Source: Oscillospiraceae bacterium
GTDB lineage: Bacteria; Bacillota_A; Clostridia; Oscillospirales; Oscillospiraceae
DNA length: 64,000 nt
Reading direction: 5' to 3'
Assembly: GCA_015067895.1 (NCBI GenBank)
Contig: SVLP01000011.1
Coordinates: forward strand, 1 to 64,000
The notes under the pieces were generated by a model. That model was not told the DNA's origin and did not search any database. It worked only from the letters and a program-made list of their open reading frames with translations. Position numbers and translations under genes: made by a program. Below, piece by piece: positions 1-64,000 of this stretch. The stretch's first letter is position 1; every line of letters starts with the position of its first letter.

Positions 1-1124
1 TCCACCAGGTTGCCCAGGGCGATGGCGATGGGGTAGGCAATGGCCATCTGGTCGGGGAAGAAGATGGTGCACAGCACCAGCTCGCCGGTGCCGCCGCCGC
101 CGGGGATGCCGGACATGGCAACGGAGGAGAAGATGGCCACGATGATGGCCAGGATGGCTTCGCCGGTGCCGAAGTCTTTGCCGAAGATGCCGAAGAGGAA
201 GGCCACCTTGATGATGGCACTCATGGCGGAGCCGTCCATGTGCATGGTGGCGCCCAGGGGCAGGACGATGTTGGTGACATCCTTGGAAATGCCGGTCTCC
301 TCGGCGGCCTCCATGTTGGTGGGGATGGTGGCGACGGAGGAGCAGGTGCCGAAGGACACGGCGGCGGGCTTGAACAGATGCTTGAACATGACCTTCACCG
401 CGCCCTTGCCGCCGCCGAAGCGGGCATACAGGGGGAAGAAGGTGAACATGTAGACAAAGCACAGGCCGTAGTACAGCAGCAGGGTACGGCTGTAGTCGCC
501 GATCAGCTCGGGGCCGTAGTCGGCAACCAGGTTGGCGAAGAAGCCGAAGAAGCCGATGGGGGCATAGTAGGTGATGATCTTGACCACATTCATGATGCAG
601 CCGGTCACGTCCTCCAGGAGCTTCGCGGTCATGGTCTTCTTGCCGCCGGACATCTGGATGCCGAAGCCGCAGAGGATGGCGAAGATGATGAGGGGCAGGA
701 TGGCCCGGCGGCTCCACAGTTCGGTGAAGTCGGGCTTGGTGAAGAAGTTGACGATCATGTCGGAAAGACCCAGAGTCTGGGCGACCTCACCCTCGGTGAT
801 CTCATACTGGCCCTGAACCAGGGGGAAGATGCGGCAGATGACGTACATGATGAGGGCGGCGATGCCGGCGGTGATGCAGAAGGTCACCACGGTGGTGCCC
901 ATGATCTTGCCGGCCTTCTTCATGGATTCCATGTTGGCGATGGCGGAGCAGATGGAGCAGAAGACCATCGGAACCACCACGCAGAACATCAGGTTGGTGA
1001 AGATGGTGCCGAGCCAGGCCAGGCTTCCCGCCTGCTCCGGCCACAGCCAGCCGAACACACAGCCCGCGCCGATGCCCAGCAGCATGCTGGTGATGAAGCC
1101 GTAGTTCTTGAAGAATTGTTTCAT
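1..1124 (-). CDS. Dicarboxylate/amino acid:cation symporter (DAACS family), partial
   Basis: Membrane carrier that imports acidic amino acids or C4-dicarboxylates with Na+ or H+. Reading leftwards from ATG at 1122-1124 the frame stays open to the window edge (about 374 codons), so the C-terminus is missing. The translation starts MKQFFKNYGFITSMLLGIG and has several hydrophobic helices. It carries the family's serine-rich re-entrant loop (SSVATIPTNMEAAEE) followed by VLPLGATMHMDGSAM, the equivalent of the substrate-binding LPLGATINMDGTA motif, and later SGIPGGGGTGE. A GGAGG ribosome site (complement of 1134-1138) is 9 bases before the ATG. It is divergent from an AraC-type regulator, which may control it. 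Substrate cannot be told from sequence; GltP, DctA and SstT-like proteins share these motifs. Confidence 0.9.
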   Translation of the reverse strand, partial: MKQFFKNYGFITSMLLGIGAGCVFGWLWPEQAGSLAWLGTIFTNLMFCVVVPMVFCSICSAIANMESMKKAGKIMGTTVVTFCITAGIAALIMYVICRIFPLVQGQYEITEGEVAQTLGLSDMIVNFFTKPDFTELWSRRAILPLIIFAILCGFGIQMSGGKKTMTAKLLEDVTGCIMNVVKIITYYAPIGFFGFFANLVADYGPELIGDYSRTLLLYYGLCFVYMFTFFPLYARFGGGKGAVKVMFKHLFKPAAVSFGTCSSVATIPTNMEAAEETGISKDVTNIVLPLGATMHMDGSAMSAIIKVAFLFGIFGKDFGTGEAILAIIVAIFSSVAMSGIPGGGGTGELVLCTIFFPDQMAIAYPIAIALGNLV

Positions 1125-1180
1125 TATGTATTACCTCCATAGGCAGTATTTGCCCGTTTGTAGGGATATTGTACAGCGCA

Positions 1181-1223
1181 ACTCTTGCAATGAATATGCA
1201 GTATGTGCTATACTTATTGCAAA
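1181..1223. promoter_or_regulatory. Possible AraC-type operator: direct repeats
   Basis: Two copies of a similar word, ACTCTTGCAA at 1181-1190 and ACTTATTGCAA at 1212-1222, lie in the same orientation 31 bp apart, about three helical turns, between the divergent symporter and AraC genes. AraC-family proteins usually bind direct repeats with helical phasing. The assignment rests on this pattern only. Confidence 0.35.
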
Positions 1224-1253
1224 AAGTGCGCTATTCGAAGATGTATCGCGCAA

Positions 1254-1395
1254 TGTAGGGAACGGCTATGGCCGTTCCGCAGGGAAACCTGACAAGTACG
1301 AACAATGTCCGGCGAATTCGCAGCATTTTGCCCCTTCGCCCAACTGCATTCCTCCCATAAGTGCATACTGCGGAACGGTCATAACCGTTCCCTAC
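1254..1395. repeat. Dispersed palindromic element, CCGTTCCC family, copy 1
   Basis: The left end reads GTAGGGAACGGC...GCCGTTCCGCAG and the right end CTGCGGAACGGT...ACCGTTCCCTAC, so the two ends are inverted copies around about 85 bp that includes GTCCGGCGAATTCG. Related copies occur at 10599, 16735, 18804 and 51444. The element fills the upstream region of the AraC gene, ending 23 bp before its ATG. Confidence 0.75.
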
Positions 1396-1418
1396 GATCC
1401 CGTTTACTAGGTGATAAC

Positions 1419-2279
1419 ATGACCAACTACCAGAAAAAAGGCTACCTGACGGAGGACTACCGGCTCTTCCATCTGCGCAGCGACAGCGGCACCAGGCCCG
1501 AATTCCACTACCACGAATTCTGCAAAATATTGATGCTGGTCTCCGGCTCCGGGGGCTACACCGTGGACGGCCAGCGCTACGCCCTCCAGAGCGGAGATGT
1601 GGTGCTCATAAACAGCCACAGCGTCCACCGGCCCGAATTCGAGCCGGGCACCGTCTACGAGCGGATCATCCTCTACATCTCCCCGGAATTCCTGCGCAGG
1701 GCCAGCGTACCGGGCTGTGATCTGACCGAGTGCTTCAGCGGCGGCCGGGGCCATGTGCTCCGGCCCGAGGAGCCGGAGCGGAAGAAGCTCTTCGCCCTGG
1801 CGGCTTCTCTGGAGCGGGAGCTGGATGGGGACGAGTATGGCCGGGCGATCCTGAGCAGTGCGGCGGTGCTGCGGCTGCTGGTACAAATTGGCCGGAACCT
1901 GCGCCGCACCGATTCCCCCCGGCCCGGCCCGGTGACCCCCGGCAACGAGCGGGTGGTGACCATCGTCCGGTACTTAGACCGCCATCTGACCGAGGATATC
2001 TGCATCGAGGAGCTGTCGGAGCGGTTTTACCTGAGCAAATACCATATGATGCGGCTTTTCCGCCGGGAGACCGGCACCACCATCCACGGCTATCTGACCG
2101 AGCGGCGGCTGATGCTGGCCCGGGAGCTGATCCGGGGAGGCATGAGCGCCACCGACGCCTGCTTCCGCTCCGGCTGGCGCAGCTACTCCTCCTTCACCCG
2201 GGCCTACGGCAAGCGCTTCGGCAGCACCCCCACGGGCAGACGGGACACGGCAGCACTGGCGGAGGAGACGTATGAATAA
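1419..2279 (+). CDS. AraC family transcriptional regulator
   Basis: A 286-residue DNA-binding regulator. The N-terminal half is a cupin-type sensor domain (FHYHEFCKILMLVSGSGGYTVDGQRYALQSGDVVLIN, in which histidines and the GDVVLI turn are typical). The C-terminal about 100 residues hold the two helix-turn-helix motifs (LSERFYLSKYHMMRLFRRETGTTIHGYLTERRLMLARELI, then ATDACFRSGWRSYSSFTRAYGKRFGSTP), the hallmark of AraC/XylS proteins. ATG at 1419 is chosen because AGGTGA lies 5 bases upstream and the upstream in-frame codons are repeat sequence. It is divergent from the DAACS symporter, so it plausibly responds to that transporter's substrate; this is inference from position. Confidence 0.93.
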   Translation: MTNYQKKGYLTEDYRLFHLRSDSGTRPEFHYHEFCKILMLVSGSGGYTVDGQRYALQSGDVVLINSHSVHRPEFEPGTVYERIILYISPEFLRRASVPGCDLTECFSGGRGHVLRPEEPERKKLFALAASLERELDGDEYGRAILSSAAVLRLLVQIGRNLRRTDSPRPGPVTPGNERVVTIVRYLDRHLTEDICIEELSERFYLSKYHMMRLFRRETGTTIHGYLTERRLMLARELIRGGMSATDACFRSGWRSYSSFTRAYGKRFGSTPTGRRDTAALAEETYE

Positions 2280-2346
2280 ATGGGACTGAATCAGGATTCG
2301 GGTCATGCATTTGTGAAACAGGAGAACGACCTTAAGCCTACTGCCG

Positions 2347-2530
2347 TCATTGCGAGCCCACCAGGGCGTGGCAATCTCCTGGTACTGCGCCGCAAATCTG
2401 CATATCGTACCAGGAGATCGCCACGGGCTCCCGCCCTCGCGATGACGTGGTTGTGGTTACCTGGTTCTTTTTTCTACATAGAAACCAGCAGCCGTGTCCC
2501 ACTTGATTGTGTGGACACGGCTGCTGTGTG
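2347..2530. repeat. Composite repeat: TCATTGCGAG inverted-repeat element plus hairpin
   Basis: An element bounded by CATTGCGAGCCC and the near-inverse GGGCTCCCGCCCTCGCGATGAC has internal inverse words ATCTCCTGGTAC / GTACCAGGAGAT. It is followed by a spacer (ACGTGGTTGTGGTTACCTGG) and a 14-bp hairpin at 2486-2526 (CAGCAGCCGTGTCC / GGACACGGCTGCTG). The same composite occurs in inverted orientation at 6490-6713. A further perfect 12-bp stem with a TCAT loop is at 2588-2615. With these, the 344-bp gap 2280-2623 is accounted for; no gene is seen in it. Confidence 0.8.
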
Positions 2531-2587
2531 AAATTGCCGCTAACGCGGCGGCTGTGGTGTAAGCGCGGGACGATTGAATTCGTTTGG

Positions 2588-2615
2588 GCGCGGTGCAAAT
2601 CATTTTGCACCGCGC
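2588..2615. terminator. Hairpin after the esterase gene
   Basis: A perfect 12-bp inverted repeat GCGCGGTGCAAA / TTTGCACCGCGC with a 4-base loop begins 9 bases beyond the stop codon of the minus-strand esterase. There is no T-run after it on the minus strand, so it is a weak terminator or an RNA-stabilising hairpin. Confidence 0.5.
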
Positions 2616-2623
2616 TCTGTGCC

Positions 2624-3400
2624 TTATTTCCAAAGATACTCCATATAAATGGGATTCTGCTTCTCCCAGTCGGCCTCGCAGTGGGCACCACCCACCTGGC
2701 AGTACATGTTCACCTCCGCGCCCTTGGCTTCCAGCACCTCCCTGACCTGGCGGTTCCACTTGTAGGTCTTGCTGGAGCGGTCGTCCCTGTCGGGATTTTT
2801 GATGCCGAAGGCCTCCTTGGTGCCCCAGGACAGGTAAAACTTACTGCCGGGGCGGATCTCGGAAGCGCGCAGATCCTTCAGCAAAGGCCGCATGCAGAAG
2901 CCGATGGCACTGGAGACGCAGGCGGCCTTTGAAAAGATGTGATTATAATGGGCACCGGCGTAGAGGGCCATCAGGCCACCCATGCTGCTGCCGCCGATGC
3001 CGGTGAACTCCCGGTCGGGCAGCGTCCGGTAGTCCCGGTCGATCATGGGCTTGACCTCACTCACGATCCAGTCCATGGTTTTGCTGCCCATGGGGAAGTA
3101 CATGGCAAACCGGGTGGTCAGCAGGGGCCGGTAGGGCATATACTCGCTGAGCCGCTCGTCGCCCTCGTGGCCGCACTCGATGCCGACTAAGATCAGCTTG
3201 CCCTCCCATTTGTCCAGGAAGGACTTCAGCCCCCAGCACTTGCCGTAGGTGGCGTCGTCATCGGAGAAGAGGTTGTGGCCGTCGAAGAAGTACAGGACGG
3301 GGTAGCGATCCATGCCGTTGGTGTAATCATCGGGCAGATAGATATGCAGAGGGCGATTCTTGCCCTTGGGCGTGTAGATGCAGTCGCGTTTGACGATCAT
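2624..3400 (-). CDS. Putative esterase (esterase D / Fes-like alpha/beta hydrolase)
   Basis: A 258-residue cytoplasmic serine esterase of the PF00756 type. The fold is shown by RYPVLYFFDGHNLFSD near residue 30, the nucleophile elbow GIGGSSMGGLMALY (catalytic Ser in GSSMGG) near residue 120, and a C-terminal histidine in GGAHCEADW; the acid is probably in the GTKEAFG...NPDRDD region. The start is ATG at 3400 because AAGGAG lies 9 bases upstream; the open frame continues to 3631, but that part only translates a repeat element. It is divergent from blaI. Substrate unknown; relatives act on acyl esters, siderophores or S-formylglutathione. Confidence 0.88.
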   Translation of the reverse strand: MIVKRDCIYTPKGKNRPLHIYLPDDYTNGMDRYPVLYFFDGHNLFSDDDATYGKCWGLKSFLDKWEGKLILVGIECGHEGDERLSEYMPYRPLLTTRFAMYFPMGSKTMDWIVSEVKPMIDRDYRTLPDREFTGIGGSSMGGLMALYAGAHYNHIFSKAACVSSAIGFCMRPLLKDLRASEIRPGSKFYLSWGTKEAFGIKNPDRDDRSSKTYKWNRQVREVLEAKGAEVNMYCQVGGAHCEADWEKQNPIYMEYLWK

Positions 3401-3454
3401 GGCGAAGCTCCTTTTCGGTTTTTCCATATGATGCTTATTGGCTTGGATCCGCAC

Positions 3455-3600
3455 CAACTTCTTGGCCCCCTCTGAGAGGGGGCTGTCAGCTTCGCTGACT
3501 GGGGGAGTGTCCTGAGATAGGAGCGCAGTGTTCTCTTTTCGAACACTCCCTCCACCGCTGACGCGGTTCCCCTCCCTCTTGGAGGGAGGCAAGGGGTGCG
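3455..3600. repeat. Palindromic repeat element in the esterase leader
   Basis: The ends are inverse of each other: TTGGCCCCCTCTGAGAGGGGG at the left and CCCTCCCTCTTGGAGGGAGG at the right, with inner inverse words (GGGGGAGTGT...GAACACTCCC and GCTTCGCTGAC / GCTGACGCGG). It separates the predicted esterase promoter (3632-3660) from its start codon, so it would be transcribed in the esterase 5' leader. Its layout resembles the CTTGCC family elsewhere in the window. Confidence 0.7.
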
Positions 3601-3631
3601 TTGCTGAGTTAAGCCGATAAGCATTTTCCAT

Positions 3632-3660
3632 ATTATAGCACGAACCGGTTGCGGGCGCAA
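3632..3660 (-). promoter_or_regulatory. Predicted esterase promoter
   Basis: On the minus strand TTGCGC (complement of 3655-3660), a 17-base spacer and TATAAT (complement of 3632-3637). The -35 is weak and the -10 is perfect. A perfect 10-bp palindrome at 3643-3666 (AACCGGTTGC / GCAACCGGTT, spacer GGGC) overlaps the -35 and spacer and could be an operator. Confidence 0.6.
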
Positions 3661-3673
3661 CCGGTTTTCGTAC

Positions 3674-3725
3674 TTGACAAAGCTGTCTACTTGTTGTAGA
3701 CTATAGTTGACTACACATTGTAGAC
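3674..3725 (+). promoter_or_regulatory. blaI promoter with two BlaI-type operators
   Basis: TTGACA at 3674-3679, 17-base spacer and TAGACT at 3697-3702 form the promoter. Two dyads overlap it: GTCTAC-N5-GTAGAC at 3685-3701 and GACTACA-CAT-TGTAGAC at 3709-3725. Known BlaI/MecI operators are built on TACA/TGTA dyads (GACTACA...TGTAGTC), so the second site matches in all but one base. Autoregulation by the downstream BlaI homologue is the natural reading. Confidence 0.85.
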
Positions 3726-3739
3726 AAGGAGGGATATCC

Positions 3740-4099
3740 ATGGAAAAGACGAAGCTGGGCCCGGTGGAGAGCCGGTTCGCGGATCTCATCTGGACCAGGG
3801 CCCCGGTGAGCACCACGGAGCTCATCGCCCTTGCGAAATCGGAGCTGGAGTGGAAGCGAACCACCACCTACACGGTGCTCAAGCGGCTGTGTGAGCGGGG
3901 GATCTTCGTGCTGACCGAGGGCATCGTGACCGCCAAAGTCAGCCGTGAGGAATTCTACGCCCGCCAGAGCCGGGACTATGTGCAGGAGGCCTTCGACGGC
4001 TCCCTGCCCGCCTTCGTGGCCGCCTTCTCCCGGAGCCGGAAGCTGAAGCCCGAGGAGATCGTGGCCCTGCAAAAGCTCATCGACGAGAGCAGGAGGTAA
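3740..4099 (+). CDS. blaI: BlaI/MecI/CopY family transcriptional repressor
   Basis: A 119-residue winged-helix repressor that binds TGTA dyads and is inactivated by proteolysis triggered by its partner sensor. The sequence shows the family opening (LGPVESRFADLIWTRAPVSTTELI), the recognition segment WKRTTTYTVLKRLCERGIF, the wing, and a C-terminal dimerisation segment (YVQEAFDGSLPAFVAAFSRSRKLKPEEIVALQKLID). ATG at 3740 follows AAGGAGGG by 6 bases. The next gene starts 2 bp after the stop and is the matching M56 sensor, so the two form an operon. It probably represses itself and may also act on the adjacent esterase. No beta-lactamase gene is next to it, so the inducer is unknown. Confidence 0.93.
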   Translation: MEKTKLGPVESRFADLIWTRAPVSTTELIALAKSELEWKRTTTYTVLKRLCERGIFVLTEGIVTAKVSREEFYARQSRDYVQEAFDGSLPAFVAAFSRSRKLKPEEIVALQKLIDESRR

Positions 4100-4101
4100 T
4101 T

Positions 4102-6252
4102 ATGGAACTGCAAAGCATCTTTTCCGCCGTCCTGAACATGACCATCACCGGCTCCATCGTGATCCTTTGTGTGCTGGCGGCGCGGCTGGCATTGAAGAAC
4201 GCGCCCCGGGTCTTTTCCTGGGCCCTGTGGCTGGTGGTGCTGTTTCGTCTGCTGTGCCCCGTGTCCGTCAGCGGGCCGGTGTCGGTGCTGGAGATCGTGG
4301 ACGCGCCGGAGCCGAAGGCCAATGTGGGCGCGGTGGAGTATGTGGCTCCGCCGAAGCCGCAGACGAATGCGGTGGTCATGATCCCCGGCCAGACCGGAAC
4401 CCCGGGACAGATCGTGACGGAGCCCGTCCCCGAAGTCCCCCAGTGGCGGATGTATGCCGCCTGGATCTGGCTGGCGGGCGCGGGCGGTCTGGCCGGCTAT
4501 GGGGGCATCAGTTATGTTAACCTGAAGAAGAAAATGCGGGCCTCCATGGCTCTGGCGTGGGGCATCCGGGAATCGGATCGGATCAGCACCCCCTTCGTCC
4601 TGGGGCTGCTCAAGCCCGTCATTTACCTGCCCGTGGGGCTGGAGGGTCAGGGGCACATCCTGCTCCACGAGCAGCTCCACATCCGCCACGGCGACCACAT
4701 CGTCAAGGCTCTGTTCTGGCTGGCGGTGAGTCTGCACTGGTTCAACCCCCTGGTGTGGCTGGCCTTCACCCTCTGCGGGCGGGATATGGAGCTGCGCTGT
4801 GACGAGGCGGTGCTGCGGGAGCTTGGCTCCCAGGTGCGCAGTGACTACGCCCAGTCTTTGCTGAACCTGGCCGCCGGGCGGCGGTATGCCCCCGCGCCCC
4901 TGGCCTTCGGCGAGGGGGACACGGGCAAGCGGGTGAAATTCGTGCTGAAATGGAGGAAAGCAAAGCTCTGGCTGGCCATCCCGGCGGCGGTGCTCTGCGC
5001 CGCCGTGCTGGTGATGACGGCCTGCAACCCCGCCGGAAGCCGGGATACCCCCTTCGGGCACAGCTATAAGGCTACCATGATCGTGACATCCACCCAACAC
5101 GAGGAACCGATCAACCAGAATCAGCTGTTCACCCTGACCAGTGATATGGCCTTATTTATACGAAACAACGGCAAAACCGCCATGGCAGGTTCTTTCAAAA
5201 TGCTGGAATCCCTGCCTGACACCTGTGCCGCCTGTCCGAACCGGGAGGAATGGGTCAGACTGAAGGCTGAATCGGTCAGTTCCTGGGAAGCTATTCAGAA
5301 TGGCCCGGACAATTACCTGTTGATCCAAATGATGGATGGGAAGCTGTATCTGATCCAGGGGGATCAGATGTACCATCTGGAGCGCACCGACCTGCTGGGC
5401 GTATCCATCAAGCAGCCGGGCATCGAAGCCTATGTGGAGCCGGTGTGGTACTCCACGGATTCCTGGGCCTGGATGCCCGGGGATATGAGCACCACCCTGG
5501 TGGACGCGGACGCAAAGCTCGTGCTCATGCCCGAACAGGATGTGGACATGATCGAGGTTCGGGAGGAATACTATATGCGAACCGACGGCGAGACGAGCAT
5601 CATCAACACCGAGCACATCCTAAAGCCGGACAAAAACGGCGACTTCCTGCTGGATGTATCCCGCCGGGGCACCCATGGCGACGATTTTGCCGTCTACTGG
5701 GTGACGGTGGGCGATGACCGGTATGTCTTCCGCCTGGCCTTCCCGGCGGTGCCCGGCGAGACCTCCGTCGCTGTCAGCGTCCCGGAGCAGACCCGGGAGG
5801 TTCGGTATTCCGAGGGCAATGTCTGGATCGCCCTGCAGCTGCCGGAGAGCTGGGACTATGACATCACCTATCTGGATGATCCCGAGCTCGACGCGGCCAT
5901 CAGCGCGGGCATCACCTTCTGGCCCCGGGGCCGGGAGGAGGGCAAGCTCTTCTTTGGCTACTACCCGGACAGATTCGCCGTCTGCGGCACGGGGCTGGAG
6001 ACCTCCGGCCTGTTTCTGGCAGGGCAGAACGCCAGCATGGGCACCTACGACGGCCGGAGTCTCTGGGATTTCATCAGCTTCGGCGAGTACTTCGCCGTCT
6101 GGGGTCAGGGTCATGAGCACTGGTGGGCGGAGTACGGCGACAGGGCCATGGAGATCCTGGACGCAGCGGCCTTCAGCACCCAGGGGATCGATCTGTCGGA
6201 TCTCACGGATGTCGATTGGGATTGCACGCTGCCGGTCAGCCCCACGGAGTGA
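4102..6252 (+). CDS. BlaR1/MecR1-like M56 metallopeptidase with unusual extracellular domain
   Basis: A 716-residue membrane sensor-protease. The N-terminal third has the M56 fold: transmembrane helices near residues 10-30 and 35-55, another near 115-135, the zinc motif HEQLH at residues 189-193, a helix LFWLAVSLHWFNPLVWLAF, and the conserved RDMELRCDEAVL. After the cytoplasmic stretch (LAFGEGDTGKRVKFVLKWRK) a helix ends in VLVMTACNPAG, resembling a lipobox. The remaining about 400 residues are predicted outside the cell and show no penicillin-binding SxxK/SxN/KTG set that I can recognise, unlike true BlaR1. So it senses something else, or beta-lactams by an unknown domain. It is 2 bp downstream of blaI and presumably cleaves BlaI or triggers its cleavage. 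Confidence 0.85.
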   Translation: MELQSIFSAVLNMTITGSIVILCVLAARLALKNAPRVFSWALWLVVLFRLLCPVSVSGPVSVLEIVDAPEPKANVGAVEYVAPPKPQTNAVVMIPGQTGTPGQIVTEPVPEVPQWRMYAAWIWLAGAGGLAGYGGISYVNLKKKMRASMALAWGIRESDRISTPFVLGLLKPVIYLPVGLEGQGHILLHEQLHIRHGDHIVKALFWLAVSLHWFNPLVWLAFTLCGRDMELRCDEAVLRELGSQVRSDYAQSLLNLAAGRRYAPAPLAFGEGDTGKRVKFVLKWRKAKLWLAIPAAVLCAAVLVMTACNPAGSRDTPFGHSYKATMIVTSTQHEEPINQNQLFTLTSDMALFIRNNGKTAMAGSFKMLESLPDTCAACPNREEWVRLKAESVSSWEAIQNGPDNYLLIQMMDGKLYLIQGDQMYHLERTDLLGVSIKQPGIEAYVEPVWYSTDSWAWMPGDMSTTLVDADAKLVLMPEQDVDMIEVREEYYMRTDGETSIINTEHILKPDKNGDFLLDVSRRGTHGDDFAVYWVTVGDDRYVFRLAFPAVPGETSVAVSVPEQTREVRYSEGNVWIALQLPESWDYDITYLDDPELDAAISAGITFWPRGREEGKLFFGYYPDRFAVCGTGLETSGLFLAGQNASMGTYDGRSLWDFISFGEYFAVWGQGHEHWWAEYGDRAMEILDAAAFSTQGIDLSDLTDVDWDCTLPVSPTE

Positions 6253-6285
6253 TTCTGTCGCGGTGTCATAGAATACAGCAGCGTT

Positions 6286-6467
6286 CTTGCCCCCCGCATT
6301 TATGAGGGGGGATGGCCGCAGGCCAGGGGGGAGTCCGAATATTTGCAGCGCAAATATTCGGAAAATCCCGTATTTCGCAGAAAAACGAGCAGACCCCCTC
6401 CGTCGCGATGGCTCCGGGCTTTGCCCGAATCCATCGCGACACCTCCCCCATAAATGTGGGAGGCAAG
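6286..6467 (+). repeat. CTTGCC-family hairpin element, copy 1
   Basis: It begins CTTGCCCCCCGCATTTATGA and ends TAAATGTGGGAGGCAAG, so the outer ends are inverse. Inside are stem 1 (TCCGAATATTTGC / GCAAATATTCGGA) and a decayed stem 2 (CCCGTATTTCGC...). The GACCCCCTCCGTCGCGATGG segment is shared with the copies at 31742 and 47896. It starts 33 bp after the blaR1-like stop codon. Confidence 0.85.
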
Positions 6468-6481
6468 AGGATTCTCAATAT

Positions 6482-6793
6482 GAAAAAAGGGCTGTAAAGA
6501 AACGCATAGGTATCCAAACAACATACAGCAGCAGTGACACACAATCAAGCGGGACACTGCTGCTGTTTTCTATGTTGGATCAATCGGATCAGGTGACCAC
6601 ATCCATGTCATCGCGAGCCCGTAAGGGCGCGGCGATCTCCTGGTACGATGTGCAGATTTGTGACGCAGTACCAGGAGATTGCCGCGTCGCCTGTCGGCTC
6701 CTCGCAATGACAGCGGTAGACGGCAGATGGTTCTTCTGATTGACTCATGTATAACTCGAATCATTATTCAGGTTTCTTTACAGCCCCTTTTTC
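6482..6793. repeat. About 310-bp composite element with inverted ends
   Basis: The left end (GGGCTGTAAAGAAAC, about 6488-6502) and right end (GTTTCTTTACAGCCCC, 6772-6787) are inverted copies, each flanked by A- or T-rich sequence. Inside are a hairpin (CAGCAGCAGTG / CACTGCTGCTG, about 6520-6561) and a TCATCGCGAG...CTCGCAATGAC element (about 6607-6712) with inner words ATCTCCTGGTAC / GTACCAGGAGAT. The hairpin plus TCATCGCGAG part is the inverted counterpart of the composite at 2347-2530. No open frame of note is inside. The right end abuts the stop codon of the next gene at 6794. Confidence 0.75.
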
Positions 6794-7072
6794 TTATTTC
6801 CCGCCACGGAAGCGGGCGATGGTGTTGAGGGTCACCGTTCCGATGGCCAGGGTGAATGCCGCCAGGGTGACGGCGCGGATGGTGTCCAGGATGCCGCTGG
6901 CATCCCCGATCTGAGCCCGGTGGGTCAGCTCCACGAGCTGGAGCACCAGCGCCAGAATGCAGCAGGCGAAGCTTGCCAGGGACACCCGCCCTCTGCGGAG
7001 GGCGTTGATGCCGAAGCCCCAGGCCGCCAGGCCGATCAGCAGACTGCTGACATTGAGGAATGGGAGAATCAC
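6794..7072 (-). CDS. Small membrane protein, unknown function
   Basis: A 92-residue hydrophobic protein with about three transmembrane segments (FLNVSSLLIGLAAWGFGINAL, ASFACCILALVLQLVEL, TIRAVTLAAFTLAIGTVTLN) and a basic tail. GTG at 7072 is preferred: AGGAGGTG precedes it and it overlaps the stop of the upstream gene by 4 bases (GTGA), the signature of translational coupling. An alternative TTG at 7096 lies within the upstream gene and has no ribosome site. It belongs to a minus-strand operon of membrane proteins and lipoproteins. I do not recognise a family. Confidence 0.7.
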   Translation of the reverse strand: MILPFLNVSSLLIGLAAWGFGINALRRGRVSLASFACCILALVLQLVELTHRAQIGDASGILDTIRAVTLAAFTLAIGTVTLNTIARFRGGK

Positions 7073-8589
7073 GGTCTGTCCACCTCCTGGCGCCAAGGGG
7101 GCAAGTCATCATCCTGCCACGCATCCACGATCCCCAGGGCGTTCCGATCGATCCAGGTCAGCTCCCGGAAGTCCTCCGCCTCTTCAATATACCAGGAGCG
7201 CATAAAGGCTCTGGAACGGGAGCGGATGTCGGGATCGTCACAGTCGGTCAGCTGCTCCATGTACTGCACCGCTCCGGGGCCCAGGGTGAACAGGTGACTC
7301 AGATCCACGGAGGCCAGGTCGCCGCTGAGATAATGCTCCACGTTGTATTTTGCCACCTGGGTGTCCACATCCAGCCACATCACGGCGGCACCGATGGACA
7401 ACGCCAGCAGCATGACCGTCTTCATGTACTGCAGCTTCGGCAGATACAGCCAGACGCAGATCAGCGCGGTGGTGATGCCCAGGAAGGCCGTGATGACCAT
7501 GGTCAGCACCCGCAGGCGGGTCAGGCCGAAGGAGCCGATGTACATGACCATCTTGGCAACACTGGCGGCCACCAGGAATTCCGACACCAGTCCCAGGAAC
7601 AGGCACATGGCCCGGGTGCTGCCGGGGGCTCGGGTCTCCCGCTGGACTTTGCTGACACCGAAGGTCATGAGAGCCAGGTTGATGGCCACCAGCCAGGTCA
7701 TCTCGAAGAAGCCCCGGCGGGCATACTCGGCCCGGGTGTAGCCCTCCGGCAGAATGCCCGAAAATCCGCCCACGAAATAGGCAAGCTGACTGAACAGGTA
7801 AGCGATGTAGACGATGCAGACCGCGCCCAGAGCGGTGTTCATGGTAATGACATGGAGCCGCCTGGTCTCCCGGGCGGGCTGGGCGGTGGGCTCCTCGTGG
7901 CGCAGAGCCACGGCCCGGGAGTAGAAGAACAGGCCCAGAGCCGCACCAAAAAGGACGGTGGTGACGATCTCGAAGAGGTCGAAGTCCGGCAGCAGGTCGA
8001 TCAGGCCCTCAAAGGCCGCATCGGAGGAGATGAGCAGGGGGATCACCACCGTCAGGGCGGGAACGGCGATGCCCAGACCTGCCAGCACCGCACCGCTGCG
8101 CTGGGTCAATGCCCCGCCGGAGCGGAAAGCCATGGCCACGCCCCGGGTGGCGTAGCCCATGCGGCCCACGCCGAAGTCCAGCAGCGTCCGGGCGGCATCG
8201 ATCAGGCTCCGGGCGGAGCCGGGGGCAAAGCGGTTGTGACCCGCCATCAGGCAGAAGGCCAGATTCGTGCCTGCGATCAGGAACAGCAGCAGCCAGCTCT
8301 TGACGAAGGAGTCGGCAGACCAGCCAAAGCCCGCCGCGATGACGAGACACAGCACCAGGATCGCGGTGGTGTAGCCGTTCCCTTTGCACCCGGAGCGGTG
8401 CAGATAGCCCCAGGTCAGGGCCACGGACACCACGCCCGCAATGGCAAAGCCCAGCCGAAAGCCGCCGAAGATTACCATATTCGCGGCAAACAGTCCTAAA
8501 ATTACGGCCAGAAGTCCGAAGATCAGCTCCCGGTTCCCGGCGGGCAGCCAGTTGCGCCTGGGGCCGATGAAATTGTCGTATTGGTTCAT
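7069..8589 (-). CDS. DUF4153/DUF4173-type multi-pass membrane protein
   Basis: A 506-residue integral membrane protein with roughly ten or more hydrophobic segments from residue 20 to 400, followed by a soluble C-terminal tail of about 90 residues rich in acidic and aromatic residues (WYIEEAEDFRELTWIDRNALGI). The segment GYTRAEYARRGFFEMTWLVAINLALM is the most conserved part of the DUF4153/DUF4173 group as I know it. ATG at 8589 follows AAAGGAGG by 7 bases; the frame extends upstream but overlaps the neighbouring lipoprotein gene. Function unknown. Its neighbours are two lipoproteins and a YozG/YoaS-like pair, suggesting a cell-envelope role. Confidence 0.75.
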   Translation of the reverse strand: MNQYDNFIGPRRNWLPAGNRELIFGLLAVILGLFAANMVIFGGFRLGFAIAGVVSVALTWGYLHRSGCKGNGYTTAILVLCLVIAAGFGWSADSFVKSWLLLFLIAGTNLAFCLMAGHNRFAPGSARSLIDAARTLLDFGVGRMGYATRGVAMAFRSGGALTQRSGAVLAGLGIAVPALTVVIPLLISSDAAFEGLIDLLPDFDLFEIVTTVLFGAALGLFFYSRAVALRHEEPTAQPARETRRLHVITMNTALGAVCIVYIAYLFSQLAYFVGGFSGILPEGYTRAEYARRGFFEMTWLVAINLALMTFGVSKVQRETRAPGSTRAMCLFLGLVSEFLVAASVAKMVMYIGSFGLTRLRVLTMVITAFLGITTALICVWLYLPKLQYMKTVMLLALSIGAAVMWLDVDTQVAKYNVEHYLSGDLASVDLSHLFTLGPGAVQYMEQLTDCDDPDIRSRSRAFMRSWYIEEAEDFRELTWIDRNALGIVDAWQDDDLPPWRQEVDRP

Positions 8590-8602
8590 GGGGGTTCCTC
8601 CT

Positions 8603-9097
8603 TTAGGTATCCAGTTCGAGGTAATAAAGGATGCTGGTGTCCGCGTCGAAGATGGCGGCGGTGAAGTTCCAGGAGCTGCGGTCATGGAGCCCGGCGGTGC
8701 TGGCAGGAGCCGTGGACTGGGAATGACGGTCGCGGAAGAACCAGAAGCCGTTCTCCACCGGCGGGACAGCTCCCTCCGGGAACAGGGGGCCAAAGCTTTC
8801 CGTCTCGGTTCGTGTGCCGCAGACGGCGGCGGACAGTTCCTCGCTCAGGGGCAGGGGGTGCCAGAATTCGCTCTCCCGGACACCGTCCGCCAGCTCTGCG
8901 GCCTGCTCCTCCGTCAGCCGGACACACAGGATCCGCTCGCCGTCACCGAGGAAGCCGCCGTGGCTGTCGGTATGCTCCAGCAGTGTGCCGCCGGTCACAT
9001 CCGTGCCGATGGCATCGGAGATCTCCCGCAGGGGATCCTGTTCGGCACAGCCAGCAAGCAGAAAGAGGATAAACAAGAGAATCGCAAGTTTTTTCAT
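8603..9097 (-). CDS. Lipoprotein, unknown function
   Basis: A 164-residue secreted lipoprotein: MKKLAILLFILFLLAGCAEQ is a type II signal peptide with the LAGC lipobox, so Cys17 should be lipidated. The mature part (about 148 residues) has no domain I recognise; it ends in a strand-rich region (WNFTAAIFDADTSILYYLELDT). ATG at 9097 follows AGGAGG by 6 bases. It sits 13 bp upstream of the DUF4153-type gene in the same orientation, so the two are probably co-transcribed. Confidence 0.75.
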   Translation of the reverse strand: MKKLAILLFILFLLAGCAEQDPLREISDAIGTDVTGGTLLEHTDSHGGFLGDGERILCVRLTEEQAAELADGVRESEFWHPLPLSEELSAAVCGTRTETESFGPLFPEGAVPPVENGFWFFRDRHSQSTAPASTAGLHDRSSWNFTAAIFDADTSILYYLELDT

Positions 9098-9135
9098 GTG
9101 GTTCCTCCTATATGGGAAAGCAGGGGCGAGTGGTC

Positions 9136-9360
9136 TTATCTCTTCCAGGGGTCGTCGTCCTCGGTGTACTCGAACAGGTCTCCCGGCTGGCATTTGAGCT
9201 CCCGGCAGATGGCGTCCATGGTGGACATGCGGACGGCCTTGGCCTTGCCGGTCTTCAGGATGGACAGGTTGGCGGGGGTCATGCCGATGCGGCTGGCCAG
9301 CTCGGCGGAGGACATCTTCCGCTTGGCCAGCATCATATCCAGGTTGATGATGATCGCCAT
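9136..9360 (-). CDS. Cro/C1-type HTH protein (YozG-like, HTH_26)
   Basis: A 74-residue DNA-binding protein, almost entirely one helix-turn-helix domain: MAIIINLDMMLAKRKMSSAE opens it, SRIGMTPANLSILKTGKAKAVRMSTMDAICRELKCQPGDLFEY completes it. This short form is the HTH_26 group, of which B. subtilis YozG is an example. ATG at 9360 follows AAGGAGG by 7 bases. The upstream gene, 11 bp away, is a DUF2975 protein; HTH_26 and DUF2975 pairs (YozG-YoaS) recur in Firmicutes, so the membrane partner may control or be controlled by this regulator. Confidence 0.88.
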   Translation of the reverse strand: MAIIINLDMMLAKRKMSSAELASRIGMTPANLSILKTGKAKAVRMSTMDAICRELKCQPGDLFEYTEDDDPWKR

Positions 9361-9371
9361 AGGCCACCTCC

Positions 9372-9812
9372 TTAAATGGTCAGATCGTTCTCTTCCCGGA
9401 TGGTGACCGCCGCGTCGAAAACATAGCGGACAACATTGACCACCGGGCAGAGGAATGCCATGACGATGCAGAAGAAGATCAGGGGCGCGTAATAAAAGGC
9501 CGCGGGCAGACAGATGAGGCTGACCAGCATACAGCAGCCGCAGACCCGGCGGATGATGCGCACATTGGGCCGGATGAAGACCTCTCCCGCCAGGATGTTG
9601 CGCAGGAGCTTCTCCAGATTGTACAGAGCGTACAGGGAGATGGGCACACAGAGATAAAAGGCGATCAGCAGGGCCATGTTCGTATATCCCTCCAGGGGAC
9701 GGATGTGGTTGTACCAGTGCAGCAGCTTCGGCATGGCAAGGGCCAGAGCCAGAACCACCGCCATCAGGATGCGGTTGGCCCAGAGGGTCAGGGATGCGGA
9801 ACGATTTTTCAT
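9372..9812 (-). CDS. DUF2975 membrane protein (YoaS-like)
   Basis: A 146-residue protein with four hydrophobic segments (LWANRILMAVVLALALAMP, NMALLIAFYLCVPISLYAL, RRVCGCCMLVSLICLPAAFYYAP, IFFCIVMAFLCPVVNVVRYVF) and the conserved LEKLLRNILAGEVFIRPNVRIIRR loop of DUF2975 between helices 2 and 3. The short C-terminal tail AVTIREENDLTI is also typical. ATG at 9812 follows GGAG after a short spacer. It is paired with the HTH_26 protein downstream. Function unknown. Confidence 0.87.
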   Translation of the reverse strand: MKNRSASLTLWANRILMAVVLALALAMPKLLHWYNHIRPLEGYTNMALLIAFYLCVPISLYALYNLEKLLRNILAGEVFIRPNVRIIRRVCGCCMLVSLICLPAAFYYAPLIFFCIVMAFLCPVVNVVRYVFDAAVTIREENDLTI

Positions 9813-9815
9813 GGT

Positions 9816-10469
9816 TTATTCTCCTTCCAGAAGCCGGAACGCGATGGAATCGGCCTCGATGGGGCATTCGCCCTCAGTCATGTAGCCCATCACCAGGGCG
9901 GGGTCGTCAGGGGTGGTCACGCCCAGATCCATCAGCATCATACGGAAGGTCTCAAAGGCCGCGGTGATCCCATCCCAGGTCAGCGGGTAGGTGCTTCCCC
10001 GGAAGCGAAGCTCGCCGGTGCCGTCGGCGCGGAGCTCCAGGCAGTTGTCTTCGGCGGTCAGGGCTCCGAAGATCTCCATGTTTCCCTGGTAGCCGACGCT
10101 GCTGATGGCGTATACGCCGGGCGCAGGCGGATCGGGCAGATAGCCCTCCGGCAGCGCGTCGCCGGTGTAGATGAAGGTCATGGGGACGGAATCCTCCGCC
10201 ACCAGGCCCTCGGCGGTGGGGGTGAAGGTCATGTCGCCGAAGTCGGCCCCGTCGGCATCCCATTCGAAGCTTTGGGTCATGCCCATGATGGAGCAGATGC
10301 CCTGGCCGCCCTCCTTCAGCTCCAGGTACAGCAGCAGCGATGCGGATTCCTCCCCGTCCGGGACATAGAAGCCGGGCTTCAGGACTGGCCCGGAGGTGGT
10401 CTGGGCGGGAGCGGCGGCACAGCCGCAGAGCACCAGCACCGCCAGCGCGATGCACAGCAGTCGTTTCAT
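9816..10469 (-). CDS. Lipoprotein, unknown function
   Basis: A 217-residue lipoprotein: MKRLLCIALAVLVLCGCAAA carries a lipobox (VLCGC). The mature part is strand-rich and contains alternating short segments (KPGFYVPDGEESASLLLYLELKEGG, YLPDPPAPGVYAISSVGYQG, LRADGTGELRFRG) that look like two similar beta modules. ATG at 10469 follows GGGAGG by 7 bases; the in-frame extension to 10529 lacks a ribosome site. It is the first gene of the minus-strand cluster that continues through DUF2975, the HTH_26 protein, the second lipoprotein and the DUF4153-type protein. No function assigned. Confidence 0.75.
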   Translation of the reverse strand: MKRLLCIALAVLVLCGCAAAPAQTTSGPVLKPGFYVPDGEESASLLLYLELKEGGQGICSIMGMTQSFEWDADGADFGDMTFTPTAEGLVAEDSVPMTFIYTGDALPEGYLPDPPAPGVYAISSVGYQGNMEIFGALTAEDNCLELRADGTGELRFRGSTYPLTWDGITAAFETFRMMLMDLGVTTPDDPALVMGYMTEGECPIEADSIAFRLLEGE

Positions 10470-10598
10470 ATCTTTTCCTCCCTTGGAAAGGTTTGGGGCT
10501 ATGATACTTGATTTCTTATCGAATGTCAATAAGGAATTATCAAAACTTGCAGGTCAGGTGTAAAAACCTCGCGGCGATTTCAAAAACGTAAGGACTAT

Positions 10599-10630
10599 TG
10601 TAGGGAACGGCACGGAGGCCGTTCCCTACA
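10599..10630. repeat. CCGTTCCC-family minimal palindrome
   Basis: TGTAGGGAACGGC and GCCGTTCCCTACA are perfect 13-bp inverted arms around ACGGAG. This is the shortest member of the family seen at 1254, 16735, 18804 and 51444, and shows that the single arm alone can exist. It is 9 bp after the CPBP stop codon and might end transcription of that gene, though no T-run follows. Confidence 0.8.
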
Positions 10631-10639
10631 TTGGCGGTA

Positions 10640-11290
10640 TTATGAGGGCACCAGCCCGAACATCATCAGGCCGATGGTGTTGATGGCCAGATTCGCGGCG
10701 CCGTGGGCCAGCCAGGAGGGCAGGATGCCGCCACGCCTGTCCAGCAGGTTGAAGATCAGCCCGCCGACAAAGAGCCCCGCCAGGCACAGGCCGCAGACCC
10801 ACCAGGAAAACCACCCGTCCAGGATGGCCACATGGTAGGCCGCGAAGGCAGCCGCGCTGAAGACCATGGCGAAGGGCTCGGAGGTATGCTCCCGCAGCCC
10901 CAGGTATCCGAGACCCCGGAACAGCAGCTCCTCCAGCAGGGAATTGACGACGCTGATGTACAACGCCACCCACAGGAAATTCTCCGCCGAGACCCCCTCC
11001 TTCCCCAGCAGTCCCGCCGCGATGGAGGCCAGGTCGATGAAGGGTCGGAAGAGGAAGAAGGCCAGCAGGATCACCCCATAGATCCCCGCCCCCAGCCCGG
11101 CGGCGACGGCCAGCCCCTCCCGGCGGAAAAGGCCCCTGAAATCGCCGAAGTACAGCACCGTCCCCAGGAACAGCCCGGCCTTGATGGCGGACTTGACAAG
11201 ATATCCCGGCTGGAAAACCGTCTCCACCAGAGCCATGGCCAGGCAGGCCAGGCAGATGCTTAACACGATGCAAAAGGCTTTTCGTTTCAT
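10640..11290 (-). CDS. CPBP family intramembrane metalloprotease
   Basis: A 216-residue polytopic membrane protein of the CAAX-protease and bacteriocin-processing group. The catalytic signatures are present: EELLFRG near residue 120 (motif 1, EExxxR), AAYHVAI near 153 (motif 2 His), and HGAANLAINTIG near 196 (motif 3, HxxxN). About six to seven hydrophobic segments surround them. ATG at 11290 follows AAAGGAG by 10 bases. It stands alone between a lipoprotein operon and the divergent asparaginase. In Firmicutes such proteins serve in peptide maturation or bacteriocin self-immunity; no peptide gene is visible nearby, so the substrate is unknown. Confidence 0.92.
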   Translation of the reverse strand: MKRKAFCIVLSICLACLAMALVETVFQPGYLVKSAIKAGLFLGTVLYFGDFRGLFRREGLAVAAGLGAGIYGVILLAFFLFRPFIDLASIAAGLLGKEGVSAENFLWVALYISVVNSLLEELLFRGLGYLGLREHTSEPFAMVFSAAAFAAYHVAILDGWFSWWVCGLCLAGLFVGGLIFNLLDRRGGILPSWLAHGAANLAINTIGLMMFGLVPS

Positions 11291-11415
11291 GGTATCACGC
11301 TCCTTTGGTGTAATTTTACACTTTATTGGGCGGAATTACAATACCACCGGAGCGGAATTCAGAATTCTTAAGATGTGCCTCCCATCTCAGGGGGATTTCC
11401 ATGCGAACATTTCTC

Positions 11416-11444
11416 TTGCCAAGCTTTGCCCGGGCGGGTATAAT
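11416..11444 (+). promoter_or_regulatory. Predicted asparaginase promoter
   Basis: TTGCCA at 11416-11421, a 17-base spacer and a perfect TATAAT at 11439-11444, about 40 bp before the ansA start codon. Confidence 0.75.
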
Positions 11445-11483
11445 GGAGTTACAAATTACAAACTACATTTACGGGAGGTTGTC

Positions 11484-12476
11484 ATGGACAAAAAACATAT
11501 TCTCCTGCTAACGACCGGCGGCACCATCGCCAGTTTGCCCGGCGGCGAGGGGCTGGAGCCCCACCGCTCAGATGTGATGGAGCGGCAGCTGAACCAGCTG
11601 CGCAGCTATTTCAACATCACCGTGGAGGATCTGATGTGCCTGGATTCCTCCAACATCCGTCCCGCCGAATGGCAGCAGATCGCCCGGCGGGTCTTCGAGA
11701 CAAGGCTCGATTACGACGGCATCGTCATCTCCCACGGCACGGACACCATGGCCTACACCGCGTCCGCTCTGACCTGGATGCTGCCGGGACTGGATCGTCC
11801 CGTGGTGCTCACCGGCTCCCAGCTGCCCCTGGCGGATGTGCTCTCCGACGGCCCCGACAATCTGCGCACCGCCTTCGCCATGGCGGCATCGGGCTACAAC
11901 GGCGTGTATCTGGCCTTCGACCGGAAGGTCATGCTGGGCTGCCGGGCGGTCAAAGTCCGCGCCTCGGGCTTTTCCGCCTTTGAAAGCGTCAACGCCCACT
12001 ATGCCGCCCAAGTCAGCAACTTAGGGCTCGTCATCGACAAGAGCGCGCTCCAGCCCCAGATGGGCTTCCCCCAGCTGATGACCAACATCTCAGACTCCGT
12101 CTTCCTGCTGAAGCTGACCCCCGGCCTGGATCCCCGGATCTTTGAAATGCTCTCCGTCATGGGCTACAAGGGCATCGTCATCGAGGCCTTCGGTCTCGGC
12201 GGCGTGAATGTCCTCCACGAGGGTCTCGACGGCATCCGCACCGCCCTGAGCCGGGACATCAGTGTCGTCGTCACCACCCAGTGCCTGTATGACTCCGCGG
12301 ATCTGGGCGTGTATCAGGTGGGCAAGAAGCTCCTCGACCTGGGTGTCATCCAGGGCCGGGACATGACCTCCGAAGCCGCCATGACCAAGCTCATGTGGGC
12401 CATCGGCCAGGGCATGGATCGCAAGCAGATCGAAGCCCTGTTCAAACGCAATCTCGCAGGCGAGATCACCGTCTAA
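11484..12476 (+). CDS. ansA: Type I L-asparaginase
   Basis: A 330-residue cytoplasmic enzyme that hydrolyses L-asparagine to aspartate and ammonia. It shows the first catalytic threonine motif TTGGTIAS (residues about 9-16) and the second, ISHGTDTMAYTASALTW (about residues 85-101, Thr in HGTDT), then PVVLTGSQLP. The length and lack of signal peptide indicate the type I, cytoplasmic form. ATG at 11484 follows GGGAGG closely and a good promoter lies 40 bp upstream. Monocistronic: a repeat element follows immediately and the next gene has its own ribosome site. Confidence 0.94.
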   Translation: MDKKHILLLTTGGTIASLPGGEGLEPHRSDVMERQLNQLRSYFNITVEDLMCLDSSNIRPAEWQQIARRVFETRLDYDGIVISHGTDTMAYTASALTWMLPGLDRPVVLTGSQLPLADVLSDGPDNLRTAFAMAASGYNGVYLAFDRKVMLGCRAVKVRASGFSAFESVNAHYAAQVSNLGLVIDKSALQPQMGFPQLMTNISDSVFLLKLTPGLDPRIFEMLSVMGYKGIVIEAFGLGGVNVLHEGLDGIRTALSRDISVVVTTQCLYDSADLGVYQVGKKLLDLGVIQGRDMTSEAAMTKLMWAIGQGMDRKQIEALFKRNLAGEITV

Positions 12477-12478
12477 AA

Positions 12479-12636
12479 AAGCCTTCCCCTTTGGGGAAGG
12501 TGCCCCAACGCGCACAGCGCGGCAGGGGCGGATGAGGTCTGCGCAGTACGAATTCGCCGAAATGCTTCCATAGAAGCGACGATGTACCGCACCTCACCCG
12601 GCCCTTCGGGCCACCCTCCCCAAAGAGGAGGGCATA
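12479..12636. repeat. GCCTTCCCC-family repeat element, copy 1
   Basis: The ends are inverse: GCCTTCCCCTTTGGGGAAGG at the left and ACCCTCCCCAAAGAGGAGGGC at the right, with conserved inner words GCCCCAACGCGCA, GCAGGGGCGGATGAGGTC and CCGCACCTCACCCG. A second copy at 56839-56994 shares about the same length and all of these words. It begins 2 bp after the ansA stop codon. Confidence 0.85.
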
Positions 12637-12670
12637 ATATGTGCAATATTTTACACCGGAGGTGATTTAT

Positions 12671-14284
12671 GTGGATCCCATCTACGTGACCGGCCACCGA
12701 AACCCGGACACCGACTCCATCGTGGCGGCCATCGCCTATGCGGCCCTGCGCAATGCGGTGGGCGACCGGGAGTATGTCCCCGCCTGCCTGGGACACATTT
12801 CCGACGAGACCATGCGGGTGCTGGATCGATTCGGCTACGCGCCGCCCATGCGGCTGTTCAACGTCTATACCCAGGTGCGGGATCTGGACTATGCCACCCC
12901 CCGCACCCTCTTCCGCTCCGTCACCGTGGGCACCGCCTGGACGGCTCTGCAGGAGCAGAAAAGCGTCTCCAGCGTGGCGGTGACCAATTCCGACGGCACC
13001 CTCTACGGCATGCTCAGCTGGGACGACATCGCCTCCTTCCATATGGGGCTGGTGTCCAGCTCCTACCTGCGGCCCACGCCCCTGTTCAACGTGCTCTCCA
13101 CCCTGGAGGGCAAGGTGCTCAACGACCTGGGCAGCGACAGCGACATGATCTCCGGCGAGGTCACCATCGCCCTGCCCCAGAGCCGGGAGAACCTGCTGTT
13201 CAAAAAGAAGGACACCATCGTCATCTGCGGCAGCCAGCCGGATATGATCCGCCGGGCTCTGGAGCTGAATGTCAACTGCCTGATCCTGTGCCAGACGGAG
13301 CTGCCCGAGGAGCTGCGCAGCTTCGAGAGCACCACCACCATCCTCATGACCCCCTACGATGCCTACCGCACCCTGCGGCTGATCTTCCAGTCGGCACCCG
13401 TGGAGCGGATCTGCCAGTGCAAGAACCTGACCGCCTTCCATCTGGACGACCGGGTGGACGATGTGCAGGAGCTGGTGCTGAAGAAGAACGACCACTGCTA
13501 CCCCATCCTCGATGCCGAGGAGAAGGTCGTGGGCATTTTGACCCGCCAGCATCTGCTGCGTCCCAGGCGCAAGCGGGTGGTGCTGGTGGATCACAACGAG
13601 GCCGCCCAGTCCGTGGCCGGTCTGGAGGAGGCGGAGATCCTGGAGATCATCGACCACCACCGTCTGGCGGACATCCAGACCCTGAACCCCATCTACTTCC
13701 GCAACGAGCCCGTGGGCTCCACCAACACCATCATCGCGGGCATGTTCCAGGAGCGGGGTCTGATCCCCAGCGAGCGTCTGGCGGGCATGCTGGCGGCGGC
13801 CATCGTGGCGGATACGGTCATGTTCAAGTCCCCCACCTGCACCGAGCGGGACAAGCTGATCGCCCAGCGGATGGCCCGGATCGCAGGCGTCAGCCTGGAC
13901 GAGCTGGGTCGGGAGATCTTCTCCTCCACCCACGAGGGCAAGACCATCCGCGACCTGCTGCGCTCGGATTTCAAGGAGTTCCACATCGCCGGCCACAGCT
14001 TCGCCGTGGCCCAGATCACCAGCGTGGACACCACCGCCATGTTCGCCCGGAAGGAGGAGTTCCTGGAGCAGATGGAGCTGGTCAGCCGGGAAAAGGGCTA
14101 CGGCATCCTGCTGCTGATGCTGACCGATGTGCTGCTGGACGGCACCTGGCTCCTCTTCGTCGGCGACGAGGAGGTCATCCGCAACGCCTTCTCCGTCACC
14201 CCCAGAGACGGCGCGGTGTTCCTGCCCCACGTCATGAGCCGAAAGAAACAGGTCATTCCCAGTTTGTCTGCATTGTGGGGATAA
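12671..14284 (+). CDS. Mn-dependent inorganic pyrophosphatase with CBS-DRTGG regulatory insert
   Basis: A 537-residue family II pyrophosphatase, which hydrolyses PPi to phosphate. The DHH phosphoesterase domain is split: GHRNPDTDSIVAAIAYA (the HxPDxDS metal-binding motif) at the N-terminus, and IIDHHRLADIQTLNPIYF plus the DHHA2 domain after residue about 320. Between them are CBS-like segments (TVGTAWTALQEQKSVSSVAVTNSDGTLYGMLSWDDI; DDVQELVLKKNDHCYPILDAEEKVVGILTRQHLL) that flank a DRTGG-like region (VTIALPQSRENLLFKKKDTIVICG). CBS-pyrophosphatases are inhibited by AMP and activated by diadenosine polyphosphates in known cases. The start is GTG at 12671, 8 bases after GGAGG; an ATG at 12641 has no ribosome site. 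Confidence 0.93.
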   Translation: MDPIYVTGHRNPDTDSIVAAIAYAALRNAVGDREYVPACLGHISDETMRVLDRFGYAPPMRLFNVYTQVRDLDYATPRTLFRSVTVGTAWTALQEQKSVSSVAVTNSDGTLYGMLSWDDIASFHMGLVSSSYLRPTPLFNVLSTLEGKVLNDLGSDSDMISGEVTIALPQSRENLLFKKKDTIVICGSQPDMIRRALELNVNCLILCQTELPEELRSFESTTTILMTPYDAYRTLRLIFQSAPVERICQCKNLTAFHLDDRVDDVQELVLKKNDHCYPILDAEEKVVGILTRQHLLRPRRKRVVLVDHNEAAQSVAGLEEAEILEIIDHHRLADIQTLNPIYFRNEPVGSTNTIIAGMFQERGLIPSERLAGMLAAAIVADTVMFKSPTCTERDKLIAQRMARIAGVSLDELGREIFSSTHEGKTIRDLLRSDFKEFHIAGHSFAVAQITSVDTTAMFARKEEFLEQMELVSREKGYGILLLMLTDVLLDGTWLLFVGDEEVIRNAFSVTPRDGAVFLPHVMSRKKQVIPSLSALWG

Positions 14285-14349
14285 ATATCGACAAAAAAGG
14301 CAGTAAAGAAACCTGCATATTGTTTCATGGCATTCGTTACGATCCCCTG

Positions 14350-14553
14350 CAAGCCTCCCCTGTTTGGCGTCAGCCAAATGGGGGAGGTGGCCCGGCGATA
14401 GCCGGGTCGGAGGGGGCAATTCCCGCTTTGCAATGCAAAGCGGGCTGATTTTTTTGTATCGCAAAAAAATCAGCCCCCCTCAGTCCTGTATCCATGCAAA
14501 CGCATGGATACAGGACAGCTCCCCCACGCCTTTCGGCGCAGGGGAGCCTTTTT
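14350..14553. repeat. Large multi-hairpin repeat element
   Basis: A nested set of hairpins: CCCCTGTTTGGC...GCCAAATGGGGG, CCCGGCGATAGCCGGG, CCCGCTTTGCAATGCAAAGCGGG split at its centre, CTGATTTTTTTG / CAAAAAAATCAG, and a CCTGTATCCATGC / GCATGGATACAGG hairpin. The TGGCCCGG...GGGTCGGAGGGG frame and the two inner hairpins match the layout of the CTTGCC family although the stem sequences differ. It fills most of the convergent gap between the pyrophosphatase and the hydrogenase. Just upstream (14293-14318) is AAAGGCAGTAAAGAAACC, related to the ends of the composite element at 6482-6793. Confidence 0.75.
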
Positions 14554-14570
14554 TAGTGCTGCATTATGAT

Positions 14571-16076
14571 TTAGTCCAGATCCTCGCCCATATGGCAGTA
14601 GGCGGACTCGGTGGGGCAGGCGAAGTTGGCTTCCTTGCTGTACTTCTCCACGAATTTGGCCGCCTTGTCCACGGGCAGGTTGGTGCCGGGGCCGGCGACG
14701 CAGCCACCGGGGCAGGCCATGCCCTCGAGCAGGTAGCCCTTGTATTTGCCGGCCTTGGCCAGGGTCATGAGCTTGCGGCAGTCCCGCAGGCCCTCGGCCC
14801 GGGCGGTCTGGATCTTCAGACCGGGGTTCTCCTTCTCGGCCAGGTCGGTGACGGCCTTGGCAACACCGCCCGCCACGGCGAAGTAGCGGCCAGCGCCGGA
14901 GCCCTCGTTCAAGACGGGGGCCTCCTCGATGGTGGCCCAGTCGATCTGTTTGGCCTCGAACATGCCCATCAGCTCCTCGAAGGTCAGGACGAAGTCCACA
15001 TCGGAGCGGATGGTCTCCCGGATGGCCTCCAGCTTCTTGGCGGCGCAGGGGCCCACGAAGACCACCTTGCAGCCGGGATACTTCTTCTTCATCAGCCGGG
15101 CGGTGAAGACCATGGGGGTCAGGGTCATGGAGATCTTGCCGAACTCGCTGGGGAAGAGCTTCTCGATCATGGAGTGCCAGGCGGGGCAGCAGGAGGTTGC
15201 CATGTAATCCTGCTTGGCGGGAACGTGCTCCAGGAAGTCCCTGGCCTCCTCGATGGTGCACATATCCGCGCCGATGGCGACCTCAACGGTCTGTGCAAAG
15301 CCCAGACGCTCCATGGCGGTGACCAGCTTGCCGGGGGAGACCTGGCCGCTGAACTGACCGATGAAGGCGGGAGCCACAATGGCGATGACCTTGTCGCCCT
15401 GGAGGATGGAGCGGATGACCTGGTAGATCTGACCCTTGTCGGCAATGGCGCCGAAGGGGCAGGAAACCAGACACTGGCCGCAGGCCACGCACTTGTCCTG
15501 ATTGATGACGGCGCGGCCATACTGATCGGAGCCGATGGCGTCCATGCCGCAGCTCTTGGCGCAGGGACGCTCCAGATGGATGATGGCGTTGTAGGAGCAG
15601 GCACCCGCGCACTTGCCGCACTTGATGCACTTGGTCTGGTCGATGTGGGAGCGGCCGTTCTCGAAGTGGATGGCGCCCTTGGGGCAGACCTTCTCGCAGG
15701 AGCGGGCCAGGCAGTTCTGGCAGTACTTGGTGACCTTGTACTGGTTGGTGGGACAGGCGTGGCAGGCATAGGGGATGATGTTGACCAGAGGGGGCTCGTA
15801 GTACTGCTCCGCCACGGCGGCGGCGTCCATGCCCTCGGTGACGAGATGCCGTCCGTCGCTGGGCCGCAGGCTCAGGCCCATGGCCAGACGCACCCGCTCA
15901 CCGGCGATGGCGCGCTCCAGGAAAACAGACTCCCGGTGCAGGGGACGGTCGCCGGGGACGATCTTGTAGGGCAGCTCGTTGGCGGCCTCGTAGCCGTTTC
16001 CGGCATAGGCCATCCGGGCGACCTCGACGAAGACTTTCTTTCGGATATCGGTGATCAAAGAGGGAATTCCGCGCAT
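14571..16076 (-). CDS. [FeFe] hydrogenase, group B type
   Basis: A 501-residue cytoplasmic iron-sulphur enzyme for H2 production or uptake. The middle part holds ferredoxin-type clusters (CQNCLARSCEKVCPKG, CIKCGKCAGACSYNAI, CVACGQCLVSCPFGAI). The C-terminal catalytic domain has the three H-cluster motifs in their group B forms: TSCCPAW, GPCAAKKLE and EGMACPGGCVAGPG. The N-terminus carries an extra cysteine region (YACHACPTNQYKVTKYC). ATG at 16076 follows AAAGGAG by 10 bases. The maturation genes hydEFG and redox partner subunits are not in the window. It appears to be monocistronic; reduced ferredoxin is the likely electron donor. Confidence 0.9.
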   Translation of the reverse strand: MRGIPSLITDIRKKVFVEVARMAYAGNGYEAANELPYKIVPGDRPLHRESVFLERAIAGERVRLAMGLSLRPSDGRHLVTEGMDAAAVAEQYYEPPLVNIIPYACHACPTNQYKVTKYCQNCLARSCEKVCPKGAIHFENGRSHIDQTKCIKCGKCAGACSYNAIIHLERPCAKSCGMDAIGSDQYGRAVINQDKCVACGQCLVSCPFGAIADKGQIYQVIRSILQGDKVIAIVAPAFIGQFSGQVSPGKLVTAMERLGFAQTVEVAIGADMCTIEEARDFLEHVPAKQDYMATSCCPAWHSMIEKLFPSEFGKISMTLTPMVFTARLMKKKYPGCKVVFVGPCAAKKLEAIRETIRSDVDFVLTFEELMGMFEAKQIDWATIEEAPVLNEGSGAGRYFAVAGGVAKAVTDLAEKENPGLKIQTARAEGLRDCRKLMTLAKAGKYKGYLLEGMACPGGCVAGPGTNLPVDKAAKFVEKYSKEANFACPTESAYCHMGEDLD

Positions 16077-16213
16077 GGTATGCTTCTCCTTTGTTTTGAT
16101 TGTCAGATTTTGGGGCGCAAGCGGTTGCATCCGCCCGCCCCGGATATCAGTATACCATATATTGGGATGGAAACCAACAGGAAAATGGAGCTTTTTTCGG
16201 CAAAGGATTCCGG

Positions 16214-16681
16214 TCACAGGTAGGGATTCTCCTCCTCCAGCACCCAGGGCTGGTAAAAGCTGAGCTCCAGCTGGAGGACGGGCCGGGGGAAGTCCGGATC
16301 CACCAAAGCGCATTTGGCCCCAAACCACACGCTGCCCTCCCCCACGGGGAGCAGATAGTTTTGATCCAGCCGGAAATTTTTCGGCCCGGTCTGGACGAAG
16401 GGCTCTGTGCCCTCCAGGAGTTCGCCGCAGAGATGGTAAAAGCCGTCGCAGAAGATCCGCCCCGGATCCGGGGCATGGACAGCGCTCATCTCGGCGGGCT
16501 TGGCAGGGTCGATGCCGAACTGCTCCAGAAAGTCCCGAAGCTCCTCCGGCATCCGGGAAACAGACGCCCGGAAATTCCGGCATCCGGCACAGTCGCAGAG
16601 GGTATCAGTGGCCCGGGCATAGAAATCCTTGGTTCGCTCCGGGTCGTGTTCGATCACATAAACACCTTGTTCAAAAAGCAT
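16214..16681 (-). CDS. Conserved hypothetical protein with CxCxxC motif
   Basis: A 155-residue soluble protein with no signal peptide. Near residue 29 is LCDCAGCRNF, a CxCxxC motif that could bind a metal, followed by a helical region (MPEELRDFLEQFGIDPAKPAEM) and a strand-rich second half (WFGAKCALVDPDFPRPVLQLELSFYQPWVL). Similar proteins with the CDCxxCRNF motif occur in Clostridia without an assigned role. Several starts overlap; ATG at 16681 is preferred because GAGG lies 8 bases upstream, whereas ATG at 16687 and GTG at 16690 are too close. It lies upstream of the hydrogenase in the same orientation, 137 bp away. Confidence 0.7.
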   Translation of the reverse strand: MLFEQGVYVIEHDPERTKDFYARATDTLCDCAGCRNFRASVSRMPEELRDFLEQFGIDPAKPAEMSAVHAPDPGRIFCDGFYHLCGELLEGTEPFVQTGPKNFRLDQNYLLPVGEGSVWFGAKCALVDPDFPRPVLQLELSFYQPWVLEEENPYL

Positions 16682-16734
16682 GGTCATCACCTCGTAAATA
16701 TGGTATCATATTCATGCTAGAGCCGCAAGGCCAT

Positions 16735-16815
16735 GTGATGTGGTACGGATTCGCCGGAACGTGTCCGGTGATCGTGACCTTGTACTGCGGAACGGTCATG
16801 ACCGTTCCCTACGTT
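16735..16815. repeat. CCGTTCCC-family element
   Basis: ACTGCGGAACGGT and ACCGTTCCCTACG form the inverted arms at about 16783-16813. Upstream CGCCGGAACGTGTCCGG matches the GTCCGGCGAATTCG region of the copies at 1254 and 51444. The downstream stretch to about 16880 (ACCCCACGTAC...ACGACCACC...ACAGTTTG) also matches sequence after the 51444 copy, so the repeated unit is longer than its palindrome. It explains most of the gap 16682-16925. Confidence 0.75.
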
Positions 16816-16925
16816 GGTGACGTACCATAGAAAGACCCCACGTACAGCAAAACGACCACCGCCGCGCCACGAACAGTTTGCCCGCAGGGGCTCCCTGCAA
16901 GTCCCATATCCCGGACTCCCCTTTC

Positions 16926-16954
16926 TTGACTTTTACGAACGTTTGTTCTATAAT
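16926..16954 (+). promoter_or_regulatory. Promoter with LexA/SOS-box-like operator
   Basis: TTGACT at 16926-16931, 17-base spacer, TATAAT at 16949-16954. Inside the spacer is CGAACGTTTGTTCT at 16936-16949, matching the Gram-positive SOS box (CGAACRNRYGTTYC) at all but two positions and keeping the essential GAAC-N4-GTTC dyad. A repressor bound there would block the promoter. Confidence 0.7.
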
Positions 16955-16980
16955 AAACCCAACGAAAGGGGGATGATGAA

Positions 16981-17856
16981 ATGCACTACATCCAAGCCAA
17001 GTCTATCCTGTCCCCGCGCAACGGCATGAACCTCTACCGGGGCTGCCAGCACGGGTGCATCTACTGCGACTCCCGGAGCCGCTGCTATCACATGGATCAC
17101 CGCTTCGAGGACGTGGCGGTGAAGGAGAACGCCATCGAGCTGCTCACGCTGGCCCTGAAACGAAAACGGCAGCCCTGCATGATCGGCACCGGGGCCATGA
17201 CCGACCCCTACACCCCCGTGGAGCGGGAGCTGCAAATGACCCGGCGGGCCCTGGAGGTCATCGCCGCCCACGGCTGCGGCATCGCCATCCAGACCAAGTC
17301 CGACCTGATCCTGCGGGACTTGGACATCCTGCGCCGGATCAACCGCCGGAGCAAGGCCGTGGTGCAGCTGACCCTGACCACCATGGACGACCGACTGTGC
17401 CAGCTCATCGAGCCCGGCGTCTGCCCCACCTCCCGGCGCATCGAGGTGCTGAAGGAGTTCCAGAAGGCGGGCATCCCCACGGTGGTGTGGCTCTGCCCCA
17501 TCCTGCCCTGGCTCAACGACACCGAGGAGAACATCCGCGGCATCGTGGAGGCCTGCGCCGACGCGGGGGTCAAGGGCATCATCTGCTTCGGCATGGGGCT
17601 GACCCTCCGCGACGGCAGCCGGGAATACTACTACACCCAGCTGGATCGAAAATTCCCCGGCCTGAAGGAGCGCACCATCCGCACCTACGGCAGCGCCTAC
17701 GAGCTGCGCAGCGTCCACCATCGGGAGCTCACCGCGCTTTTCCACAGACTCTGCGCCAAATACGGCATCTGGCACGACAACGACCAGATCTTCCAGTGGA
17801 TGCAGCGGCTGGAGGAGCCCGACCAACTCTGTTTCTTTCACCAGGAGGCCATATGA
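16981..17856 (+). CDS. SPL family radical SAM protein
   Basis: A 291-residue radical SAM enzyme. The cluster motif is CQHGCIYCD (CxxxCxxC) at residues 22-30, followed by GTGAMTDPYTPVERELQMTRRALEVIAAHGCGIAIQTKSDLILRD, the pattern shared with spore photoproduct lyase (SplB)-like proteins. True SplB is longer (about 340 residues) and has an extra conserved Cys; I cannot confirm photoproduct activity here. ATG at 16981 follows AAAGGGGG by about 7 bases. The stop overlaps the next ATG (ATGA), so it is coupled to an MBL-fold gene. A promoter with an SOS-like box lies 27 bp upstream, suggesting induction by DNA damage; that is inference. Confidence 0.85.
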   Translation: MHYIQAKSILSPRNGMNLYRGCQHGCIYCDSRSRCYHMDHRFEDVAVKENAIELLTLALKRKRQPCMIGTGAMTDPYTPVERELQMTRRALEVIAAHGCGIAIQTKSDLILRDLDILRRINRRSKAVVQLTLTTMDDRLCQLIEPGVCPTSRRIEVLKEFQKAGIPTVVWLCPILPWLNDTEENIRGIVEACADAGVKGIICFGMGLTLRDGSREYYYTQLDRKFPGLKERTIRTYGSAYELRSVHHRELTALFHRLCAKYGIWHDNDQIFQWMQRLEEPDQLCFFHQEAI

Positions 17857-18635
17857 AGATCACAACACTCATCGAAAATACCACACGTTCCCCCGAGCTC
17901 ACCGCCGAGCATGGCCTGAGCCTGTTCGTGGAGACGGAAGACCACACCTTCCTCTTTGACGCAGGGCAGACCGGTGCCTTTGCGGAAAATGCGGCGAAGC
18001 TGGGCATCGATCTGCGGGCGGCGGAATTTGCCGTCCTCTCCCACGGACACTATGACCACGGCGGCGGGATGCTGCGGTTTCTGGAGCTGAACCGCAAGGC
18101 CAAAATTTATGTCAACCAAAACGCCTTCGGCATCCACTGCAACGGCACCCGGCGCTACATCGGTCTGGACGACCGGCTCCGCTCCTCCAGCCGCCTGATC
18201 CTGACCGGCGACGAATGCACCATCGCCCCCGGCCTGACCCTCTCCACCTGCAACGACCTGCAGCGAAGCATCCCCACCGATCCCTTCGGCCTGACGGAGC
18301 AGGTGGGAGCCTTCTTCCTGCCCGACGAATTCCGCCATGAGCAGTATCTGCTGATCGAGGAGAACGGCAGACGCATCCTCCTCAGCGGCTGCTCCCACAA
18401 GGGCATCCTGAACATCCTGGAGTGGTTTAAGCCCGATGTGTTGGTGGGCGGCTTCCACTTCAAGCAGCTCGACCCCAACAGCGACCGGCTCCGGGCCTGG
18501 GGCCAGGCCCTGGCGAAGTACGACACGGTTTTCTACACCGGCCACTGCACCGGACAGGAGCAGTTCGACGTCCTGAAAACCATCCTGGGCGACCGGCTCC
18601 AGGCTCTTTCCACAGGCGCGTCGTTCGTTCTGTAA
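17853..18635 (+). CDS. MBL-fold metallohydrolase
   Basis: A 260-residue metallo-beta-lactamase-fold hydrolase. Motifs: LFDAGQTGAFAENA (strand and the first conserved Asp), SHGHYDHGGG (HxHxDH metal ligands), LLSGCSHKGILNILEWF (third-metal His region) and TGHCTGQEQF (final His). This arrangement is typical of the group annotated as 7,8-dihydropterin-6-yl-methyl-beta-ribofuranosylaminobenzene 5'-phosphate synthase-like proteins, many of unknown role. ATG at 17853 follows AGGAGG and overlaps the radical SAM stop codon by 4 bases, indicating an operon. Cytoplasmic; substrate unknown. Confidence 0.9.
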   Translation: MKITTLIENTTRSPELTAEHGLSLFVETEDHTFLFDAGQTGAFAENAAKLGIDLRAAEFAVLSHGHYDHGGGMLRFLELNRKAKIYVNQNAFGIHCNGTRRYIGLDDRLRSSSRLILTGDECTIAPGLTLSTCNDLQRSIPTDPFGLTEQVGAFFLPDEFRHEQYLLIEENGRRILLSGCSHKGILNILEWFKPDVLVGGFHFKQLDPNSDRLRAWGQALAKYDTVFYTGHCTGQEQFDVLKTILGDRLQALSTGASFVL

Positions 18636-18674
18636 CAACTGGAAACCCCTTCCATGATTTTTTCCACAAAAACG

Positions 18675-18712
18675 GCCCCCGGTTTTTGGTTTTACAAGTC
18701 ACCGCCGGGGGC
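18675..18712 (+). terminator. GC-rich hairpin after the radical SAM-MBL operon
   Basis: GCCCCCGG (18675-18682) and CCGGGGGC (18705-18712) can pair around a 22-base loop, 40 bp after the MBL stop codon, followed by TTATAATATT. A plausible but long-looped terminator. Confidence 0.4.
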
Positions 18713-18803
18713 TTATAATATTCAGGTAAGTGCTGATCGTCTTATATCAGCAACCGTAGAGCGGGGAACTTGCCCCAATCTCGCAAACTTAGGGAATATG
18801 CCC

Positions 18804-18938
18804 GTAGGGAACGGCCTCCGTGCCGTTCCGCAGTACCGTGTATCAGGTTTCCTGACACGTTCGGCGAATACGGAAATTGTGGATTTTGGCCCTTACGGGC
18901 CAAAATCCACGGGAACGGCACGGAGGCCGTTCCCTACA
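18804..18938. repeat. CCGTTCCC-family element with nested palindromes
   Basis: The outer arms GTAGGGAACGGCCTCCGTGCC and GGCACGGAGGCCGTTCCCTAC are perfect inverses. The centre holds another palindrome, TGGATTTTGGCCC / GGGCCAAAATCCA. The whole 135 bp could fold as one cruciform. It lies between the MBL gene and the TIM-barrel gene; the rest of the 426-bp gap (18636-18803 and 18939-19061) shows only the hairpin noted at 18675 and the ribosome site of the next gene. Confidence 0.85.
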
Positions 18939-19061
18939 ATCATCCTTAAGTTTTTGACATCGGGCTTGCCCCTCGCCCTGCATTGCCATGCGGAAAACGA
19001 AATAATGAGCAAAGCCGATAAGCATGATATCGTAAATCAAACACAAAGGAGAAGTGTAATC

Positions 19062-19958
19062 ATGAAGCTTGCCGTCTATACCTGTTCCCTGCCCGAGTAC
19101 ACCATCGAGGAAGCCGCCCGTCTCATCAAGGAGATGGGCTACGACGCCGTCGAGTGGCGCGTGGATGTCACCGAGGGTGAGTCCCCCCTGAAGGCCATGT
19201 TCGCCAAGATGCCCGAGGAGCAGAAGTACGCCTTCCGCTACTGGACTGACAACAAGGCCACCCTGAATGTGGACGACATCATGAACGAGTGCCTGCGGGC
19301 CAAGGCCATCTGCGACGAGGTGGGCATCGAGATCGTCAACCTGGCCACCACCCTGAAGGGCAAGCCCGAGGAGATGGAGAACACCATCGCCGCCGCTGCC
19401 GCCATCGGCTGCAAGACCGTCCGGGGCCCCATGGCCACCTACGATCCCAGCCGCCCCTACTGGGAGCAGTTCAACGAGTACCGGGATTACCTGCGCTCCT
19501 GCGAGCCGATGCTCCGCAAGTACGGCGTCAAGTTCCTGATTGAGACCCACCACGGCATGATGATCTCCTCCGCCAGCTCTGCCCTGCGGGTGCTGGACGG
19601 CTTCGATCCGGAGTACTTCGGCCTGATCTACGATCCCGGCAACATGGTCTACGAGGGCTATGAGAACTACCAGCTGGGCTTCGAGATGCTGGGCGATTAC
19701 CTGGCTCATGTCCATGTGAAGAACGCCGCTCTGGTTCCCGGTGGTGAGAACGAGTTCGGCGCCACCAAGTACAACCAGGCCTGGGTGCCCATGAAGAAGG
19801 GCTCCGCCGACCTGGCCGCCATGATTAAGGCCCTGGTGAAGGTGGGCTACGACGGCGTCCTGTCCGTGGAGGACTTCTCCAACGAGCTGCCCACCCGGGA
19901 AAAGCTGGAGGACAACATCGCCTACCTGAAGCAGCTGATCGCCGCCGCCAAGGCATAA
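19062..19958 (+). CDS. Sugar phosphate isomerase/epimerase family TIM-barrel protein
   Basis: A 298-residue protein of the AP-endonuclease-2 (xylose isomerase-like) TIM-barrel group. The pattern EMGYDAVEWRVDV, the metal-site segments FLIETHHGMM (Glu and His), GLIYDPGNMV (Asp and Asn) and AHVHVKNA (HVK), and the closing GYDGVLSVEDFSN (Glu) follow the family. Such enzymes isomerise or epimerise sugars or inositols and use a divalent metal. ATG at 19062 follows AAAGGAGAAG. It converges on a Gfo/Idh/MocA oxidoreductase 167 bp away; the two families often work together in sugar or inositol catabolism, but here they are on opposite strands. Confidence 0.87.
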   Translation: MKLAVYTCSLPEYTIEEAARLIKEMGYDAVEWRVDVTEGESPLKAMFAKMPEEQKYAFRYWTDNKATLNVDDIMNECLRAKAICDEVGIEIVNLATTLKGKPEEMENTIAAAAAIGCKTVRGPMATYDPSRPYWEQFNEYRDYLRSCEPMLRKYGVKFLIETHHGMMISSASSALRVLDGFDPEYFGLIYDPGNMVYEGYENYQLGFEMLGDYLAHVHVKNAALVPGGENEFGATKYNQAWVPMKKGSADLAAMIKALVKVGYDGVLSVEDFSNELPTREKLEDNIAYLKQLIAAAKA

Positions 19959-19976
19959 GATCCCCCATACATCACG

Positions 19977-20002
19977 AACGGAGCAGCACTTGCTGCTCCG
20001 TT
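19977..20002. terminator. Terminator hairpin left of the short CTTGCC element
   Basis: AACGGAGCAGCA and TGCTGCTCCGTT pair as a 12-bp stem 18 bp after the TIM-barrel gene. A near-identical hairpin is at 20097-20122, and the two enclose the element at 20008-20090. Confidence 0.7.
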
Positions 20003-20007
20003 CAGAC

Positions 20008-20090
20008 TGTCGAGAAAGGTATTATTCTTGCCCCCCGCGTTTATGAGGGGGGTGCCCGAAGGGCGGGGGGAGGCAAGGTTTTTTTCGACA
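20008..20090. repeat. CTTGCC-family element, short form
   Basis: Bounded by TGTCGAGAAA (20008-20017) and TTTTTCGACA (20081-20090), which are inverse ends. The core 20027-20077 keeps CTTGCCCCCCGCGTTTATGA and GGGAGGCAAG but lacks the two inner hairpins of the longer copies. The same outer ends occur around the copy at 31742. Confidence 0.8.
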
Positions 20091-20096
20091 CGCTGA

Positions 20097-20122
20097 ATGG
20101 AGCAGCACTCGCTGCTCCGTTT
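20097..20122. terminator. Terminator hairpin right of the short CTTGCC element
   Basis: GGAGCAGCACTCGCTGCTCC forms a strong stem, followed by GTTTTTA on the plus strand; on the minus strand it lies 4 bp beyond the stop of the oxidoreductase gene. It is almost the same sequence as 19977-20002. Confidence 0.75.
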
Positions 20123-20125
20123 TTA

Positions 20126-21274
20126 TCATTCCTCGTCCATCCGCTTTTGTAGCTCCGCGTCGTAGAGCTCCGGGTCGCAGGGGTTGGGCACCATCTGCCG
20201 GAGCCAGCCGGAGAGCTGGATGGCGTTGGCCAGCTCCACCTGGCGCAGGCCGTCCAGGCCCGTTGCGATCAGGGGCTCGCCCAGGCGGATGTGCCGGGCG
20301 AAATTCTCCATCAGCTCCCCGTGGCGGACGCCGTAGGGCAGGCCCTCGGCGATGTCCTCGGTGTCGTGGTGCTCGCCGCCCCGCTTCAGCAGGTCGTGCA
20401 TGGCGTCGGCGGACAATGTCTCGTTCCACTGGCCGTCGGAACGGTGGAACCGGTGGATCTTGGCCCGGCAGCTGTCCTCCACCACGATCTTGCCCCGCTC
20501 GAAGTCCATCTCCAGCCGGTCGGTGCCCATGGGGTCATGGGTGCAGGCCACGAACACGCCGGTGGTGCCGTCGGGATATTCAGCCAGCACCGTCACATCG
20601 TTCTCCACATTGATGTCACGGTAGGCGCCGTGGCGGTTCAGGGCGTAGACCCGCTCCGGCGTACCGCACAGGTACAGCCACAGATCCAGATAGTGGGGCA
20701 GCTGGTTCACCAGCAGGCCGCCGCCCTCCCCCTTCCAGGTGCCCCGCCAGGAGGCGGAGGCATAGTAGCTGTCGGGCCGCCAGTAGGTGTTGATGATCCA
20801 GTTGGAGCGCCGGAGCTGGCCCAGCTCTCCGGAATCCACGATCCGCCGAATGGTGGAAAAGAGGGGGATGGTGCGCTGCTGGAGGAACATGCCCAGCTTC
20901 GCGGTGCTTTTCTTCTCGGCCTCCAGCATCTTCCGGACATCCGAGGCCCGGACGCCGGCGGGCTTCTCGCAGAGCACGTTCACCCCCTGCTCCAGGGCAT
21001 AAATGGCGATCTCATGGTGCTGGAAATGGGGCACCGTCAGGATCACCGCATCCACCAGCCCGGAGCCGATCATGTCCCGCCAGTCCCGGAACCATTTCGC
21101 CCCCAGCGCGGATGCCTCGGCGGTCTTGTCCGAGCGGCTGCAGACCGCAGTCAGGACGCAGCCCTCGGGCCGGGGGATCCTCGCCCGGTCGGGATGCTGC
21201 CGCCCGGTCAGGATGCTGGCGTATAAGCTCCCCTGAACGCCCATGCCCACGATGCCGAATCGTACCTCTTTCAT
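20126..21274 (-). CDS. Gfo/Idh/MocA family oxidoreductase
   Basis: A 382-residue NAD(P)-dependent dehydrogenase. The Rossmann motif GIVGMGVQGSLYA is at residues 7-19, ALEQGVNVLCEKPAGV (EKP motif) near 100, and the substrate-domain signature GGLLVNQLPHYLDLWLYLCG with the conserved His near 190-210. Family members oxidise or reduce sugars, inositol or related polyols. ATG at 21274 follows GGGGAG by 6 bases. Transcription converges with the TIM-barrel epimerase-like gene, which may act on a related sugar. Exact substrate unknown. Confidence 0.92.
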   Translation of the reverse strand: MKEVRFGIVGMGVQGSLYASILTGRQHPDRARIPRPEGCVLTAVCSRSDKTAEASALGAKWFRDWRDMIGSGLVDAVILTVPHFQHHEIAIYALEQGVNVLCEKPAGVRASDVRKMLEAEKKSTAKLGMFLQQRTIPLFSTIRRIVDSGELGQLRRSNWIINTYWRPDSYYASASWRGTWKGEGGGLLVNQLPHYLDLWLYLCGTPERVYALNRHGAYRDINVENDVTVLAEYPDGTTGVFVACTHDPMGTDRLEMDFERGKIVVEDSCRAKIHRFHRSDGQWNETLSADAMHDLLKRGGEHHDTEDIAEGLPYGVRHGELMENFARHIRLGEPLIATGLDGLRQVELANAIQLSGWLRQMVPNPCDPELYDAELQKRMDEE

Positions 21275-21419
21275 GTGTGCTCCCCTCCGTGCCCCGCTCC
21301 TCAGCGGGGGAATGTATAGGCCTATTATATCGCGGAACCCTCCAAAAATCTACGGATCGGCCGTTTTTTCGATGCGGAAAAATTCTTGCAATTATTCCTG
21401 CATTTTATGCAATTAATTG

Positions 21420-21448
21420 TTGCAATCACGCAAATTTTCTGGTATCAT
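21420..21448 (+). promoter_or_regulatory. Predicted promoter of the alpha/beta hydrolase gene
   Basis: TTGCAA at 21420-21425, 17-base spacer, TATCAT at 21443-21448, 38 bp before the start codon, in an AT-rich intergenic stretch. Confidence 0.6.
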
Positions 21449-21485
21449 GTCTTAAAACATTTCCTGAAAGCGAGGGTGAACGAGG

Positions 21486-22259
21486 ATGGAGCAACGTTTT
21501 GTGATCTCGGTCGGCGGAAGGAACACGCCCTGTGTCCTGCGGGTGCCGGAGTACGGCACGCCCCAGCGGATCGTGCTGGGCGTCCACGGCATCGGCGGCA
21601 GCATGCAGGACGCCATTCAGCTGAGCATCGCGGAGGAGATGGAGCTGTTCAGCTCCGTGTCCGTGCGCTTTGATTTCCCGGCCCACGGCGAGAACGAGGA
21701 GGATGTGCTGACCCTCCAGGGCTGCGTGGATACCCTGCTGGATGTGGCCGAGTGGGTCACCGCACGGTATCCGGAGCTTCAGGATCTTTGCATCTTCGCC
21801 ACGGGCTTCGGTGCCTACGTGACACTGACCGCTCTGCAGGATCTCATCGAGATGCCCGTGAACGTGCGGCTGGTGGTACAGACCCCGTCTCTGCACATGG
21901 ATCAGACAATCCTGAACATCACCCATGTGACCCCGGTGACCCTGGAGGCCATGGACATGGTGATCTTCAAGATGCCCCGCAGACCCCTGGGCTTCACCTA
22001 CAGCTTCTACGAGGAGGTGCGGGACAATCCGGCCCTGGCCGCCTATCCCCTTCCCTTCCTGATCCTCCACGGAGAATTCGACGACTATGTCCCCATGGCG
22101 GACATCCAGCAACTGCGCAGTCTCAATGACCGCTCCAAGCTGGTCATCATCCCCGGTGCCAGCCATCGGTTCCTGGAGCCCGGCGCCTGGGACATGGTGC
22201 TGGATCTGACGCGGGACTGGTTCTCCTTCGAACAGGTGCTTCTGGCAGAGGAATCTTGA
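21486..22259 (+). CDS. Alpha/beta hydrolase-fold protein lacking the nucleophile serine
   Basis: A 257-residue alpha/beta hydrolase. The oxyanion-hole segment IVLGVHGIGGSMQDA, the RFDFPAHGENEED loop, the acid LILHGEFDDYVPM and the histidine PGASHRFLEPG are all in place. At the nucleophile elbow, however, the sequence is FATGFGAYVTL, so the usual GxSxG is A-T-G-F-G and the serine is replaced by glycine. It may therefore be non-hydrolytic, or use a different chemistry. ATG at 21486 has GAGG adjacent and a further GAGGG 10 bases upstream, a poor ribosome arrangement. A strong bidirectional terminator follows. Confidence 0.85.
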   Translation: MEQRFVISVGGRNTPCVLRVPEYGTPQRIVLGVHGIGGSMQDAIQLSIAEEMELFSSVSVRFDFPAHGENEEDVLTLQGCVDTLLDVAEWVTARYPELQDLCIFATGFGAYVTLTALQDLIEMPVNVRLVVQTPSLHMDQTILNITHVTPVTLEAMDMVIFKMPRRPLGFTYSFYEEVRDNPALAAYPLPFLILHGEFDDYVPMADIQQLRSLNDRSKLVIIPGASHRFLEPGAWDMVLDLTRDWFSFEQVLLAEES

Positions 22260-22270
22260 CTGAAAACGGC

Positions 22271-22298
22271 AAAAACGGCAGCTTTCGCTGCCGTTTTT
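22271..22298. terminator. Bidirectional terminator
   Basis: AAAAACGGCAGC / GCTGCCGTTTTT with a TTTC loop has T-runs on both strands. It ends the alpha/beta hydrolase gene on the plus strand and ptuB on the minus strand. Confidence 0.92.
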
Positions 22299-22299
22299 C

Positions 22300-22959
22300 T
22301 TATTTCGTATCCAATTTGACATATGGCTCCAGATCGGGGTAGCGATCCAGATGATCCCGGACATAGGTGCGGGTGAAGCCGGCGAATTTATATCTTCGGT
22401 CAAGCATACCCCGCAGTGCAGGGAGCACTCGCTTACCGGAACCCTGTTCAAATCTCTCCAGATTTTTGAACAGGACATTCATCGTTCGCATCAGTGCCTT
22501 GACCTTATTTTGGCTCTCCAGCTTTCGGATTGGACGGTTGGAAAGCTCAAAGCAATCGTGCACCAAATCCGCTGTATTTTCGGCTTCAGGTGTTCTGAGC
22601 AGCGGCGTTACCACTACATGACCATCAACCAACGTCTGATGGATCACTGCTTCAGGATCCGTCAGACAACAGTCCACAACATTGCTCTCATACTTTGCCT
22701 GATTTTTCACAGAATTGCAGTGGGCGCAGCTGTAAAAGAGGTTATTCCAATCGAACTTCAAATCAACATCCCCGTGGTGTGGGATCAAATGCTCCACCTC
22801 AATCGATTGCAGCTCGTCCTGCCCGCATAGGTAGCACTTGCCATTGAAATCCGCGTGCAATTGGGTAACCACATCTTCCAGATTATATTTTCCGCTGACT
22901 TTTTTCTTTTCAACACCCAGGGATGCAGGTGGTGTCGGTGTTCTTTCTGTCTTCACCAT
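22300..22959 (-). CDS. ptuB: HNH endonuclease, PtuB-like (Septu defence)
   Basis: A 219-residue nuclease. The HNH core runs from KCYLCGQDE (first zinc pair CxxC) through SIEVEHLIPHHGDVDLKFDWNN (the EVEH catalytic His and the Asn) to YSCAHCNSVKN (second CxxC), residues about 41-87. This resembles the retron/Septu-associated HNH group (TIGR02646-like). ATG at 22959 has GAGG 10 bases upstream. It starts 11 bp after the ATPase gene, so both share one transcript. In Septu, PtuA and PtuB form a complex that degrades nucleic acid on phage infection; that role is inferred here. Lower GC than its neighbours suggests acquisition by transfer. Confidence 0.8.
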   Translation of the reverse strand: MVKTERTPTPPASLGVEKKKVSGKYNLEDVVTQLHADFNGKCYLCGQDELQSIEVEHLIPHHGDVDLKFDWNNLFYSCAHCNSVKNQAKYESNVVDCCLTDPEAVIHQTLVDGHVVVTPLLRTPEAENTADLVHDCFELSNRPIRKLESQNKVKALMRTMNVLFKNLERFEQGSGKRVLPALRGMLDRRYKFAGFTRTYVRDHLDRYPDLEPYVKLDTK

Positions 22960-22970
22960 GGTCAGGAACC

Positions 22971-24200
22971 TCAGCTGTCAAATTCCGCTTTCAGGCGGCT
23001 GTACTCATGGGCAAAGTCCAGAGCCAGGTAGTCCGGCACCTCGTCCAGATAATCCTCCAGCTCCGCAATCCGGGCATAGTCCAGATCTGTCAGAATTTCG
23101 GAAGTGACGAGTCGCTTGTACTCCTCGAAAAATTTGCGCAGCTTCTGAGAGAAACGATCGACCTCAAAATAACCCTCCACGATGCCCTCGTAGGACAGAT
23201 TCTCCATACCCTCGGACACCAACAGGTGCTTCTCCAGATCATAGATCACTGCATTGGGCGCAGAGTTCAGGATGAAGGGAGAATGGGTGGTCAGGATGAA
23301 CTGGATATTGGGGAACAGCTCCGTCAGGATGGGAACGATCTGCTTTTGCAGCTCCACATGCAGGTGCGTCTCGATCTCATCGATCAGGACGATGCCCTCC
23401 AGGTCATACCTGCGCTGGGTCTCCATTCGCATGATAAGGTCACAAATGATGTCCAAAACTGCGGCATAGCCCATGGACATGGTATTGAAGTCAAAGGGCT
23501 CCCTGCCATTGACATGGATAGAAAACTGGAAGGTTTCAATATCGAAATCAAGATTCAGCGAATCATCCTGATATAACACTTTCAGAATGCCTTCAAACCG
23601 CGAGAACCAATCTTCAATCTCGCTCGCCCGCACCACATCTCCCTTGGTTTGGGCAAAAGCCTGGACGCTCTTTAAGTTAACCAAGTATTTTCCTAAATCC
23701 CGGGAGGGTCTCTCTTGTATCTCATAAACAGGTTTTAGATTGACTTTGACAATGTCCTGGTACTTCGCAACATCAATTTGTCGATTGTCATGATAGAATG
23801 CCAACACAAACTGACCGTTCGAATACTTCTCCCGCAGCGTCATAAAAGAGGTTGCCTGAGCGGAACAGCCATCGTTCCAATTGCTCAGGTGATCCTTATA
23901 CATATTCACAGTACGAAGAATTTCTTCACGCTTTTTCTTTCCTGATTCCGTTGCGTCGCATTTTTGCAGCTCTTTTTCCCAATATTGAAAGCTGCTTAGC
24001 GCGTCTTCCTTCGCCCTATAACCAAACGATATGATGTAATTCAGAAACTGAACAAGGCTTTTTAATACGCTTGTCTTACCACAGCCGTTTTTACCGGTGA
24101 GAATCAGGTTTTTCCTTTTTTCTGTTGATAACGGCAGCGTGATATTCTGCAAATGCCTGACTTTGTGAATATTCAGTTCTGTCAAAAAGGTGTTTTCCAA
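22971..24200 (-). CDS. ptuA: AAA family ATPase, PtuA-like (Septu defence)
   Basis: A 409-residue ABC/SMC-like ATPase. Walker A is LTGKNGCGKTSVL near residue 30; a long insert with coiled-coil character follows; the signature-like SMGYAAVLDIICDLI is near 265, Walker B is GIVLIDEIETHLH near 293, and the switch His is in ILTTHSPFI near 325. The start is TTG at 24200, 8 bases after AAGGAGG; an in-frame ATG at 24224 overlaps the -10 box and has no ribosome site, so it is unlikely. The ATPase followed by an HNH gene is the Septu type I layout. No retron reverse transcriptase is next to it. Base composition is clearly more AT-rich than the flanks. Confidence 0.82.
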   Translation of the reverse strand: MENTFLTELNIHKVRHLQNITLPLSTEKRKNLILTGKNGCGKTSVLKSLVQFLNYIISFGYRAKEDALSSFQYWEKELQKCDATESGKKKREEILRTVNMYKDHLSNWNDGCSAQATSFMTLREKYSNGQFVLAFYHDNRQIDVAKYQDIVKVNLKPVYEIQERPSRDLGKYLVNLKSVQAFAQTKGDVVRASEIEDWFSRFEGILKVLYQDDSLNLDFDIETFQFSIHVNGREPFDFNTMSMGYAAVLDIICDLIMRMETQRRYDLEGIVLIDEIETHLHVELQKQIVPILTELFPNIQFILTTHSPFILNSAPNAVIYDLEKHLLVSEGMENLSYEGIVEGYFEVDRFSQKLRKFFEEYKRLVTSEILTDLDYARIAELEDYLDEVPDYLALDFAHEYSRLKAEFDS

Positions 24201-24222
24201 TGCAACCGCCTCCTTGCTCTCC

Positions 24223-24251
24223 ATTATACCGTTCTTTCCGCCAAAAAGCAA
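24223..24251 (-). promoter_or_regulatory. ptuA promoter
   Basis: On the minus strand TTGCTT (complement of 24246-24251), 17-base spacer, TATAAT (complement of 24223-24228). Transcription would start just before the AAGGAGG ribosome site, which supports the TTG start of ptuA. Confidence 0.75.
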
Positions 24252-24252
24252 T

Positions 24253-24289
24253 AGACCCGCATGGAATCCCAACGATCCGTGCAGGTCTG
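24253..24289. terminator. Terminator between the ArsR-type gene and ptuA
   Basis: AGACCCGCATGGA pairs with TCCGTGCAGGTCT (one mismatch, one wobble) around ATCCCAACGA. T-rich tails follow on both strands. On the minus strand it ends the ArsR-type gene and isolates ptuAB as its own unit. Confidence 0.75.
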
Positions 24290-24296
24290 TTTTTGC

Positions 24297-25373
24297 TTAT
24301 TTCCCCGGCAGCAGCAGTTCCCTCTGCCGATCCAGGAGTCTGCTGACGCTCTGCTCGTCCACCCGGTAGTAGACCCGATTGCCGTCTACGGTGCATTTGA
24401 CCAGGTGGGCTGCCAGGAGCTTGCTCATGTGGTGGTGGATGGTGTTGCGGGACAGGCCGAAGCGGGTGGCCAGCTCCTGGCCGTAGGCATCCCGGTCGTG
24501 CAGATAGCACAGAATGTCGAAGCGGGTCTGATCCGCCAGGAGCCGGATGGCCTCGTAGACCTCCACCTCCGCGCCTCTGGCCGAGGCCAGGGCCGTCTGA
24601 AGGTCACTTCGCAGGATGCCGCAGTAGACCTGCACCGAGCTGGAGGCGTAGGGGGGCACCGTCAGAAGGGCATCGATGCCGAAGAGGAAGGGCCGGATCA
24701 TGTCCGTACGCTCGGGGCTGAAATTCAGGGCGGAGGTCTGATCCAGCAGAGCCTCCGGCCCCTGCTCCCGGATCTGCCGGAGGAAGCCCGCGCAGCATTC
24801 GCCCAGAAGGGCGGTCTCCTGCTCCAGCTGGGTCAGCACCTGCTCCACCAGAGCCACGGCCTCGTCCAGCAGCTCCCCACCCCGGTGGTACAGCTCCAGC
24901 ACCGCCACCTTGCTCACGTCGGGCACGTTCAGGCTCAGGATCCGGGCGGTGAGCTCCTCGCCGCTGAGTCTGGGCTCCTCGCCCAGATCCAGCATCATGG
25001 CCAGATCCCCGGCGATCTGCTCCTTCGGACAGCTCCTGCGCTGCTCCAGAGCGGTCTGCAGATCTCCGCGGTAGACGGCGATCATGGGATACAGCAGCAG
25101 AAAGCCCCGGCTGTGGGCACCGAAGGTGTTGTGGGCAAAGCCCGGCAGATTGCCGAAGAGGAACGCCAGCCGCTCCTCGTCCACCTTCACCGCCTGATCC
25201 AGGCTCTTCATCAGCCGGTCGATGGGCACCAGCTGCGCTTCGATGGTGCCCATATCCTCCACGCCCCGGCTGTGCAGCCGCTGCAGCATCCAGTCCGTAC
25301 CGTAGCCGTCCGCCCGCCGTCCCAGATAGGCCAGTGCCTCCAGCAGCAGATTGAGCCCGGAATGAAACTCCAT
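24297..25373 (-). CDS. ArsR-type winged-helix regulator with long N-terminal domain
   Basis: A 358-residue protein. The last about 90 residues form a winged helix of the ArsR group (IRLLADQTRFDILCYLHDRDAYGQELATRFGLSRNTIHHHMSKLLAAHLVKCTVDGNRVYYRVDE). The first about 260 residues are a helical, acidic domain without a recognised family; this arrangement is seen in other Clostridia regulators of unknown ligand. The start is ATG at 25373, 8 bases after GGAGG; the frame extends to 25412 but runs into the promoter. It is divergent from the giant subtilase gene, 177 bp away, and may regulate it; that is inference. Confidence 0.82.
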   Translation of the reverse strand: MEFHSGLNLLLEALAYLGRRADGYGTDWMLQRLHSRGVEDMGTIEAQLVPIDRLMKSLDQAVKVDEERLAFLFGNLPGFAHNTFGAHSRGFLLLYPMIAVYRGDLQTALEQRRSCPKEQIAGDLAMMLDLGEEPRLSGEELTARILSLNVPDVSKVAVLELYHRGGELLDEAVALVEQVLTQLEQETALLGECCAGFLRQIREQGPEALLDQTSALNFSPERTDMIRPFLFGIDALLTVPPYASSSVQVYCGILRSDLQTALASARGAEVEVYEAIRLLADQTRFDILCYLHDRDAYGQELATRFGLSRNTIHHHMSKLLAAHLVKCTVDGNRVYYRVDEQSVSRLLDRQRELLLPGK

Positions 25374-25402
25374 AATCTCGCCTCCGTTATTTGATACCCA
25401 CA

Positions 25403-25431
25403 AGTATGGCATATTTTCAGAAAACTGTCAA
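25403..25431 (-). promoter_or_regulatory. Promoter of the ArsR-type gene
   Basis: On the minus strand TTGACA (complement of 25426-25431), 17-base spacer, CATACT (complement of 25403-25408). Confidence 0.65.
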
Positions 25432-25470
25432 GTGGCCCCAACTTTTTGCCGCTTCAATTGTGGGCAACCA

Positions 25471-25500
25471 TTGACATCCTCCGGCAAAAAAAGCTATAAT
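25471..25500 (+). promoter_or_regulatory. Promoter of the subtilase gene
   Basis: TTGACA at 25471-25476, 18-base spacer, TATAAT at 25495-25500: both hexamers perfect. The leader holds a small hairpin GTATGT / ACATAC (25510-25527) and the AAAGGATG ribosome site. Confidence 0.85.
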
Positions 25501-25550
25501 GACCCCATTGTATGTTTTTTTACATACGAAATAAGAAAGGATGATGTTAC

Positions 25551-28500
25551 ATGAAACGAATGCTTGCGATGCTTCTGTGTCTGAGCATGGTTCTCGGCCT
25601 GCTGCCTGCCCTGGCGATGGCCCAGGAGCCCGCTCCCCAGCAGACCATCGTGACCGCCCAGGAGCTCCCCGGCCAGTCCCGGCTGGAAGAGCTGGAGCTC
25701 CCCCAGAAGGAAAACCACACGCTTTACGCTGACGACGAGATGGTCACCGTCATCGTCGAGCTGGAGGAGGAGCCCCTCCTCTCCGGCTTCACCGCCAAGG
25801 CAGGTTCTTCCGTGGGCCAGCAGGTGAGTCAGTACCTGACCGCCGCCGCGCCCAAGGCTGAGGCCATGAAGGCGAAGCAGGACGGCCTGGTCGCCGCCAT
25901 GGGCAAGGCCGTCGGCACCCAGCTGAACGTGACCGGCCGCTATGTCAACGCCGTCAATGCCGTCTCAGTCCGGATCCCCTACGGCAAGCTCGATGCGATC
26001 CGCGCCGTGGAGGGCGTCAAGTGCGCCAGCGTGGAGCGGGTCTTCGACCGGCCCGTCACCGCCGCCGGTGAGACCATCGATGGCACCTACAGCCACAGCT
26101 ACAACATGACGGGGCTCGGCGATGTCTGGGCCCAGGGCTACACCGGCCAGGGCATGCTGGTGGCCGTTCTGGATACGGGTCTGGACATGCTCTACTCCAC
26201 CTGGGGCAATTTTGAGACCGGTGTCCGCCGCGTCCACCCCGCCTTCACCGATGAGAGCTTCCGCTCCGATCTGACCGATGCCGACCTGCGCTACACCTAC
26301 GGCTCCCTGGCCCGGTTCCTGCAGACACAGCAGCTGATCGCCACCACCGGCATCGACGGCCAGAAGATCGAATACGGCAACAACGACCTGTACAAGAACC
26401 GCAAGGTTCCCTACGCCGCCGACTACGCCGACGGCGACCTGAACGTCTACCCCGCCAGCTCCGACCACGGCACCCATGTCTCCGGCACCATCGCAGGCTA
26501 CGCCGAGACCGCCGAGGGCGAGGTGGTTTTCTCCGGCGTGGCTCCCGATGCCCAGATCCTGAGCATGAAGGTCTTCCCCGACTCCACCGATGCCGGTGCC
26601 AACGAGGGCGTGATCCTGGCCGCCCTGGAGGATGCCCTGCTGCTGGGCGCGGATGTGGTGAACCTGTCCCTGGGCTCCGACAACGGCTGGGCCGAGGATG
26701 ACTCCGCCGCCAACCACGCCTACGAGCGGATGAATGCCGCCGGTCTGACCTTCATGGTCTCCGCAGGCAACTCCGCCGATTCCACCTACAACAACCAGTA
26801 CGGCTCCCACACCCTGGCGGAGGATCCCGAAACCTCCATGATCTCCGCCCCCGCCGTCTACGGCACCGGCCTGGCTGTGGCCTCCATCGAGAACACCGTC
26901 ACCAACCAGAGCGTCCTGTTCTGGGCCGATCCGGAGGGCAATGAGACCAAGGCCGCCTTCCGGGATCCCTACGACATCGCCATGAAGTCCTCCCTGGGCT
27001 CCGGCAGCTGGAATGTCATCCCCGTGGAGGGCTACGGCACCTACGACGACTACTACAAAGCAGGTTTCCGCTACTACGGCGGCTACGGCGAGAAGGGCGA
27101 GAGCGGCATCGCCCTGGTCAAGCGCGGCGGCGGCATCAGCTTCGCCGACAAGATCAACGCCGCCACCCAGTTTTCCTGGAGCTACTACGACCCCTCCAAG
27201 GGCCACTACGTCACCGAGTATCCCGTCAAGGCCGTCATCATCTATGACGAGGATCCCAACGCCACCGAGCTGATCTACATGAGCATGGAGAACGCCATGC
27301 TCACCGCCTGCTTCATCTCCGGCAAGGACGGCCACGCCCTGTATGAGGCCGCCAAGGCCGCCCGGGACGCAGGCAAGTACGCCACCCTCCGGGTCAGCCA
27401 GACCGACGAGATCGTGGAGAGCGCCGCCGCAGGCCAGATGTCCAGCTTCTCCAGCTGGGGCGCGGGCCCTGCTCTGGAGCTGAAGCCCGAGATCACCGCC
27501 CCCGGCGGCAACATCTGGTCTACCATCATCGACACCACCTACACCCCCGCCAACCCCAGCGGCCTGTATGACGATTACGAGGGCGGCTACGGCATGATGA
27601 GCGGCACCTCCATGGCCGCCCCCCACATGTCCGGCATCGCCCTGCTGGTTCGCCAGGCCGTCACTCAGCAGACCGGTCTGACCTCCAAGACCGCCATCGC
27701 CGACCTGAGCGAGCATCTGCTGGTCTCCACCGCTGTTCCTCAGAAGGATGAAAACGGTGTCTACTACTCCCCCCGGTATCAGGGCGCAGGTCTGGTCAAC
27801 GCCGCCGCTGCCATCTCCACCCCCGCCTACATCAGCGTCGAGGGCGCGATGGTGGGCAAGCTGGAGCTGAAGGACGACCCCCAGCGCACCGGCACCTATG
27901 AGCTGACCTTCCAGGTCAACAACATCGAAGACCGGGATGTGACCTACGATGTGTCCGCCACCCTGACCCGTCCCAACACCGATGTCTTCGAGTCCGCCTG
28001 GGGTGAGGTCAATGTGGCTATGGATCGCAATGTGGTGATCCTGGAGGAATCCCTGGGCTCCGTCACCGTCCCCGCCGGTAAGACCGTCACCGTCTCCAAG
28101 GTCGTGACCCTCTCCGACGAGACCAAGGCCGAGATCGACTCCCTGTTCCCCAACGGCACCTACGCCGAGGGCTTCGTCACCCTGACCGCCGAGAATGAGC
28201 CCCAGATCGGCCTGCCCGTGCTGGCCTTCTACGGCGACTGGACTGCCGCTCCCATCTTCGACCGGAGCGTCTGGTATGAGACCCCCGCTGACGGTGAGAA
28301 CCTCTTCAACAACCCCTACTCCATGGGCCACACCTTCATCGGTGCCATGACCATGTCCGGCTACATCAACCTGGGTCAGAACGCCTTCGACCCCAACTTT
28401 GGCGAGCAGGCTCTGTACCACACCGAGAACTTCGCCATCTCCCCCAACGGTGACGGTGTGCTGGACTCCATCAACGACTTCGTCCTCTACCAGCTCCGGG

Positions 28501-31500
28501 AAGCCAAGCTGGTGGTGGTGGAAGTCCACGACGCAAACTCCGACGAGCTGTACTACCGCGACTACGCGGGCTGGCAGTTCAAGTCCCTGTTCTACGATGC
28601 CTACGGCTACGCCATCCCCGCCTCCCAGTTCTACTTCACCAACACCGTCTGGGACGGCACCGACCTTGAGGGCAACACCCTGCCCAGCGGCACCGAGTGC
28701 GTCATGACCATCACCGCCTGGGGTGACGGCGAGTACGGCGACCTTATCTATGCCGAGGATGCCGGCCGTCATGTCCACGACTTTGACAAGGTGGCCTCCG
28801 GTGAGATCGTGCCCACCTTCAACGGCCATGAGATGGATCTGACCGGCGACGTCCTGGAGTTCCCCGTGGTCATCGACACCGTGGCTCCCAAGCTGGTAAA
28901 CAACACCGTCTCCTTCTACACCGAGGAGGGCCGCACCTACATGACCGGCACCGTCACCGATGTGGACGGCTCCATCGCCTCCGTGGAGGTGCACCCCTAC
29001 GTCAAGCGCACCCACAAGCAGAATCCCGACTACTTCGGCTGGGACATCGACCAGCTCAACCCCTTCTACTCCGAGCATGTCTACGATCCCGCCGCCAAGA
29101 CCCTGACCTTCACCTGCGATGTCACCGAGTACGCCCACACCAACCAGAGCTGGGAGGGTGAGAGCGACATCTATGACTTCGAATGGGAGGGCACCCTCTT
29201 CCTGTCCTGCGGCGACTACGGCCTGAACGACCGCACCTACATCCTCAGCCGCAACACCGACAGCGGCATCCAGCTGTCCCAGACCTCCGCCCTGATGTAC
29301 GTGGGCGGCGAGTTTGAGCTGAGCGTCACCGACAACACCGGTGTCGAGGGTGAGCTGATCCGCACCTCCTCCGACCCCGCTGTCGCCACCATCGACGAGT
29401 TCGGCATGGTCAAGGCACTTTCCCCCGGCCAGACCACCATCACCATCTCCAAGGGCGACCAGCAGAATGTCTGCGTGGTGGCCGTCCGGGAGCGCAATAC
29501 CGAGATCCTGGACTTCAACCTCTCCATCGACCATTTCTCCGGCCTGAAGCCCAACGGCTCCGTCATTGTCAAGGTCACCGATCTGGAGCCCGCCAATGTG
29601 GTGCTCCAGGACGTCCGCTGGGAGATCAACGAGGATGACCCCGACCTGTATGTGGGTCTGATCAATGTAGCCCGGTACGACACCACCGGCCTGTCCGGTG
29701 AGGTCTTCCTGAACTACACCGCCACCGGCGATCCGGAGATCCATGTCCCCGGTGCCTCCGCCACCCTGGACGTCACATTGAACGGTGTGACCCGATCCAT
29801 GACCATCGACTGGACGAATCTGTACACCTACTCCGACGAGGACGATCTGGTCTCCGACCTGCCCTTCTTCGAGCAGACCGAGTATCTGACCTTCGGCCAG
29901 ACCGCCACCCTGTCCGCCCGCTACTCCAACGCGGCTCTGCACGAGTCCTCCAACGTCAAGCTCTACACCGCCGCAGGCTACATCGACTACGACTACAACA
30001 ATCCCACCAAACCCGCCGCCGGTCTGAAGCTGGACGGCCCCGATTTCTGCACCGCAGGCAATGTCTGGAGCGGCCGTCTGGTCAATGACGAGGGCTACGC
30101 CCTGCCCGAACGGATCCGGGTCTTCAACCGCTACTCCTACGGCTACGAGTACGAGATGGCCAACTCCTGGCGCACGGACTTCGACTACGACCCCCAGACC
30201 GGTGAGATCAATGTCTATTTCCCGCCTGAGACCTCCACCTCCGAGCTGGTCATCCGCTGTGACGGCGTGGTCAGCCCCGGCAATCCCGCCGGTCAGGTCA
30301 TCGGCGGCAATTGGGAGCGTCCCGAGCCCATCTACGGCCCCTTCGACTGGGAGATCCTGGAGGGCAATGGTGCGCTGACCACCGGCACCACCACCGACTA
30401 CTACGGCACCGAGATCCACGTGGCCAACTACACCCCCGCCGAGCCCGGTCTGAGCATCCTCAAGGCCACCACCCGCGACGGCTCCAAGTCCGTCAACTTC
30501 GCCGTGGTGGCGGAGCCTGTCCTGGCCGAGAAGCTGACTCTGGACAGCAAGAATCTGACCCTGGCCGTTGGACAGACCGCCACCGTGGCCGCCGAGCTGA
30601 CCCCCGAGCCCACCCTGGCGAAGCACGCCCAGGTGAAGTGGCAGTCCTTCGATCCCGACGTCGCTGCCGTTGACGCCGAGACCGGTCTCATCACCGCTGT
30701 CTCCGAGGGCTACGCCTACCTGCGGGCCTACACCGATGTCCAGCAGAGCCTGGAGACCGTGTGCATCGTCCACGTTGTCCCCTGCGCCCACGCCAATACC
30801 GTCACCGAGACCGTTGATGCCACCTGCACCTCTGACGGCTCCGTCACCGTCACCTGCACCGACTGCGGCCACGTGATCTCCCAGGAGATCATCCCCGGCG
30901 GCCACGCCTATGAGACCGTGGTCACCGAGCCCACCTGCGTAGACGCCGGTTTCACCACCTACACCTGCACCGTCTGCGGCGAGTCCCATACTGCGGATGT
31001 GGTTCCCGCCCTGGGTCACAGCTACGAGCACATCGTGGTGGCTCCCGCCTGCGGCAAGCCCGGCTATGACCAGTACATCTGCACCGTCTGCGGCTACACC
31101 TACGCCGACAGCTTCCTGCCCGCCCTGGAGTGCGCCAGCGAGCAGTTCGTGGATGTGTCCGCCGACGCCTGGTTCCACGAGGCCGTGGACTATGTGGTTT
31201 CCAAGGGCATCATGAACGGCATGGATGACACCCACTTCGGCCCCGCCGCCACCACCAACCGGGCCCAGGTGGTCACCGTGCTCTACCGCATGGCCGGTTC
31301 CCCCGCCGTGGAGGGCCAGCTGCCCTTCGCCGATGTGCCCGCCGATGCCTGGTTCCACGATGCCGTGCTGTGGGCCGTGGAGAAGGGCATCACCAACGGC
31401 GTGGACGATACCCACTTCGCCCCCGGCGCAGCCATCAACCGGGCCCAGCTGGTGACCTTCCTGTACCGTTTCGCGGCTCCCGAGGGCGAGGTCAATACCG

Positions 31501-31679
31501 CCGTCCTGGAGCAGTTCCCCGACGGCGCAGCCCTGCCCGACTTCTGCCGCAACAGCTTCGCCTGGGCCATTGAAAACGGTCTGGTCGACGGCATGGACGG
31601 CATGCTCAACGCCAACGGCACCGCCAACCGCGCCCAGCTGGCCACCGTGCTGATGCGCTTTGATCCCCTGAGCAAGTAA
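25551..31679 (+). CDS. Giant S8 subtilisin-family serine protease with SLH domains
   Basis: A 2042-residue secreted, wall-anchored protease. The signal peptide (MKRMLAMLLCLSMVLGLLPA then LAMA) is cut near residue 24; an inhibitor-like propeptide follows. The catalytic triad is Asp208 (VLDTGLD), His306 (DHGTHVSG) and Ser687 (SGTSMAAPHMSG); a large insert of PA-domain type lies between His and Ser, as in lactocepin and C5a-peptidase-like enzymes. Beyond come Fn3-like beta domains, a FlgD-like segment (ISPNGDGVLDSINDF), Big2-like domains (about 1240-1310 and 1660-1740), three repeats with CTxCG cysteines (about 1743-1860), and three SLH motifs (about 1865-2042) that should bind wall polymers. 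ATG at 25551 follows AAAGGATG. A strong promoter lies upstream and a terminator directly after. Confidence 0.93.
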   Translation: MKRMLAMLLCLSMVLGLLPALAMAQEPAPQQTIVTAQELPGQSRLEELELPQKENHTLYADDEMVTVIVELEEEPLLSGFTAKAGSSVGQQVSQYLTAAAPKAEAMKAKQDGLVAAMGKAVGTQLNVTGRYVNAVNAVSVRIPYGKLDAIRAVEGVKCASVERVFDRPVTAAGETIDGTYSHSYNMTGLGDVWAQGYTGQGMLVAVLDTGLDMLYSTWGNFETGVRRVHPAFTDESFRSDLTDADLRYTYGSLARFLQTQQLIATTGIDGQKIEYGNNDLYKNRKVPYAADYADGDLNVYPASSDHGTHVSGTIAGYAETAEGEVVFSGVAPDAQILSMKVFPDSTDAGANEGVILAALEDALLLGADVVNLSLGSDNGWAEDDSAANHAYERMNAAGLTFMVSAGNSADSTYNNQYGSHTLAEDPETSMISAPAVYGTGLAVASIENTVTNQSVLFWADPEGNETKAAFRDPYDIAMKSSLGSGSWNVIPVEGYGTYDDYYKAGFRYYGGYGEKGESGIALVKRGGGISFADKINAATQFSWSYYDPSKGHYVTEYPVKAVIIYDEDPNATELIYMSMENAMLTACFISGKDGHALYEAAKAARDAGKYATLRVSQTDEIVESAAAGQMSSFSSWGAGPALELKPEITAPGGNIWSTIIDTTYTPANPSGLYDDYEGGYGMMSGTSMAAPHMSGIALLVRQAVTQQTGLTSKTAIADLSEHLLVSTAVPQKDENGVYYSPRYQGAGLVNAAAAISTPAYISVEGAMVGKLELKDDPQRTGTYELTFQVNNIEDRDVTYDVSATLTRPNTDVFESAWGEVNVAMDRNVVILEESLGSVTVPAGKTVTVSKVVTLSDETKAEIDSLFPNGTYAEGFVTLTAENEPQIGLPVLAFYGDWTAAPIFDRSVWYETPADGENLFNNPYSMGHTFIGAMTMSGYINLGQNAFDPNFGEQALYHTENFAISPNGDGVLDSINDFVLYQLREAKLVVVEVHDANSDELYYRDYAGWQFKSLFYDAYGYAIPASQFYFTNTVWDGTDLEGNTLPSGTECVMTITAWGDGEYGDLIYAEDAGRHVHDFDKVASGEIVPTFNGHEMDLTGDVLEFPVVIDTVAPKLVNNTVSFYTEEGRTYMTGTVTDVDGSIASVEVHPYVKRTHKQNPDYFGWDIDQLNPFYSEHVYDPAAKTLTFTCDVTEYAHTNQSWEGESDIYDFEWEGTLFLSCGDYGLNDRTYILSRNTDSGIQLSQTSALMYVGGEFELSVTDNTGVEGELIRTSSDPAVATIDEFGMVKALSPGQTTITISKGDQQNVCVVAVRERNTEILDFNLSIDHFSGLKPNGSVIVKVTDLEPANVVLQDVRWEINEDDPDLYVGLINVARYDTTGLSGEVFLNYTATGDPEIHVPGASATLDVTLNGVTRSMTIDWTNLYTYSDEDDLVSDLPFFEQTEYLTFGQTATLSARYSNAALHESSNVKLYTAAGYIDYDYNNPTKPAAGLKLDGPDFCTAGNVWSGRLVNDEGYALPERIRVFNRYSYGYEYEMANSWRTDFDYDPQTGEINVYFPPETSTSELVIRCDGVVSPGNPAGQVIGGNWERPEPIYGPFDWEILEGNGALTTGTTTDYYGTEIHVANYTPAEPGLSILKATTRDGSKSVNFAVVAEPVLAEKLTLDSKNLTLAVGQTATVAAELTPEPTLAKHAQVKWQSFDPDVAAVDAETGLITAVSEGYAYLRAYTDVQQSLETVCIVHVVPCAHANTVTETVDATCTSDGSVTVTCTDCGHVISQEIIPGGHAYETVVTEPTCVDAGFTTYTCTVCGESHTADVVPALGHSYEHIVVAPACGKPGYDQYICTVCGYTYADSFLPALECASEQFVDVSADAWFHEAVDYVVSKGIMNGMDDTHFGPAATTNRAQVVTVLYRMAGSPAVEGQLPFADVPADAWFHDAVLWAVEKGITNGVDDTHFAPGAAINRAQLVTFLYRFAAPEGEVNTAVLEQFPDGAALPDFCRNSFAWAIENGLVDGMDGMLNANGTANRAQLATVLMRFDPLSK

Positions 31680-31690
31680 ATTTCCCCCGC

Positions 31691-31718
31691 AGAACCCCGG
31701 TCTTTCGACCGGGGTTCT
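31691..31718 (+). terminator. Terminator of the subtilase gene (left copy)
   Basis: AGAACCCCGGTC / GACCGGGGTTCT with a TTTC loop, 11 bp after the stop codon. The same stem recurs at 31987-32012 on the far side of the repeat element. Confidence 0.8.
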
Positions 31719-31722
31719 TGAC

Positions 31723-31980
31723 TGTCGAGAAAGCTTCATTTCTTGCCCCCCGCATTTATGAGGGGGGTGGCCCGCAGGGCCGGGGGGAGTCCGAATATTT
31801 GCGTTGCAAATATTCGGATTAGCCCACTTTTCAGAGGAAAGTGGGCAGGCCCCCTCCGTCACGATGGCTCCGGGCTTTGCCCGAACCCATCGCGACACCT
31901 GAAGGTGAATTGCCCCGCAGGGGCAAGAGAGGCCACCCTGGGGTGCCCCCATAAATGGGGGAGGCAAGGGTTTTTCGACA
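31723..31980. repeat. CTTGCC-family hairpin element, long copy
   Basis: The outer ends TGTCGAGAAA (31723) and TTTTTCGACA (31971-31980) are inverse. The core 31742-31968 has stem 1 TCCGAATATTTGC / GCAAATATTCGGA, stem 2 GCCCACTTTTC / GAAAGTGGGC, and an additional TGAATTGCCCCGCAGGGGCA segment shared with the copy at 47896. Confidence 0.88.
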
Positions 31981-31986
31981 CGCTGG

Positions 31987-32017
31987 GAACCCCGGTCAAA
32001 AGACCGGGGTTCTTTTT
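31987..32017 (+). terminator. Terminator, right copy
   Basis: GAACCCCGGTC / GACCGGGGTTC with an AAAA loop followed by TTTTT. The stem is identical to the hairpin at 31691-31718. Confidence 0.85.
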
Positions 32018-32071
32018 GCCCCTTTGACAGTCCCCTTTTTCCATGATAAAATAAGAAATTGAGGTGATTCT

Positions 32072-33061
32072 ATGGTTCTTCGCTATCCATCCTACTATAA
32101 AACCTTTTCCTGCATCGCATCCCTATGTCCCGACAGCTGCTGTCATGAATGGGATGTGCAGGTGGACGCCGAGTCCGCCGCCCGGTATCGCGCCATGGAG
32201 GGTGCGCTGGGCGATGCCCTGCGCCATGACCTCTATGACGAGGACGGGGAAACCTATCTTCGAAATCACGATGGCCGCTGCCCCATGTGGCGCGAGGACG
32301 GCCTGTGCCGGATCCAGGCGGAAAAAGGCCACGATGCGCTTTGCACCGTGTGCCAGCAGTTTCCCCGGCTGCGCCATGACTACGGCGATTTCGTGGAGCT
32401 GGGTCTGGAGCTGAGCTGCCCGGAGGCGGCCCGGATCATCCTGGCGGAGAAGCCGGAGTGGGTCACGGAGACCCTGCCCGGCGGCGAGGAGCCGGAGTAC
32501 GATGCCGAAATTATGGACATTCTGGGCAGGAGCCGCCCCTATGCACTGGAATTGCTGGAAAACGAAGCATATTCCGTTCCTAATCGTCTGCGGCTGCTGC
32601 TGATGTACGGCTATCACATCCAGGCCCAGATCGACGGAGGAGCGGTGCTGCCCTTCGATCCCGATGCCGCGCTGGCAGAAGCAGAGCAGTTCGCCGGGGA
32701 CGGCGATGCCGGGGCTCTGGCGGGATACTACCGGAGCCTGGAGGTGCTGACTGACCGGTGGAGCCAAAAGCTGGGCGCTTTGAAGGAGCCTGACTGGGAT
32801 ACCGGACTCTGCCGCATCGCCCAGTATGCCGTGTGCCGCCACTGGTACCAGGCCGTTTCGGACTGGGACTTGAGCTGCCGGGTCAAGATGCTCCTGTCGG
32901 GCTGCGCGCTGATCGCCCGGCTGCCCGGTGCGTTGGCGGAACGGGCGCAGCTGTGGTCGAAGGAGATTGAAAACAGCGCAGAGAATCTGGATGCACTGCT
33001 GGACGGCGCCTACACCGAGCCCGCCCTGACCGACGCGAATCTGCTGGGGCTCCTGGGCTGA
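32072..33061 (+). CDS. FliB-like protein (flagellin lysine-N-methylase family)
   Basis: A 329-residue protein with the N-terminal cysteine set of the FliB family: CIASLCPDSCCHEWDVQVD (residues about 14-32), GRCPMWREDGLCRIQ and CTVCQQFPRL, followed by LGLELSCPEAARIIL. These cysteines probably hold an iron-sulphur cluster. FliB methylates flagellin lysines in Salmonella, but no flagellar gene is in the window and this protein is shorter than enterobacterial FliB (about 400), so its substrate is open. ATG at 32072 follows GAGGTGAT. It appears to be transcribed alone. Confidence 0.85.
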   Translation: MVLRYPSYYKTFSCIASLCPDSCCHEWDVQVDAESAARYRAMEGALGDALRHDLYDEDGETYLRNHDGRCPMWREDGLCRIQAEKGHDALCTVCQQFPRLRHDYGDFVELGLELSCPEAARIILAEKPEWVTETLPGGEEPEYDAEIMDILGRSRPYALELLENEAYSVPNRLRLLLMYGYHIQAQIDGGAVLPFDPDAALAEAEQFAGDGDAGALAGYYRSLEVLTDRWSQKLGALKEPDWDTGLCRIAQYAVCRHWYQAVSDWDLSCRVKMLLSGCALIARLPGALAERAQLWSKEIENSAENLDALLDGAYTEPALTDANLLGLLG

Positions 33062-33186
33062 GGGCACGATGGTACAATCGTCTTAACAGATTGTACAAAA
33101 ACAAACGGTTACATTTTGTAATAATGCTAAAATGTTGCGCTGTCAACGACGGCTTTTTGTTCGTTCCACAAAATTTGAAAAAACAG

Positions 33187-33215
33187 TTGTAACCCGGTAA
33201 AAAATAGTGTAAAAT
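33187..33215 (+). promoter_or_regulatory. gpmI promoter
   Basis: TTGTAA at 33187-33192, 17-base spacer, TAAAAT at 33210-33215, giving a leader of about 65 bases before the start codon. Confidence 0.65.
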
Positions 33216-33285
33216 CATAGAAGTGGAAAAATGCAATTTTTGCGCCCGGTTTCCTACGGGCAATAATTTTTGGAGGTATATTACA

Positions 33286-34851
<1,566 letters not shown>

Positions 34852-34862
34852 TGCCCGCTGAT

Positions 34863-35015
34863 GCGGGTAATGAATAGTGAATAATGAAGCCGCTTCGCTG
34901 ATGAATAATGAATAATTAAGGTGTCGCTGTGCGACGTTATTCAAATTCATCCCGCAGGGATACCACAATTCTTCATTATTCATTATTCACCATTCATTCT
35001 TCATTCATTACTATT
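34863..35015. repeat. AT-rich inverted repeat element
   Basis: AATGAATAGTGAATAATGAAG and TGATGAATAATGAATAATTAAG on the left match the inverse TTCATTATTCATTATTCACC at about 34970-34992 on the right, with a short GC-rich hairpin GTCGCTGTGCGAC between. Unlike its surroundings it is about 70% AT. A similar AT-rich inverse pair is at 48876-48957. Confidence 0.75.
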
Positions 35016-35034
35016 TGGACCAGGAGGTAATCTT

Positions 35035-35388
35035 ATGATCCAGCATAACAATGACAAGGGCTCCGTCACCGTCAGCGCGGCCGTCTACACCGACATCGCC
35101 GGTACCGCCGCCACCAACTGCTTCGGTGTCAAGGGTATGGCTGCCCGCAGCGTGCAGGATGGCCTGTTCCACCTGCTGCGCAAGGAGAGCGTGGGCAAGG
35201 GCGTTCTGGTGGAGTTCCACGACGACAACACCATCACCATCGACCTGCACATCATGGTCGATCACGGCGTGAACCTGCCCGCCGTTGGCGCGTCCATCAT
35301 CTCCGAGGTTCGCTATGTCGTTACCAAGTGCACCGGCACCGAGGTTCGTGCCGTCAACGTTTACATCGATTCCATGATGATTGGCTGA
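35035..35388 (+). CDS. Asp23/Gls24 family envelope stress protein
   Basis: A 117-residue protein of the Asp23 (YloU) family: GSVTVSAAVYTDIAGTAATNCFGVKGMAAR opens the conserved domain, and DLHIMVDHGVNLPAVGASIISEVRYVVTKCTGTEVRAVNVYIDSM ends it. Members attach to the membrane periphery or act in envelope homeostasis. ATG at 35035 follows AGGAGG by 7 bases. The next gene, fakA, begins 20 bp downstream; the yloU-yloV order is conserved in Firmicutes and suggests a link to fatty-acid phosphorylation. Confidence 0.93.
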   Translation: MIQHNNDKGSVTVSAAVYTDIAGTAATNCFGVKGMAARSVQDGLFHLLRKESVGKGVLVEFHDDNTITIDLHIMVDHGVNLPAVGASIISEVRYVVTKCTGTEVRAVNVYIDSMMIG

Positions 35389-35407
35389 GTCCGGAGGAGT
35401 ATTATTC

Positions 35408-37039
35408 GTGAAACAGATTATCAACGGCAGCGATTTTCGCAGACTTGTAATCAATGCGGCTGCCAACATTGAAAACAACAAGCAGCATCTGAATGAGCTG
35501 AACGTCTTCCCCGTGCCCGATGGCGACACCGGCACCAACATGTCCATGACCATCAACGCCGCCTCCGCCGACCTGCGCAAGGTGGAGGATCCCTCCCTGG
35601 AGAAGGCCGCCAAGACCGCCGCCTCCGCCATGCTGCGGGGCGCCCGGGGCAACTCCGGCGTCATCCTGTCCCTGCTGATGCGGGGCATCTCCAACACCCT
35701 GAAGGGCAAGACCGAGGCCGACGGTGTGCTGTGGGCCCAGGCCCTGCAGGGCGGCGTGGATGCTGCCTACAAGGCCGTCATGAAGCCCGCCGAGGGCACC
35801 ATCCTGACCGTGGCCCGTCTGGCCGCCGCCAAGGCCGCCGAGGCCGCCCGGGAGAACAACCACATCGAGTTCGTCCATGATGCCGCCATCGCCGAGGCTA
35901 AGATCGCCCTGGCCGGTACCACCGACATGAACCCCGTCCTGAAGAAGGCCGGTGTCGTCGATGCCGGCGGCAAGGGCTGGCTGCTGGCTCTGGAGGCCAT
36001 GGCCATGGCTCTGAAGGGCGAGGATCTGGCCGTCTCCGCCCCCGCTGCCGAGGGTGAGACCAAGGATGCCGCCGATTTCTCCGACTTCAACACCGAGGAC
36101 ATCACCTTCACCTACTGCACCGAGTTCATCATCCAGCGTGAGAACGACATGGATGTGGAGCCCTTCCGGGCCTTCCTGGACTCCCTGGGCGACAGCCTGG
36201 TGCTGGTGGATGACGACGAGATCATCAAGGTGCACGTCCACACCAACGACCCCGGCAAGGCTCTGCACGAGGCCATCGACTACGGCTCCTTCGTGACCGT
36301 CAAGATCGAGAACATGCGCCTGCAGCACACCGAGAAGGTCATGACCGAGAACGAGAAGGCTCCCAAGATCGCCGCTCCCGAGAAGCCCTTCGGCGTGGTC
36401 TCCGTCTGCGCCGGTGACGGCCTGGCGGACGTGTTCGTGAATCTGGGCGTGGATGGCATCATCTCCGGCGGCCAGACCATGAACCCCAGCACCCAGGACA
36501 TCCTGACTGCGGTCAACAAGGTTCCTGCCGAGACCGTTTTCGTGCTGCCCAACAACAAGAACATCATCATGGCTGCCGAGCAGGTGGATGCCCTGACCGA
36601 GAAGAACGTGGTGGTCATCCCCTCCAAGACCGTGCCCCAGGGCATCACCGCCATGCTGAGCTTCAACCCCGAGGGCTCCCTGGAGGAGAACACCGAGGCG
36701 CTGACTGAGGCTCTCGGTACCGTCGACACCATGCAGATCACCTACGCCGCCCGGAACTCCGATTTTGACGGCTTCGACATCCACGAGGGCGACTACATGG
36801 CCCTGTATGGCTCCCAGCTGTTCTCCACCAGCAAGGACATCAAAGTCCTGCTCAAGGCTCTGGCCCAGAAGGTGCGCGACGACGGCAAGGAGTATATCAC
36901 CATCTACTACGGTGCCGACGTGAAGGAGCGTCACGCCCAGAAGGCCGCTGACATCTTCGCTGACATCTGCCCCGACGCCGACGTGAACCTGATCCGCGGC
37001 GGTCAGCCCGTCTACTACTATATGATCTCCGCCGAATAA
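35408..37039 (+). CDS. fakA: DAK2 domain fatty acid kinase subunit FakA-like (YloV)
   Basis: A 543-residue protein. The N-terminal DhaL/DAK2 kinase domain (residues 1-200) has NVFPVPDGDTGTNMSMT, the ATP/Mg-binding aspartates, and RGARGNSGVILSLLMRG. A middle domain (TYCTEFIIQRENDMDVEPFRAFLDSLGDSLVLVDDDEIIKVHVHTNDPG) and a C-terminal domain (FVLPNNKNIIMAAEQ, VIPSKTVPQGITAMLSF) complete FakA. With a DegV-type FakB it phosphorylates exogenous fatty acids for phospholipid synthesis; no fakB is in the window. The start is GTG at 35408, 9 bases after GGAGGAG. Operon with asp23. Confidence 0.93.
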   Translation: MKQIINGSDFRRLVINAAANIENNKQHLNELNVFPVPDGDTGTNMSMTINAASADLRKVEDPSLEKAAKTAASAMLRGARGNSGVILSLLMRGISNTLKGKTEADGVLWAQALQGGVDAAYKAVMKPAEGTILTVARLAAAKAAEAARENNHIEFVHDAAIAEAKIALAGTTDMNPVLKKAGVVDAGGKGWLLALEAMAMALKGEDLAVSAPAAEGETKDAADFSDFNTEDITFTYCTEFIIQRENDMDVEPFRAFLDSLGDSLVLVDDDEIIKVHVHTNDPGKALHEAIDYGSFVTVKIENMRLQHTEKVMTENEKAPKIAAPEKPFGVVSVCAGDGLADVFVNLGVDGIISGGQTMNPSTQDILTAVNKVPAETVFVLPNNKNIIMAAEQVDALTEKNVVVIPSKTVPQGITAMLSFNPEGSLEENTEALTEALGTVDTMQITYAARNSDFDGFDIHEGDYMALYGSQLFSTSKDIKVLLKALAQKVRDDGKEYITIYYGADVKERHAQKAADIFADICPDADVNLIRGGQPVYYYMISAE

Positions 37040-37052
37040 GCGGATTCTTGAG

Positions 37053-37080
37053 GAAAGGGAACCGCAAGCGGTTCCCTTTC
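37053..37080 (+). terminator. Hairpin after fakA
   Basis: GAAAGGGAACCGC / GCGGTTCCCTTTC is a perfect 13-bp stem with an AA loop, 13 bp after the fakA stop codon. No immediate T-run, but TCTTTTTCC follows 14 bases later. Confidence 0.6.
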
Positions 37081-37147
37081 TGCGATTCCGATGTCTTTTT
37101 CCCCGAAACCGTGGTAAACTATCCCGATGGAAAGGAGGCGGACGGAT

Positions 37148-37969
37148 ATGCAAAAATGGTCGGAACGGATCAAAAATCTGGTCTTCAACATCGCCTCCAT
37201 GCAGATCCCGGTGTATGCGGCCAATGCCTGCTACTTCCTGGCCATTGCCCTGTTTCCCGCGCTGCTGCTGATCCTGGCGTCATTGCGCTACACGCCCCTG
37301 TCCGCCACGGATCTGATCCGGCTGCTGGAGGGCATCCTCCCCACTGCCCTCATGGGCGCGGCGGAGAGCCTGATCGTCAGCACCTATTACAATTCCTCCG
37401 GCGCGGTGCTGGGCATCTCGGCCATCGCGGCGCTGTGGTCGGCCAGCCGGGGCATCCACGGCCTTTTGACGGGCCTGAACAACATCTACGGCGTCCATGA
37501 GGATCGCAGCTGGCTCTATACCCGGCTGATCTCGGTGGGCTACACCTTCGTGTTTCTGATCCTGGTGATCGTGACCCTGGTGTTCCAGGTCTTCGGCCAG
37601 ACCCTGGCCGACCAGTTCTGGACGGTACGGCATCCGCTGGTACAGTTTCTGGTGGACATGATCGACTGGCGGAGCGTCTGGCTGCTGATCGCCCAGATCT
37701 TTGTCTTTGATCTGATCTACATGGTGCTGCCCAACAAGCACAACCGCTTTCTGCGGAGCCTGCCCGGCGCGGTGGTGGCGGCGGTGGGCTGGCAGACCTT
37801 CTCCAACGTGTTCAGCTTCTATGTGGAGAACATGCTCGACCGCTACACCAACATCTACGGCTCGGTCTACATGGTGGCCATCGGCCTGCTGTGGATCTAC
37901 TGCTGTATGTGCATCCTCCTCTTCGGCGGTGTGCTGAACCGGCTATTGCAGCCGAAGTATCTGGGATAG
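37148..37969 (+). CDS. YihY/BrkB family membrane protein
   Basis: A 273-residue membrane protein with six hydrophobic helices: VYAANACYFLAIALFPALLLILASL, the long loop with LEGILPTALMGAAESLI, AVLGISAIAALWSASRGIHGLLTGLNNIYGV (the most conserved segment of the family), LISVGYTFVFLILVIVTLVFQVFG, and a C-terminal pair including NIYGSVYMVAIGLLWIYCCMCILLFGGVLNRLL. Function of the family is not settled; it was once mis-annotated as ribonuclease BN. ATG at 37148 follows AAAGGAGG by 9 bases; an upstream ATG at 37127 has no ribosome site. Confidence 0.9.
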   Translation: MQKWSERIKNLVFNIASMQIPVYAANACYFLAIALFPALLLILASLRYTPLSATDLIRLLEGILPTALMGAAESLIVSTYYNSSGAVLGISAIAALWSASRGIHGLLTGLNNIYGVHEDRSWLYTRLISVGYTFVFLILVIVTLVFQVFGQTLADQFWTVRHPLVQFLVDMIDWRSVWLLIAQIFVFDLIYMVLPNKHNRFLRSLPGAVVAAVGWQTFSNVFSFYVENMLDRYTNIYGSVYMVAIGLLWIYCCMCILLFGGVLNRLLQPKYLG

Positions 37970-38053
37970 TACACCATTTTCGGAAAATTCCGACAATCTT
38001 TATACCCTGTTCACAGTTTTCCATTAGGATGCATCCTGTGGAGGTGCATGAAT

Positions 38054-38890
38054 ATGTTTGGACTGGTCACTGCATCGCTGGAGGAGCTCAGCGAGGAGCA
38101 GAAAAATCGATATCAGGCGGTCTACTGCGGCATCTGCAGGGCCATCCGGGACGCGGATGGACAGCTCTGCCGACTGGGCCTGAGCTACGACATGGTCTTT
38201 CTGGCTCTGCTGCTGACGAGCCTGTATGAACCCGAGGAAATTTCCGGTCAGGGACGCTGCATCGCACACCCTGCGAAGCGCCGCCCCTGGGCTGACAATG
38301 AATACATCCGCTACGCCGCCCGGATGAATGTGGCACTGGCCTGCTATAAGGCAAGGGACGACTGGGATGACGACGGCAAGCGGTCTGCAAAGCTGATGGC
38401 GAAGCTCTTCGGCCGGAACGAAGCCGAGATCGAAGCGGCGTTTCCCCGCCAGTGCAAAGCCATCGCGGAATGCATTCGGACGCTCAGCGGTCTGGAAAAA
38501 AACGGCTGCGCCAATCCCGACGAGCCCGCCAGCTGCTTTGGTCAGCTGATGGCGGAGCTGCTGGTGTACCGGGAGGATCGGTGGGCGGAAGAGCTGCGGC
38601 AGACGGGCTTTTACCTGGGCCGCTTCATCTATCTGGCCGACGCGGCCATCGACTACCGCCGGGATGTGAAAACCGGCAAATACAACCCCTTCGCTGCCAT
38701 GGGCTGCGGGGAGGATTTCGAAAAATGGGAGCAGTATCTGGTGCTGGCCATGGCCGGCTGTACCGATGCCTATGAGCGGCTGCCCCTGGTGGAGGAGAAA
38801 GGCATCCTCGACAACATTTTGTACAGCGGCGTCTGGCTGAACTACCGGCGGATGCAGCGAGAGAGTGGGAAGGAGAACCAAGATGGCTGA
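38054..38890 (+). CDS. DUF5685 family protein
   Basis: A 278-residue soluble, mostly helical protein. The opening [38 protein letters not shown] has the CGxC motif of DUF5685, and histidine, cysteine and aspartate clusters follow ([49 protein letters not shown]). The repeated D-rich helices recall an isoprenoid-synthase-like or heme/metal-binding bundle, but no function is established. ATG at 38054 fits GGAGG with 9 bases; the ATG at 38048 is too near. It overlaps the downstream DnaJ-domain gene by 8 bases, a pairing common in Clostridia. Confidence 0.85.
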
Positions 38891-39554
38891 TCCGTATCAG
38901 ATCCTCGGCGTCGACCGCGACGCCACGGACGAGGAGATCAAGCGGGCATACCGGCGCCTGGCGAAGCAGTACCACCCGGACGCCAATCCGGGGGATGAGG
39001 CTGCGGCGAAGAAGATGCAGGAGATCAACGACGCCTACGACCAGATCAAGAACCCCGAAAAATATCACGGCCCGGCCTCCGGCGGCTCCCAGGGCTACAA
39101 CCCCTACGGCCAGACGGGCTATGGCTACGGCCCCTTCGGCTACGGCTACTACCAGCAGCGGCAGAGCTACAACCAGAAGTACGCCGACTCCCATCTCCAG
39201 GCCGCCTACAACTACATCCTCTACCGCCGCTACCGGGAGGCTCTGAACGTGCTGGCCCAGTTCGAGGGCGTGAAGGGTGCCGAGTGGTACTACTTAAGTG
39301 CCCTGGCCAACCAGGGCGTGGGCAACCAGGTCACGGCTCTGGAGCACATGCGCAAGGCCGTTTCCATGGATCCGGGCAATCAGGAGTATCTGAACGCTCT
39401 GGATCGGATGGAGCATGGCGGCGACGCCTACCGCCGTCAGGCGGGCAACTTCCAGGGCTTCGACCTGAGAATGAATCCCTGCACCACGCTGTGCCTGTGC
39501 ATGCTCTGCAATCGGATCTGTCCGGGTATGGGATACTATTTCCTGTGCTGTTAA
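38883..39554 (+). CDS. DnaJ-domain protein with TPR-like region and Cys-rich tail
   Basis: A 223-residue protein. The J domain (residues 2-63) has the HPD motif in [13 protein letters not shown] and should stimulate an Hsp70. A Gly/Tyr-rich linker ([17 protein letters not shown]) follows, then a TPR-like helical pair ([65 protein letters not shown]). The last 20 residues are [20 protein letters not shown], a hydrophobic tail with six cysteines. ATG at 38883 follows AAGGAG and overlaps the DUF5685 gene, so the two are coupled. Confidence 0.88.
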
Positions 39555-39648
39555 GCGCGGAGCCCGCGCAGGCAAACTGTTCGCAGTGCAATGGTGAGAT
39601 CGCGTGGGGTCGTTATTGCGGCGCCACGGCTGTGTACAATTTACGCGT

Positions 39649-39673
39649 AGGGGCGACCGAAATGGTCGCCCCT
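39649..39673 (+). terminator. Hairpin after the DnaJ-domain gene
   Basis: AGGGGCGACC / GGTCGCCCCT with a 5-base loop, followed by GCTTTG. It lies between the DUF5685-DnaJ operon and the relBE promoter and probably ends the operon. The other 39555-39648 sequence holds nothing recognisable. Confidence 0.6.
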
Positions 39674-39692
39674 GCTTTGTAATGACATTGTA

Positions 39693-39721
39693 TTGACATT
39701 TTGTGTTTCTGTTGGTATACT
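39693..39721 (+). promoter_or_regulatory. relBE promoter
   Basis: TTGACA at 39693-39698, 17-base spacer, TATACT at 39716-39721, 18 bp before the antitoxin start codon. Confidence 0.8.
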
Positions 39722-39739
39722 GACCGTGAGGTGATATCC

Positions 39740-40063
39740 ATGCAGGAACGAATCAATGTAAATTCCGCCCCCAAGAGCGGAACCTTTCAGATGCGGATCA
39801 ATCCGGAGGTGCGCCGGGAGGTAGAGTCCGTCTATGCCCAGTACGGCCTGACCCTGACGGATGCCATCAACATCTTCATCCAGCAGTCCCTGAACGCCGA
39901 TGGTCTGCCCTTCCTCCTCTCTCCGGAGAACGAGGCTTTCATGAAGGCCAAGGCCTCCAACCGGCTCATGGCAGAGCTTCAGAGGGGACTGGATTCCGTC
40001 CAGAGCGAGTCCGATTGGGTCGATGAGGCCGACGCCTACCGGATGCTGGGAGTGGAGAAATGA
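39740..40063 (+). CDS. RelB/DinJ family antitoxin
   Basis: A 107-residue antitoxin. The N-terminal ribbon-helix-helix (TFQMRINPEVRREVESVYAQYGLTLTDAINIFIQQSL) both dimerises and binds the operator; the C-terminal half (ENEAFMKAKASNRLMAELQRGLDSVQSESDWVDEADAYRMLG) should wrap the toxin and is protease-sensitive in known systems. ATG at 39740 follows GAGGTGAT. The toxin gene overlaps its stop by 4 bases. Autorepression at the promoter is expected from the family. Confidence 0.92.
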   Translation: MQERINVNSAPKSGTFQMRINPEVRREVESVYAQYGLTLTDAINIFIQQSLNADGLPFLLSPENEAFMKAKASNRLMAELQRGLDSVQSESDWVDEADAYRMLGVEK

Positions 40064-40368
40064 GGCTGCGCTACACACCGGAGGCCATTGCGGATCTCCG
40101 GGCGATCAAGAGCTATATCGCCAAAAATCTCCGCAACCCAAAAGCCGCTGCACGGATCGCCGGAGGCATCCTGGATTCCTGCGCCCGACTCAAGGAGCTC
40201 CCCCATCTTGGGCTGTCCCTGAGCGCAAAATTGGGCACGGATACGGAGCTGCGTTATCTGCTCTGGGAGAACTATCTGGCCTTCTACCGGGTGGAGGATG
40301 ACCAGATCCAGGTGATCCGAATTTTGGATGGGCGAAGCGATTACCTGCGGGTCTTGTTCCGGGAATGA
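40060..40368 (+). CDS. RelE/ParE superfamily toxin
   Basis: A 102-residue toxin of the RelE/ParE fold: MRLRYTPEAIADLRAIKSYIAKNLRNPKAAARIAGGILDSCARLKELPHLG is the two-helix start, and LRYLLWENYLAFYRVEDDQIQVIRILDGRSDYLRVLF the beta sheet with the final catalytic region. The IKSYI helix and RILDGRSDY ending resemble YafQ/ParE more than E. coli RelE, so mRNA cleavage or gyrase inhibition are both possible. ATG overlaps the antitoxin stop codon (ATGA). Confidence 0.92.
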   Translation: MRLRYTPEAIADLRAIKSYIAKNLRNPKAAARIAGGILDSCARLKELPHLGLSLSAKLGTDTELRYLLWENYLAFYRVEDDQIQVIRILDGRSDYLRVLFRE

Positions 40369-40386
40369 ACGGAATACGGCAAAAAA

Positions 40387-40414
40387 CAGGGGCAGACCGT
40401 TCGGTCTGCCCCTG
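40387..40414. terminator. Bidirectional terminator between relE and the EF-G-like gene
   Basis: CAGGGGCAGACC / GGTCTGCCCCTG with a GTTC loop; on the minus strand it is followed by a run of six Ts (complement of 40381-40386). Confidence 0.85.
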
Positions 40415-40431
40415 CGGCATTTTCAGTTGGA

Positions 40432-42495
40432 TTAGTCGTCGTTCTGGGCTTCCTTGATGATCTTGTCCTGGTTGGCCTTGGGCACTTCCTCGTAGCGGAC
40501 GAACTCCAGAGTGAAGGAGCCGCGGGCCTGGGTCATGGCGCGCAGGTCGATGGCATAGGAGGCCATCTCAGCCATGGGAACCTCAGCCTCGATGACGGTG
40601 TTGCCGTCCTTGTCGGGGTTCATGCCCATGGGGCGGCCACGGCGCTTGGACAGGTCGCCCATGACGTCGCCGACGTAGGTCTCGGGAACGGTGACGGCCA
40701 GAGCGCCCACGGGCTCCAGCAGGGTGGGCATGGCCTTGGGCATGGCCTCCTTGAAGGCCAGGATGGCGGCCAGCTTGAACGCCATTTCGTTGGAGTCAAC
40801 GGGATGGTAGGAGCCATCGTACAGGACGGCCTTCAGACCGACCATGGGATAACCGGCCAGGGGGCCCTTCAGGATGGCTTCCTGGATGCCCTTCTCAACG
40901 GCGGGGTTGAAGTTCTTGGGAACGGCGCCGCCGACGACCTCGACGTCGAAGATCAGGTCGTTGGTCTCCTCCTGGGGAGAGAAGCGCACCCAGACATCAC
41001 CGAACTGGCCGGAGCCGCCGGTCTGCTTCTTGTGACGGCCATGGGCCTCGACGGTCTTCTTGATCTTCTCGCGGTAGGCGATCTTGGCGGGGGACAGGAT
41101 GGCATCCACACCGAAGCGGGACTTCAGCTTGGAGACCAGAACGTCCAGCTGCTGATCGCCGGTGCCGGACAGAACCAGCTGATGGGTCTCAGCGTTGTTG
41201 ACCAGGGTGAAGGAGGGATCTTCCTCGTTCAGACGGTTCAGGCCGGTGCCGACCTTCTCTTCCTGGCCGCGGGTCTTGGGGGCGATGGCCATGGAGTAGC
41301 AGGTGGGAGCGTAGGGGATGCCCTTCAGGGAGACGACCTTGCGAGGATCGCACAGGGTGTCGCCGGTCTTGACCTTGTCCATCTTGCCGATGGCACCGAT
41401 GTCGCCGCAGGAGAGAACCTTGACCTCAGTGGACTTCTTGCCGCACATATTGTACAGGCGGCCCAGCTTCTCGGTCTCGCCGGTGCGGGCGTTGACCAGG
41501 GTGGTGTCGGAGGTGATCTCGCCGGAGAGAACCTTGATGAAGGAGTACTTGCCGAACTGGTCGGAGACGGTCTTCCAGACGAAGGCAGCGGGCACGCCGC
41601 CGGGGGAGACGACGAACTCCTCGGTCTCGCCGTCGGCGTTGGTGGCCTTATGATAGTTGCCCTGGACGGGGTTGGGCAGCAGGTCGATGATGTGATCCAT
41701 CAGCATCAGGGAGCCCAGGCAGGTGACACCGGAGCCGCACAGCACGGGGAACATGCTCAGCTCCTTAACGCCCTGGTGCAGGCCGTTAATCATCTCGGCG
41801 TAGGTGAAGTCGTCACCCTCGAAGAAGCGATCCATCAGCTCCTCGTCGGTCTCGGCGACAGCCTCCTTCAGAGCGTCGTGGAACTCCTCAATGACATCAA
41901 CCTTGTCATCGGGGACGGCGATCTCCACGCGCTTCAGGTTGGCCATCTCGTAGGCGCGCTTGTTCAGCACGTCGATGATGCCGGTGACCTTCTTGCTGGA
42001 GTTCCAGATGGGAACGACAACGGGAGCGATCTTGTTGCCATACTTCTCGCGCAGAGCCTCGAAGGTGGCGTTGTAGTCGGAGTTGTCCTCATCGACCTTG
42101 GAGATGTAGACGAAGCGGGGCATGTTGCGCTCCTCGCAGTACTTCCAGGCCTTCTCGAAGCCGACGGTGATGCCGTCCTTAGCGCTGAGAACCAGGATGG
42201 CAGCGTCAGCAGCGCGCAGGGCCTCCATGACAGCGCCGGAGAAATCAAAGGCGCCGGGGGTGTCCAGAACGTTGATCTTGATGTTCTTGTACTCCAGGGG
42301 GATCACGGAGGTGGAGATGGAGATGTTGCGCTTGGTCTCCTCGGGATCGAAATCGGAAACGGTGTTGCCGTCGGCATTCTTGCCCATACGGACGATGGCA
42401 CCGGTCATGTAGAGCAGGCTCTCGGCCAGAGCGGACTTGCCGCTGCCGCTGTGGCCCAGCAGGCAGATGTTGCGGATGGAATTAACGGTATACAT
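40432..42495 (-). CDS. Elongation factor G-like translational GTPase (non-canonical paralogue)
   Basis: A 687-residue five-domain GTPase. G1 is GHSGSGKSALAE instead of the GHIDAGKT of true EF-G; G3 is LDTPGAFDF; G4 is ISKVDED, where the usual NKxD has Ser for Asn. Domain IV (GGSGQFGDVWVRFSP, AGYPMVGLKAVLYDGSYHPVDSNEMAFKLAA) and domain V (LLEPVGALAVTVPETYVGDVMGDLSKRRGRPMGM) are complete. It is therefore a paralogue of the FusA2 type, with an unknown translational role. It is not next to rpsL, rpsG or tuf as the main fusA would be. ATG at 42495 follows AAAGGAG by 9 bases. It has its own promoter and terminator. Confidence 0.9.
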   Translation of the reverse strand: MYTVNSIRNICLLGHSGSGKSALAESLLYMTGAIVRMGKNADGNTVSDFDPEETKRNISISTSVIPLEYKNIKINVLDTPGAFDFSGAVMEALRAADAAILVLSAKDGITVGFEKAWKYCEERNMPRFVYISKVDEDNSDYNATFEALREKYGNKIAPVVVPIWNSSKKVTGIIDVLNKRAYEMANLKRVEIAVPDDKVDVIEEFHDALKEAVAETDEELMDRFFEGDDFTYAEMINGLHQGVKELSMFPVLCGSGVTCLGSLMLMDHIIDLLPNPVQGNYHKATNADGETEEFVVSPGGVPAAFVWKTVSDQFGKYSFIKVLSGEITSDTTLVNARTGETEKLGRLYNMCGKKSTEVKVLSCGDIGAIGKMDKVKTGDTLCDPRKVVSLKGIPYAPTCYSMAIAPKTRGQEEKVGTGLNRLNEEDPSFTLVNNAETHQLVLSGTGDQQLDVLVSKLKSRFGVDAILSPAKIAYREKIKKTVEAHGRHKKQTGGSGQFGDVWVRFSPQEETNDLIFDVEVVGGAVPKNFNPAVEKGIQEAILKGPLAGYPMVGLKAVLYDGSYHPVDSNEMAFKLAAILAFKEAMPKAMPTLLEPVGALAVTVPETYVGDVMGDLSKRRGRPMGMNPDKDGNTVIEAEVPMAEMASYAIDLRAMTQARGSFTLEFVRYEEVPKANQDKIIKEAQNDD

Positions 42496-42570
42496 GATTA
42501 AAAACTCCTTTCGGGAAGGCCGTACCTCCCGTGAATATCCTGAGATGGTGGCGAAAACCACAACAAGGTC

Positions 42571-42599
42571 ATTATACATGAAGGCCACGTGAATTTCAA
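42571..42599 (-). promoter_or_regulatory. Promoter of the EF-G-like gene
   Basis: On the minus strand TTGAAA (complement of 42594-42599), 17-base spacer, TATAAT (complement of 42571-42576), about 75 bp before the start codon. Confidence 0.75.
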
Positions 42600-42699
42600 C
42601 GTTTATTTTGTATATTTTGCAAATCTTGGTCATGATGCACGGACATTTGTGTATTTCAGACAACACAGGCCACGCAAAACTGGATGAATACACAAAAAC

Positions 42700-42724
42700 A
42701 AGGACACCGGAATCCGGTGTCCTT
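42700..42724 (-). terminator. Terminator after the P-type ATPase-like gene
   Basis: AAGGACACCGG / CCGGTGTCCTT with an AAT loop; on the minus strand TGTTTTTGTG follows. It ends the rlmB and ATPase-like operon. Confidence 0.85.
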
Positions 42725-42735
42725 GCGTTCGTTTC

Positions 42736-44910
42736 TCACATATTTCTCGTCCACTCGCTGACCAGCAGCCCGGGCACGGCCCAGACCAGCTCCAGCAGCA
42801 GCAGGTTCGCGGGGGTCAGCAGATCCACCCGGCCCGTCATCGTCAGGGCCAGCACGGCACCCAGGCCGACCAGGCCGCCCAGGATGTGGATCGCGGCACC
42901 GACGATGGAGGCGGTGCGCAGGCTCCGGGCGCCGGTGATGGCGAAGGCTCCGCCGGTCAGACCCTCCTGGGTGGTCAGGGCGCAGGGCACACAGCTCTCC
43001 TCAGCGGGCTTCCAGCTTGCCAGCTTCTCCCGCTCCGAAACGGCGGGGAAGGCGATGCGCCGGGTATCCACACCGTATTTGCTGTGGAGGAAGCTCTCGC
43101 TGAGGATGAAATTACAGCTGGCCAGCACCGGGGACAGCCGCCGGTGGCCGCACAGGGCGGATAGTCCCGCGCTGACGCCCTTGAGCTTGCCGAAAGCCAG
43201 GGCAAAGACGCAGGAGAATTCGCCGTCGATGGACACGTAGACCGCCTGGTTGACCTTGGTACCGGCGGGCATCTCGATGCCCATGCGCTGGAGGAATTCC
43301 TGGGTGCCCACCAGCACACTCTCGCCGCAGATGATGGCGCCGCAGCCCTCGTCGCCGTAGGTCTTGAACTCGTCCACCTCGTAGCTCTGGGCATGGCGGC
43401 TCTTCAGCATATGCTCGAACAGCGGAGCCAGGCAGCTGCCGCTCTCCACCATGGCTGCGGTGGCGTAGGCGATGATGGTGTCGGGGTTCCGGCCGGAATA
43501 GAACTTGACGCCGTTGATCTTGACGCTGCCGGCCGGCAGCAGATCCTCGTCGCTCAGGGGCACGGCGGCCTTGCCGGAGGCGGTCTTCACGCCCGCCCAG
43601 CCGCAGAGGACGGAGCCGAAGCGGTACAGCCGCCGCTGGAGGGTGTGCAGGGGCCGGGTCTGGGAGATCAGCATGGTGGCCGGGCAGGCCGCCAAGATGG
43701 CCGCAGACCAGGTACGTACGCCCGCCTGAAGACCATTCTGGACACCCGCAGCCACCGCCACCGCCACGGAGGCGATCAGGGCCAGCAGCGCGAAGCGGTT
43801 CAGCGCCTTCTCGGGGGCGGTGGGGAGCTTGTAGGTATCCATGAAATCCTCGGGCTGGCCCTCGGAAACGAAGAAGCCGGGACGGCCCTCATGACAGTCG
43901 GGGGCTTTGGCGACCCGGTTCAGGCGGGTGGCCTTGCGCAGGGTGTCCATTTGCAGCAGCTCCGTGGTGCGCTTCTGGTACTCAGACCACAGGCACATCA
44001 GCACCTCCAGACAGAAGGCGGCGCAGAAGGGGATCTTGACCTCCTGCAGGCAGAAGACGCCGTCGGCGATGCAGGCGGCGAAGGAGAATGCCAGCAGGGT
44101 ATCGGTGTTGAATTTGCCCTTGAAAATGGCGCCGACGCCGTCGGCCAGCCGCTCCCAGCACAGCAGGGCGGACAGGAGCATGGCAAAGAGCTCGCCGAAG
44201 ACCAGCAGGCGCATCCGGTTGTCGCGCACCATGTCCAGACTGTGCAGGACGATGGAGGCCACCGCCAGCACCACGATCAGCATGCTGACGAACAGGGCGA
44301 TCTGGAGCTTGCCCACGCCCTTCTCGCTGAGGGCGTAGTACCGCTGCTCCGGGCCCTCCATGAGCTTGCGCTTCAGCTCGCCCAGCCGGTTTTTGGGCCG
44401 GAAGATGATGGGCTCCGGGGGCACATACTCCCCGATGGGCTGGTCATACTGGGGCTCCCAGTTCGCGGAGAAGGGCTCGGCCTCCTCGGGGGCGGGGGCG
44501 CCCGGCTGCTCCCCCACGGGGGTGAAGCGGACGGTATCGGCAGTCACATCGGCCTTGGCAGCCTCGGTGCGGACTTTCGCGGCATCGATGCGGACGGTGT
44601 CGCCGCTGGCCTGGGTCGGCGCAGAGGTCACGGGGGAAAAGGACTGGGTATCGCTCAGGGGCTGAGGGGTCGGCTCCGCCCTGGGGGTGGGCGTCCACAC
44701 CAGCAGCTCCGGCTCCTCCCGCTGGGGCAGCTGCTCGGAGACAGGGACGTCCTCGATCAGCTCCCGCTGGGGGATGTCCTCCAGCATCTCCGGTGCCAGA
44801 TACTCGTGCACCCTGCCGTCGTCATTGTGGGAGCCGAACTCCCGCATGATATCCTCTAAGGTAAATTCCGGCAGCTCCTCGTCAGGGATGCGGATCTCGT
44901 TCTCATCCAT
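42736..44910 (-). CDS. Degenerate P-type ATPase-like membrane protein
   Basis: A 724-residue protein. Residues 1-180 are an acidic, proline-rich cytoplasmic region. From about 200 the order of segments follows heavy-metal (P1B) ATPases: paired helices, FNTDTLLAFSFAACIADGVF, a helix pair ending AAILAACPATMLISQTRP (in place of CPCALxxxxP), a nucleotide-domain-like GAIICGESVLVGTQEFLQRMGIE with YVSIDGEFSCVFALAF, and a final helix pair (IVGAAIHILGGLVGLGAVLAL, LLTPANLLLLELVWAVPGLL). But the phosphorylation motif DKTGT, the actuator TGES and the GDGxND hinge are all absent. It should not pump ions; a scaffold or sensor role is a guess. The start at 44910 lies 4 bp after the rlmB stop codon, so the two genes form an operon. 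Confidence 0.65.
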   Translation of the reverse strand: MDENEIRIPDEELPEFTLEDIMREFGSHNDDGRVHEYLAPEMLEDIPQRELIEDVPVSEQLPQREEPELLVWTPTPRAEPTPQPLSDTQSFSPVTSAPTQASGDTVRIDAAKVRTEAAKADVTADTVRFTPVGEQPGAPAPEEAEPFSANWEPQYDQPIGEYVPPEPIIFRPKNRLGELKRKLMEGPEQRYYALSEKGVGKLQIALFVSMLIVVLAVASIVLHSLDMVRDNRMRLLVFGELFAMLLSALLCWERLADGVGAIFKGKFNTDTLLAFSFAACIADGVFCLQEVKIPFCAAFCLEVLMCLWSEYQKRTTELLQMDTLRKATRLNRVAKAPDCHEGRPGFFVSEGQPEDFMDTYKLPTAPEKALNRFALLALIASVAVAVAAGVQNGLQAGVRTWSAAILAACPATMLISQTRPLHTLQRRLYRFGSVLCGWAGVKTASGKAAVPLSDEDLLPAGSVKINGVKFYSGRNPDTIIAYATAAMVESGSCLAPLFEHMLKSRHAQSYEVDEFKTYGDEGCGAIICGESVLVGTQEFLQRMGIEMPAGTKVNQAVYVSIDGEFSCVFALAFGKLKGVSAGLSALCGHRRLSPVLASCNFILSESFLHSKYGVDTRRIAFPAVSEREKLASWKPAEESCVPCALTTQEGLTGGAFAITGARSLRTASIVGAAIHILGGLVGLGAVLALTMTGRVDLLTPANLLLLELVWAVPGLLVSEWTRNM

Positions 44911-44914
44911 GGGC

Positions 44915-45763
44915 TCACACCTCCGTGCTCAGCCGCTGGCGGACAGCCTCGTAGAGGAGGATGGAGGCGGCGGCGGAGGCGTTCAGGGAGGAGATCCGGC
45001 CGCTCATGGGGATGTGCAGCAGCATGTCGCAGTTCTTGCGCACCAGCTGGCTCAGGCCTGCGCCCTCGTTGCCGATGACGATGGCGGCGGGGCCGGTCAG
45101 GTCAGCCCGATACATGGGGACGCTGCCCTCACCGGCGGCGCCGAAGATCCAGACGCCCTTCTCCTTCAGCTCGTTGATGGCATTATTGATATTGGCGACC
45201 CGGGCGACCTTCATGTACTCCACGGCACCGGCGGAGGCCTTGGCCACGGTGGCGGTCAGGCCCACACTGCGCCGCTTGGGGATGATGACACCGTGGGCAC
45301 CAGCGCACTCAGCGCTTCTCATGATGGCGCCCAGATTGTGGGGATCGGAAAGCTCGTCGCAGATGACGATCAGGGGGGCCTGACCTCTGGAGGCGGCTTC
45401 CTCAAGAATGTCGTCGATGGTGGCGTACTCATGGGCGGCGGCCTGGGCGATGACGCCCTGGTGGGCGTGGGTGGTGGACATCATGTCCAATTTGCGGCGG
45501 TCAACGGGGACGATGACGGCACCGGCTTCCTTTGCCATGGCGGCAAGGCGCTGGAGTCCCTTGTCGGTGTCGCCGTCGGCGATGAAGACCTTGTCGATGG
45601 TGCGTCCGGCCCGCAGGGCCTCGGTCAGGGCATTGCGGCCCTCCAGACGGGTCTCGTCCTCTTCCTCCACGGGAGCGGGGGCAGCGGCCCGGGGCTCCCG
45701 GCGATCATTAATACGTCGATCCCGGCGGTCACCGGAACCGCGGCGGGGATTTCTCTCATTCAT
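44915..45763 (-). CDS. rlmB: 23S rRNA 2'-O-ribose methyltransferase, TrmH/RlmB family
   Basis: A 282-residue SPOUT methyltransferase that methylates G2251 of 23S rRNA if it is true RlmB. A basic, disordered N-terminus (RRGSGDRRDRRINDRREPR) precedes the substrate-binding domain (LEGRNALTEALRAGRTIDKVFIA) and the knotted catalytic domain: DPHNLGAIMRSAECAGAHGVIIPKRRSVGLT (motif 1), IVIGNEGAGLSQLVRKNCD (motif 2) and IPMSGRISSLNASAAASILLYEAVRQR (motif 3). The second ATG (45763) is preferred because AGGAG lies 9 bases before it, while the first ATG at 45772 directly abuts AGGAG. Cysteinyl-tRNA synthetase and mini-RNase III, common neighbours in Firmicutes, are not here. Confidence 0.92.
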   Translation of the reverse strand: MNERNPRRGSGDRRDRRINDRREPRAAAPAPVEEEDETRLEGRNALTEALRAGRTIDKVFIADGDTDKGLQRLAAMAKEAGAVIVPVDRRKLDMMSTTHAHQGVIAQAAAHEYATIDDILEEAASRGQAPLIVICDELSDPHNLGAIMRSAECAGAHGVIIPKRRSVGLTATVAKASAGAVEYMKVARVANINNAINELKEKGVWIFGAAGEGSVPMYRADLTGPAAIVIGNEGAGLSQLVRKNCDMLLHIPMSGRISSLNASAAASILLYEAVRQRLSTEV

Positions 45764-45906
45764 ATCAGTCATCTCCTGAATTTTGGATATACAGATTCAT
45801 TATAGCAGAATTCGGCGGGAAGCTCAATACCTTTTCATGGAAAAAGCGCAATGCTGTGAACCTGAGAAGCGTCCGTACCAGGGAACCACATAACCACTAC
45901 CGCTGT

Positions 45907-46072
45907 CATTGCGAGGAGCCATCAGGCGACGTGGCAATCTCCCGGTACAACGTTTTGCCATAGAATAACGTTGAATAGGGGCACCTCGGCCATTCCTTCA
46001 TCTGCTGCTGCGTTGGTTATCGGTAGGCGGTAGCAGGAGATTGCCACGGCCTGCGGCCTCGCAATGACAGCG
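45907..46072. repeat. TCATTGCGAG-family element, long copy
   Basis: Bounded by GTCATTGCGAGGAGCC and the inverse GGCCTCGCAATGAC, with inner words GTGGCAATCTCCCGGTAC and GGAGATTGCCACGG. The flanking ACCACATAACCACTACCGCT resembles the sequence beside the copies at 2347 and 6607. It takes up most of the 423-bp gap 45764-46186; the rest holds a short GC-rich inverse pair (46118-46146) and the mscS terminator. Confidence 0.85.
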
Positions 46073-46157
46073 GGGATTTGAAGCTTGTCCCTCTAATCAG
46101 ACAAGTTCATCATCCCACCCGGGCGGCGGGGTGATGCCCCCGCCCTACAAGAAAAAA

Positions 46158-46180
46158 GGCGTACCGCAGTGCGGCACGCC
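46158..46180 (-). terminator. mscS terminator
   Basis: GGCGT-A-CCGC pairs with GCGG-C-ACGCC (one mismatch) around AGT; on the minus strand it is followed by TTTTTTC. Confidence 0.75.
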
Positions 46181-46186
46181 AAGCAT

Positions 46187-46984
46187 TCACTTGTCCAGAT
46201 GGACGTTCAGGTGGGGGTAGGTCATCTCCACGCCGGCCTCGTCGAACTCGCGCTTGATGTTCTCGTTGATGGTGAACAAGGTCTTCCAGTAATCGCCGGA
46301 CTTTGTCCAGACCTGGAGGACATACTCGATGCTGCTCTCGCCGTAGTTCTTCAGGCCCACGAAGGGAGCGGCAGGGGTGTCAATGACGGTGTCCACCCGG
46401 GCGGCCCGGAGGATGGCTTCCTTGACGGTCTCGATGGGGGCGTCATAGGAGGCGGTGACGGGGATGTCCACCCGGCGGGTGCCGGAGGTGGAGTAGTTGA
46501 CGATCTGGCTGGCCACCACGGCGGAGTTGGGGATGGAGATGGTCTTGTTGTCGGCGGTGGTCAGCTTGGTGTAGGTGATGTCGATGGTCTGCACGGTGCC
46601 GCCCTGACCGGCGATCTCCACATAGTCGCCGGAGTGGAAGGGGTGGTTGGAAAGCAGGGTGAAGCCGCCGATGACATTGGACAGGGCATCCTGCAGGCTC
46701 AGGGACAGGGCCAGGGAGGCAACGGAGGCCAGGGCCACAACGCCGGTGACGTCGATGCCCAGCTTGGAAGCCACCATCAGACCCAGCAGCACATACAGCA
46801 CCACCTTCAGCAGGGAACGGATCAGGCTGGTGGCTGCCTTCTCCAGGCGGGTCTTGCTCATGGACTTGTCCACCAGGGCCAGGATGGCCTTGATGGCGAA
46901 CACGCCCACCACCACCAGCAGCACGGTGGGCAGGATGCTGCCGAGGGTCACCAGGGACACGGCAGAGCGGATTTCTTCGATCAT
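46187..46984 (-). CDS. Small-conductance mechanosensitive channel, MscS family
   Basis: A 265-residue membrane channel that opens under membrane tension in osmotic down-shock. Helices TM1 (LGSILPTVLLVVVGVFAIKAILAL) and TM2 (SLLKVVLYVLLGLMVASKLGI) precede the pore helix VVALASVASLALSLSLQDALSNVIGGFTLL, with the alternating Gly/Ala/Ser packing of MscS TM3. The beta domain follows with PFHSGDYVEIAGQGGTVQTIDITYTKLTTADNKTISIPNSAV, which is the family signature. ATG at 46984 follows AAAGGAG. A promoter is 40 bp upstream; the gene is divergent from a Spo0A-like regulator. Confidence 0.95.
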   Translation of the reverse strand: MIEEIRSAVSLVTLGSILPTVLLVVVGVFAIKAILALVDKSMSKTRLEKAATSLIRSLLKVVLYVLLGLMVASKLGIDVTGVVALASVASLALSLSLQDALSNVIGGFTLLSNHPFHSGDYVEIAGQGGTVQTIDITYTKLTTADNKTISIPNSAVVASQIVNYSTSGTRRVDIPVTASYDAPIETVKEAILRAARVDTVIDTPAAPFVGLKNYGESSIEYVLQVWTKSGDYWKTLFTINENIKREFDEAGVEMTYPHLNVHLDK

Positions 46985-47021
46985 AAATTGGTTTCTCCTT
47001 TGTACTGAAAATACGCTGAGC

Positions 47022-47050
47022 ATTATACGCCATCCCGGTGCAAATGACAA
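47022..47050 (-). promoter_or_regulatory. mscS promoter
   Basis: On the minus strand TTGTCA (complement of 47045-47050), 17-base spacer, TATAAT (complement of 47022-47027). Confidence 0.8.
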
Positions 47051-47157
47051 GCCCCTCGGCAGCGAATTTATTCGGAACTTCATGAGGTACACCACATTGC
47101 AACTTTCGGCAAAATCTGCTATGATGAAATCAATTCGAGGAAAGGGGGTGAAGGATA

Positions 47158-47886
47158 ATGCGGAAGGTACTCATCGCGGATGCATCGGAGCAGTGGCGGG
47201 AGCTGCTGGAGCAGGCCATGTGCGACAGCTGGCACGTCCGAACCAGTCCCGATGGTCTGCGCACCCTGGCCCTGGCAGAGGAATTCGAGCCGGATGTGCT
47301 GGTGATGGATCTGATGCTCTCGGGCACCGACGGTCTGAGCGTCCTGAAGGCCCTGGAGGGCAAGCCCAACCGGCCCCGGATCATCGTCACCGGCCGCTAC
47401 TTCAGCAATTTCATCACCAATGCGCTGGAGCGGTATCAGGTCGATGACATGATCCTGAAGCCCTGCGCCGTCCAGACCATCACCGACCGGGTGGCCGAGG
47501 TGCTGGAGCTGGAGGAGGACGAGGGTGTCCAGTGCCAGGATCCCTATGACTTCATCACCGCCCTTCTGGTGAGCCTGGGTGCACCCACCAGCCAGCAGGG
47601 CTTCCGGTTCCTGCGCACGGGCATCCTGCTGCTGATGGAGAATCCGGGCCAGCAGCTGACCAAATCCCTCTATCCCGCCATCGCGGATCAATACGGCACC
47701 AACACCGTCAACGTAGAGAAGGGGCTGCGCACCACCGTCACCACCGCCTGGCTGGGCCGTCGGGACAATGTCTGGCGCAGCTACTTCCCTCCCGCCCCCA
47801 ACGGCCAAATCCCCAAGCCCACGGCGGGCCAGTTCATGTGCCGCCTGACGGATGCCGTGCTCAGCGTGAACCGGAAACGGGCCTAA
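47158..47886 (+). CDS. Spo0A-like response regulator (divergent paralogue)
   Basis: A 242-residue regulator. The receiver domain (residues 1-118) has DASEQWRELL for the acidic pocket, the phosphoacceptor Asp in VLVMDLMLSGTDG (near residue 54), the IIVTGRY strand, and DDMILKPC with the switch Lys. The C-terminal part, ITALLVSLGAPTSQQGFRFLRTGILLLMENPGQQLTKSLYPAIADQYGTNTVNVEKGLRTTVTTAW, aligns with the Spo0A DNA-binding domain (GxPAHxKGYxYLRxAI, TKxLYPxIAxxY, VERAIRHAIExAW). The recognition helix differs (VNVEKGLRTTV), so it may bind a different DNA site from the 0A box. ATG at 47158 has AAAGGGGGTG a little upstream. It may be an orphan regulator linked to sporulation. Confidence 0.83.
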   Translation: MRKVLIADASEQWRELLEQAMCDSWHVRTSPDGLRTLALAEEFEPDVLVMDLMLSGTDGLSVLKALEGKPNRPRIIVTGRYFSNFITNALERYQVDDMILKPCAVQTITDRVAEVLELEEDEGVQCQDPYDFITALLVSLGAPTSQQGFRFLRTGILLLMENPGQQLTKSLYPAIADQYGTNTVNVEKGLRTTVTTAWLGRRDNVWRSYFPPAPNGQIPKPTAGQFMCRLTDAVLSVNRKRA

Positions 47887-47895
47887 AACAACGCC

Positions 47896-48120
47896 CTTGC
47901 CCCCCGCATTTATGAGGGGGGTGCCCGAAGGGCGGGGGGAGTCCGAATATTTGCGTTGCAAATATTCGGAAAAGCCCGTTTTTCTATAAAAAACGGGCAG
48001 ACCCCCTCCGTCACGATGGCTCCGGGCCATGCCCGAATCCATCGTGACACCTGAAGGTGAATTGCCCCGCAGGGGCAAGAGAGGCCACCCTGGGGTGCCC
48101 CCATAAATGGGGGAGGCAAG
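47896..48120 (+). repeat. CTTGCC-family hairpin element
   Basis: Core ends CTTGCCCCCCGCATTTATGA and ATAAATGGGGGAGGCAAG. Stem 1 is TCCGAATATTTGC / GCAAATATTCGGA; stem 2 is GCCCGTTTTTC / AAAAAACGGGC, with compensating changes compared to the 31742 copy. It starts 10 bp after the Spo0A-like stop codon. Confidence 0.88.
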
Positions 48121-48137
48121 AAATTTTCTATACACAA

Positions 48138-48161
48138 AGCCCGCGGCATGTGCCGCGGGCT
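48138..48161. terminator. Hairpin between the CTTGCC element and the DUF6472-like gene
   Basis: AGCCCGCGGCA / TGCCGCGGGCT is a perfect 11-bp stem just after the stop codon of the minus-strand DUF6472-like gene. T content after it is modest on both strands. Confidence 0.6.
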
Positions 48162-48167
48162 CTTACA

Positions 48168-48338
48168 TTATTGCTTCCGGGCCAGGTAATAGTCGTCGCC
48201 CTGGCGGTAGTAGGGGCAGTGCTGATTCTTGGAGGTCATGATCCGGTAGAATTCGTCCTCGTCCAGATCCTGCATACAATAATATTCGTCGTACTCCTCG
48301 TCATAGTCGTAGAACCAGCAGGTCTCACATTCGTTCAT
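48168..48338 (-). CDS. Small cysteine-containing acidic protein (DUF6472-like)
   Basis: A 56-residue protein too short for most gene tables. It starts MNECETCWFYDYDEEYDEYY and contains CMQDLDEDEFYRI, then HCPYYRQGDDYYLARKQ, giving a CxxC...C...C set that could bind zinc. The pattern (CxxCxYYxYDExxDxYxC, LDEDE, CPYYxxGDEY) is that of DUF6472 proteins widespread in Oscillospiraceae. ATG at 48338 follows GGAGG by 6 bases and lies 2 bp after the phosphodiesterase stop codon, so it is the last gene of that transcript. No function known. Confidence 0.8.
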   Translation of the reverse strand: MNECETCWFYDYDEEYDEYYCMQDLDEDEFYRIMTSKNQHCPYYRQGDDYYLARKQ

Positions 48339-48340
48339 GG

Positions 48341-48856
48341 TCAGTCCTCCCAGATGTGGAAGCGGAATTCGCCGTCCTCGAAGATGAGACAGCTGTGGCT
48401 GCCGTCCTTGGGGATGGACACGGAGCCGGGGTTCAGGCAGCGGATGCCGTCCACGACCTTATCGATCTTCACATGGGTGTGGCCGGAGAGGAAGACGGAG
48501 CCCTTCGTCAGCGGGGGCAGGGCGTCGGGGCCCCAGTGGTGGCCATGGGTCAGGTACATGCTGACACCGCCGCACTCCAGCAGGGCGTAGTCGGCCATGC
48601 AGGCAAAGGGCAGCACCATCTGATCCACTTCCGCCTCGCAGTTGCCCCGGACGGCCAGGATGCGGTCTTTCAGCTCCGAAAGCATGGGGATCACCTGCTT
48701 GGGCGCATAGTCCCGGGGCAGGTCGTTTCTCGGGCCGTGATAAAGCAGATCGCCCAGCAGGACGACCTTGTCGGGCGCCTCGGCTTCGATCAGGTCACAG
48801 AGCTTGCCGCACCAGTAGGCGGAGCCGTGGATATCGGATGCGATGATGAGTTTCAT
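48341..48856 (-). CDS. YfcE/MJ0936-family metallophosphodiesterase
   Basis: A 171-residue phosphoesterase with a di-metal site. Motifs are in order: SDIHGS (residues 7-12), VLLGDLLYHGPRN (GDxxxxG), VRGNCEAE (GNCD-type), THGHHWG and LSGHTHV (GHTH). YfcE hydrolyses artificial phosphodiesters in vitro and its natural substrate is uncertain. ATG at 48856 has GGAGG close by. It is separated from the next upstream gene by an AT-rich palindrome at 48876-48957. Cytoplasmic. Confidence 0.93.
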   Translation of the reverse strand: MKLIIASDIHGSAYWCGKLCDLIEAEAPDKVVLLGDLLYHGPRNDLPRDYAPKQVIPMLSELKDRILAVRGNCEAEVDQMVLPFACMADYALLECGGVSMYLTHGHHWGPDALPPLTKGSVFLSGHTHVKIDKVVDGIRCLNPGSVSIPKDGSHSCLIFEDGEFRFHIWED

Positions 48857-48875
48857 AGTTTACCTCCATGGATGG

Positions 48876-48957
48876 AGATATGAGATATTAGATATAAGAT
48901 ATTAGATAAGCGTAATATTTCAACATGTCTAATATCTCATAACTAATCTCTTATATC
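48876..48957. repeat. AT-rich inverted repeat
   Basis: GATATGAGATATTAGATATAAG and its near-inverse GTCTAATATCTCATAACTAATC form long arms around CGTAATATTTC. About 75% AT in a 60% GC region. It runs into the stop codon of the DUF1643 gene (48951-48953) and may act as a terminator for it. Confidence 0.75.
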
Positions 48958-49562
48958 TTACTCAGATACCCTTCCGTATCAAAGGGCTTCAGCTTTTCGT
49001 CCTTCCGTAAATATAAGGGATGATGTGGGTGTCCCTTCTTGCTGATGGGGCCGGCGCAGAACCAGTCCGCATCATACTCCCGGCTGATGCGGAGCATATC
49101 CGCCACACAGTCCGGCAGGTACTTCCGCTTTTCGATGATGGCGCCCCAGGCGGCCCAGACTGCGGGTTTCTCGCCGATGGAGAGGAGGTAGCGGAAGGCC
49201 TTCATGTTCTCCTCGTGGAGCCGCAGGTTGCACTGCCGCTCCATATCGTCGGGCCGGGTGGCCCGCTGGGCGTAGACGTTGAACATCAGGAAGGAGTCGA
49301 AGCCGTTGCCGGCGGCGATGCGCTGGACGGATTTGAGGGTGTTGTCCAGATCGTCGGGCTTGGCTGTCGAGGGGTTGATGCCCACGCAGATCAGAGGATT
49401 CCTGCCCCGGGTGCCCAGGATATAGCGGTACTCCGAATAGAAATTCGGGGCGTAGAGCCATTTTTCGATGTCATACTCGGTGCTGGGGGTGTCGGCGGCG
49501 CGCAGAGCCTCGTCGAAGGTCAGCACTTCGATCTCGGTGGTGTCTGAAGTCGGGATATGCAT
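48951..49562 (-). CDS. DUF1643 domain protein
   Basis: A 203-residue cytoplasmic protein. The core starts YRYILGTRGRNPLICVGINPSTAKPDDLDNTLKSVQRIAAGNGFDSFLMFNVYAQRATRPDDM, which is the DUF1643 signature (GxNPSTA, D-x-T, N-x-Y), and continues with VWAAWGAIIEKRKYL. The family is uncharacterised; relatives are found on phages, plasmids and chromosomes. ATG at 49562 follows GGAGGAG and is 3 bp beyond the upstream stop codon, so it is co-transcribed with the membrane protein and 5-formyl-THF cyclo-ligase genes. Confidence 0.9.
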   Translation of the reverse strand: MHIPTSDTTEIEVLTFDEALRAADTPSTEYDIEKWLYAPNFYSEYRYILGTRGRNPLICVGINPSTAKPDDLDNTLKSVQRIAAGNGFDSFLMFNVYAQRATRPDDMERQCNLRLHEENMKAFRYLLSIGEKPAVWAAWGAIIEKRKYLPDCVADMLRISREYDADWFCAGPISKKGHPHHPLYLRKDEKLKPFDTEGYLSKI

Positions 49563-49565
49563 GGC

Positions 49566-50132
49566 TCACTCCTCCACCGGGGGGAACCAACAGGACTTCG
49601 TCTCGTCGAACCAGGCGCACTCGTGGCTGTTGAGCCCCAGCTGGCGCATCCGGGCGTGGGCGGCCTTGTCCAGGAAGGTCAGAGCCCCCTCCATGCCGGT
49701 CTGGATGGAGACGGTCTTGCCATCTGCCATATACAGCTCCACCACATGGCCGCCGCCCTGGATCACATAGAGCTTCTGGCCCCGGATGTCGCGGTAGCGG
49801 TAGGTGACGGACTTGGTGCCGAAGGTGGTATACAGGAAGGTCTCGTCGTCATAGAAGACGCCGTGGGTCAGGTAGTAGATGCCCAGCAGCCCACCGGTGG
49901 GCAGGATGACCAAGCCGCAAAGCAGGAACAGGCCGCTTTTTTCTGCGGCGTACTGCATCAGGGCCAGGACGCCCAGGAGCATCAGCACCAGCGCTGCCAC
50001 GCCGTAGCCCTTCTTCAGCCGGACGGCGGTGCCGGAGCGGTGCTGCTCCCGGCTGCGCAGGAGCCTGGTCAGGCCCTTGTCGATGAGGTAGATCACGCCG
50101 AACATGGCGGCGGCGATCAGAAGATACGCCAT
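49566..50132 (-). CDS. Membrane protein, unknown function
   Basis: A 188-residue protein with three hydrophobic segments (MAYLLIAAAMFGVIYLIDKG, YGVAALVLMLLGVLALMQYAA, LFLLCGLVILPTGGLLGIYYLT) followed by a soluble, strand-rich C-terminal domain (DDETFLYTTFGTKSVTYRYRDIRGQKLYVIQGGGHVVELYMADGKTVSIQTGMEGALTFLDKA), which resembles a PH-like (bPH) module. The end CAWFDETKSCWFPPVEE is unusual. ATG at 50132 follows AGGAGG by 8 bases. It lies between DUF1643 and the 5-formyl-THF cyclo-ligase, 2-3 bp from each. Confidence 0.7.
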   Translation of the reverse strand: MAYLLIAAAMFGVIYLIDKGLTRLLRSREQHRSGTAVRLKKGYGVAALVLMLLGVLALMQYAAEKSGLFLLCGLVILPTGGLLGIYYLTHGVFYDDETFLYTTFGTKSVTYRYRDIRGQKLYVIQGGGHVVELYMADGKTVSIQTGMEGALTFLDKAAHARMRQLGLNSHECAWFDETKSCWFPPVEE

Positions 50133-50134
50133 GG

Positions 50135-50686
50135 TCAGTCCTCCTCGGGGTCGGCCCAGAGCACCATGTCCACGGGGATGTCGAATTCCTCGGTCTCCAG
50201 ATGTTCGACCATCTGGAAGCCGTAGCACAGGGCCAGGGTGGGATGGTCGGGCTCCTGGGCCAGGAACCGGTCGTAGAAGCCGCCGCCGTAGCCGATCCGG
50301 TGACCCTGGGGGTCGAAGGCCAGACCGGGCATCAGCACCAGGGCGGTCTTGTCGTCGGCCACGGGCTCATCGGCGATGGGCTCGGGGATGTTCGCATAGC
50401 CCGGGGCGACTTCGCTGACGAAATCGCTGATGTACAAAAATCTCATGTCCTCGCCGTAGCACTTGGGCACGGCGACCCGCTTGCCGTCACGGATGGCCTG
50501 CTCCAGCATGGGCACGGTGCGCACCTCCTGGTTGTAGGGCAGGTAGCCGTAGATGGTCTTGGCCTGGTGATACAGGTCACACGCCCGGAACTTCTCGCCC
50601 AGCCGTGCACTGGCGGAGACGATCTGCGCCTCGGTCATGGCTCTCTTCTTGGCGCGGATGTAAGCGCGCATTTCTTTCTTATCCAT
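50135..50686 (-). CDS. 5-formyltetrahydrofolate cyclo-ligase
   Basis: A 183-residue enzyme of the YgfA/MTHFS family; it converts 5-formyl-THF to 5,10-methenyl-THF using ATP. The N-terminus MDKKEMRAYIRAKKRAMT, the mid-segment IYGYLPYNQEVRT, and the signature LVLMPGLAFDPQGHRIGYGGGFYDRFLA (family: PGxAFDxxGxRxGxGGGYYDR) are intact. ATG at 50686 follows AAGGAGG by 7 bases and overlaps the upstream HTH gene by 8 bases. It acts in one-carbon metabolism in the cytoplasm. Confidence 0.95.
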   Translation of the reverse strand: MDKKEMRAYIRAKKRAMTEAQIVSASARLGEKFRACDLYHQAKTIYGYLPYNQEVRTVPMLEQAIRDGKRVAVPKCYGEDMRFLYISDFVSEVAPGYANIPEPIADEPVADDKTALVLMPGLAFDPQGHRIGYGGGFYDRFLAQEPDHPTLALCYGFQMVEHLETEEFDIPVDMVLWADPEED

Positions 50687-51353
50687 TGGTATCCTCCTTC
50701 ACGGGACGGAACATCTTAAACCACAGCAAAATCGCCGCCTGCCCCAGCAGACCCATGGGCAGGATCTTCCACACATTGACCTTGCCAACCACCAGCAGCA
50801 GCAGGTAGATGACCAGCAGGAAGCCCCACATGATGATGGAGATCAAAATGCGGTTCCAGCCGTAGAGCTTCCAGGCCGAGCGCAGACTCAGCAGCACGAT
50901 GGCATTGGCAGGCACAGCCAGCACGAACAGCAGCCACAGATTGCTGATGCCGAAGGCATCGAGCACCATGTACAAAAACAGCGCCACCACCCAGACCAGG
51001 ATGGAGCTGAGCTTCTGGATCACGCCTTTGTCGGCAGTATAGCGGATGATGGGCTTCTTCTCCGGAACGGGCGCGGGCTCCGGCTCGGGGATGGGCTCGG
51101 GTTCCGGCTCCGGGATCGGCTCCGGCAGGAGCTCCGGAACGCAGCCCGTCAGGGTATTCAGGTCGGTGCCCAGCTGCTCCGCCAGATTCAGCAGGGTCAG
51201 CACATCGGGCAGGGATTCCGCCCGCTCCCATTTGGACACGGCCTTGTCGGAATAGTTGATCCGCTCGGCCAGCTCCGCCTGGGTCAGTCCCCGCTCCCGG
51301 CGCAGACGGGCGATGTTGGCACCCACCCGGGATTTCAGTTCCTCATTGTTCAT
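50679..51353 (-). CDS. XRE-family HTH protein with EP-rich linker and membrane domain
   Basis: A 224-residue membrane-tethered regulator. Residues 8-65 form a Cro/C1 helix-turn-helix (ANIARLRRERGLTQAELAERINYSDKAVSKWERAESLPDVLTLLNLAEQLGTDLNTL). A linker of Glu-Pro repeats (PEPIPEPEPEPIPEPEPAPVP) follows, then four transmembrane helices (ILVWVVALFLYMVLDAFG, LWLLFVLAVPANAIVLLSL, ILISIIMWGFLLVIYLLLLVV, ILPMGLLGQAAILLWF). DNA-binding domain plus membrane domain suggests sensing of membrane state. ATG at 51353 is the only good start and is the first gene of a minus-strand operon running to the DUF6472-like gene. Confidence 0.88.
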   Translation of the reverse strand: MNNEELKSRVGANIARLRRERGLTQAELAERINYSDKAVSKWERAESLPDVLTLLNLAEQLGTDLNTLTGCVPELLPEPIPEPEPEPIPEPEPAPVPEKKPIIRYTADKGVIQKLSSILVWVVALFLYMVLDAFGISNLWLLFVLAVPANAIVLLSLRSAWKLYGWNRILISIIMWGFLLVIYLLLLVVGKVNVWKILPMGLLGQAAILLWFKMFRPVKEDTNG

Positions 51354-51443
51354 ATGGTCTCCCCTTTCGGGTCGTAAGTTTCGGTCATGATATTATAGCA
51401 TACCAAGAGGAAAAAAGCAAACCCTGTGCAGATGAATCCTGTT

Positions 51444-51665
51444 AAGCCGTTCCGCAGTACAAGCTGCCAGATTTGAACCATGTCCGGCAAATTCGTAACA
51501 TCCTGCCGCTTCGCCCAAGTGCGTCAATTTGGCAAGTGCATACTGCGGAACGGTCATGACCGTTCCCTACGGATTTCCCGATGATCGCACCACGTAACGA
51601 CCCCACGTACCACATAACGACCACCTCCGCAGGGCGTACAGTTTGGCTCCACGCCCTGCGTGGTA
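51444..51665. repeat. CCGTTCCC-family element, long copy
   Basis: The palindromic part 51444-51571 has GCCGTTCCGCAGTAC at the left and ACTGCGGAACGGTC...GACCGTTCCCTAC at the right, with ATGTCCGGCAAATTCG inside. The downstream ACGACCCCACGTAC...ACGACCACC...ACAGTTTG region (to about 51650) matches that of the 16735 copy and ends in a GCAGGGCGT / ACGCCCTGC hairpin. The gap 51354-51886 otherwise holds only the argG promoter region and an AT-rich stretch 51666-51800 in which I see nothing. Confidence 0.8.
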
Positions 51666-51801
51666 TACATGTTTTTGCATATTTTTGGAACGATGTACCG
51701 GAACTTGTAACCTGAATGTCATTTCAGTGGGAATAATCCACAAAACCCCGGCGGATGCAGTGAAACTTTATGGGCAAAAGGGCGTTTCTCGTGGAAGTTG
51801 A

Positions 51802-51867
51802 CGAATATTTATTCATTGTTCTTGACAAATATACGACATTTAGGTATAATCCGTGCATAAATATTTC
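51802..51867 (+). promoter_or_regulatory. arg operon promoter with two ARG-like boxes
   Basis: TTGACA at 51822-51827, 17-base spacer, TATAAT at 51845-51850. Just upstream is CGAATATTTATTCA (51802-51815), which matches the ArgR box TGAATWWWWATTCA at 13 of 14 positions. A second, weaker match, TGCATAAATATTTC (51854-51867), lies after the -10 box. ArgR/AhrC repression in the presence of arginine is the likely control. Confidence 0.8.
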
Positions 51868-51886
51868 TTCATTGGAGGAATCCGCT

Positions 51887-53110
51887 ATGAACAAGGAAAA
51901 CATCAAGAAGGTCGTGCTCGCCTACTCCGGCGGTCTGGACACCTCTATCATCATCCCCTGGCTGAAGGAGAACTACAACAACTGCGAGGTCATCGCCGTT
52001 TCCGGCAACGTCGGCCAGGCCGACGAGCTCGACGGTCTGGAGGAGAAGGCTCTGAAGACCGGCGCATCCAAGCTGTACGTTCTGGATCTGACCGAGGAGT
52101 ATGTCAACGACTACATCATGCCCTGCCTGAAGGCCGGTGCCGTTTACGAGGAGTACCTGCTGGGCACCTCCCACGCCCGCCCCTGCATCGCCAAGGGTCT
52201 GGTGGACATCGCCATCAAGGAGGGTGCCGACGCCATCTGCCACGGCTGCACCGGCAAGGGCAACGACCAGGTTCGCTTCGAGCTGACCATCAAGCACTTC
52301 GCTCCCAACATGCCCATCATCGCCCCCTGGCGTGAGTGGGATATCAAGTCCCGCGAGGAGGAGATCGAGTACGCCGAGGCTCACAACGTGCCCCTGAAGA
52401 TCAACCGCGAGACCAACTACTCCAAGGACAAGAACCTGTGGCACCTGAGCCACGAGGGTCTGGATCTGGAGGACACCGGCAACGAGCCCCAGTACGAGAA
52501 GCCCGGCTTCCTGGAGATGGGCGTCTCCCCCATCCAGGCTCCCGACGTGCCCACCTACGTGACCCTGGACTTTGAGCAGGGCATCCCCGTGGCCCTGGAC
52601 GGCGAGAAGATGTCCGCCAAGAACATCATCCTGAAGCTCAACGAGATCGGCGGTGCCAACGGCATCGGTCTGCTGGACATCGTGGAGAACCGCCTGGTGG
52701 GTATGAAGTGCCGCGGCGTTTACGAGACCCCCGGCGGTGCCATCCTGTACAAGGCCCACTCCGTCCTTGAGTCCATCTGCCTGGACAAGATGACCCTCCA
52801 CGAGAAGCAGAGACTGGCCATCACCTACGCCGAGCTGGTTTACAACGGCCAGTGGTTCACCCCCCTGCGGGAGGCTCTGGCGGCCTTCGTGGACAAGACC
52901 CAGGAGACCGTCACCGGTAAGGTTCGCCTGAAGCTGTACAAGGGCAATATGATTAACGCCGGTGTCTGGTCTGACTACTCCCTGTACTCCGAGGAGATCG
53001 CCACCTTCGGCGAGTCCGACTACGACCAGAAGGACTCCGCCGGCTTCATCAACCTCTACGGCCTGCCCATCAAGGTCAAGGCCATGGTCGATGCCAAGAA
53101 CAAGAAGTAA
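51887..53110 (+). CDS. argG: Argininosuccinate synthase
   Basis: A 407-residue cytoplasmic ATP-dependent ligase joining citrulline and aspartate to make argininosuccinate. The N-terminal PP-loop is [20 protein letters not shown] (SGGxDTS), then [45 protein letters not shown] and [11 protein letters not shown] at 51887 follows TGGAGGAA by 6 bases. It is the first gene of the argGHCJBDF cluster and lies behind a promoter with ARG-like boxes. A palindromic repeat separates it from argH. Confidence 0.98.
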
Positions 53111-53125
53111 GCAAAAATACGCACG

Positions 53126-53224
53126 TCATTGCGAGGAGGGCGTAGCCCGACGTGGCAATCCCCTCCAAGCGTCCGGGAACCTTCGGGGATTGCCACGCCA
53201 GTGTGCGCACTGGCTCGCAATGAC
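53126..53224. repeat. TCATTGCGAG-family element between argG and argH
   Basis: GTCATTGCGAGGAGGGCGTAG at the left and CTGGCTCGCAATGAC at the right are inverse ends; inside, GTGGCAATCCCC / GGGGATTGCCAC pair. It is the most symmetrical of the four copies and would fold strongly in the arg transcript. Confidence 0.9.
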
Positions 53225-53251
53225 GTTCCTTTTTAAGATTGGAGAGCAGAC

Positions 53252-54625
53252 ATGGCAAAAATGTGGGCGGGCCGTACCGACGGCGCAACCGAGCAGATCG
53301 CGGACGATTTCAATTCCTCGATCCATTTTGACAGCCGGATGTACCGGCAGGATATCACCGGCTCCATGGCCCACGCGGCCATGCTGGCAGCCAAGAACAT
53401 CATTACAAATGAAGACGCCGATCAGCTGATCGGGGGTCTGGAGGGTATTCTGAATGATCTGGACTCCGGTGCGCTGGAATTCGACTGGAGCTGCGAGGAT
53501 ATCCACATGTTCGTCGAGCAGGTGCTCACCCAGCGTCTGGGCGACGTGGGCAAGAAGCTCCACACCGCCCGCTCCCGGAACGACCAGGTGGCTCTGGACA
53601 TCCGGATGTATCTCCGGGCCGAGATTGACGAGCTCACCGCACTGGTCACCGCTCTGGTCAAGGCCGTCACCGACAAGGCGGAAGTCTACAAGTCCGCCAT
53701 CATGCCCGGCTACACCCACCTCCAGCGGGCCCAGCCCATCACCTTCGGCCACCACCTGATGGCCTACGCCATGATGCTCCTGCGCGACTTAGACCGTCTG
53801 GCCGACTGCCGCAAGCGGATGAACCAAAGCCCCATCGGCTGCTGCGCCCTGGCTGGCACCACCTATGATACCGACCGGTATTTCGAGGCCGAAAGATTGG
53901 GCTTCGACGGCATCTGCCGCAACTCCCTGGACGGTGTCTCCGACCGGGATTTCTGCGTGGAGCTCATGGGTGCCATCGCCACCCTGATGATGCATCTGAG
54001 CCGCTTCTCCGAGGAGATCATCCTGTGGAGCTCCTGGGAGTTCAAATTCGTGGAGCTGAGCGACGCCTACACCACGGGCTCCTCCATCATGCCCCAGAAG
54101 AAGAACCCCGACATGGCCGAGCTGGTTCGCGGCAAGACCGGTCGGGTCTACGGCGACCTGATGGCATTGCTCACCACCCTGAAGGGTCTGCCCCTGGCCT
54201 ACAACAAGGACATGCAGGAGGACAAGGAGGCCGTCTTCGACGCGGTGGACACCGTGAAGATGTGCCTGAAGGTCTTCACCGGCATGGTGGCCACCATGAC
54301 CGCCAACACCGCCAATATGAAGCTGGCGGCTCAGAAGGGCTTCATCAACGCCACCGACCTGGCGGATTATCTGGTCAAGAAGGGTCTGCCCTTCCGCTCC
54401 GCTTACAAAATTTCCGGCCAGTTGGTTGCCCTGTGCATCAAGGAAAACACCGTCCTGGAGGAGCTCCCCCTGACCACCTACAAGACCTATTCCGACCTCT
54501 TTGAGGAGGATCTTTATGAGGCCATCGATCTGATGACCTGTGTGGAAACGCGCATCAGCGTCGGCGGTACCTCCGTGGCATCCGTCGAAGCGCAGATCGC
54601 CTATGTAAAGGAAGTGATCGCATGA
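53252..54625 (+). CDS. argH: Argininosuccinate lyase
   Basis: A 457-residue tetrameric cytoplasmic lyase splitting argininosuccinate into arginine and fumarate. It starts MAKMWAGRTDGATEQIADDFNSS, and has the signature GSSIMPQKKNPDMAELVRGKTGR with the flexible catalytic loop Ser, plus TARSRNDQVALDIRMYLR and PGYTHLQRAQPITFGHHLMAY. ATG at 53252 follows GGAGAG by 6 bases. The stop codon overlaps the argC ATG (ATGA), so argH and argC are translationally coupled. Confidence 0.98.
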   Translation: MAKMWAGRTDGATEQIADDFNSSIHFDSRMYRQDITGSMAHAAMLAAKNIITNEDADQLIGGLEGILNDLDSGALEFDWSCEDIHMFVEQVLTQRLGDVGKKLHTARSRNDQVALDIRMYLRAEIDELTALVTALVKAVTDKAEVYKSAIMPGYTHLQRAQPITFGHHLMAYAMMLLRDLDRLADCRKRMNQSPIGCCALAGTTYDTDRYFEAERLGFDGICRNSLDGVSDRDFCVELMGAIATLMMHLSRFSEEIILWSSWEFKFVELSDAYTTGSSIMPQKKNPDMAELVRGKTGRVYGDLMALLTTLKGLPLAYNKDMQEDKEAVFDAVDTVKMCLKVFTGMVATMTANTANMKLAAQKGFINATDLADYLVKKGLPFRSAYKISGQLVALCIKENTVLEELPLTTYKTYSDLFEEDLYEAIDLMTCVETRISVGGTSVASVEAQIAYVKEVIA

Positions 54626-55539
54626 CCAAGGTATTCATTGACGGCAGCGCCGGTACCACCGGCCTGCGGATCGCGGATCGTCTGGCAAACCGCAGCGATC
54701 TCGACATTCTGACCCTGACCGGCGACGCCCGGAAGGATCCCGCAGCCCGGAAGGAGGCTCTGTACGCCTCCGACATCGCCTTCCTGTGCCTGCCCGACGC
54801 AGCCGCCAAGGAGGCCGTGGCCCTTGCAGAGGGTTCCAATGTCCGCATCATCGACACCTCCACCGCCCACCGAACCAACGACGCCTGGGCCTACGGCTTC
54901 GCGGAGCTGTCCGAAGGGCACCGACGTGCCATTGAAGGCTCCAGCCGCGTGGCAAACCCCGGCTGTCATGCCAGCGGCTTCATCTCCTCGGTCTGTCCCC
55001 TGGTCGCCAAGGGAATCATCGACAAAGGTTTCCCCCTGACCGCCTATTCCCTGACCGGCTACTCCGGCGGCGGCAAGAGCCTGATCGCCGAATACGAGGA
55101 CGAGAACCGGGACATCCGCCACGAAAGCCACCGGATCTACGGCACCACCCTGAGCCACAAGCACCTGCCCGAGATGCAGAAGGTCTGCGGCCTGGAGCTG
55201 CCCCCGGTGTTCAGCCCCATCCTGGGCGACTTCTACGAGGGCATGGCCACCTCCGTCCTGCTGCCCGGCTTCGACGCCAAGCGGGTCTGGGAAGCCCTGG
55301 CCGAGCATTACGAGGGCCAGAAGATCGTCTCCGTCGCCCCCCTGGGCGGCGATGAGAGCGTGATCTATGCCTCCACCCTGGCAGGCAAGGACTCCATGAG
55401 ACTGATCGTCACCGGCCACGAAAGCCAGACCATGGTCACCGCCCTCTTCGACAATCTGGGCAAGGGTGCCTCCGGCGCGGCCATCCAGAACATGAACATC
55501 ATGCTGGGGTTGGACGAGGCCACGGGCCTGGAGCTGTAA
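54622..55539 (+). CDS. argC: N-acetyl-gamma-glutamyl-phosphate reductase (short, type 2)
   Basis: A 305-residue NADPH-dependent reductase making N-acetylglutamate semialdehyde. KVFIDGSAGTTGLRIADRL is the cofactor-binding start; VANPGCHASGFISS holds the catalytic Cys; YSLTGYSGGGKSLIAEY and HLPEMQKVCGL follow. At 305 residues it is the short form (TIGR01851-like), distinct from the usual 340-residue enzyme, and the family has the same activity. It overlaps argH by 4 bases. A strong hairpin (55562-55587) follows it. Confidence 0.96.
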   Translation: MTKVFIDGSAGTTGLRIADRLANRSDLDILTLTGDARKDPAARKEALYASDIAFLCLPDAAAKEAVALAEGSNVRIIDTSTAHRTNDAWAYGFAELSEGHRRAIEGSSRVANPGCHASGFISSVCPLVAKGIIDKGFPLTAYSLTGYSGGGKSLIAEYEDENRDIRHESHRIYGTTLSHKHLPEMQKVCGLELPPVFSPILGDFYEGMATSVLLPGFDAKRVWEALAEHYEGQKIVSVAPLGGDESVIYASTLAGKDSMRLIVTGHESQTMVTALFDNLGKGASGAAIQNMNIMLGLDEATGLEL

Positions 55540-55561
55540 AAACTCGAATCTTAACACCATA

Positions 55562-55587
55562 AAGGGAGGGGAAATCGCCCCTCCCTT
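55562..55587 (+). terminator. Hairpin between argC and argJ
   Basis: AAGGGAGGGG / CCCCTCCCTT with a 6-base loop, 22 bp after argC. There is no T-run directly after it, so it may partly stop transcription or protect the upstream mRNA rather than end the operon. Confidence 0.5.
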
Positions 55588-55620
55588 GCGGACTTTCATC
55601 ATATTTTAGGAGAATTGACT

Positions 55621-56835
55621 ATGAAACTGATCCCTGGCGGCGTCTGCGCCGCATCCGGCTTCAAGGCCAATGGCATCCACTGCGGCATCCGCAAGAACCA
55701 CTCCAAGAAGGATCTGGCTCTGATCGTTTCCGAGGTTCCTGCCTCCGCCGCTGCCGTCTATACCACCAACCTGGTCAAGGGTGCACCTCTGACCGTCACC
55801 AAGCAGAACATTGCCAACGGCATCGCCCGGGCCGTCATCTGCAACTCCGGCAACGCCAACACCTGCAACGCCAACGGCATCGAGATCGCAGAGGGTATGT
55901 GCAAGCTCGTGGAGCAGCACACCGGCATCGCGGCCAATGACGTTGTGGTCGCCTCCACCGGCGTCATCGGCCAGCCCCTGGATCTGACTCCCATCGCAAA
56001 CGGCATGGAGGCTCTGGTTGCAGGTCTGAGCGTCCCCGGTGCTGCCGACGCCGCCATGGCCATCATGACCACCGACACCATCCCCAAGGAGATCGCCGTG
56101 GAGTTCGAGGTCGGCGGAAAGACTTGCCGCATGGGCGGCATCGCCAAGGGCAGCGGCATGATCCACCCCAACATGGCCACCATGCTGGTCTTCATCACCA
56201 CGGACTGCGCCATCTCCCCCGAAATGCTGAATCTGGCTCTGAAGGGCGACGTGCCCAACACCTTCAATATGACCTCCGTGGACGGCGACACCTCCACCAA
56301 CGACATGGTCACCGTCCTGGCCAACGGCCTGGCGGGCAACGAGCCCATCACCAACCAGGGCGAGGACTTCAATACCTTCATGAAGGCTCTGAACACCATC
56401 ACCGTCCAGCTGTGCCGCCTGATCGCCGGTGACGGCGAGGGTGCCACCAAGCTCCTGGAGTGCACCGCCACCGGCGCGGACACCCTGGAAGCGGCAAAGA
56501 TTTCCGCCAAGAGCGTCATCACCTCCTCCCTGTTCAAGGCCGCCATGTTCGGCGCCGATGCCAACTGGGGCAGAGTCCTCTGTGCCATCGGCTACTCCGG
56601 CGCGGATGTGGATGTTTCCAAGATCGGCGTAAGCTTCCGCAGCAATAAGGGCACCGTCACCGTCTGCGAAAACGGCGCGGGCATCCCCTTCTCCGAGGAA
56701 AAGGCCAAGGAGATCCTCCTGGAAAAGGAGATCGAGATCCTGGTCACGCTGGGCGACGGTGCCTACTCCGCCACCGCCTGGGGCTGCGACCTGACCTACG
56801 ATTACGTCAAGATCAACGGCGATTACCGCACCTAA
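55621..56835 (+). CDS. argJ: Bifunctional glutamate N-acetyltransferase / ornithine acetyltransferase
   Basis: A 404-residue Ntn-type enzyme that moves the acetyl group from N-acetylornithine to glutamate, closing the acetyl cycle; many also use acetyl-CoA. The self-cleavage site lies in IAKGSGMIHPNMATMLVF, where the Thr of MATML becomes the N-terminal nucleophile of the beta chain. GGVCAASGFKANGIHCGIR and DANWGRVLCAIGYSG are conserved. ATG at 55621 follows AGGAG by 8 bases. Its presence means no ArgE deacetylase is needed. It is followed by a repeat element and argB. Confidence 0.97.
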   Translation: MKLIPGGVCAASGFKANGIHCGIRKNHSKKDLALIVSEVPASAAAVYTTNLVKGAPLTVTKQNIANGIARAVICNSGNANTCNANGIEIAEGMCKLVEQHTGIAANDVVVASTGVIGQPLDLTPIANGMEALVAGLSVPGAADAAMAIMTTDTIPKEIAVEFEVGGKTCRMGGIAKGSGMIHPNMATMLVFITTDCAISPEMLNLALKGDVPNTFNMTSVDGDTSTNDMVTVLANGLAGNEPITNQGEDFNTFMKALNTITVQLCRLIAGDGEGATKLLECTATGADTLEAAKISAKSVITSSLFKAAMFGADANWGRVLCAIGYSGADVDVSKIGVSFRSNKGTVTVCENGAGIPFSEEKAKEILLEKEIEILVTLGDGAYSATAWGCDLTYDYVKINGDYRT

Positions 56836-56838
56836 CAA

Positions 56839-56994
56839 GCCTTCCCCCTTGGGGAAGGTGCCCCAACGCGCAAAGCGCGGCAGGGGCGGATGAGGTCTTG
56901 ACGCAGTACGAATTCGCCGAAACGCGGCAATAAGCGCAACGCAGTGCCGCACCTCACCCGACCCCTTCGGGGTCACCCTCCCCAAAGGGGAGGG
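56839..56994. repeat. GCCTTCCCC-family element between argJ and argB
   Basis: Ends GCCTTCCCCCTTGGGGAAGG and ACCCTCCCCAAAGGGGAGGGC, with GCCCCAACGCGCA, GCAGGGGCGGATGAGGTC and CCGCACCTCACCCG as in the 12479 copy. It lies 3 bp after the argJ stop codon. Confidence 0.88.
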
Positions 56995-57034
56995 CATTAG
57001 GTTTTTCCGATAACAACATTCCGAGGTAGAAATC

Positions 57035-57898
57035 ATGCAGACAAACTTTTCAAATGCAGAGCGGGCGGAAGTCCTGACCGCCGCACTGCCCTATATCAAG
57101 AAATACTCCGGCAAGACCGTCGTCATCAAGTATGGCGGCAACGCCATGATTAACGAAGATCTGAAGCAGCAGGTCATGGAGGACATCGCCCTGCTGTGGC
57201 TCATCGGTGTCAAGGTCGTCCTGGTTCACGGCGGCGGCCCCGAGATCAGCCAGACCATGAAGCGTCTGGGCAAGGAGGCCGTCTTCATCGACGGTCTGCG
57301 GGTCACCGACAAGGAGACCGTGGACATCGTCCAGATGGTGCTGGCGGGCAAGATCAACAAGACCCTGGTCAACCTGATCCAGATGAAGGGCGGCCATGCC
57401 GTGGGTCTTTCCGGCATCGACGGCGGCATCATCGAGGCCAAGGTCAAGGACGAGCGTCTGGGCTACGTGGGCGAGATCACCAAGATCCGCACCCAGCCCA
57501 TCACCGACCTGTTGGAAAAGAACTACATCCCCGTGGTCTCCACCGTGGCCAGTGACCGGATGGGCAACACCTACAACATCAACGGCGACACCGCCGCCGC
57601 CTACCTGGCAGGCGCCCTGGGCGCGGAGCGGCTCATCATGATGACCGATATTGCGGGCATCCTGATGGACAAGGACGACCCTTCCACTTTGATCCCCAGC
57701 ATTACCGTCTCCGACGCGAAGAAGCTCTACGACCAGGGCATCGTCTCCGGCGGCATGATCCCCAAGGTGGACTGCTGCATCGAAGCCCTGGAGCACGGCG
57801 TGAACAATGTGGTCATCATGGACGGCCGCATCCCCCACTCCATCCTGATGGAGCTGCTGACGGATGAAGGCGCGGGCACCATGGTGATGAAGGGCTGA
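57035..57898 (+). CDS. argB: Acetylglutamate kinase
   Basis: A 287-residue kinase phosphorylating N-acetylglutamate. KKYSGKTVVIKYGGNAM carries the ATP-binding Lys, VVLVHGGGPEISQTMKRLG the glycine-rich substrate loop, GHAVGLSGIDGGIIEAK and YNINGDTAAAYLAGALGAERLIMMTDIAGIL follow. It is typical for the hexameric, arginine-inhibited class in length and in its N-terminal helix (SNAERAEVLTAALPYI), so feedback inhibition by arginine is likely. ATG at 57035 follows GAGGT by 7 bases. A CTTGCC-family element in inverted orientation separates it from argD. Confidence 0.98.
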   Translation: MQTNFSNAERAEVLTAALPYIKKYSGKTVVIKYGGNAMINEDLKQQVMEDIALLWLIGVKVVLVHGGGPEISQTMKRLGKEAVFIDGLRVTDKETVDIVQMVLAGKINKTLVNLIQMKGGHAVGLSGIDGGIIEAKVKDERLGYVGEITKIRTQPITDLLEKNYIPVVSTVASDRMGNTYNINGDTAAAYLAGALGAERLIMMTDIAGILMDKDDPSTLIPSITVSDAKKLYDQGIVSGGMIPKVDCCIEALEHGVNNVVIMDGRIPHSILMELLTDEGAGTMVMKG

Positions 57899-57918
57899 CA
57901 ACAAATTTGCAAAATCCT

Positions 57919-58100
57919 CTTGCCTCCCCTATCAATAGGGGAGGTGGCCCGGTGGATTCGGGCAAGGCCCGGAGCCGCCGGGTCGGAGGGGTTCTGCCCA
58001 CTTTTCAAAGAAAAGTGGGCAAATCCGACTATTTGCCGTGCAAATAGTCGGACTCCCCCCTGGCCTGCGGCCATCCCCCCTCATAAATGCGGGGGGCAAG
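57919..58100 (-). repeat. CTTGCC-family element, inverted, between argB and argD
   Basis: On the minus strand it starts CTTGCCCCCCGCATTTATGA (complement of 58081-58100). Stem 1 is TCCGACTATTTGC / GCAAATAGTCGGA, in which an A-T pair of the other copies is replaced by C-G; stem 2 is GCCCACTTTTC / GAAAAGTGGGC. Confidence 0.9.
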
Positions 58101-58122
58101 AGATTTCTGAAAGGATGATATT

Positions 58123-59286
58123 ATGAGCATCACTTCTATTGACAAGGAATATGTGGCGGGCACCTATGGCCGCTTCCCCGTGGAGCTGGTTTCCGGCAAG
58201 GGAAGCATCCTGACCGCCTCCGACGGCAGGGAGTACATCGACATGGGCTCCGGCATCGGTGTCACCGCCTTTGGCTTCGGCGACGAAATGTGGACGAAGG
58301 CCGTCACCGAGCAGGCCCTGAAGCTCCAGCACGTCTCCAACCTCTACTACACCGAGCCCTGCGCCCGTCTGGCGCAGCTGCTCTGCGAGAAGACCGGCAT
58401 GAAGAAGGTCTTCTTCTCCAACTCCGGCGCGGAGTCCAACGAGTGCGCCATCAAGGTGGCGAGAAAATACTCCGCCGCGAAGAAGGGCGAGGGCTGCTAT
58501 ACCATCCTCACCCTGGTCAGCTCCTTCCATGGCCGCACCCTGACCACCCTGGCCGCCACCGGTCAGGATCACTTCCACAAGGACTTCCTGCCCCTGACTC
58601 CCGGCTTCGCCCATGTCCCCGCCAACGACATCGACGCCCTGACTGAGGCTGTCGAAGCCCTGAACCCCGCGGGCGTCATGCTCGAGTGCGTCCAGGGCGA
58701 GGGCGGCGTGAATCCCCTGACCCCCGAGTTCGTCCGGGCCGCCGCCAAGCTCTGTGCCGACAACGACATCCCCCTGATGATCGACGAGGTGCAGACCGGC
58801 AATGGCCGCACCGGCAAGCTCTACGCCTACCAGCATTTCGGCATCACCCCCGACATCGTCTCCACCGCCAAGGGTCTCGGCGGCGGCCTGCCCATCGGTG
58901 CCACCCTCATGGGCGAGAAGGTGCAGAACGTGCTCCAGCCCGGCGACCACGGCTCCACCTACGGCGGCAACCCCGTCTGCTGCGCCGGTGCCCTGACCGT
59001 CATTGAGCGGATGACCGACGAGTTCCTGTCCTCTGTCCGCCGCAAGTCCGGCTATGTGTTCTCCACCCTCTACGGTGCCCCCGGCATCGAGGGCGTTTCC
59101 GGCCTGGGTCTGATGATTGGCATCAAGACCACCAAGCCCGCCAAAGAGGTCGTGAACAAGTGCCTGGAGCGCGGTGTCCTGTGCCTGACCGCCAAAGACA
59201 AGGTGCGGCTCCTGCCCGCCCTGAACATCCCCATGGACGATCTGAGCCGCGCCATCGATGTCCTGAAGGAAGTCTGCGCGGAGTAA
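58123..59286 (+). CDS. argD: Acetylornithine aminotransferase
   Basis: A 387-residue PLP enzyme of class III making N-acetylornithine from the semialdehyde and glutamate. [20 protein letters not shown] is the cofactor-phosphate region, [44 protein letters not shown] contains the Asp that holds the pyridine and the Schiff-base Lys in [11 protein letters not shown] at 58123 follows AAAGGATG. The gene lies between two CTTGCC-family elements in opposite orientation. Confidence 0.97.
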
Positions 59287-59303
59287 CAAAAAGCATACGC
59301 CCC

Positions 59304-59480
59304 CTTGCCCCCCGCATTTATGAGGGGGGATGGCCGCAGGCCAGGGGGGAGTCCGTATATTTGCGTAGCAAATATACGGAAATGCCCGCTTTTCAGCGAA
59401 AAGCGGGCAGAACCCCTCAGTCACGCCGTCAGGCTTTGGCCTGCCGACCTGACAGCTCCCCTATAAATAGGGGAGCCAAG
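59304..59480 (+). repeat. CTTGCC-family element between argD and argF
   Basis: Stem 1 is TCCGTATATTTGC / GCAAATATACGGA (another compensating pair); stem 2 is GCCCGCTTTTC / GAAAAGCGGGC. The flanks AAAAGCAT and ATGCTTT are inverse. The right end differs from other copies (TATAAATAGGGGAGCCAAG). Confidence 0.88.
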
Positions 59481-59510
59481 AAATGCTTTATCTACAAGGG
59501 AGAAATCACC

Positions 59511-60497
59511 ATGAACCTGAAAAACAAGAGCTTCCTGAAGCTGCTGGATCTGACCCCCGCCGAGATCGCGGGTCTGCTGGATCTGGCCGCTGACTTAAAG
59601 GCCAAGAAGAAGGCCGGCATCCCCCATAAGCTGTGCGAGGGCAAGAACATCGTCCTGCTCTTCGAGAAGGACTCCACCCGCACCCGCTGCGCCTTCGAGG
59701 TGGCGGGCCACGATCTGGGTATGGGCGTGACCTACTTAGGCCCCACCGGCTCCCAGATGGGCAAGAAGGAGTCCATCGCCGACACCGCCCGTGTCCTGGG
59801 CCGGATGTACGACGGCATCGAGTATCGGGGCTACGGTCAGACCATCGTGGAGGATCTGGCCAAATATGCGGGCGTTCCCGTCTGGAACGGCCTGACCAAC
59901 GAGTTCCACCCCACCCAGATTTTGGCGGATTTTCTGACCATCCGGGAGCATTTCGGTGACCTGAAGGGCAAGAAGCTGGTCTACTGCGGCGATGCCCGGT
60001 ACAACATGGGCAACTCCCTGATGGTGGGCTGCGCCAAGATGGGCATGCACTTCGTCGCCTGTGCCCCCGAGGCCTACTTCCCCACCAAGGAGCTGGTCAA
60101 CCAGTGCCAGGCCGTGGCCGCCGAGACCGGCGCGGTGCTGGAGTTCATCACCGATCCCATGGAAGCCACCAAGAACGCCGACGTGATCTACACCGACGTC
60201 TGGGTCTCCATGGGCGAGCCTGACAGCGTCTGGGCCGAGCGCATCGAGGCTCTGAAGCCCTACCAGGTCAACACCGCCATGATGGCAAACGCCGGAGCGC
60301 AGTGCCGCTTCATGCACTGCCTGCCCGCCTTCCACGATCTGAACACCGTCATCGGCAAGCAGATCCACGAGAAGTTCGGCCTGACCGCCATGGAGGTCAC
60401 CGATGAGGTCTTCGAAAGCAGCCAGTCCATCGTCTTCGACGAAGCCGAGAACCGCCTGCACACCATCAAGGCCGTCATGGCCGCGACCCTGGCTTGA
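59511..60497 (+). CDS. argF: Ornithine carbamoyltransferase
   Basis: A 328-residue cytoplasmic enzyme that forms citrulline from ornithine and carbamoyl phosphate. The carbamoyl-phosphate site is [13 protein letters not shown] (STRTR), with the HPTQ motif in [13 protein letters not shown] and the ornithine-binding HCLP in [16 protein letters not shown] supplies the SMG loop. ATG at 59511 follows AAGGGAG by 8 bases. It is the last gene of the cluster and is closed by a strong terminator at 60506-60538. Confidence 0.97.
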
Positions 60498-60505
60498 GCA
60501 TGATC

Positions 60506-60538
60506 CGGGCCCGCTGCACCGCAGCGGGCCCGATTTTT
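60506..60538 (+). terminator. arg operon terminator
   Basis: CGGGCCCGCTGC / GCAGCGGGCCCG (12-bp perfect stem, ACC loop) followed by ATTTTTG, 8 bp after argF. Confidence 0.93.
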
Positions 60539-60577
60539 GAAAATTTTTGTTTCAAATCCCACCCATGCCCCGTCTTA

Positions 60578-61132
60578 ATGGTCAAGAACAAAAGAGAGAG
60601 GGTGAACCCCCTGCCCACACAGGAGCGTCACGCCGTCCGGGAGGATCAGGCGTATTTTCAGGAATTATACCGGCAATACCGGCGGTTTTTATACTACTGC
60701 GCCGGACAGCTCACCGAGGATCGGGAGCTGCAGGAGGATCTCGTCCAGGATACCCTGGTGCGGCTCCTGCGGTGCATCCCCACGCTGCGGCAGCTGAACG
60801 CTGCCCGGATGGCGGCCTATCTGCATACTGCCGTGAAAAATGTGTACATCGACCACTGCCGCCGCAATGCCCAGACCCTGCCCCTGGAGCAGCAGACCCT
60901 GGAGGCTCTGGGAGCCCGGACGGATCCGAAGGACTACACCGCCAAATGGGATGCCCAGATCCTGCGCACCCGGCTCAGCGACCGGGAGTGGTTTTTGCTG
61001 GAGGCCCGCTACATCGCGGGCGCCTCCGATGAGGAGATCGCCGCCACCCTGGGCTGCACCCCGGACAGCGTCCGGGTGCTGCTGTCCCGGGCCCGCCGCC
61101 GGGCCAAACAGCTCCTGGCGGACAAGCACTGA
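60578..61132 (+). CDS. ECF-type RNA polymerase sigma factor
   Basis: A protein of about 184 residues with sigma region 2 (QAYFQELYRQYRRFLYYCAGQLTEDRELQEDLVQDTLVRLLRCI...AAYLHTAVKNVYIDHCRR) and region 4 (LSDREWFLLEARYIAGASDEEIAATLGCTPDSVRVLLSRARRRAKQLL). The start is not certain: ATG at 60578 has no clear ribosome site, and GTG at 60602 follows GAGAGAGG too closely. The next gene starts 14 bp downstream and encodes a single-pass membrane protein, a common anti-sigma arrangement. Target promoters unknown. Confidence 0.87.
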   Translation: MVKNKRERVNPLPTQERHAVREDQAYFQELYRQYRRFLYYCAGQLTEDRELQEDLVQDTLVRLLRCIPTLRQLNAARMAAYLHTAVKNVYIDHCRRNAQTLPLEQQTLEALGARTDPKDYTAKWDAQILRTRLSDREWFLLEARYIAGASDEEIAATLGCTPDSVRVLLSRARRRAKQLLADKH

Positions 61133-61146
61133 AAGGGGGAACCACG

Positions 61147-61539
61147 TTGGAAAATCGAGAACATCTGATCGAGCAATATGACGACGCGGTCTTCGCTCTG
61201 CTGATGGACGAATACGCGGAGAGCTCCGGCGGGGAGCTGCTGCGGGATTACCAGGCGGCTGTGGACGGCGGCCTTGTCCCCGAGTTCCCGACGGAGCTGG
61301 ATCGCCGGTGCCGGGACATCATACACGAGGAATTCCGCTCCCGCAAGCGCAAAGCACGGCTGCGCAGCATCTGCCGCTGGATCGTGCGGATCGTCTTCGC
61401 CCTGTTCCTGCTGCTGGGACTGATCCTGCGGACGGCCTGGGAGTTCGTCCAGGAACGCCGCCGCACCGCCCATACCGTCCCGGAGGCCCACCGTGTGGAG
61501 TCCCAGGAGGACGAGGGCACCATCTTCCTGACCATGTGA
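61147..61539 (+). CDS. Single-pass membrane protein, possible anti-sigma factor
   Basis: A 130-residue protein. An acidic N-terminal half (HLIEQYDDAVFALLMDEYAESSGGELLRDYQAA) is followed by a basic stretch (RSRKRKARLR), one transmembrane helix (WIVRIVFALFLLLGLILRTAW, about residues 79-99) and a short charged tail. A soluble N-terminal part plus one helix, encoded just after an ECF sigma gene, is the usual form of an anti-sigma factor, but no HxxxCxxC zinc motif is present. The start is TTG at 61147, with AAGGGGGAA upstream. A terminator follows at 61582-61614. Confidence 0.68.
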   Translation: MENREHLIEQYDDAVFALLMDEYAESSGGELLRDYQAAVDGGLVPEFPTELDRRCRDIIHEEFRSRKRKARLRSICRWIVRIVFALFLLLGLILRTAWEFVQERRRTAHTVPEAHRVESQEDEGTIFLTM

Positions 61540-61581
61540 CCCCGCCCCGTCCGATCACCCCTCGCCGGGTGCCGGGGCCAG

Positions 61582-61614
61582 GCCCCGTCTGCAAAAGCAG
61601 GCGGGGCATTTTTT
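61582..61614 (+). terminator. Terminator of the sigma factor operon
   Basis: GCCCCGTCTGC / GCAGGCGGGGC (one G-T wobble, AAAA loop) followed by ATTTTTTG. Between here and 61728 I see nothing besides AT-rich sequence. Confidence 0.9.
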
Positions 61615-61728
61615 GTAGTGTTGCATACTTCTGCGCAACTTAGGTGTTGCTTTTACATAATGATGAAAAAGTGGATAAAAGTGGTAACAAGTTGTGGAAA
61701 ATGGAGATTGATTTGGGAATACTGACAA

Positions 61729-61757
61729 TTTACATTTGGGAGCGATCTGGATATAAT
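61729..61757 (+). promoter_or_regulatory. Promoter of the type III toxin-antitoxin locus
   Basis: TTTACA at 61729-61734, 17-base spacer, TATAAT at 61752-61757. Transcription should begin near 61764, where a small hairpin GCGGA-GAAA-TCCGC starts the RNA. Confidence 0.8.
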
Positions 61758-61763
61758 AATAGT

Positions 61764-61960
61764 GCGGAGAAATCCGCGTATGATTGAGAATTAGGCTCCT
61801 GCCTCCATCCTCGTCATGCCCCTCATTAGACTCGTAGGGCGCGAGTCTTCCGCCGAATAAAGAATGCCCGCTGAGTTGATCTTCCCGTAGAGCGCGGGAA
61901 GGGTAAAATAAAAAATGCTCACCGAGAAGACGGCCTGCGTTCCCAGGCCGTTTTCTTTTT
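61764..61960 (+). ncRNA. Repeat RNA antitoxin, TenpI-like (type III TA)
   Basis: About 200 bases with tandem repeats of 48-51 bases. Repeat 1 starts ATGCCC at 61816, repeat 2 ATGCCC at 61864, and a partial third ATGCTC at 61915. Each full repeat has a hairpin with different stem but the same loop: GACTCG-TAGGGCG-CGAGTC (61829-61847) and CTTCCCG-TAGAGCG-CGGGAAG (61881-61901), followed by an AATAAA-rich linker. The partial repeat runs into a rho-independent terminator, ACGGCCTG / CAGGCCGT (61930-61951) with TTTCTTTTT. A degenerate repeat may precede them (61780-61815). Promoter, RNA repeats, terminator, then toxin gene is the layout of type III systems, where the toxin cuts this RNA into inhibitory units and the terminator sets the RNA to mRNA ratio. 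Confidence 0.78.
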
Positions 61961-61978
61961 GAAACGAGGTGTCGAATT

Positions 61979-62407
61979 TTGCTGAAACTGGTATTTCTGA
62001 CAAAGGCTTTCTATGACCGATATAAGCATTGCCCGGAAATCGAGCAGAAGGAAACCAGACCCTATGCTCGAATTGAAGTAGAGCTGAACGGTGTCACATG
62101 GGCAATTCCACTGCGCTCTCATATCAAACACAGCCACGCGATATGGACGGATAAAGAGAACGGATGCGGAATTGACTTGTCCAAGGCTGTTGTAATCGAG
62201 AAGCCTGAGAAATACATATCCAGCGAACAGCCCTATATTCGGGACAATGAATTTCGAGTTCTGAAGCGGATCGACGAATACCGTGTGGCCAAACGACTGC
62301 AGGGATATATCGACGAATACAAGAAAGCAAAGCAGAATCAGAATGTCTCCCGGAACCGTACACTGGTAAAGTATTCGACGCTGCAATATTTTGAGAAATA
62401 CCTATAA
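61979..62407 (+). CDS. Type III toxin-antitoxin toxin, TenpN/ToxN-AbiQ-like endoribonuclease
   Basis: A 142-residue protein: FLTKAFYDRYKHCPEIEQKETRPYARIEVELNGVTWAIPLRSHIKHSHAIWTD, then CGIDLSKAVVIEKPEKYI and a C-terminal KYSTLQYFEKYL. The RPY...WAIPLRSHIKH core, the LSKAVVI strand and the YSTLQYF tail are those I associate with the TenpN branch of the ToxN/AbiQ endoribonucleases. The start is TTG at 61979, 7 bases after GAGGTG. It lies 19 bp after a terminator that ends a tandem-repeat RNA, which independently supports a type III system. The gene is more AT-rich than its surroundings, consistent with transfer. Expected role: phage abortive infection or plasmid/locus maintenance. Confidence 0.83.
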   Translation: MLKLVFLTKAFYDRYKHCPEIEQKETRPYARIEVELNGVTWAIPLRSHIKHSHAIWTDKENGCGIDLSKAVVIEKPEKYISSEQPYIRDNEFRVLKRIDEYRVAKRLQGYIDEYKKAKQNQNVSRNRTLVKYSTLQYFEKYL

Positions 62408-62414
62408 CAACTGA

Positions 62415-62449
62415 TCCCTCCCGGAGTTCAAAACTCCGGGAGGGATTTT
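62415..62449. terminator. Terminator between the toxin and phosphomutase genes
   Basis: TCCCTCCCGGAGTT / AACTCCGGGAGGGA is a perfect 14-bp stem with a CAA loop followed by TTTTA; it serves both convergent genes. Confidence 0.9.
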
Positions 62450-62452
62450 ACG

Positions 62453-63865
62453 TTATACTTCCAAAAATTCCTTCCACATCCGGATATAGCCCTTCGCCTG
62501 ATCCTGGGAATTGCCCTCGGCGGCGATGCGCAGCAGGGGCTCCGTGCCGGAGAAGCGGCAGATGACCCAGCTGCCGTCGGTGAAAACGACCTTACAGCCG
62601 TCGCCGAAGGTGACTTTCTCCACGCCAATGCCGAAGTCCGGGATCTGGTGCTCCTCGTAGATGCGCCCCTTCAGGCCGGTCTTCCGGGCGGGGTCGAAGG
62701 TCAGGGAGGCCTCCTCGTAGCTCAGCTCCCCGTAGGTGTCCGCGATCTCCCGGTAGAGCTCGGAGACGGTCTTGCCCGTCACCGCCCGCATCTCCACCAG
62801 CAATGCCGCGGCGTAGATGCCGTCCTTGCCGGGGATGTGGCCCTTGACGGCCATGCCGCCGCTGGACTCGCCGCCGATGATGGCGTCCGTCTCCTGCATT
62901 TTCGCGGAGACGTATTTGAAGCCCACGGGCACCTCGTGGCATTTCTGGCCGAAGGACTCGGCCACCCGATCCAGCAGGTGGGTGGTGGAATTGTTGCGGA
63001 CGCAGTCGCCCATCCAGCCCCGGTACTTCAGGAAATAGTAGTACAGCAGCACCACCAGGGTGTTTGCGTGGAGGTAACGGCCATTCTCGTCGATGACGCC
63101 CAGCCGGTCGGCGTCGCCGTCGGTGGCGATGCCGATGTCGCAGTGGTTGTCCGCCGTGTAGCCCGCCAGATACTTCAGGGCGTCGGCATCCGGCGCGGGC
63201 ATCCTGCCGCCAAACAGCGTGTCGTGGTTCTCGTGGATCACATCCACATCGCAGCGGCAGGTCATGAGGATGGTGCGCAAACTGCCGTGGCTGACGCCGT
63301 ACATGGGATCGAAGGCGATGCGCAGCCGGGCCCGCTTGATGGCATCCACGTCGATCATGCTGAGGATGGAGTCGATGTATTCATTGAACGGGAAGCCCTC
63401 GGTGATGATGCCCGCCGCCCTTGCATCCTGGTAGGGGATGCTCTTCACATCCTCGGGACGGAGCTGGGCGATCTCCGCTTCGATTTTTTTCGTCACCGTC
63501 TGATCCGCGTCCCGGCCTCCGGCGGTGAAGATTTTGATGCCGTTGTAGATGGCGGGGTTGTGGCTGGCGGTGATGGCCAGGCCGTAGGGCAGCCCCATGT
63601 CCTTGACGGTGAACATGATGAGCGGCGTGGGGGAGGAGCGGTTGATGACATAGGGCTTGAAGCCGTAGCCCGCCAGCACCTCCGCCGCCCAGAACATGGA
63701 CTCCTTGGACAGGAAGCGCCGGTCATAGCCTAAGCAGATGGCAGAGCCTGCGTGACCCTCCCGCTCCATCAGTTTACATAATCCCGCCGTCAGCAGACGG
63801 ATGTTCTCCTTGGTAAAGCCGTCGGCGATGATGGCCCGCCATCCGCCGGTACCAAATTTTATCAT
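62453..63865 (-). CDS. Phosphoglucomutase/phosphomannomutase family protein
   Basis: A 470-residue alpha-D-phosphohexomutase. All four site motifs are present: the phosphoserine loop AITASHNPAIYNG, the metal loop IATDGDADRLG, the sugar loop GGESSGGMAVKG and the phosphate-binding CRFSGTEPLLRI. The N-terminus MIKFGTGGWRAIIADGFT matches the group with GTxGWR. It interconverts hexose 1- and 6-phosphates; glucose, mannose or glucosamine substrates cannot be told apart here. ATG at 63865 fits the family start; an ATG at 63898 in the same frame also has a good ribosome site (GGGAGGTG) and would add 11 residues. The 100 bases beyond it show no gene. Confidence 0.92.
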   Translation of the reverse strand: MIKFGTGGWRAIIADGFTKENIRLLTAGLCKLMEREGHAGSAICLGYDRRFLSKESMFWAAEVLAGYGFKPYVINRSSPTPLIMFTVKDMGLPYGLAITASHNPAIYNGIKIFTAGGRDADQTVTKKIEAEIAQLRPEDVKSIPYQDARAAGIITEGFPFNEYIDSILSMIDVDAIKRARLRIAFDPMYGVSHGSLRTILMTCRCDVDVIHENHDTLFGGRMPAPDADALKYLAGYTADNHCDIGIATDGDADRLGVIDENGRYLHANTLVVLLYYYFLKYRGWMGDCVRNNSTTHLLDRVAESFGQKCHEVPVGFKYVSAKMQETDAIIGGESSGGMAVKGHIPGKDGIYAAALLVEMRAVTGKTVSELYREIADTYGELSYEEASLTFDPARKTGLKGRIYEEHQIPDFGIGVEKVTFGDGCKVVFTDGSWVICRFSGTEPLLRIAAEGNSQDQAKGYIRMWKEFLEV

Positions 63866-64000
63866 GGTGGTTCCCCCCTCCTTTGTGTTTGCCTCCATTG
63901 TACTTCACCTCCCCCGCCGCCGCAATTTGGAAACCTGTCAAAATTATCCGCATATTTCTGTGGATTTCACCGAATCGTCTTGGCTTTCGGCATATCCATC

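Follow-up and report, generated by a model that had tools for sequence, protein, structure and literature searches.

Positions 61,729 to 62,407 of the window, the 64,000-nucleotide stretch of Oscillospiraceae contig SVLP01000011.1 that was analysed, very probably hold a chromosomal type III toxin-antitoxin system, a member of the TenpIN family, that works by the mechanism proposed below. Its gene order, toxin family and predicted fold, the covariation that defines a pseudoknot in its repeat RNA, and the linkage of Rfam 6A RNA to TenpN genes were all established computationally. Read 5′ to 3′, the locus consists of a promoter, a 5′ hairpin, two RNA units, a partial third unit, a ribosome binding site and an open reading frame (ORF) of 142 residues. 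The preliminary description had proposed the promoter, tandem units with hairpins of different stem, about two and a half repeats, a rho-independent terminator in the last partial repeat and a 142-residue ORF directly after the RNA, and each of these elements is present as follows.

61729–61757, plus strand: sigma-70-type promoter TTTACA-17-TATAAT, 11 of 12 consensus positions (consensus scan)
61764–61777, plus strand: small hairpin GCGGA-GAAA-TCCGC at the predicted transcript 5′ end (folding)
61825–61875, plus strand: TenpI unit 1, hairpin 61828–61848 with loop TAGGGCG
61828–61834/61842–61848, plus strand: S1 of unit 1
61837–61840 with 61866–61869, plus strand: S2 of unit 1, GGGC with GCCC
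61877–61927, plus strand: TenpI unit 2, an Rfam 6A RNA (RF02925, 56.5 bits), hairpin 61881–61901 with loop TAGAGCG
61881–61887/61895–61901, plus strand: S1 of unit 2
61890–61893 with 61917–61920, plus strand: S2 of unit 2, GAGC with GCTC, an A-rich L2 between
61927–61960, plus strand: partial third repeat and rho-independent terminator in the antitoxin-toxin gap, hairpin −16.5 kcal/mol with U tract
61966–61971, plus strand: ribosome binding site GAGGTG ahead of the TTG start (sequence)
61979–62407, plus strand: tenpN, 142-residue TenpIN-family toxin with TTG start (NF047358, E = 1.2e-39; predicted fold; 128 homologues)
62414–62446, strand not assigned (minus in the scan): terminator 3′ of tenpN, facing a convergent ORF, hairpin −29.9 kcal/mol

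The terminator hairpin at 61927–61960 opens at the partial third repeat and is also present in the fold of the whole region; it is absent from the output of the consensus scan. The G+C content of 61,600–62,450 is 45–50%, against about 56–69% around it (400-base windows), which suggests that the element was acquired from elsewhere. Upstream lie what we take, by their sequences, to be a sigma-factor-like ORF and its small partner, the latter without a Pfam or NCBIfam match above cut-off, and downstream is a convergent ORF, presumably phosphomutase-like. A small 5′-end hairpin whose stem has 5 bp or more occurs in 16 of 27 TenpI leaders (shuffled mean 10.3, maximum 15), namely in the window and in L001, L004, L014–L018, L020, L021, L028–L032 and L037.

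The curated NCBIfam profile NF047358 assigns the toxin to TenpIN with 135.7 bits (cut-off 90) over model positions 1–141 of 141, and type III toxins rank first for its predicted fold, which is that of a type III toxin; the assignment to the TenpIN kind made beforehand is thereby borne out. No Pfam family, including PF13958 (ToxN/AbiQ), matched at E up to 1, Foldseek alone gave no PDB match below E = 0.001, and PADLOC gave no match at the locus. Sequence and structure searches found no TenpN structure in PDB. A PDB sequence match to a designed repeat protein (4.8e-4) was rejected as spurious, no stretch of it passing on its own. The suggested profile check thus came out positive for TenpN and negative for the ToxN Pfam family. 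Since this profile was passed and 16 of 17 loci carry repeats (see below), neither outcome that had been named as contrary to the assignment, a protein with no ToxN/TenpN similarity or homologues lacking the upstream RNA and terminator, occurred.

Among known systems, the TenpIN of Photorhabdus luminescens, in the part of its published description consulted, is alike in toxin family (by the curated HMM), gene order and units of about 50 nt present about twice, and the likeness rests on family, gene order, and unit size and copy number. The toxin of CptIN from Eubacterium rectale (PDB: 4rmo) belongs to a different family, and CptI, as described in PMC5086642, is close to the H-type pseudoknot of the window, with a short L1 and an A-rich L2. 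ToxIN/AbiQ toxins (PDB: 4ato, 2xd0, 7d8o, 4glk) share 12–15% identity with TenpN by structural alignment; TenpN has no PF13958 match, and ToxI units measure 34–36 nt, according to the sections consulted, compared with about 52 nt here.

The two unit hairpins start 53 nt apart and their stems differ. Only 31 of 56 positions are identical between the units (2 of 2000 shuffles score equally well) and a plain repeat finder missed them, so that the repeat is above all one of structure. Folding of the region gives −76 kcal/mol (z = −5.0), and none of 200 shuffles is as good. Unit 2 matches RF02925 from end to end, with 56.5 bits against a gathering threshold of 41.2; at E up to 1 the 6A model gave no match to unit 1, whose plan is the same. 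The idea that the RNA defines a new antitoxin subtype must therefore be given up, because the unit matches an existing Rfam family common to other TenpN loci. In Rfam, 6A is listed as type 'Gene; sRNA' with no function given, and its structure line holds the hairpin alone, without a pseudoknot.

In the window, the loop of each unit complements the 3′ end of the same unit, GGGC with GCCC in unit 1 and GAGC with GCUC in unit 2. Across 35 hand-split units from 17 TenpN loci this S2 pairing holds in 140 of 140 cells and nine pair types: GAGC/GCUC (19), GGGC/GCCC (5), GAAC/GUUC (3), UAGC/GCUA (2), GUAU/AUAC (2), and once each GGGC/GCUC, GAGU/ACUC, UGGG/UCCA and UAGU/ACUA. Two hand-split units have mismatches in S1. 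L002, whose L2 is expanded, and L034, with only 84 nt upstream, were left out of this set. None of 10000 permutations of the 35 units rose above 128, but since the units are related such permutations overstate significance, which is better judged by how many S2 changes are independent. As splitting by hand favours pairing, controls were added on 32 units, that is, the 35 minus three that are exact copies of a unit of their own locus across the split region. In 30 of the 32, the 24 nt downstream include a 4-nt Watson-Crick complement of the loop (shuffled mean 3.1, maximum 9). In an automatic alignment of these units the structure is 96.1% paired, compared with 26.7–44.7% for slid versions; S2 reaches 91.3%, a few rows having on inspection been misplaced by MAFFT. 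In the units, S1 mostly has 6–8 bp and L1 two bases (usually UA); a 4-bp S2 joins the loop to the 3′ end, and L2, A-rich (65% A) and mostly 13–17 nt long, runs along S1. Covariation over homologous loci thus predicts that the TenpI unit, the 6A RNA, is an H-type pseudoknot. Positions 2661–3000 of L002 contain two 6A-like hairpins with GAGC/GCTC and an L2 expanded to about 52–64 nt, below the 6A threshold.

The linkage of 6A to TenpN was examined in bacterial genomes with stricter filters, under which weak matches are lost, and with samples that all centre on one bacterial group. At order level 2 of 295 genomes contained RNA above the 6A threshold, at class level 5 of 391, and in the phylum sample 2 of 398. 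Together these are six distinct genomes (G001, G081, G335, G367, G485, G653), and in all six a TenpN match follows the RNA on its strand at a distance of no more than 100 nt. A sub-threshold match in G1000 (32.4 bits) was dismissed as chance, being inside an ORF that by eye reads like an ATPase. TenpN itself exceeded its cut-off in 6 of the 295 and 12 of the 391 genomes, G001 appearing in both, which gives 17 loci; sub-cut-off TenpIN matches (two and seven, respectively) were not counted. Inspection by eye finds one or more repeat units and a hairpin before the toxin in 16 of the 17; the 17th (L034), covered for 84 nt upstream, shows just the end of a unit. L030 has one unit, the hairpin of L008 lacks a clear U tract, and the U tracts of L033 and L037 are weak. 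The two-unit arrangement of the window recurs in L001, L014 and L015, all with the small 5′ hairpin.

The 6A threshold is passed in 10 of 17 TenpN sources; not all TenpN loci use 6A, which is therefore one class of TenpI. The other loci have at least two more repeat classes, also pseudoknot-like. One, GACGAGTGACGGTTCTGACTCGTC...TTGACCGAG, precedes TenpN in L004, L005, L027, L028, L029 and L030, with an S2 in which CGGTT pairs with RACCG; another, GGTGTGAGGGTAACACC...ATCCC, precedes it in L006, L007, L033 and L035, with GGG/CCC and GGA/TCC variants. By eye, tandem repeats and terminator-like hairpins are also seen before sub-cut-off TenpIN ORFs in L011, L038 and L043, possibly distant type III systems; the other sub-cut-off matches showed no clear repeats or yielded no anchor.

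By analogy with ToxIN and CptIN, the locus may be pictured as follows. A single promoter would drive the two units of about 52 nt, and a leaky terminator would let a minority of transcripts reach tenpN; as the toxin gene would be reached by leakage only, antitoxin RNA would exceed toxin. TenpN, a putative endoribonuclease of the MazF/ToxN fold, would cleave the precursor where units join and would be kept inactive in an RNA-protein complex. When renewal of the antitoxin is lost, for example when a phage shuts off host transcription, TenpN would be freed and would cut RNA, which would make the locus a phage defence. RNA excess, terminator leak, processing by the toxin and RNA-protein cages belong to the type III logic set out in the excerpt of PMC5086642 consulted, and the locus fits it.

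Two other accounts of the locus were weighed. The RNA might act in cis, as a leader or attenuator controlling the gene behind it, and bind no toxin; structured leaders typically occupy such a place, after the promoter, ahead of the gene and closed by a terminator. However, tandem pseudoknot-type units before a TenpN-family toxin are what type III systems display according to the published criteria (PMC5086642, in the portion consulted), and a leader does not predict that toxin-free units persist in phages; we consider this account most improbable. The locus might instead be a decayed, inactive TenpIN relic, in line with the modest identity of its units, the silence of the 6A model on unit 1 and the TTG start codon. 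Against decay, the ORF is full length over the profile, both pseudoknots are intact, with S2 pairs that differ yet match internally, and L001, L014 and L015 share the two-unit arrangement, so that a relic seems very unlikely, and the functional TenpIN locus is the reading retained here.

Toxin-free copies of the RNA were found in viral contigs. Five pattern scans, filtered for hairpins of at least 5 bp, gave at least 18 viral records with 6A-type units and no TenpN nearby (L065, L073, L080, L081, L100, L104, L113, L119, L130, L184, L206, L267, L269, L274, L276, L308, L346, L392), and at least 12 records from the same scans have a TenpN match behind the units. The stricter first pattern gave three viral contigs, all with TenpN, and the orphans surfaced with looser patterns only. 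Nine further loci without TenpN (L134, L156, L161, L194, L197, L227, L238, L330, L381) have an S1 of 5 bp or more and were removed as chance-like, an A-rich L2 being absent by eye. Merging look-alikes (L065/L100, L073/L113, L130/L206, L267/L274, L346/L392) leaves at least 13 distinct loci; L346 stops at the unit with the contig end and is uninformative alone yet counted, L392 being its longer twin.

The TenpIN HMM found TenpN in none of the 18 orphan records, searched whole and possibly fragments of viruses, and in 14 of 15 viral control records, the miss being that of L092. Because the records may be fragments, TenpN could lie elsewhere in the virus; yet in TenpIN loci it directly follows the units. 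PF13958 was absent from all 18 and equally from the controls, which makes that result weak. L092 itself has 6A-type units before a short TenpN-like fragment, on which the HMM is silent over the whole record, and it was placed in neither group. RF02925 exceeds its threshold in 17 of the 18. Neighbouring units, which the patterns did not require, have complete S1 and S2 in five of five cases, one of a new type, AAGC/GCUU. Compared with TenpN-linked units, 19 of 20 orphan units are 72–98% identical (two are out of register, so their values are underestimates), and for the remaining one the anchor was not found and no identity obtained. Most of their flanks score close to random (mean 0.53, maximum 0.68); those of L080, L119 and L276 lie above that level, and each includes a neighbouring unit. 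Over 50 nt the unit of L206/L130 has the same sequence as unit 2 of L019, a TenpN-linked locus, and divergence sets in at the unit boundary. Searches of the orphan units against named phages by blastn gave nothing or short weak matches (best E = 0.3 among the matches listed); blastn can barely, if at all, detect a diverged RNA of 52 nt, and the result therefore does not establish absence from named phages.

PHROGs searches with 20 of the 76 listed ORFs, a set that left out L119, L184 and L392, place phage proteins near the orphan units: terminase in L113, L081 and weakly L267, an integrase directly after the units of L080, a tail fibre in L065, an endolysin by L104, an exonuclease by L276, an HNH endonuclease in L130, a ribonucleotide reductase in L269 and function-unknown families in L073 and L308; the L206 protein had no PHROGs match. 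ARAGORN finds tRNAs in 5 of the 18 orphan loci (L081, L184, L267, L274, L276), near the units in L081, L184 and L276. Scans of 13 of the 18 loci identify ROOL, skipping-rope, drum and FuFi-1 RNAs in L184, L267, L206 and L080. In L267, skipping-rope RNA (RF02924, 6928–7013) begins about 35 nt after the two orphan units (6792–6893) and may be a related phage RNA. From position 4913 of L269, a unit of another class, whose loop AGCCGA is the complement of a downstream UCGGCU, stands just before the 6A unit, so that one phage has two different putative antitoxin-like pseudoknots.

We lean towards reading these complete, toxin-free units, present as one or two pseudoknots, as decoy antitoxins that would neutralise host TenpN during infection, and as a recurrent RNA-based counter-defence against TenpIN, placed in some phages near tRNAs or other phage RNAs. 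This reading is favoured by the precedent of the pseudo-ToxI of PhiTE, likewise a phage RNA that resembles a type III antitoxin without a toxin; in the part of that report consulted, wild-type PhiTE has 1.5 repeats whose phasing yields no full unit, and expansion is needed (PMC3475682). In the orphan 6A units, by contrast, the pseudoknot is complete. A phage RNA of unrelated function that TenpIN loci captured would also account for the toxin-free viral records and for the tRNAs and ROOL, drum, skipping-rope and FuFi-1 RNAs on some of them; set against the linkage to TenpN in all six bacterial genomes and the orphan that equals a TenpN-linked unit over 50 nt, such a capture appears unlikely, and a decoy antitoxin remains our suggestion for the likely role of the toxin-free copies. 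In the section of PMC8040213 consulted, other candidate RNAs upstream of ToxN are proposed as ToxI by a similar argument in a different family.

In itself, the locus adds one more member to TenpIN. The 6A RNA was reportedly defined by Weinberg in 2017 and TenpIN by Blower in 2012. The open-licence full text searched, a scope outside which the works defining 6A and TenpIN lie, gave no papers for 6A, RF02925 or skipping-rope/drum, and none on 6A as TenpI, a 6A pseudoknot or orphan 6A in phages. For an Rfam family so far uncharacterised, the analysis provides a likely function and adds the pseudoknot that was missing, and TenpI structure becomes testable. Complete antitoxin units that phages carry without the toxin are a candidate RNA counter-defence, and the decoy reading, if true, would give Rfam 6A a function in both host and phage settings.
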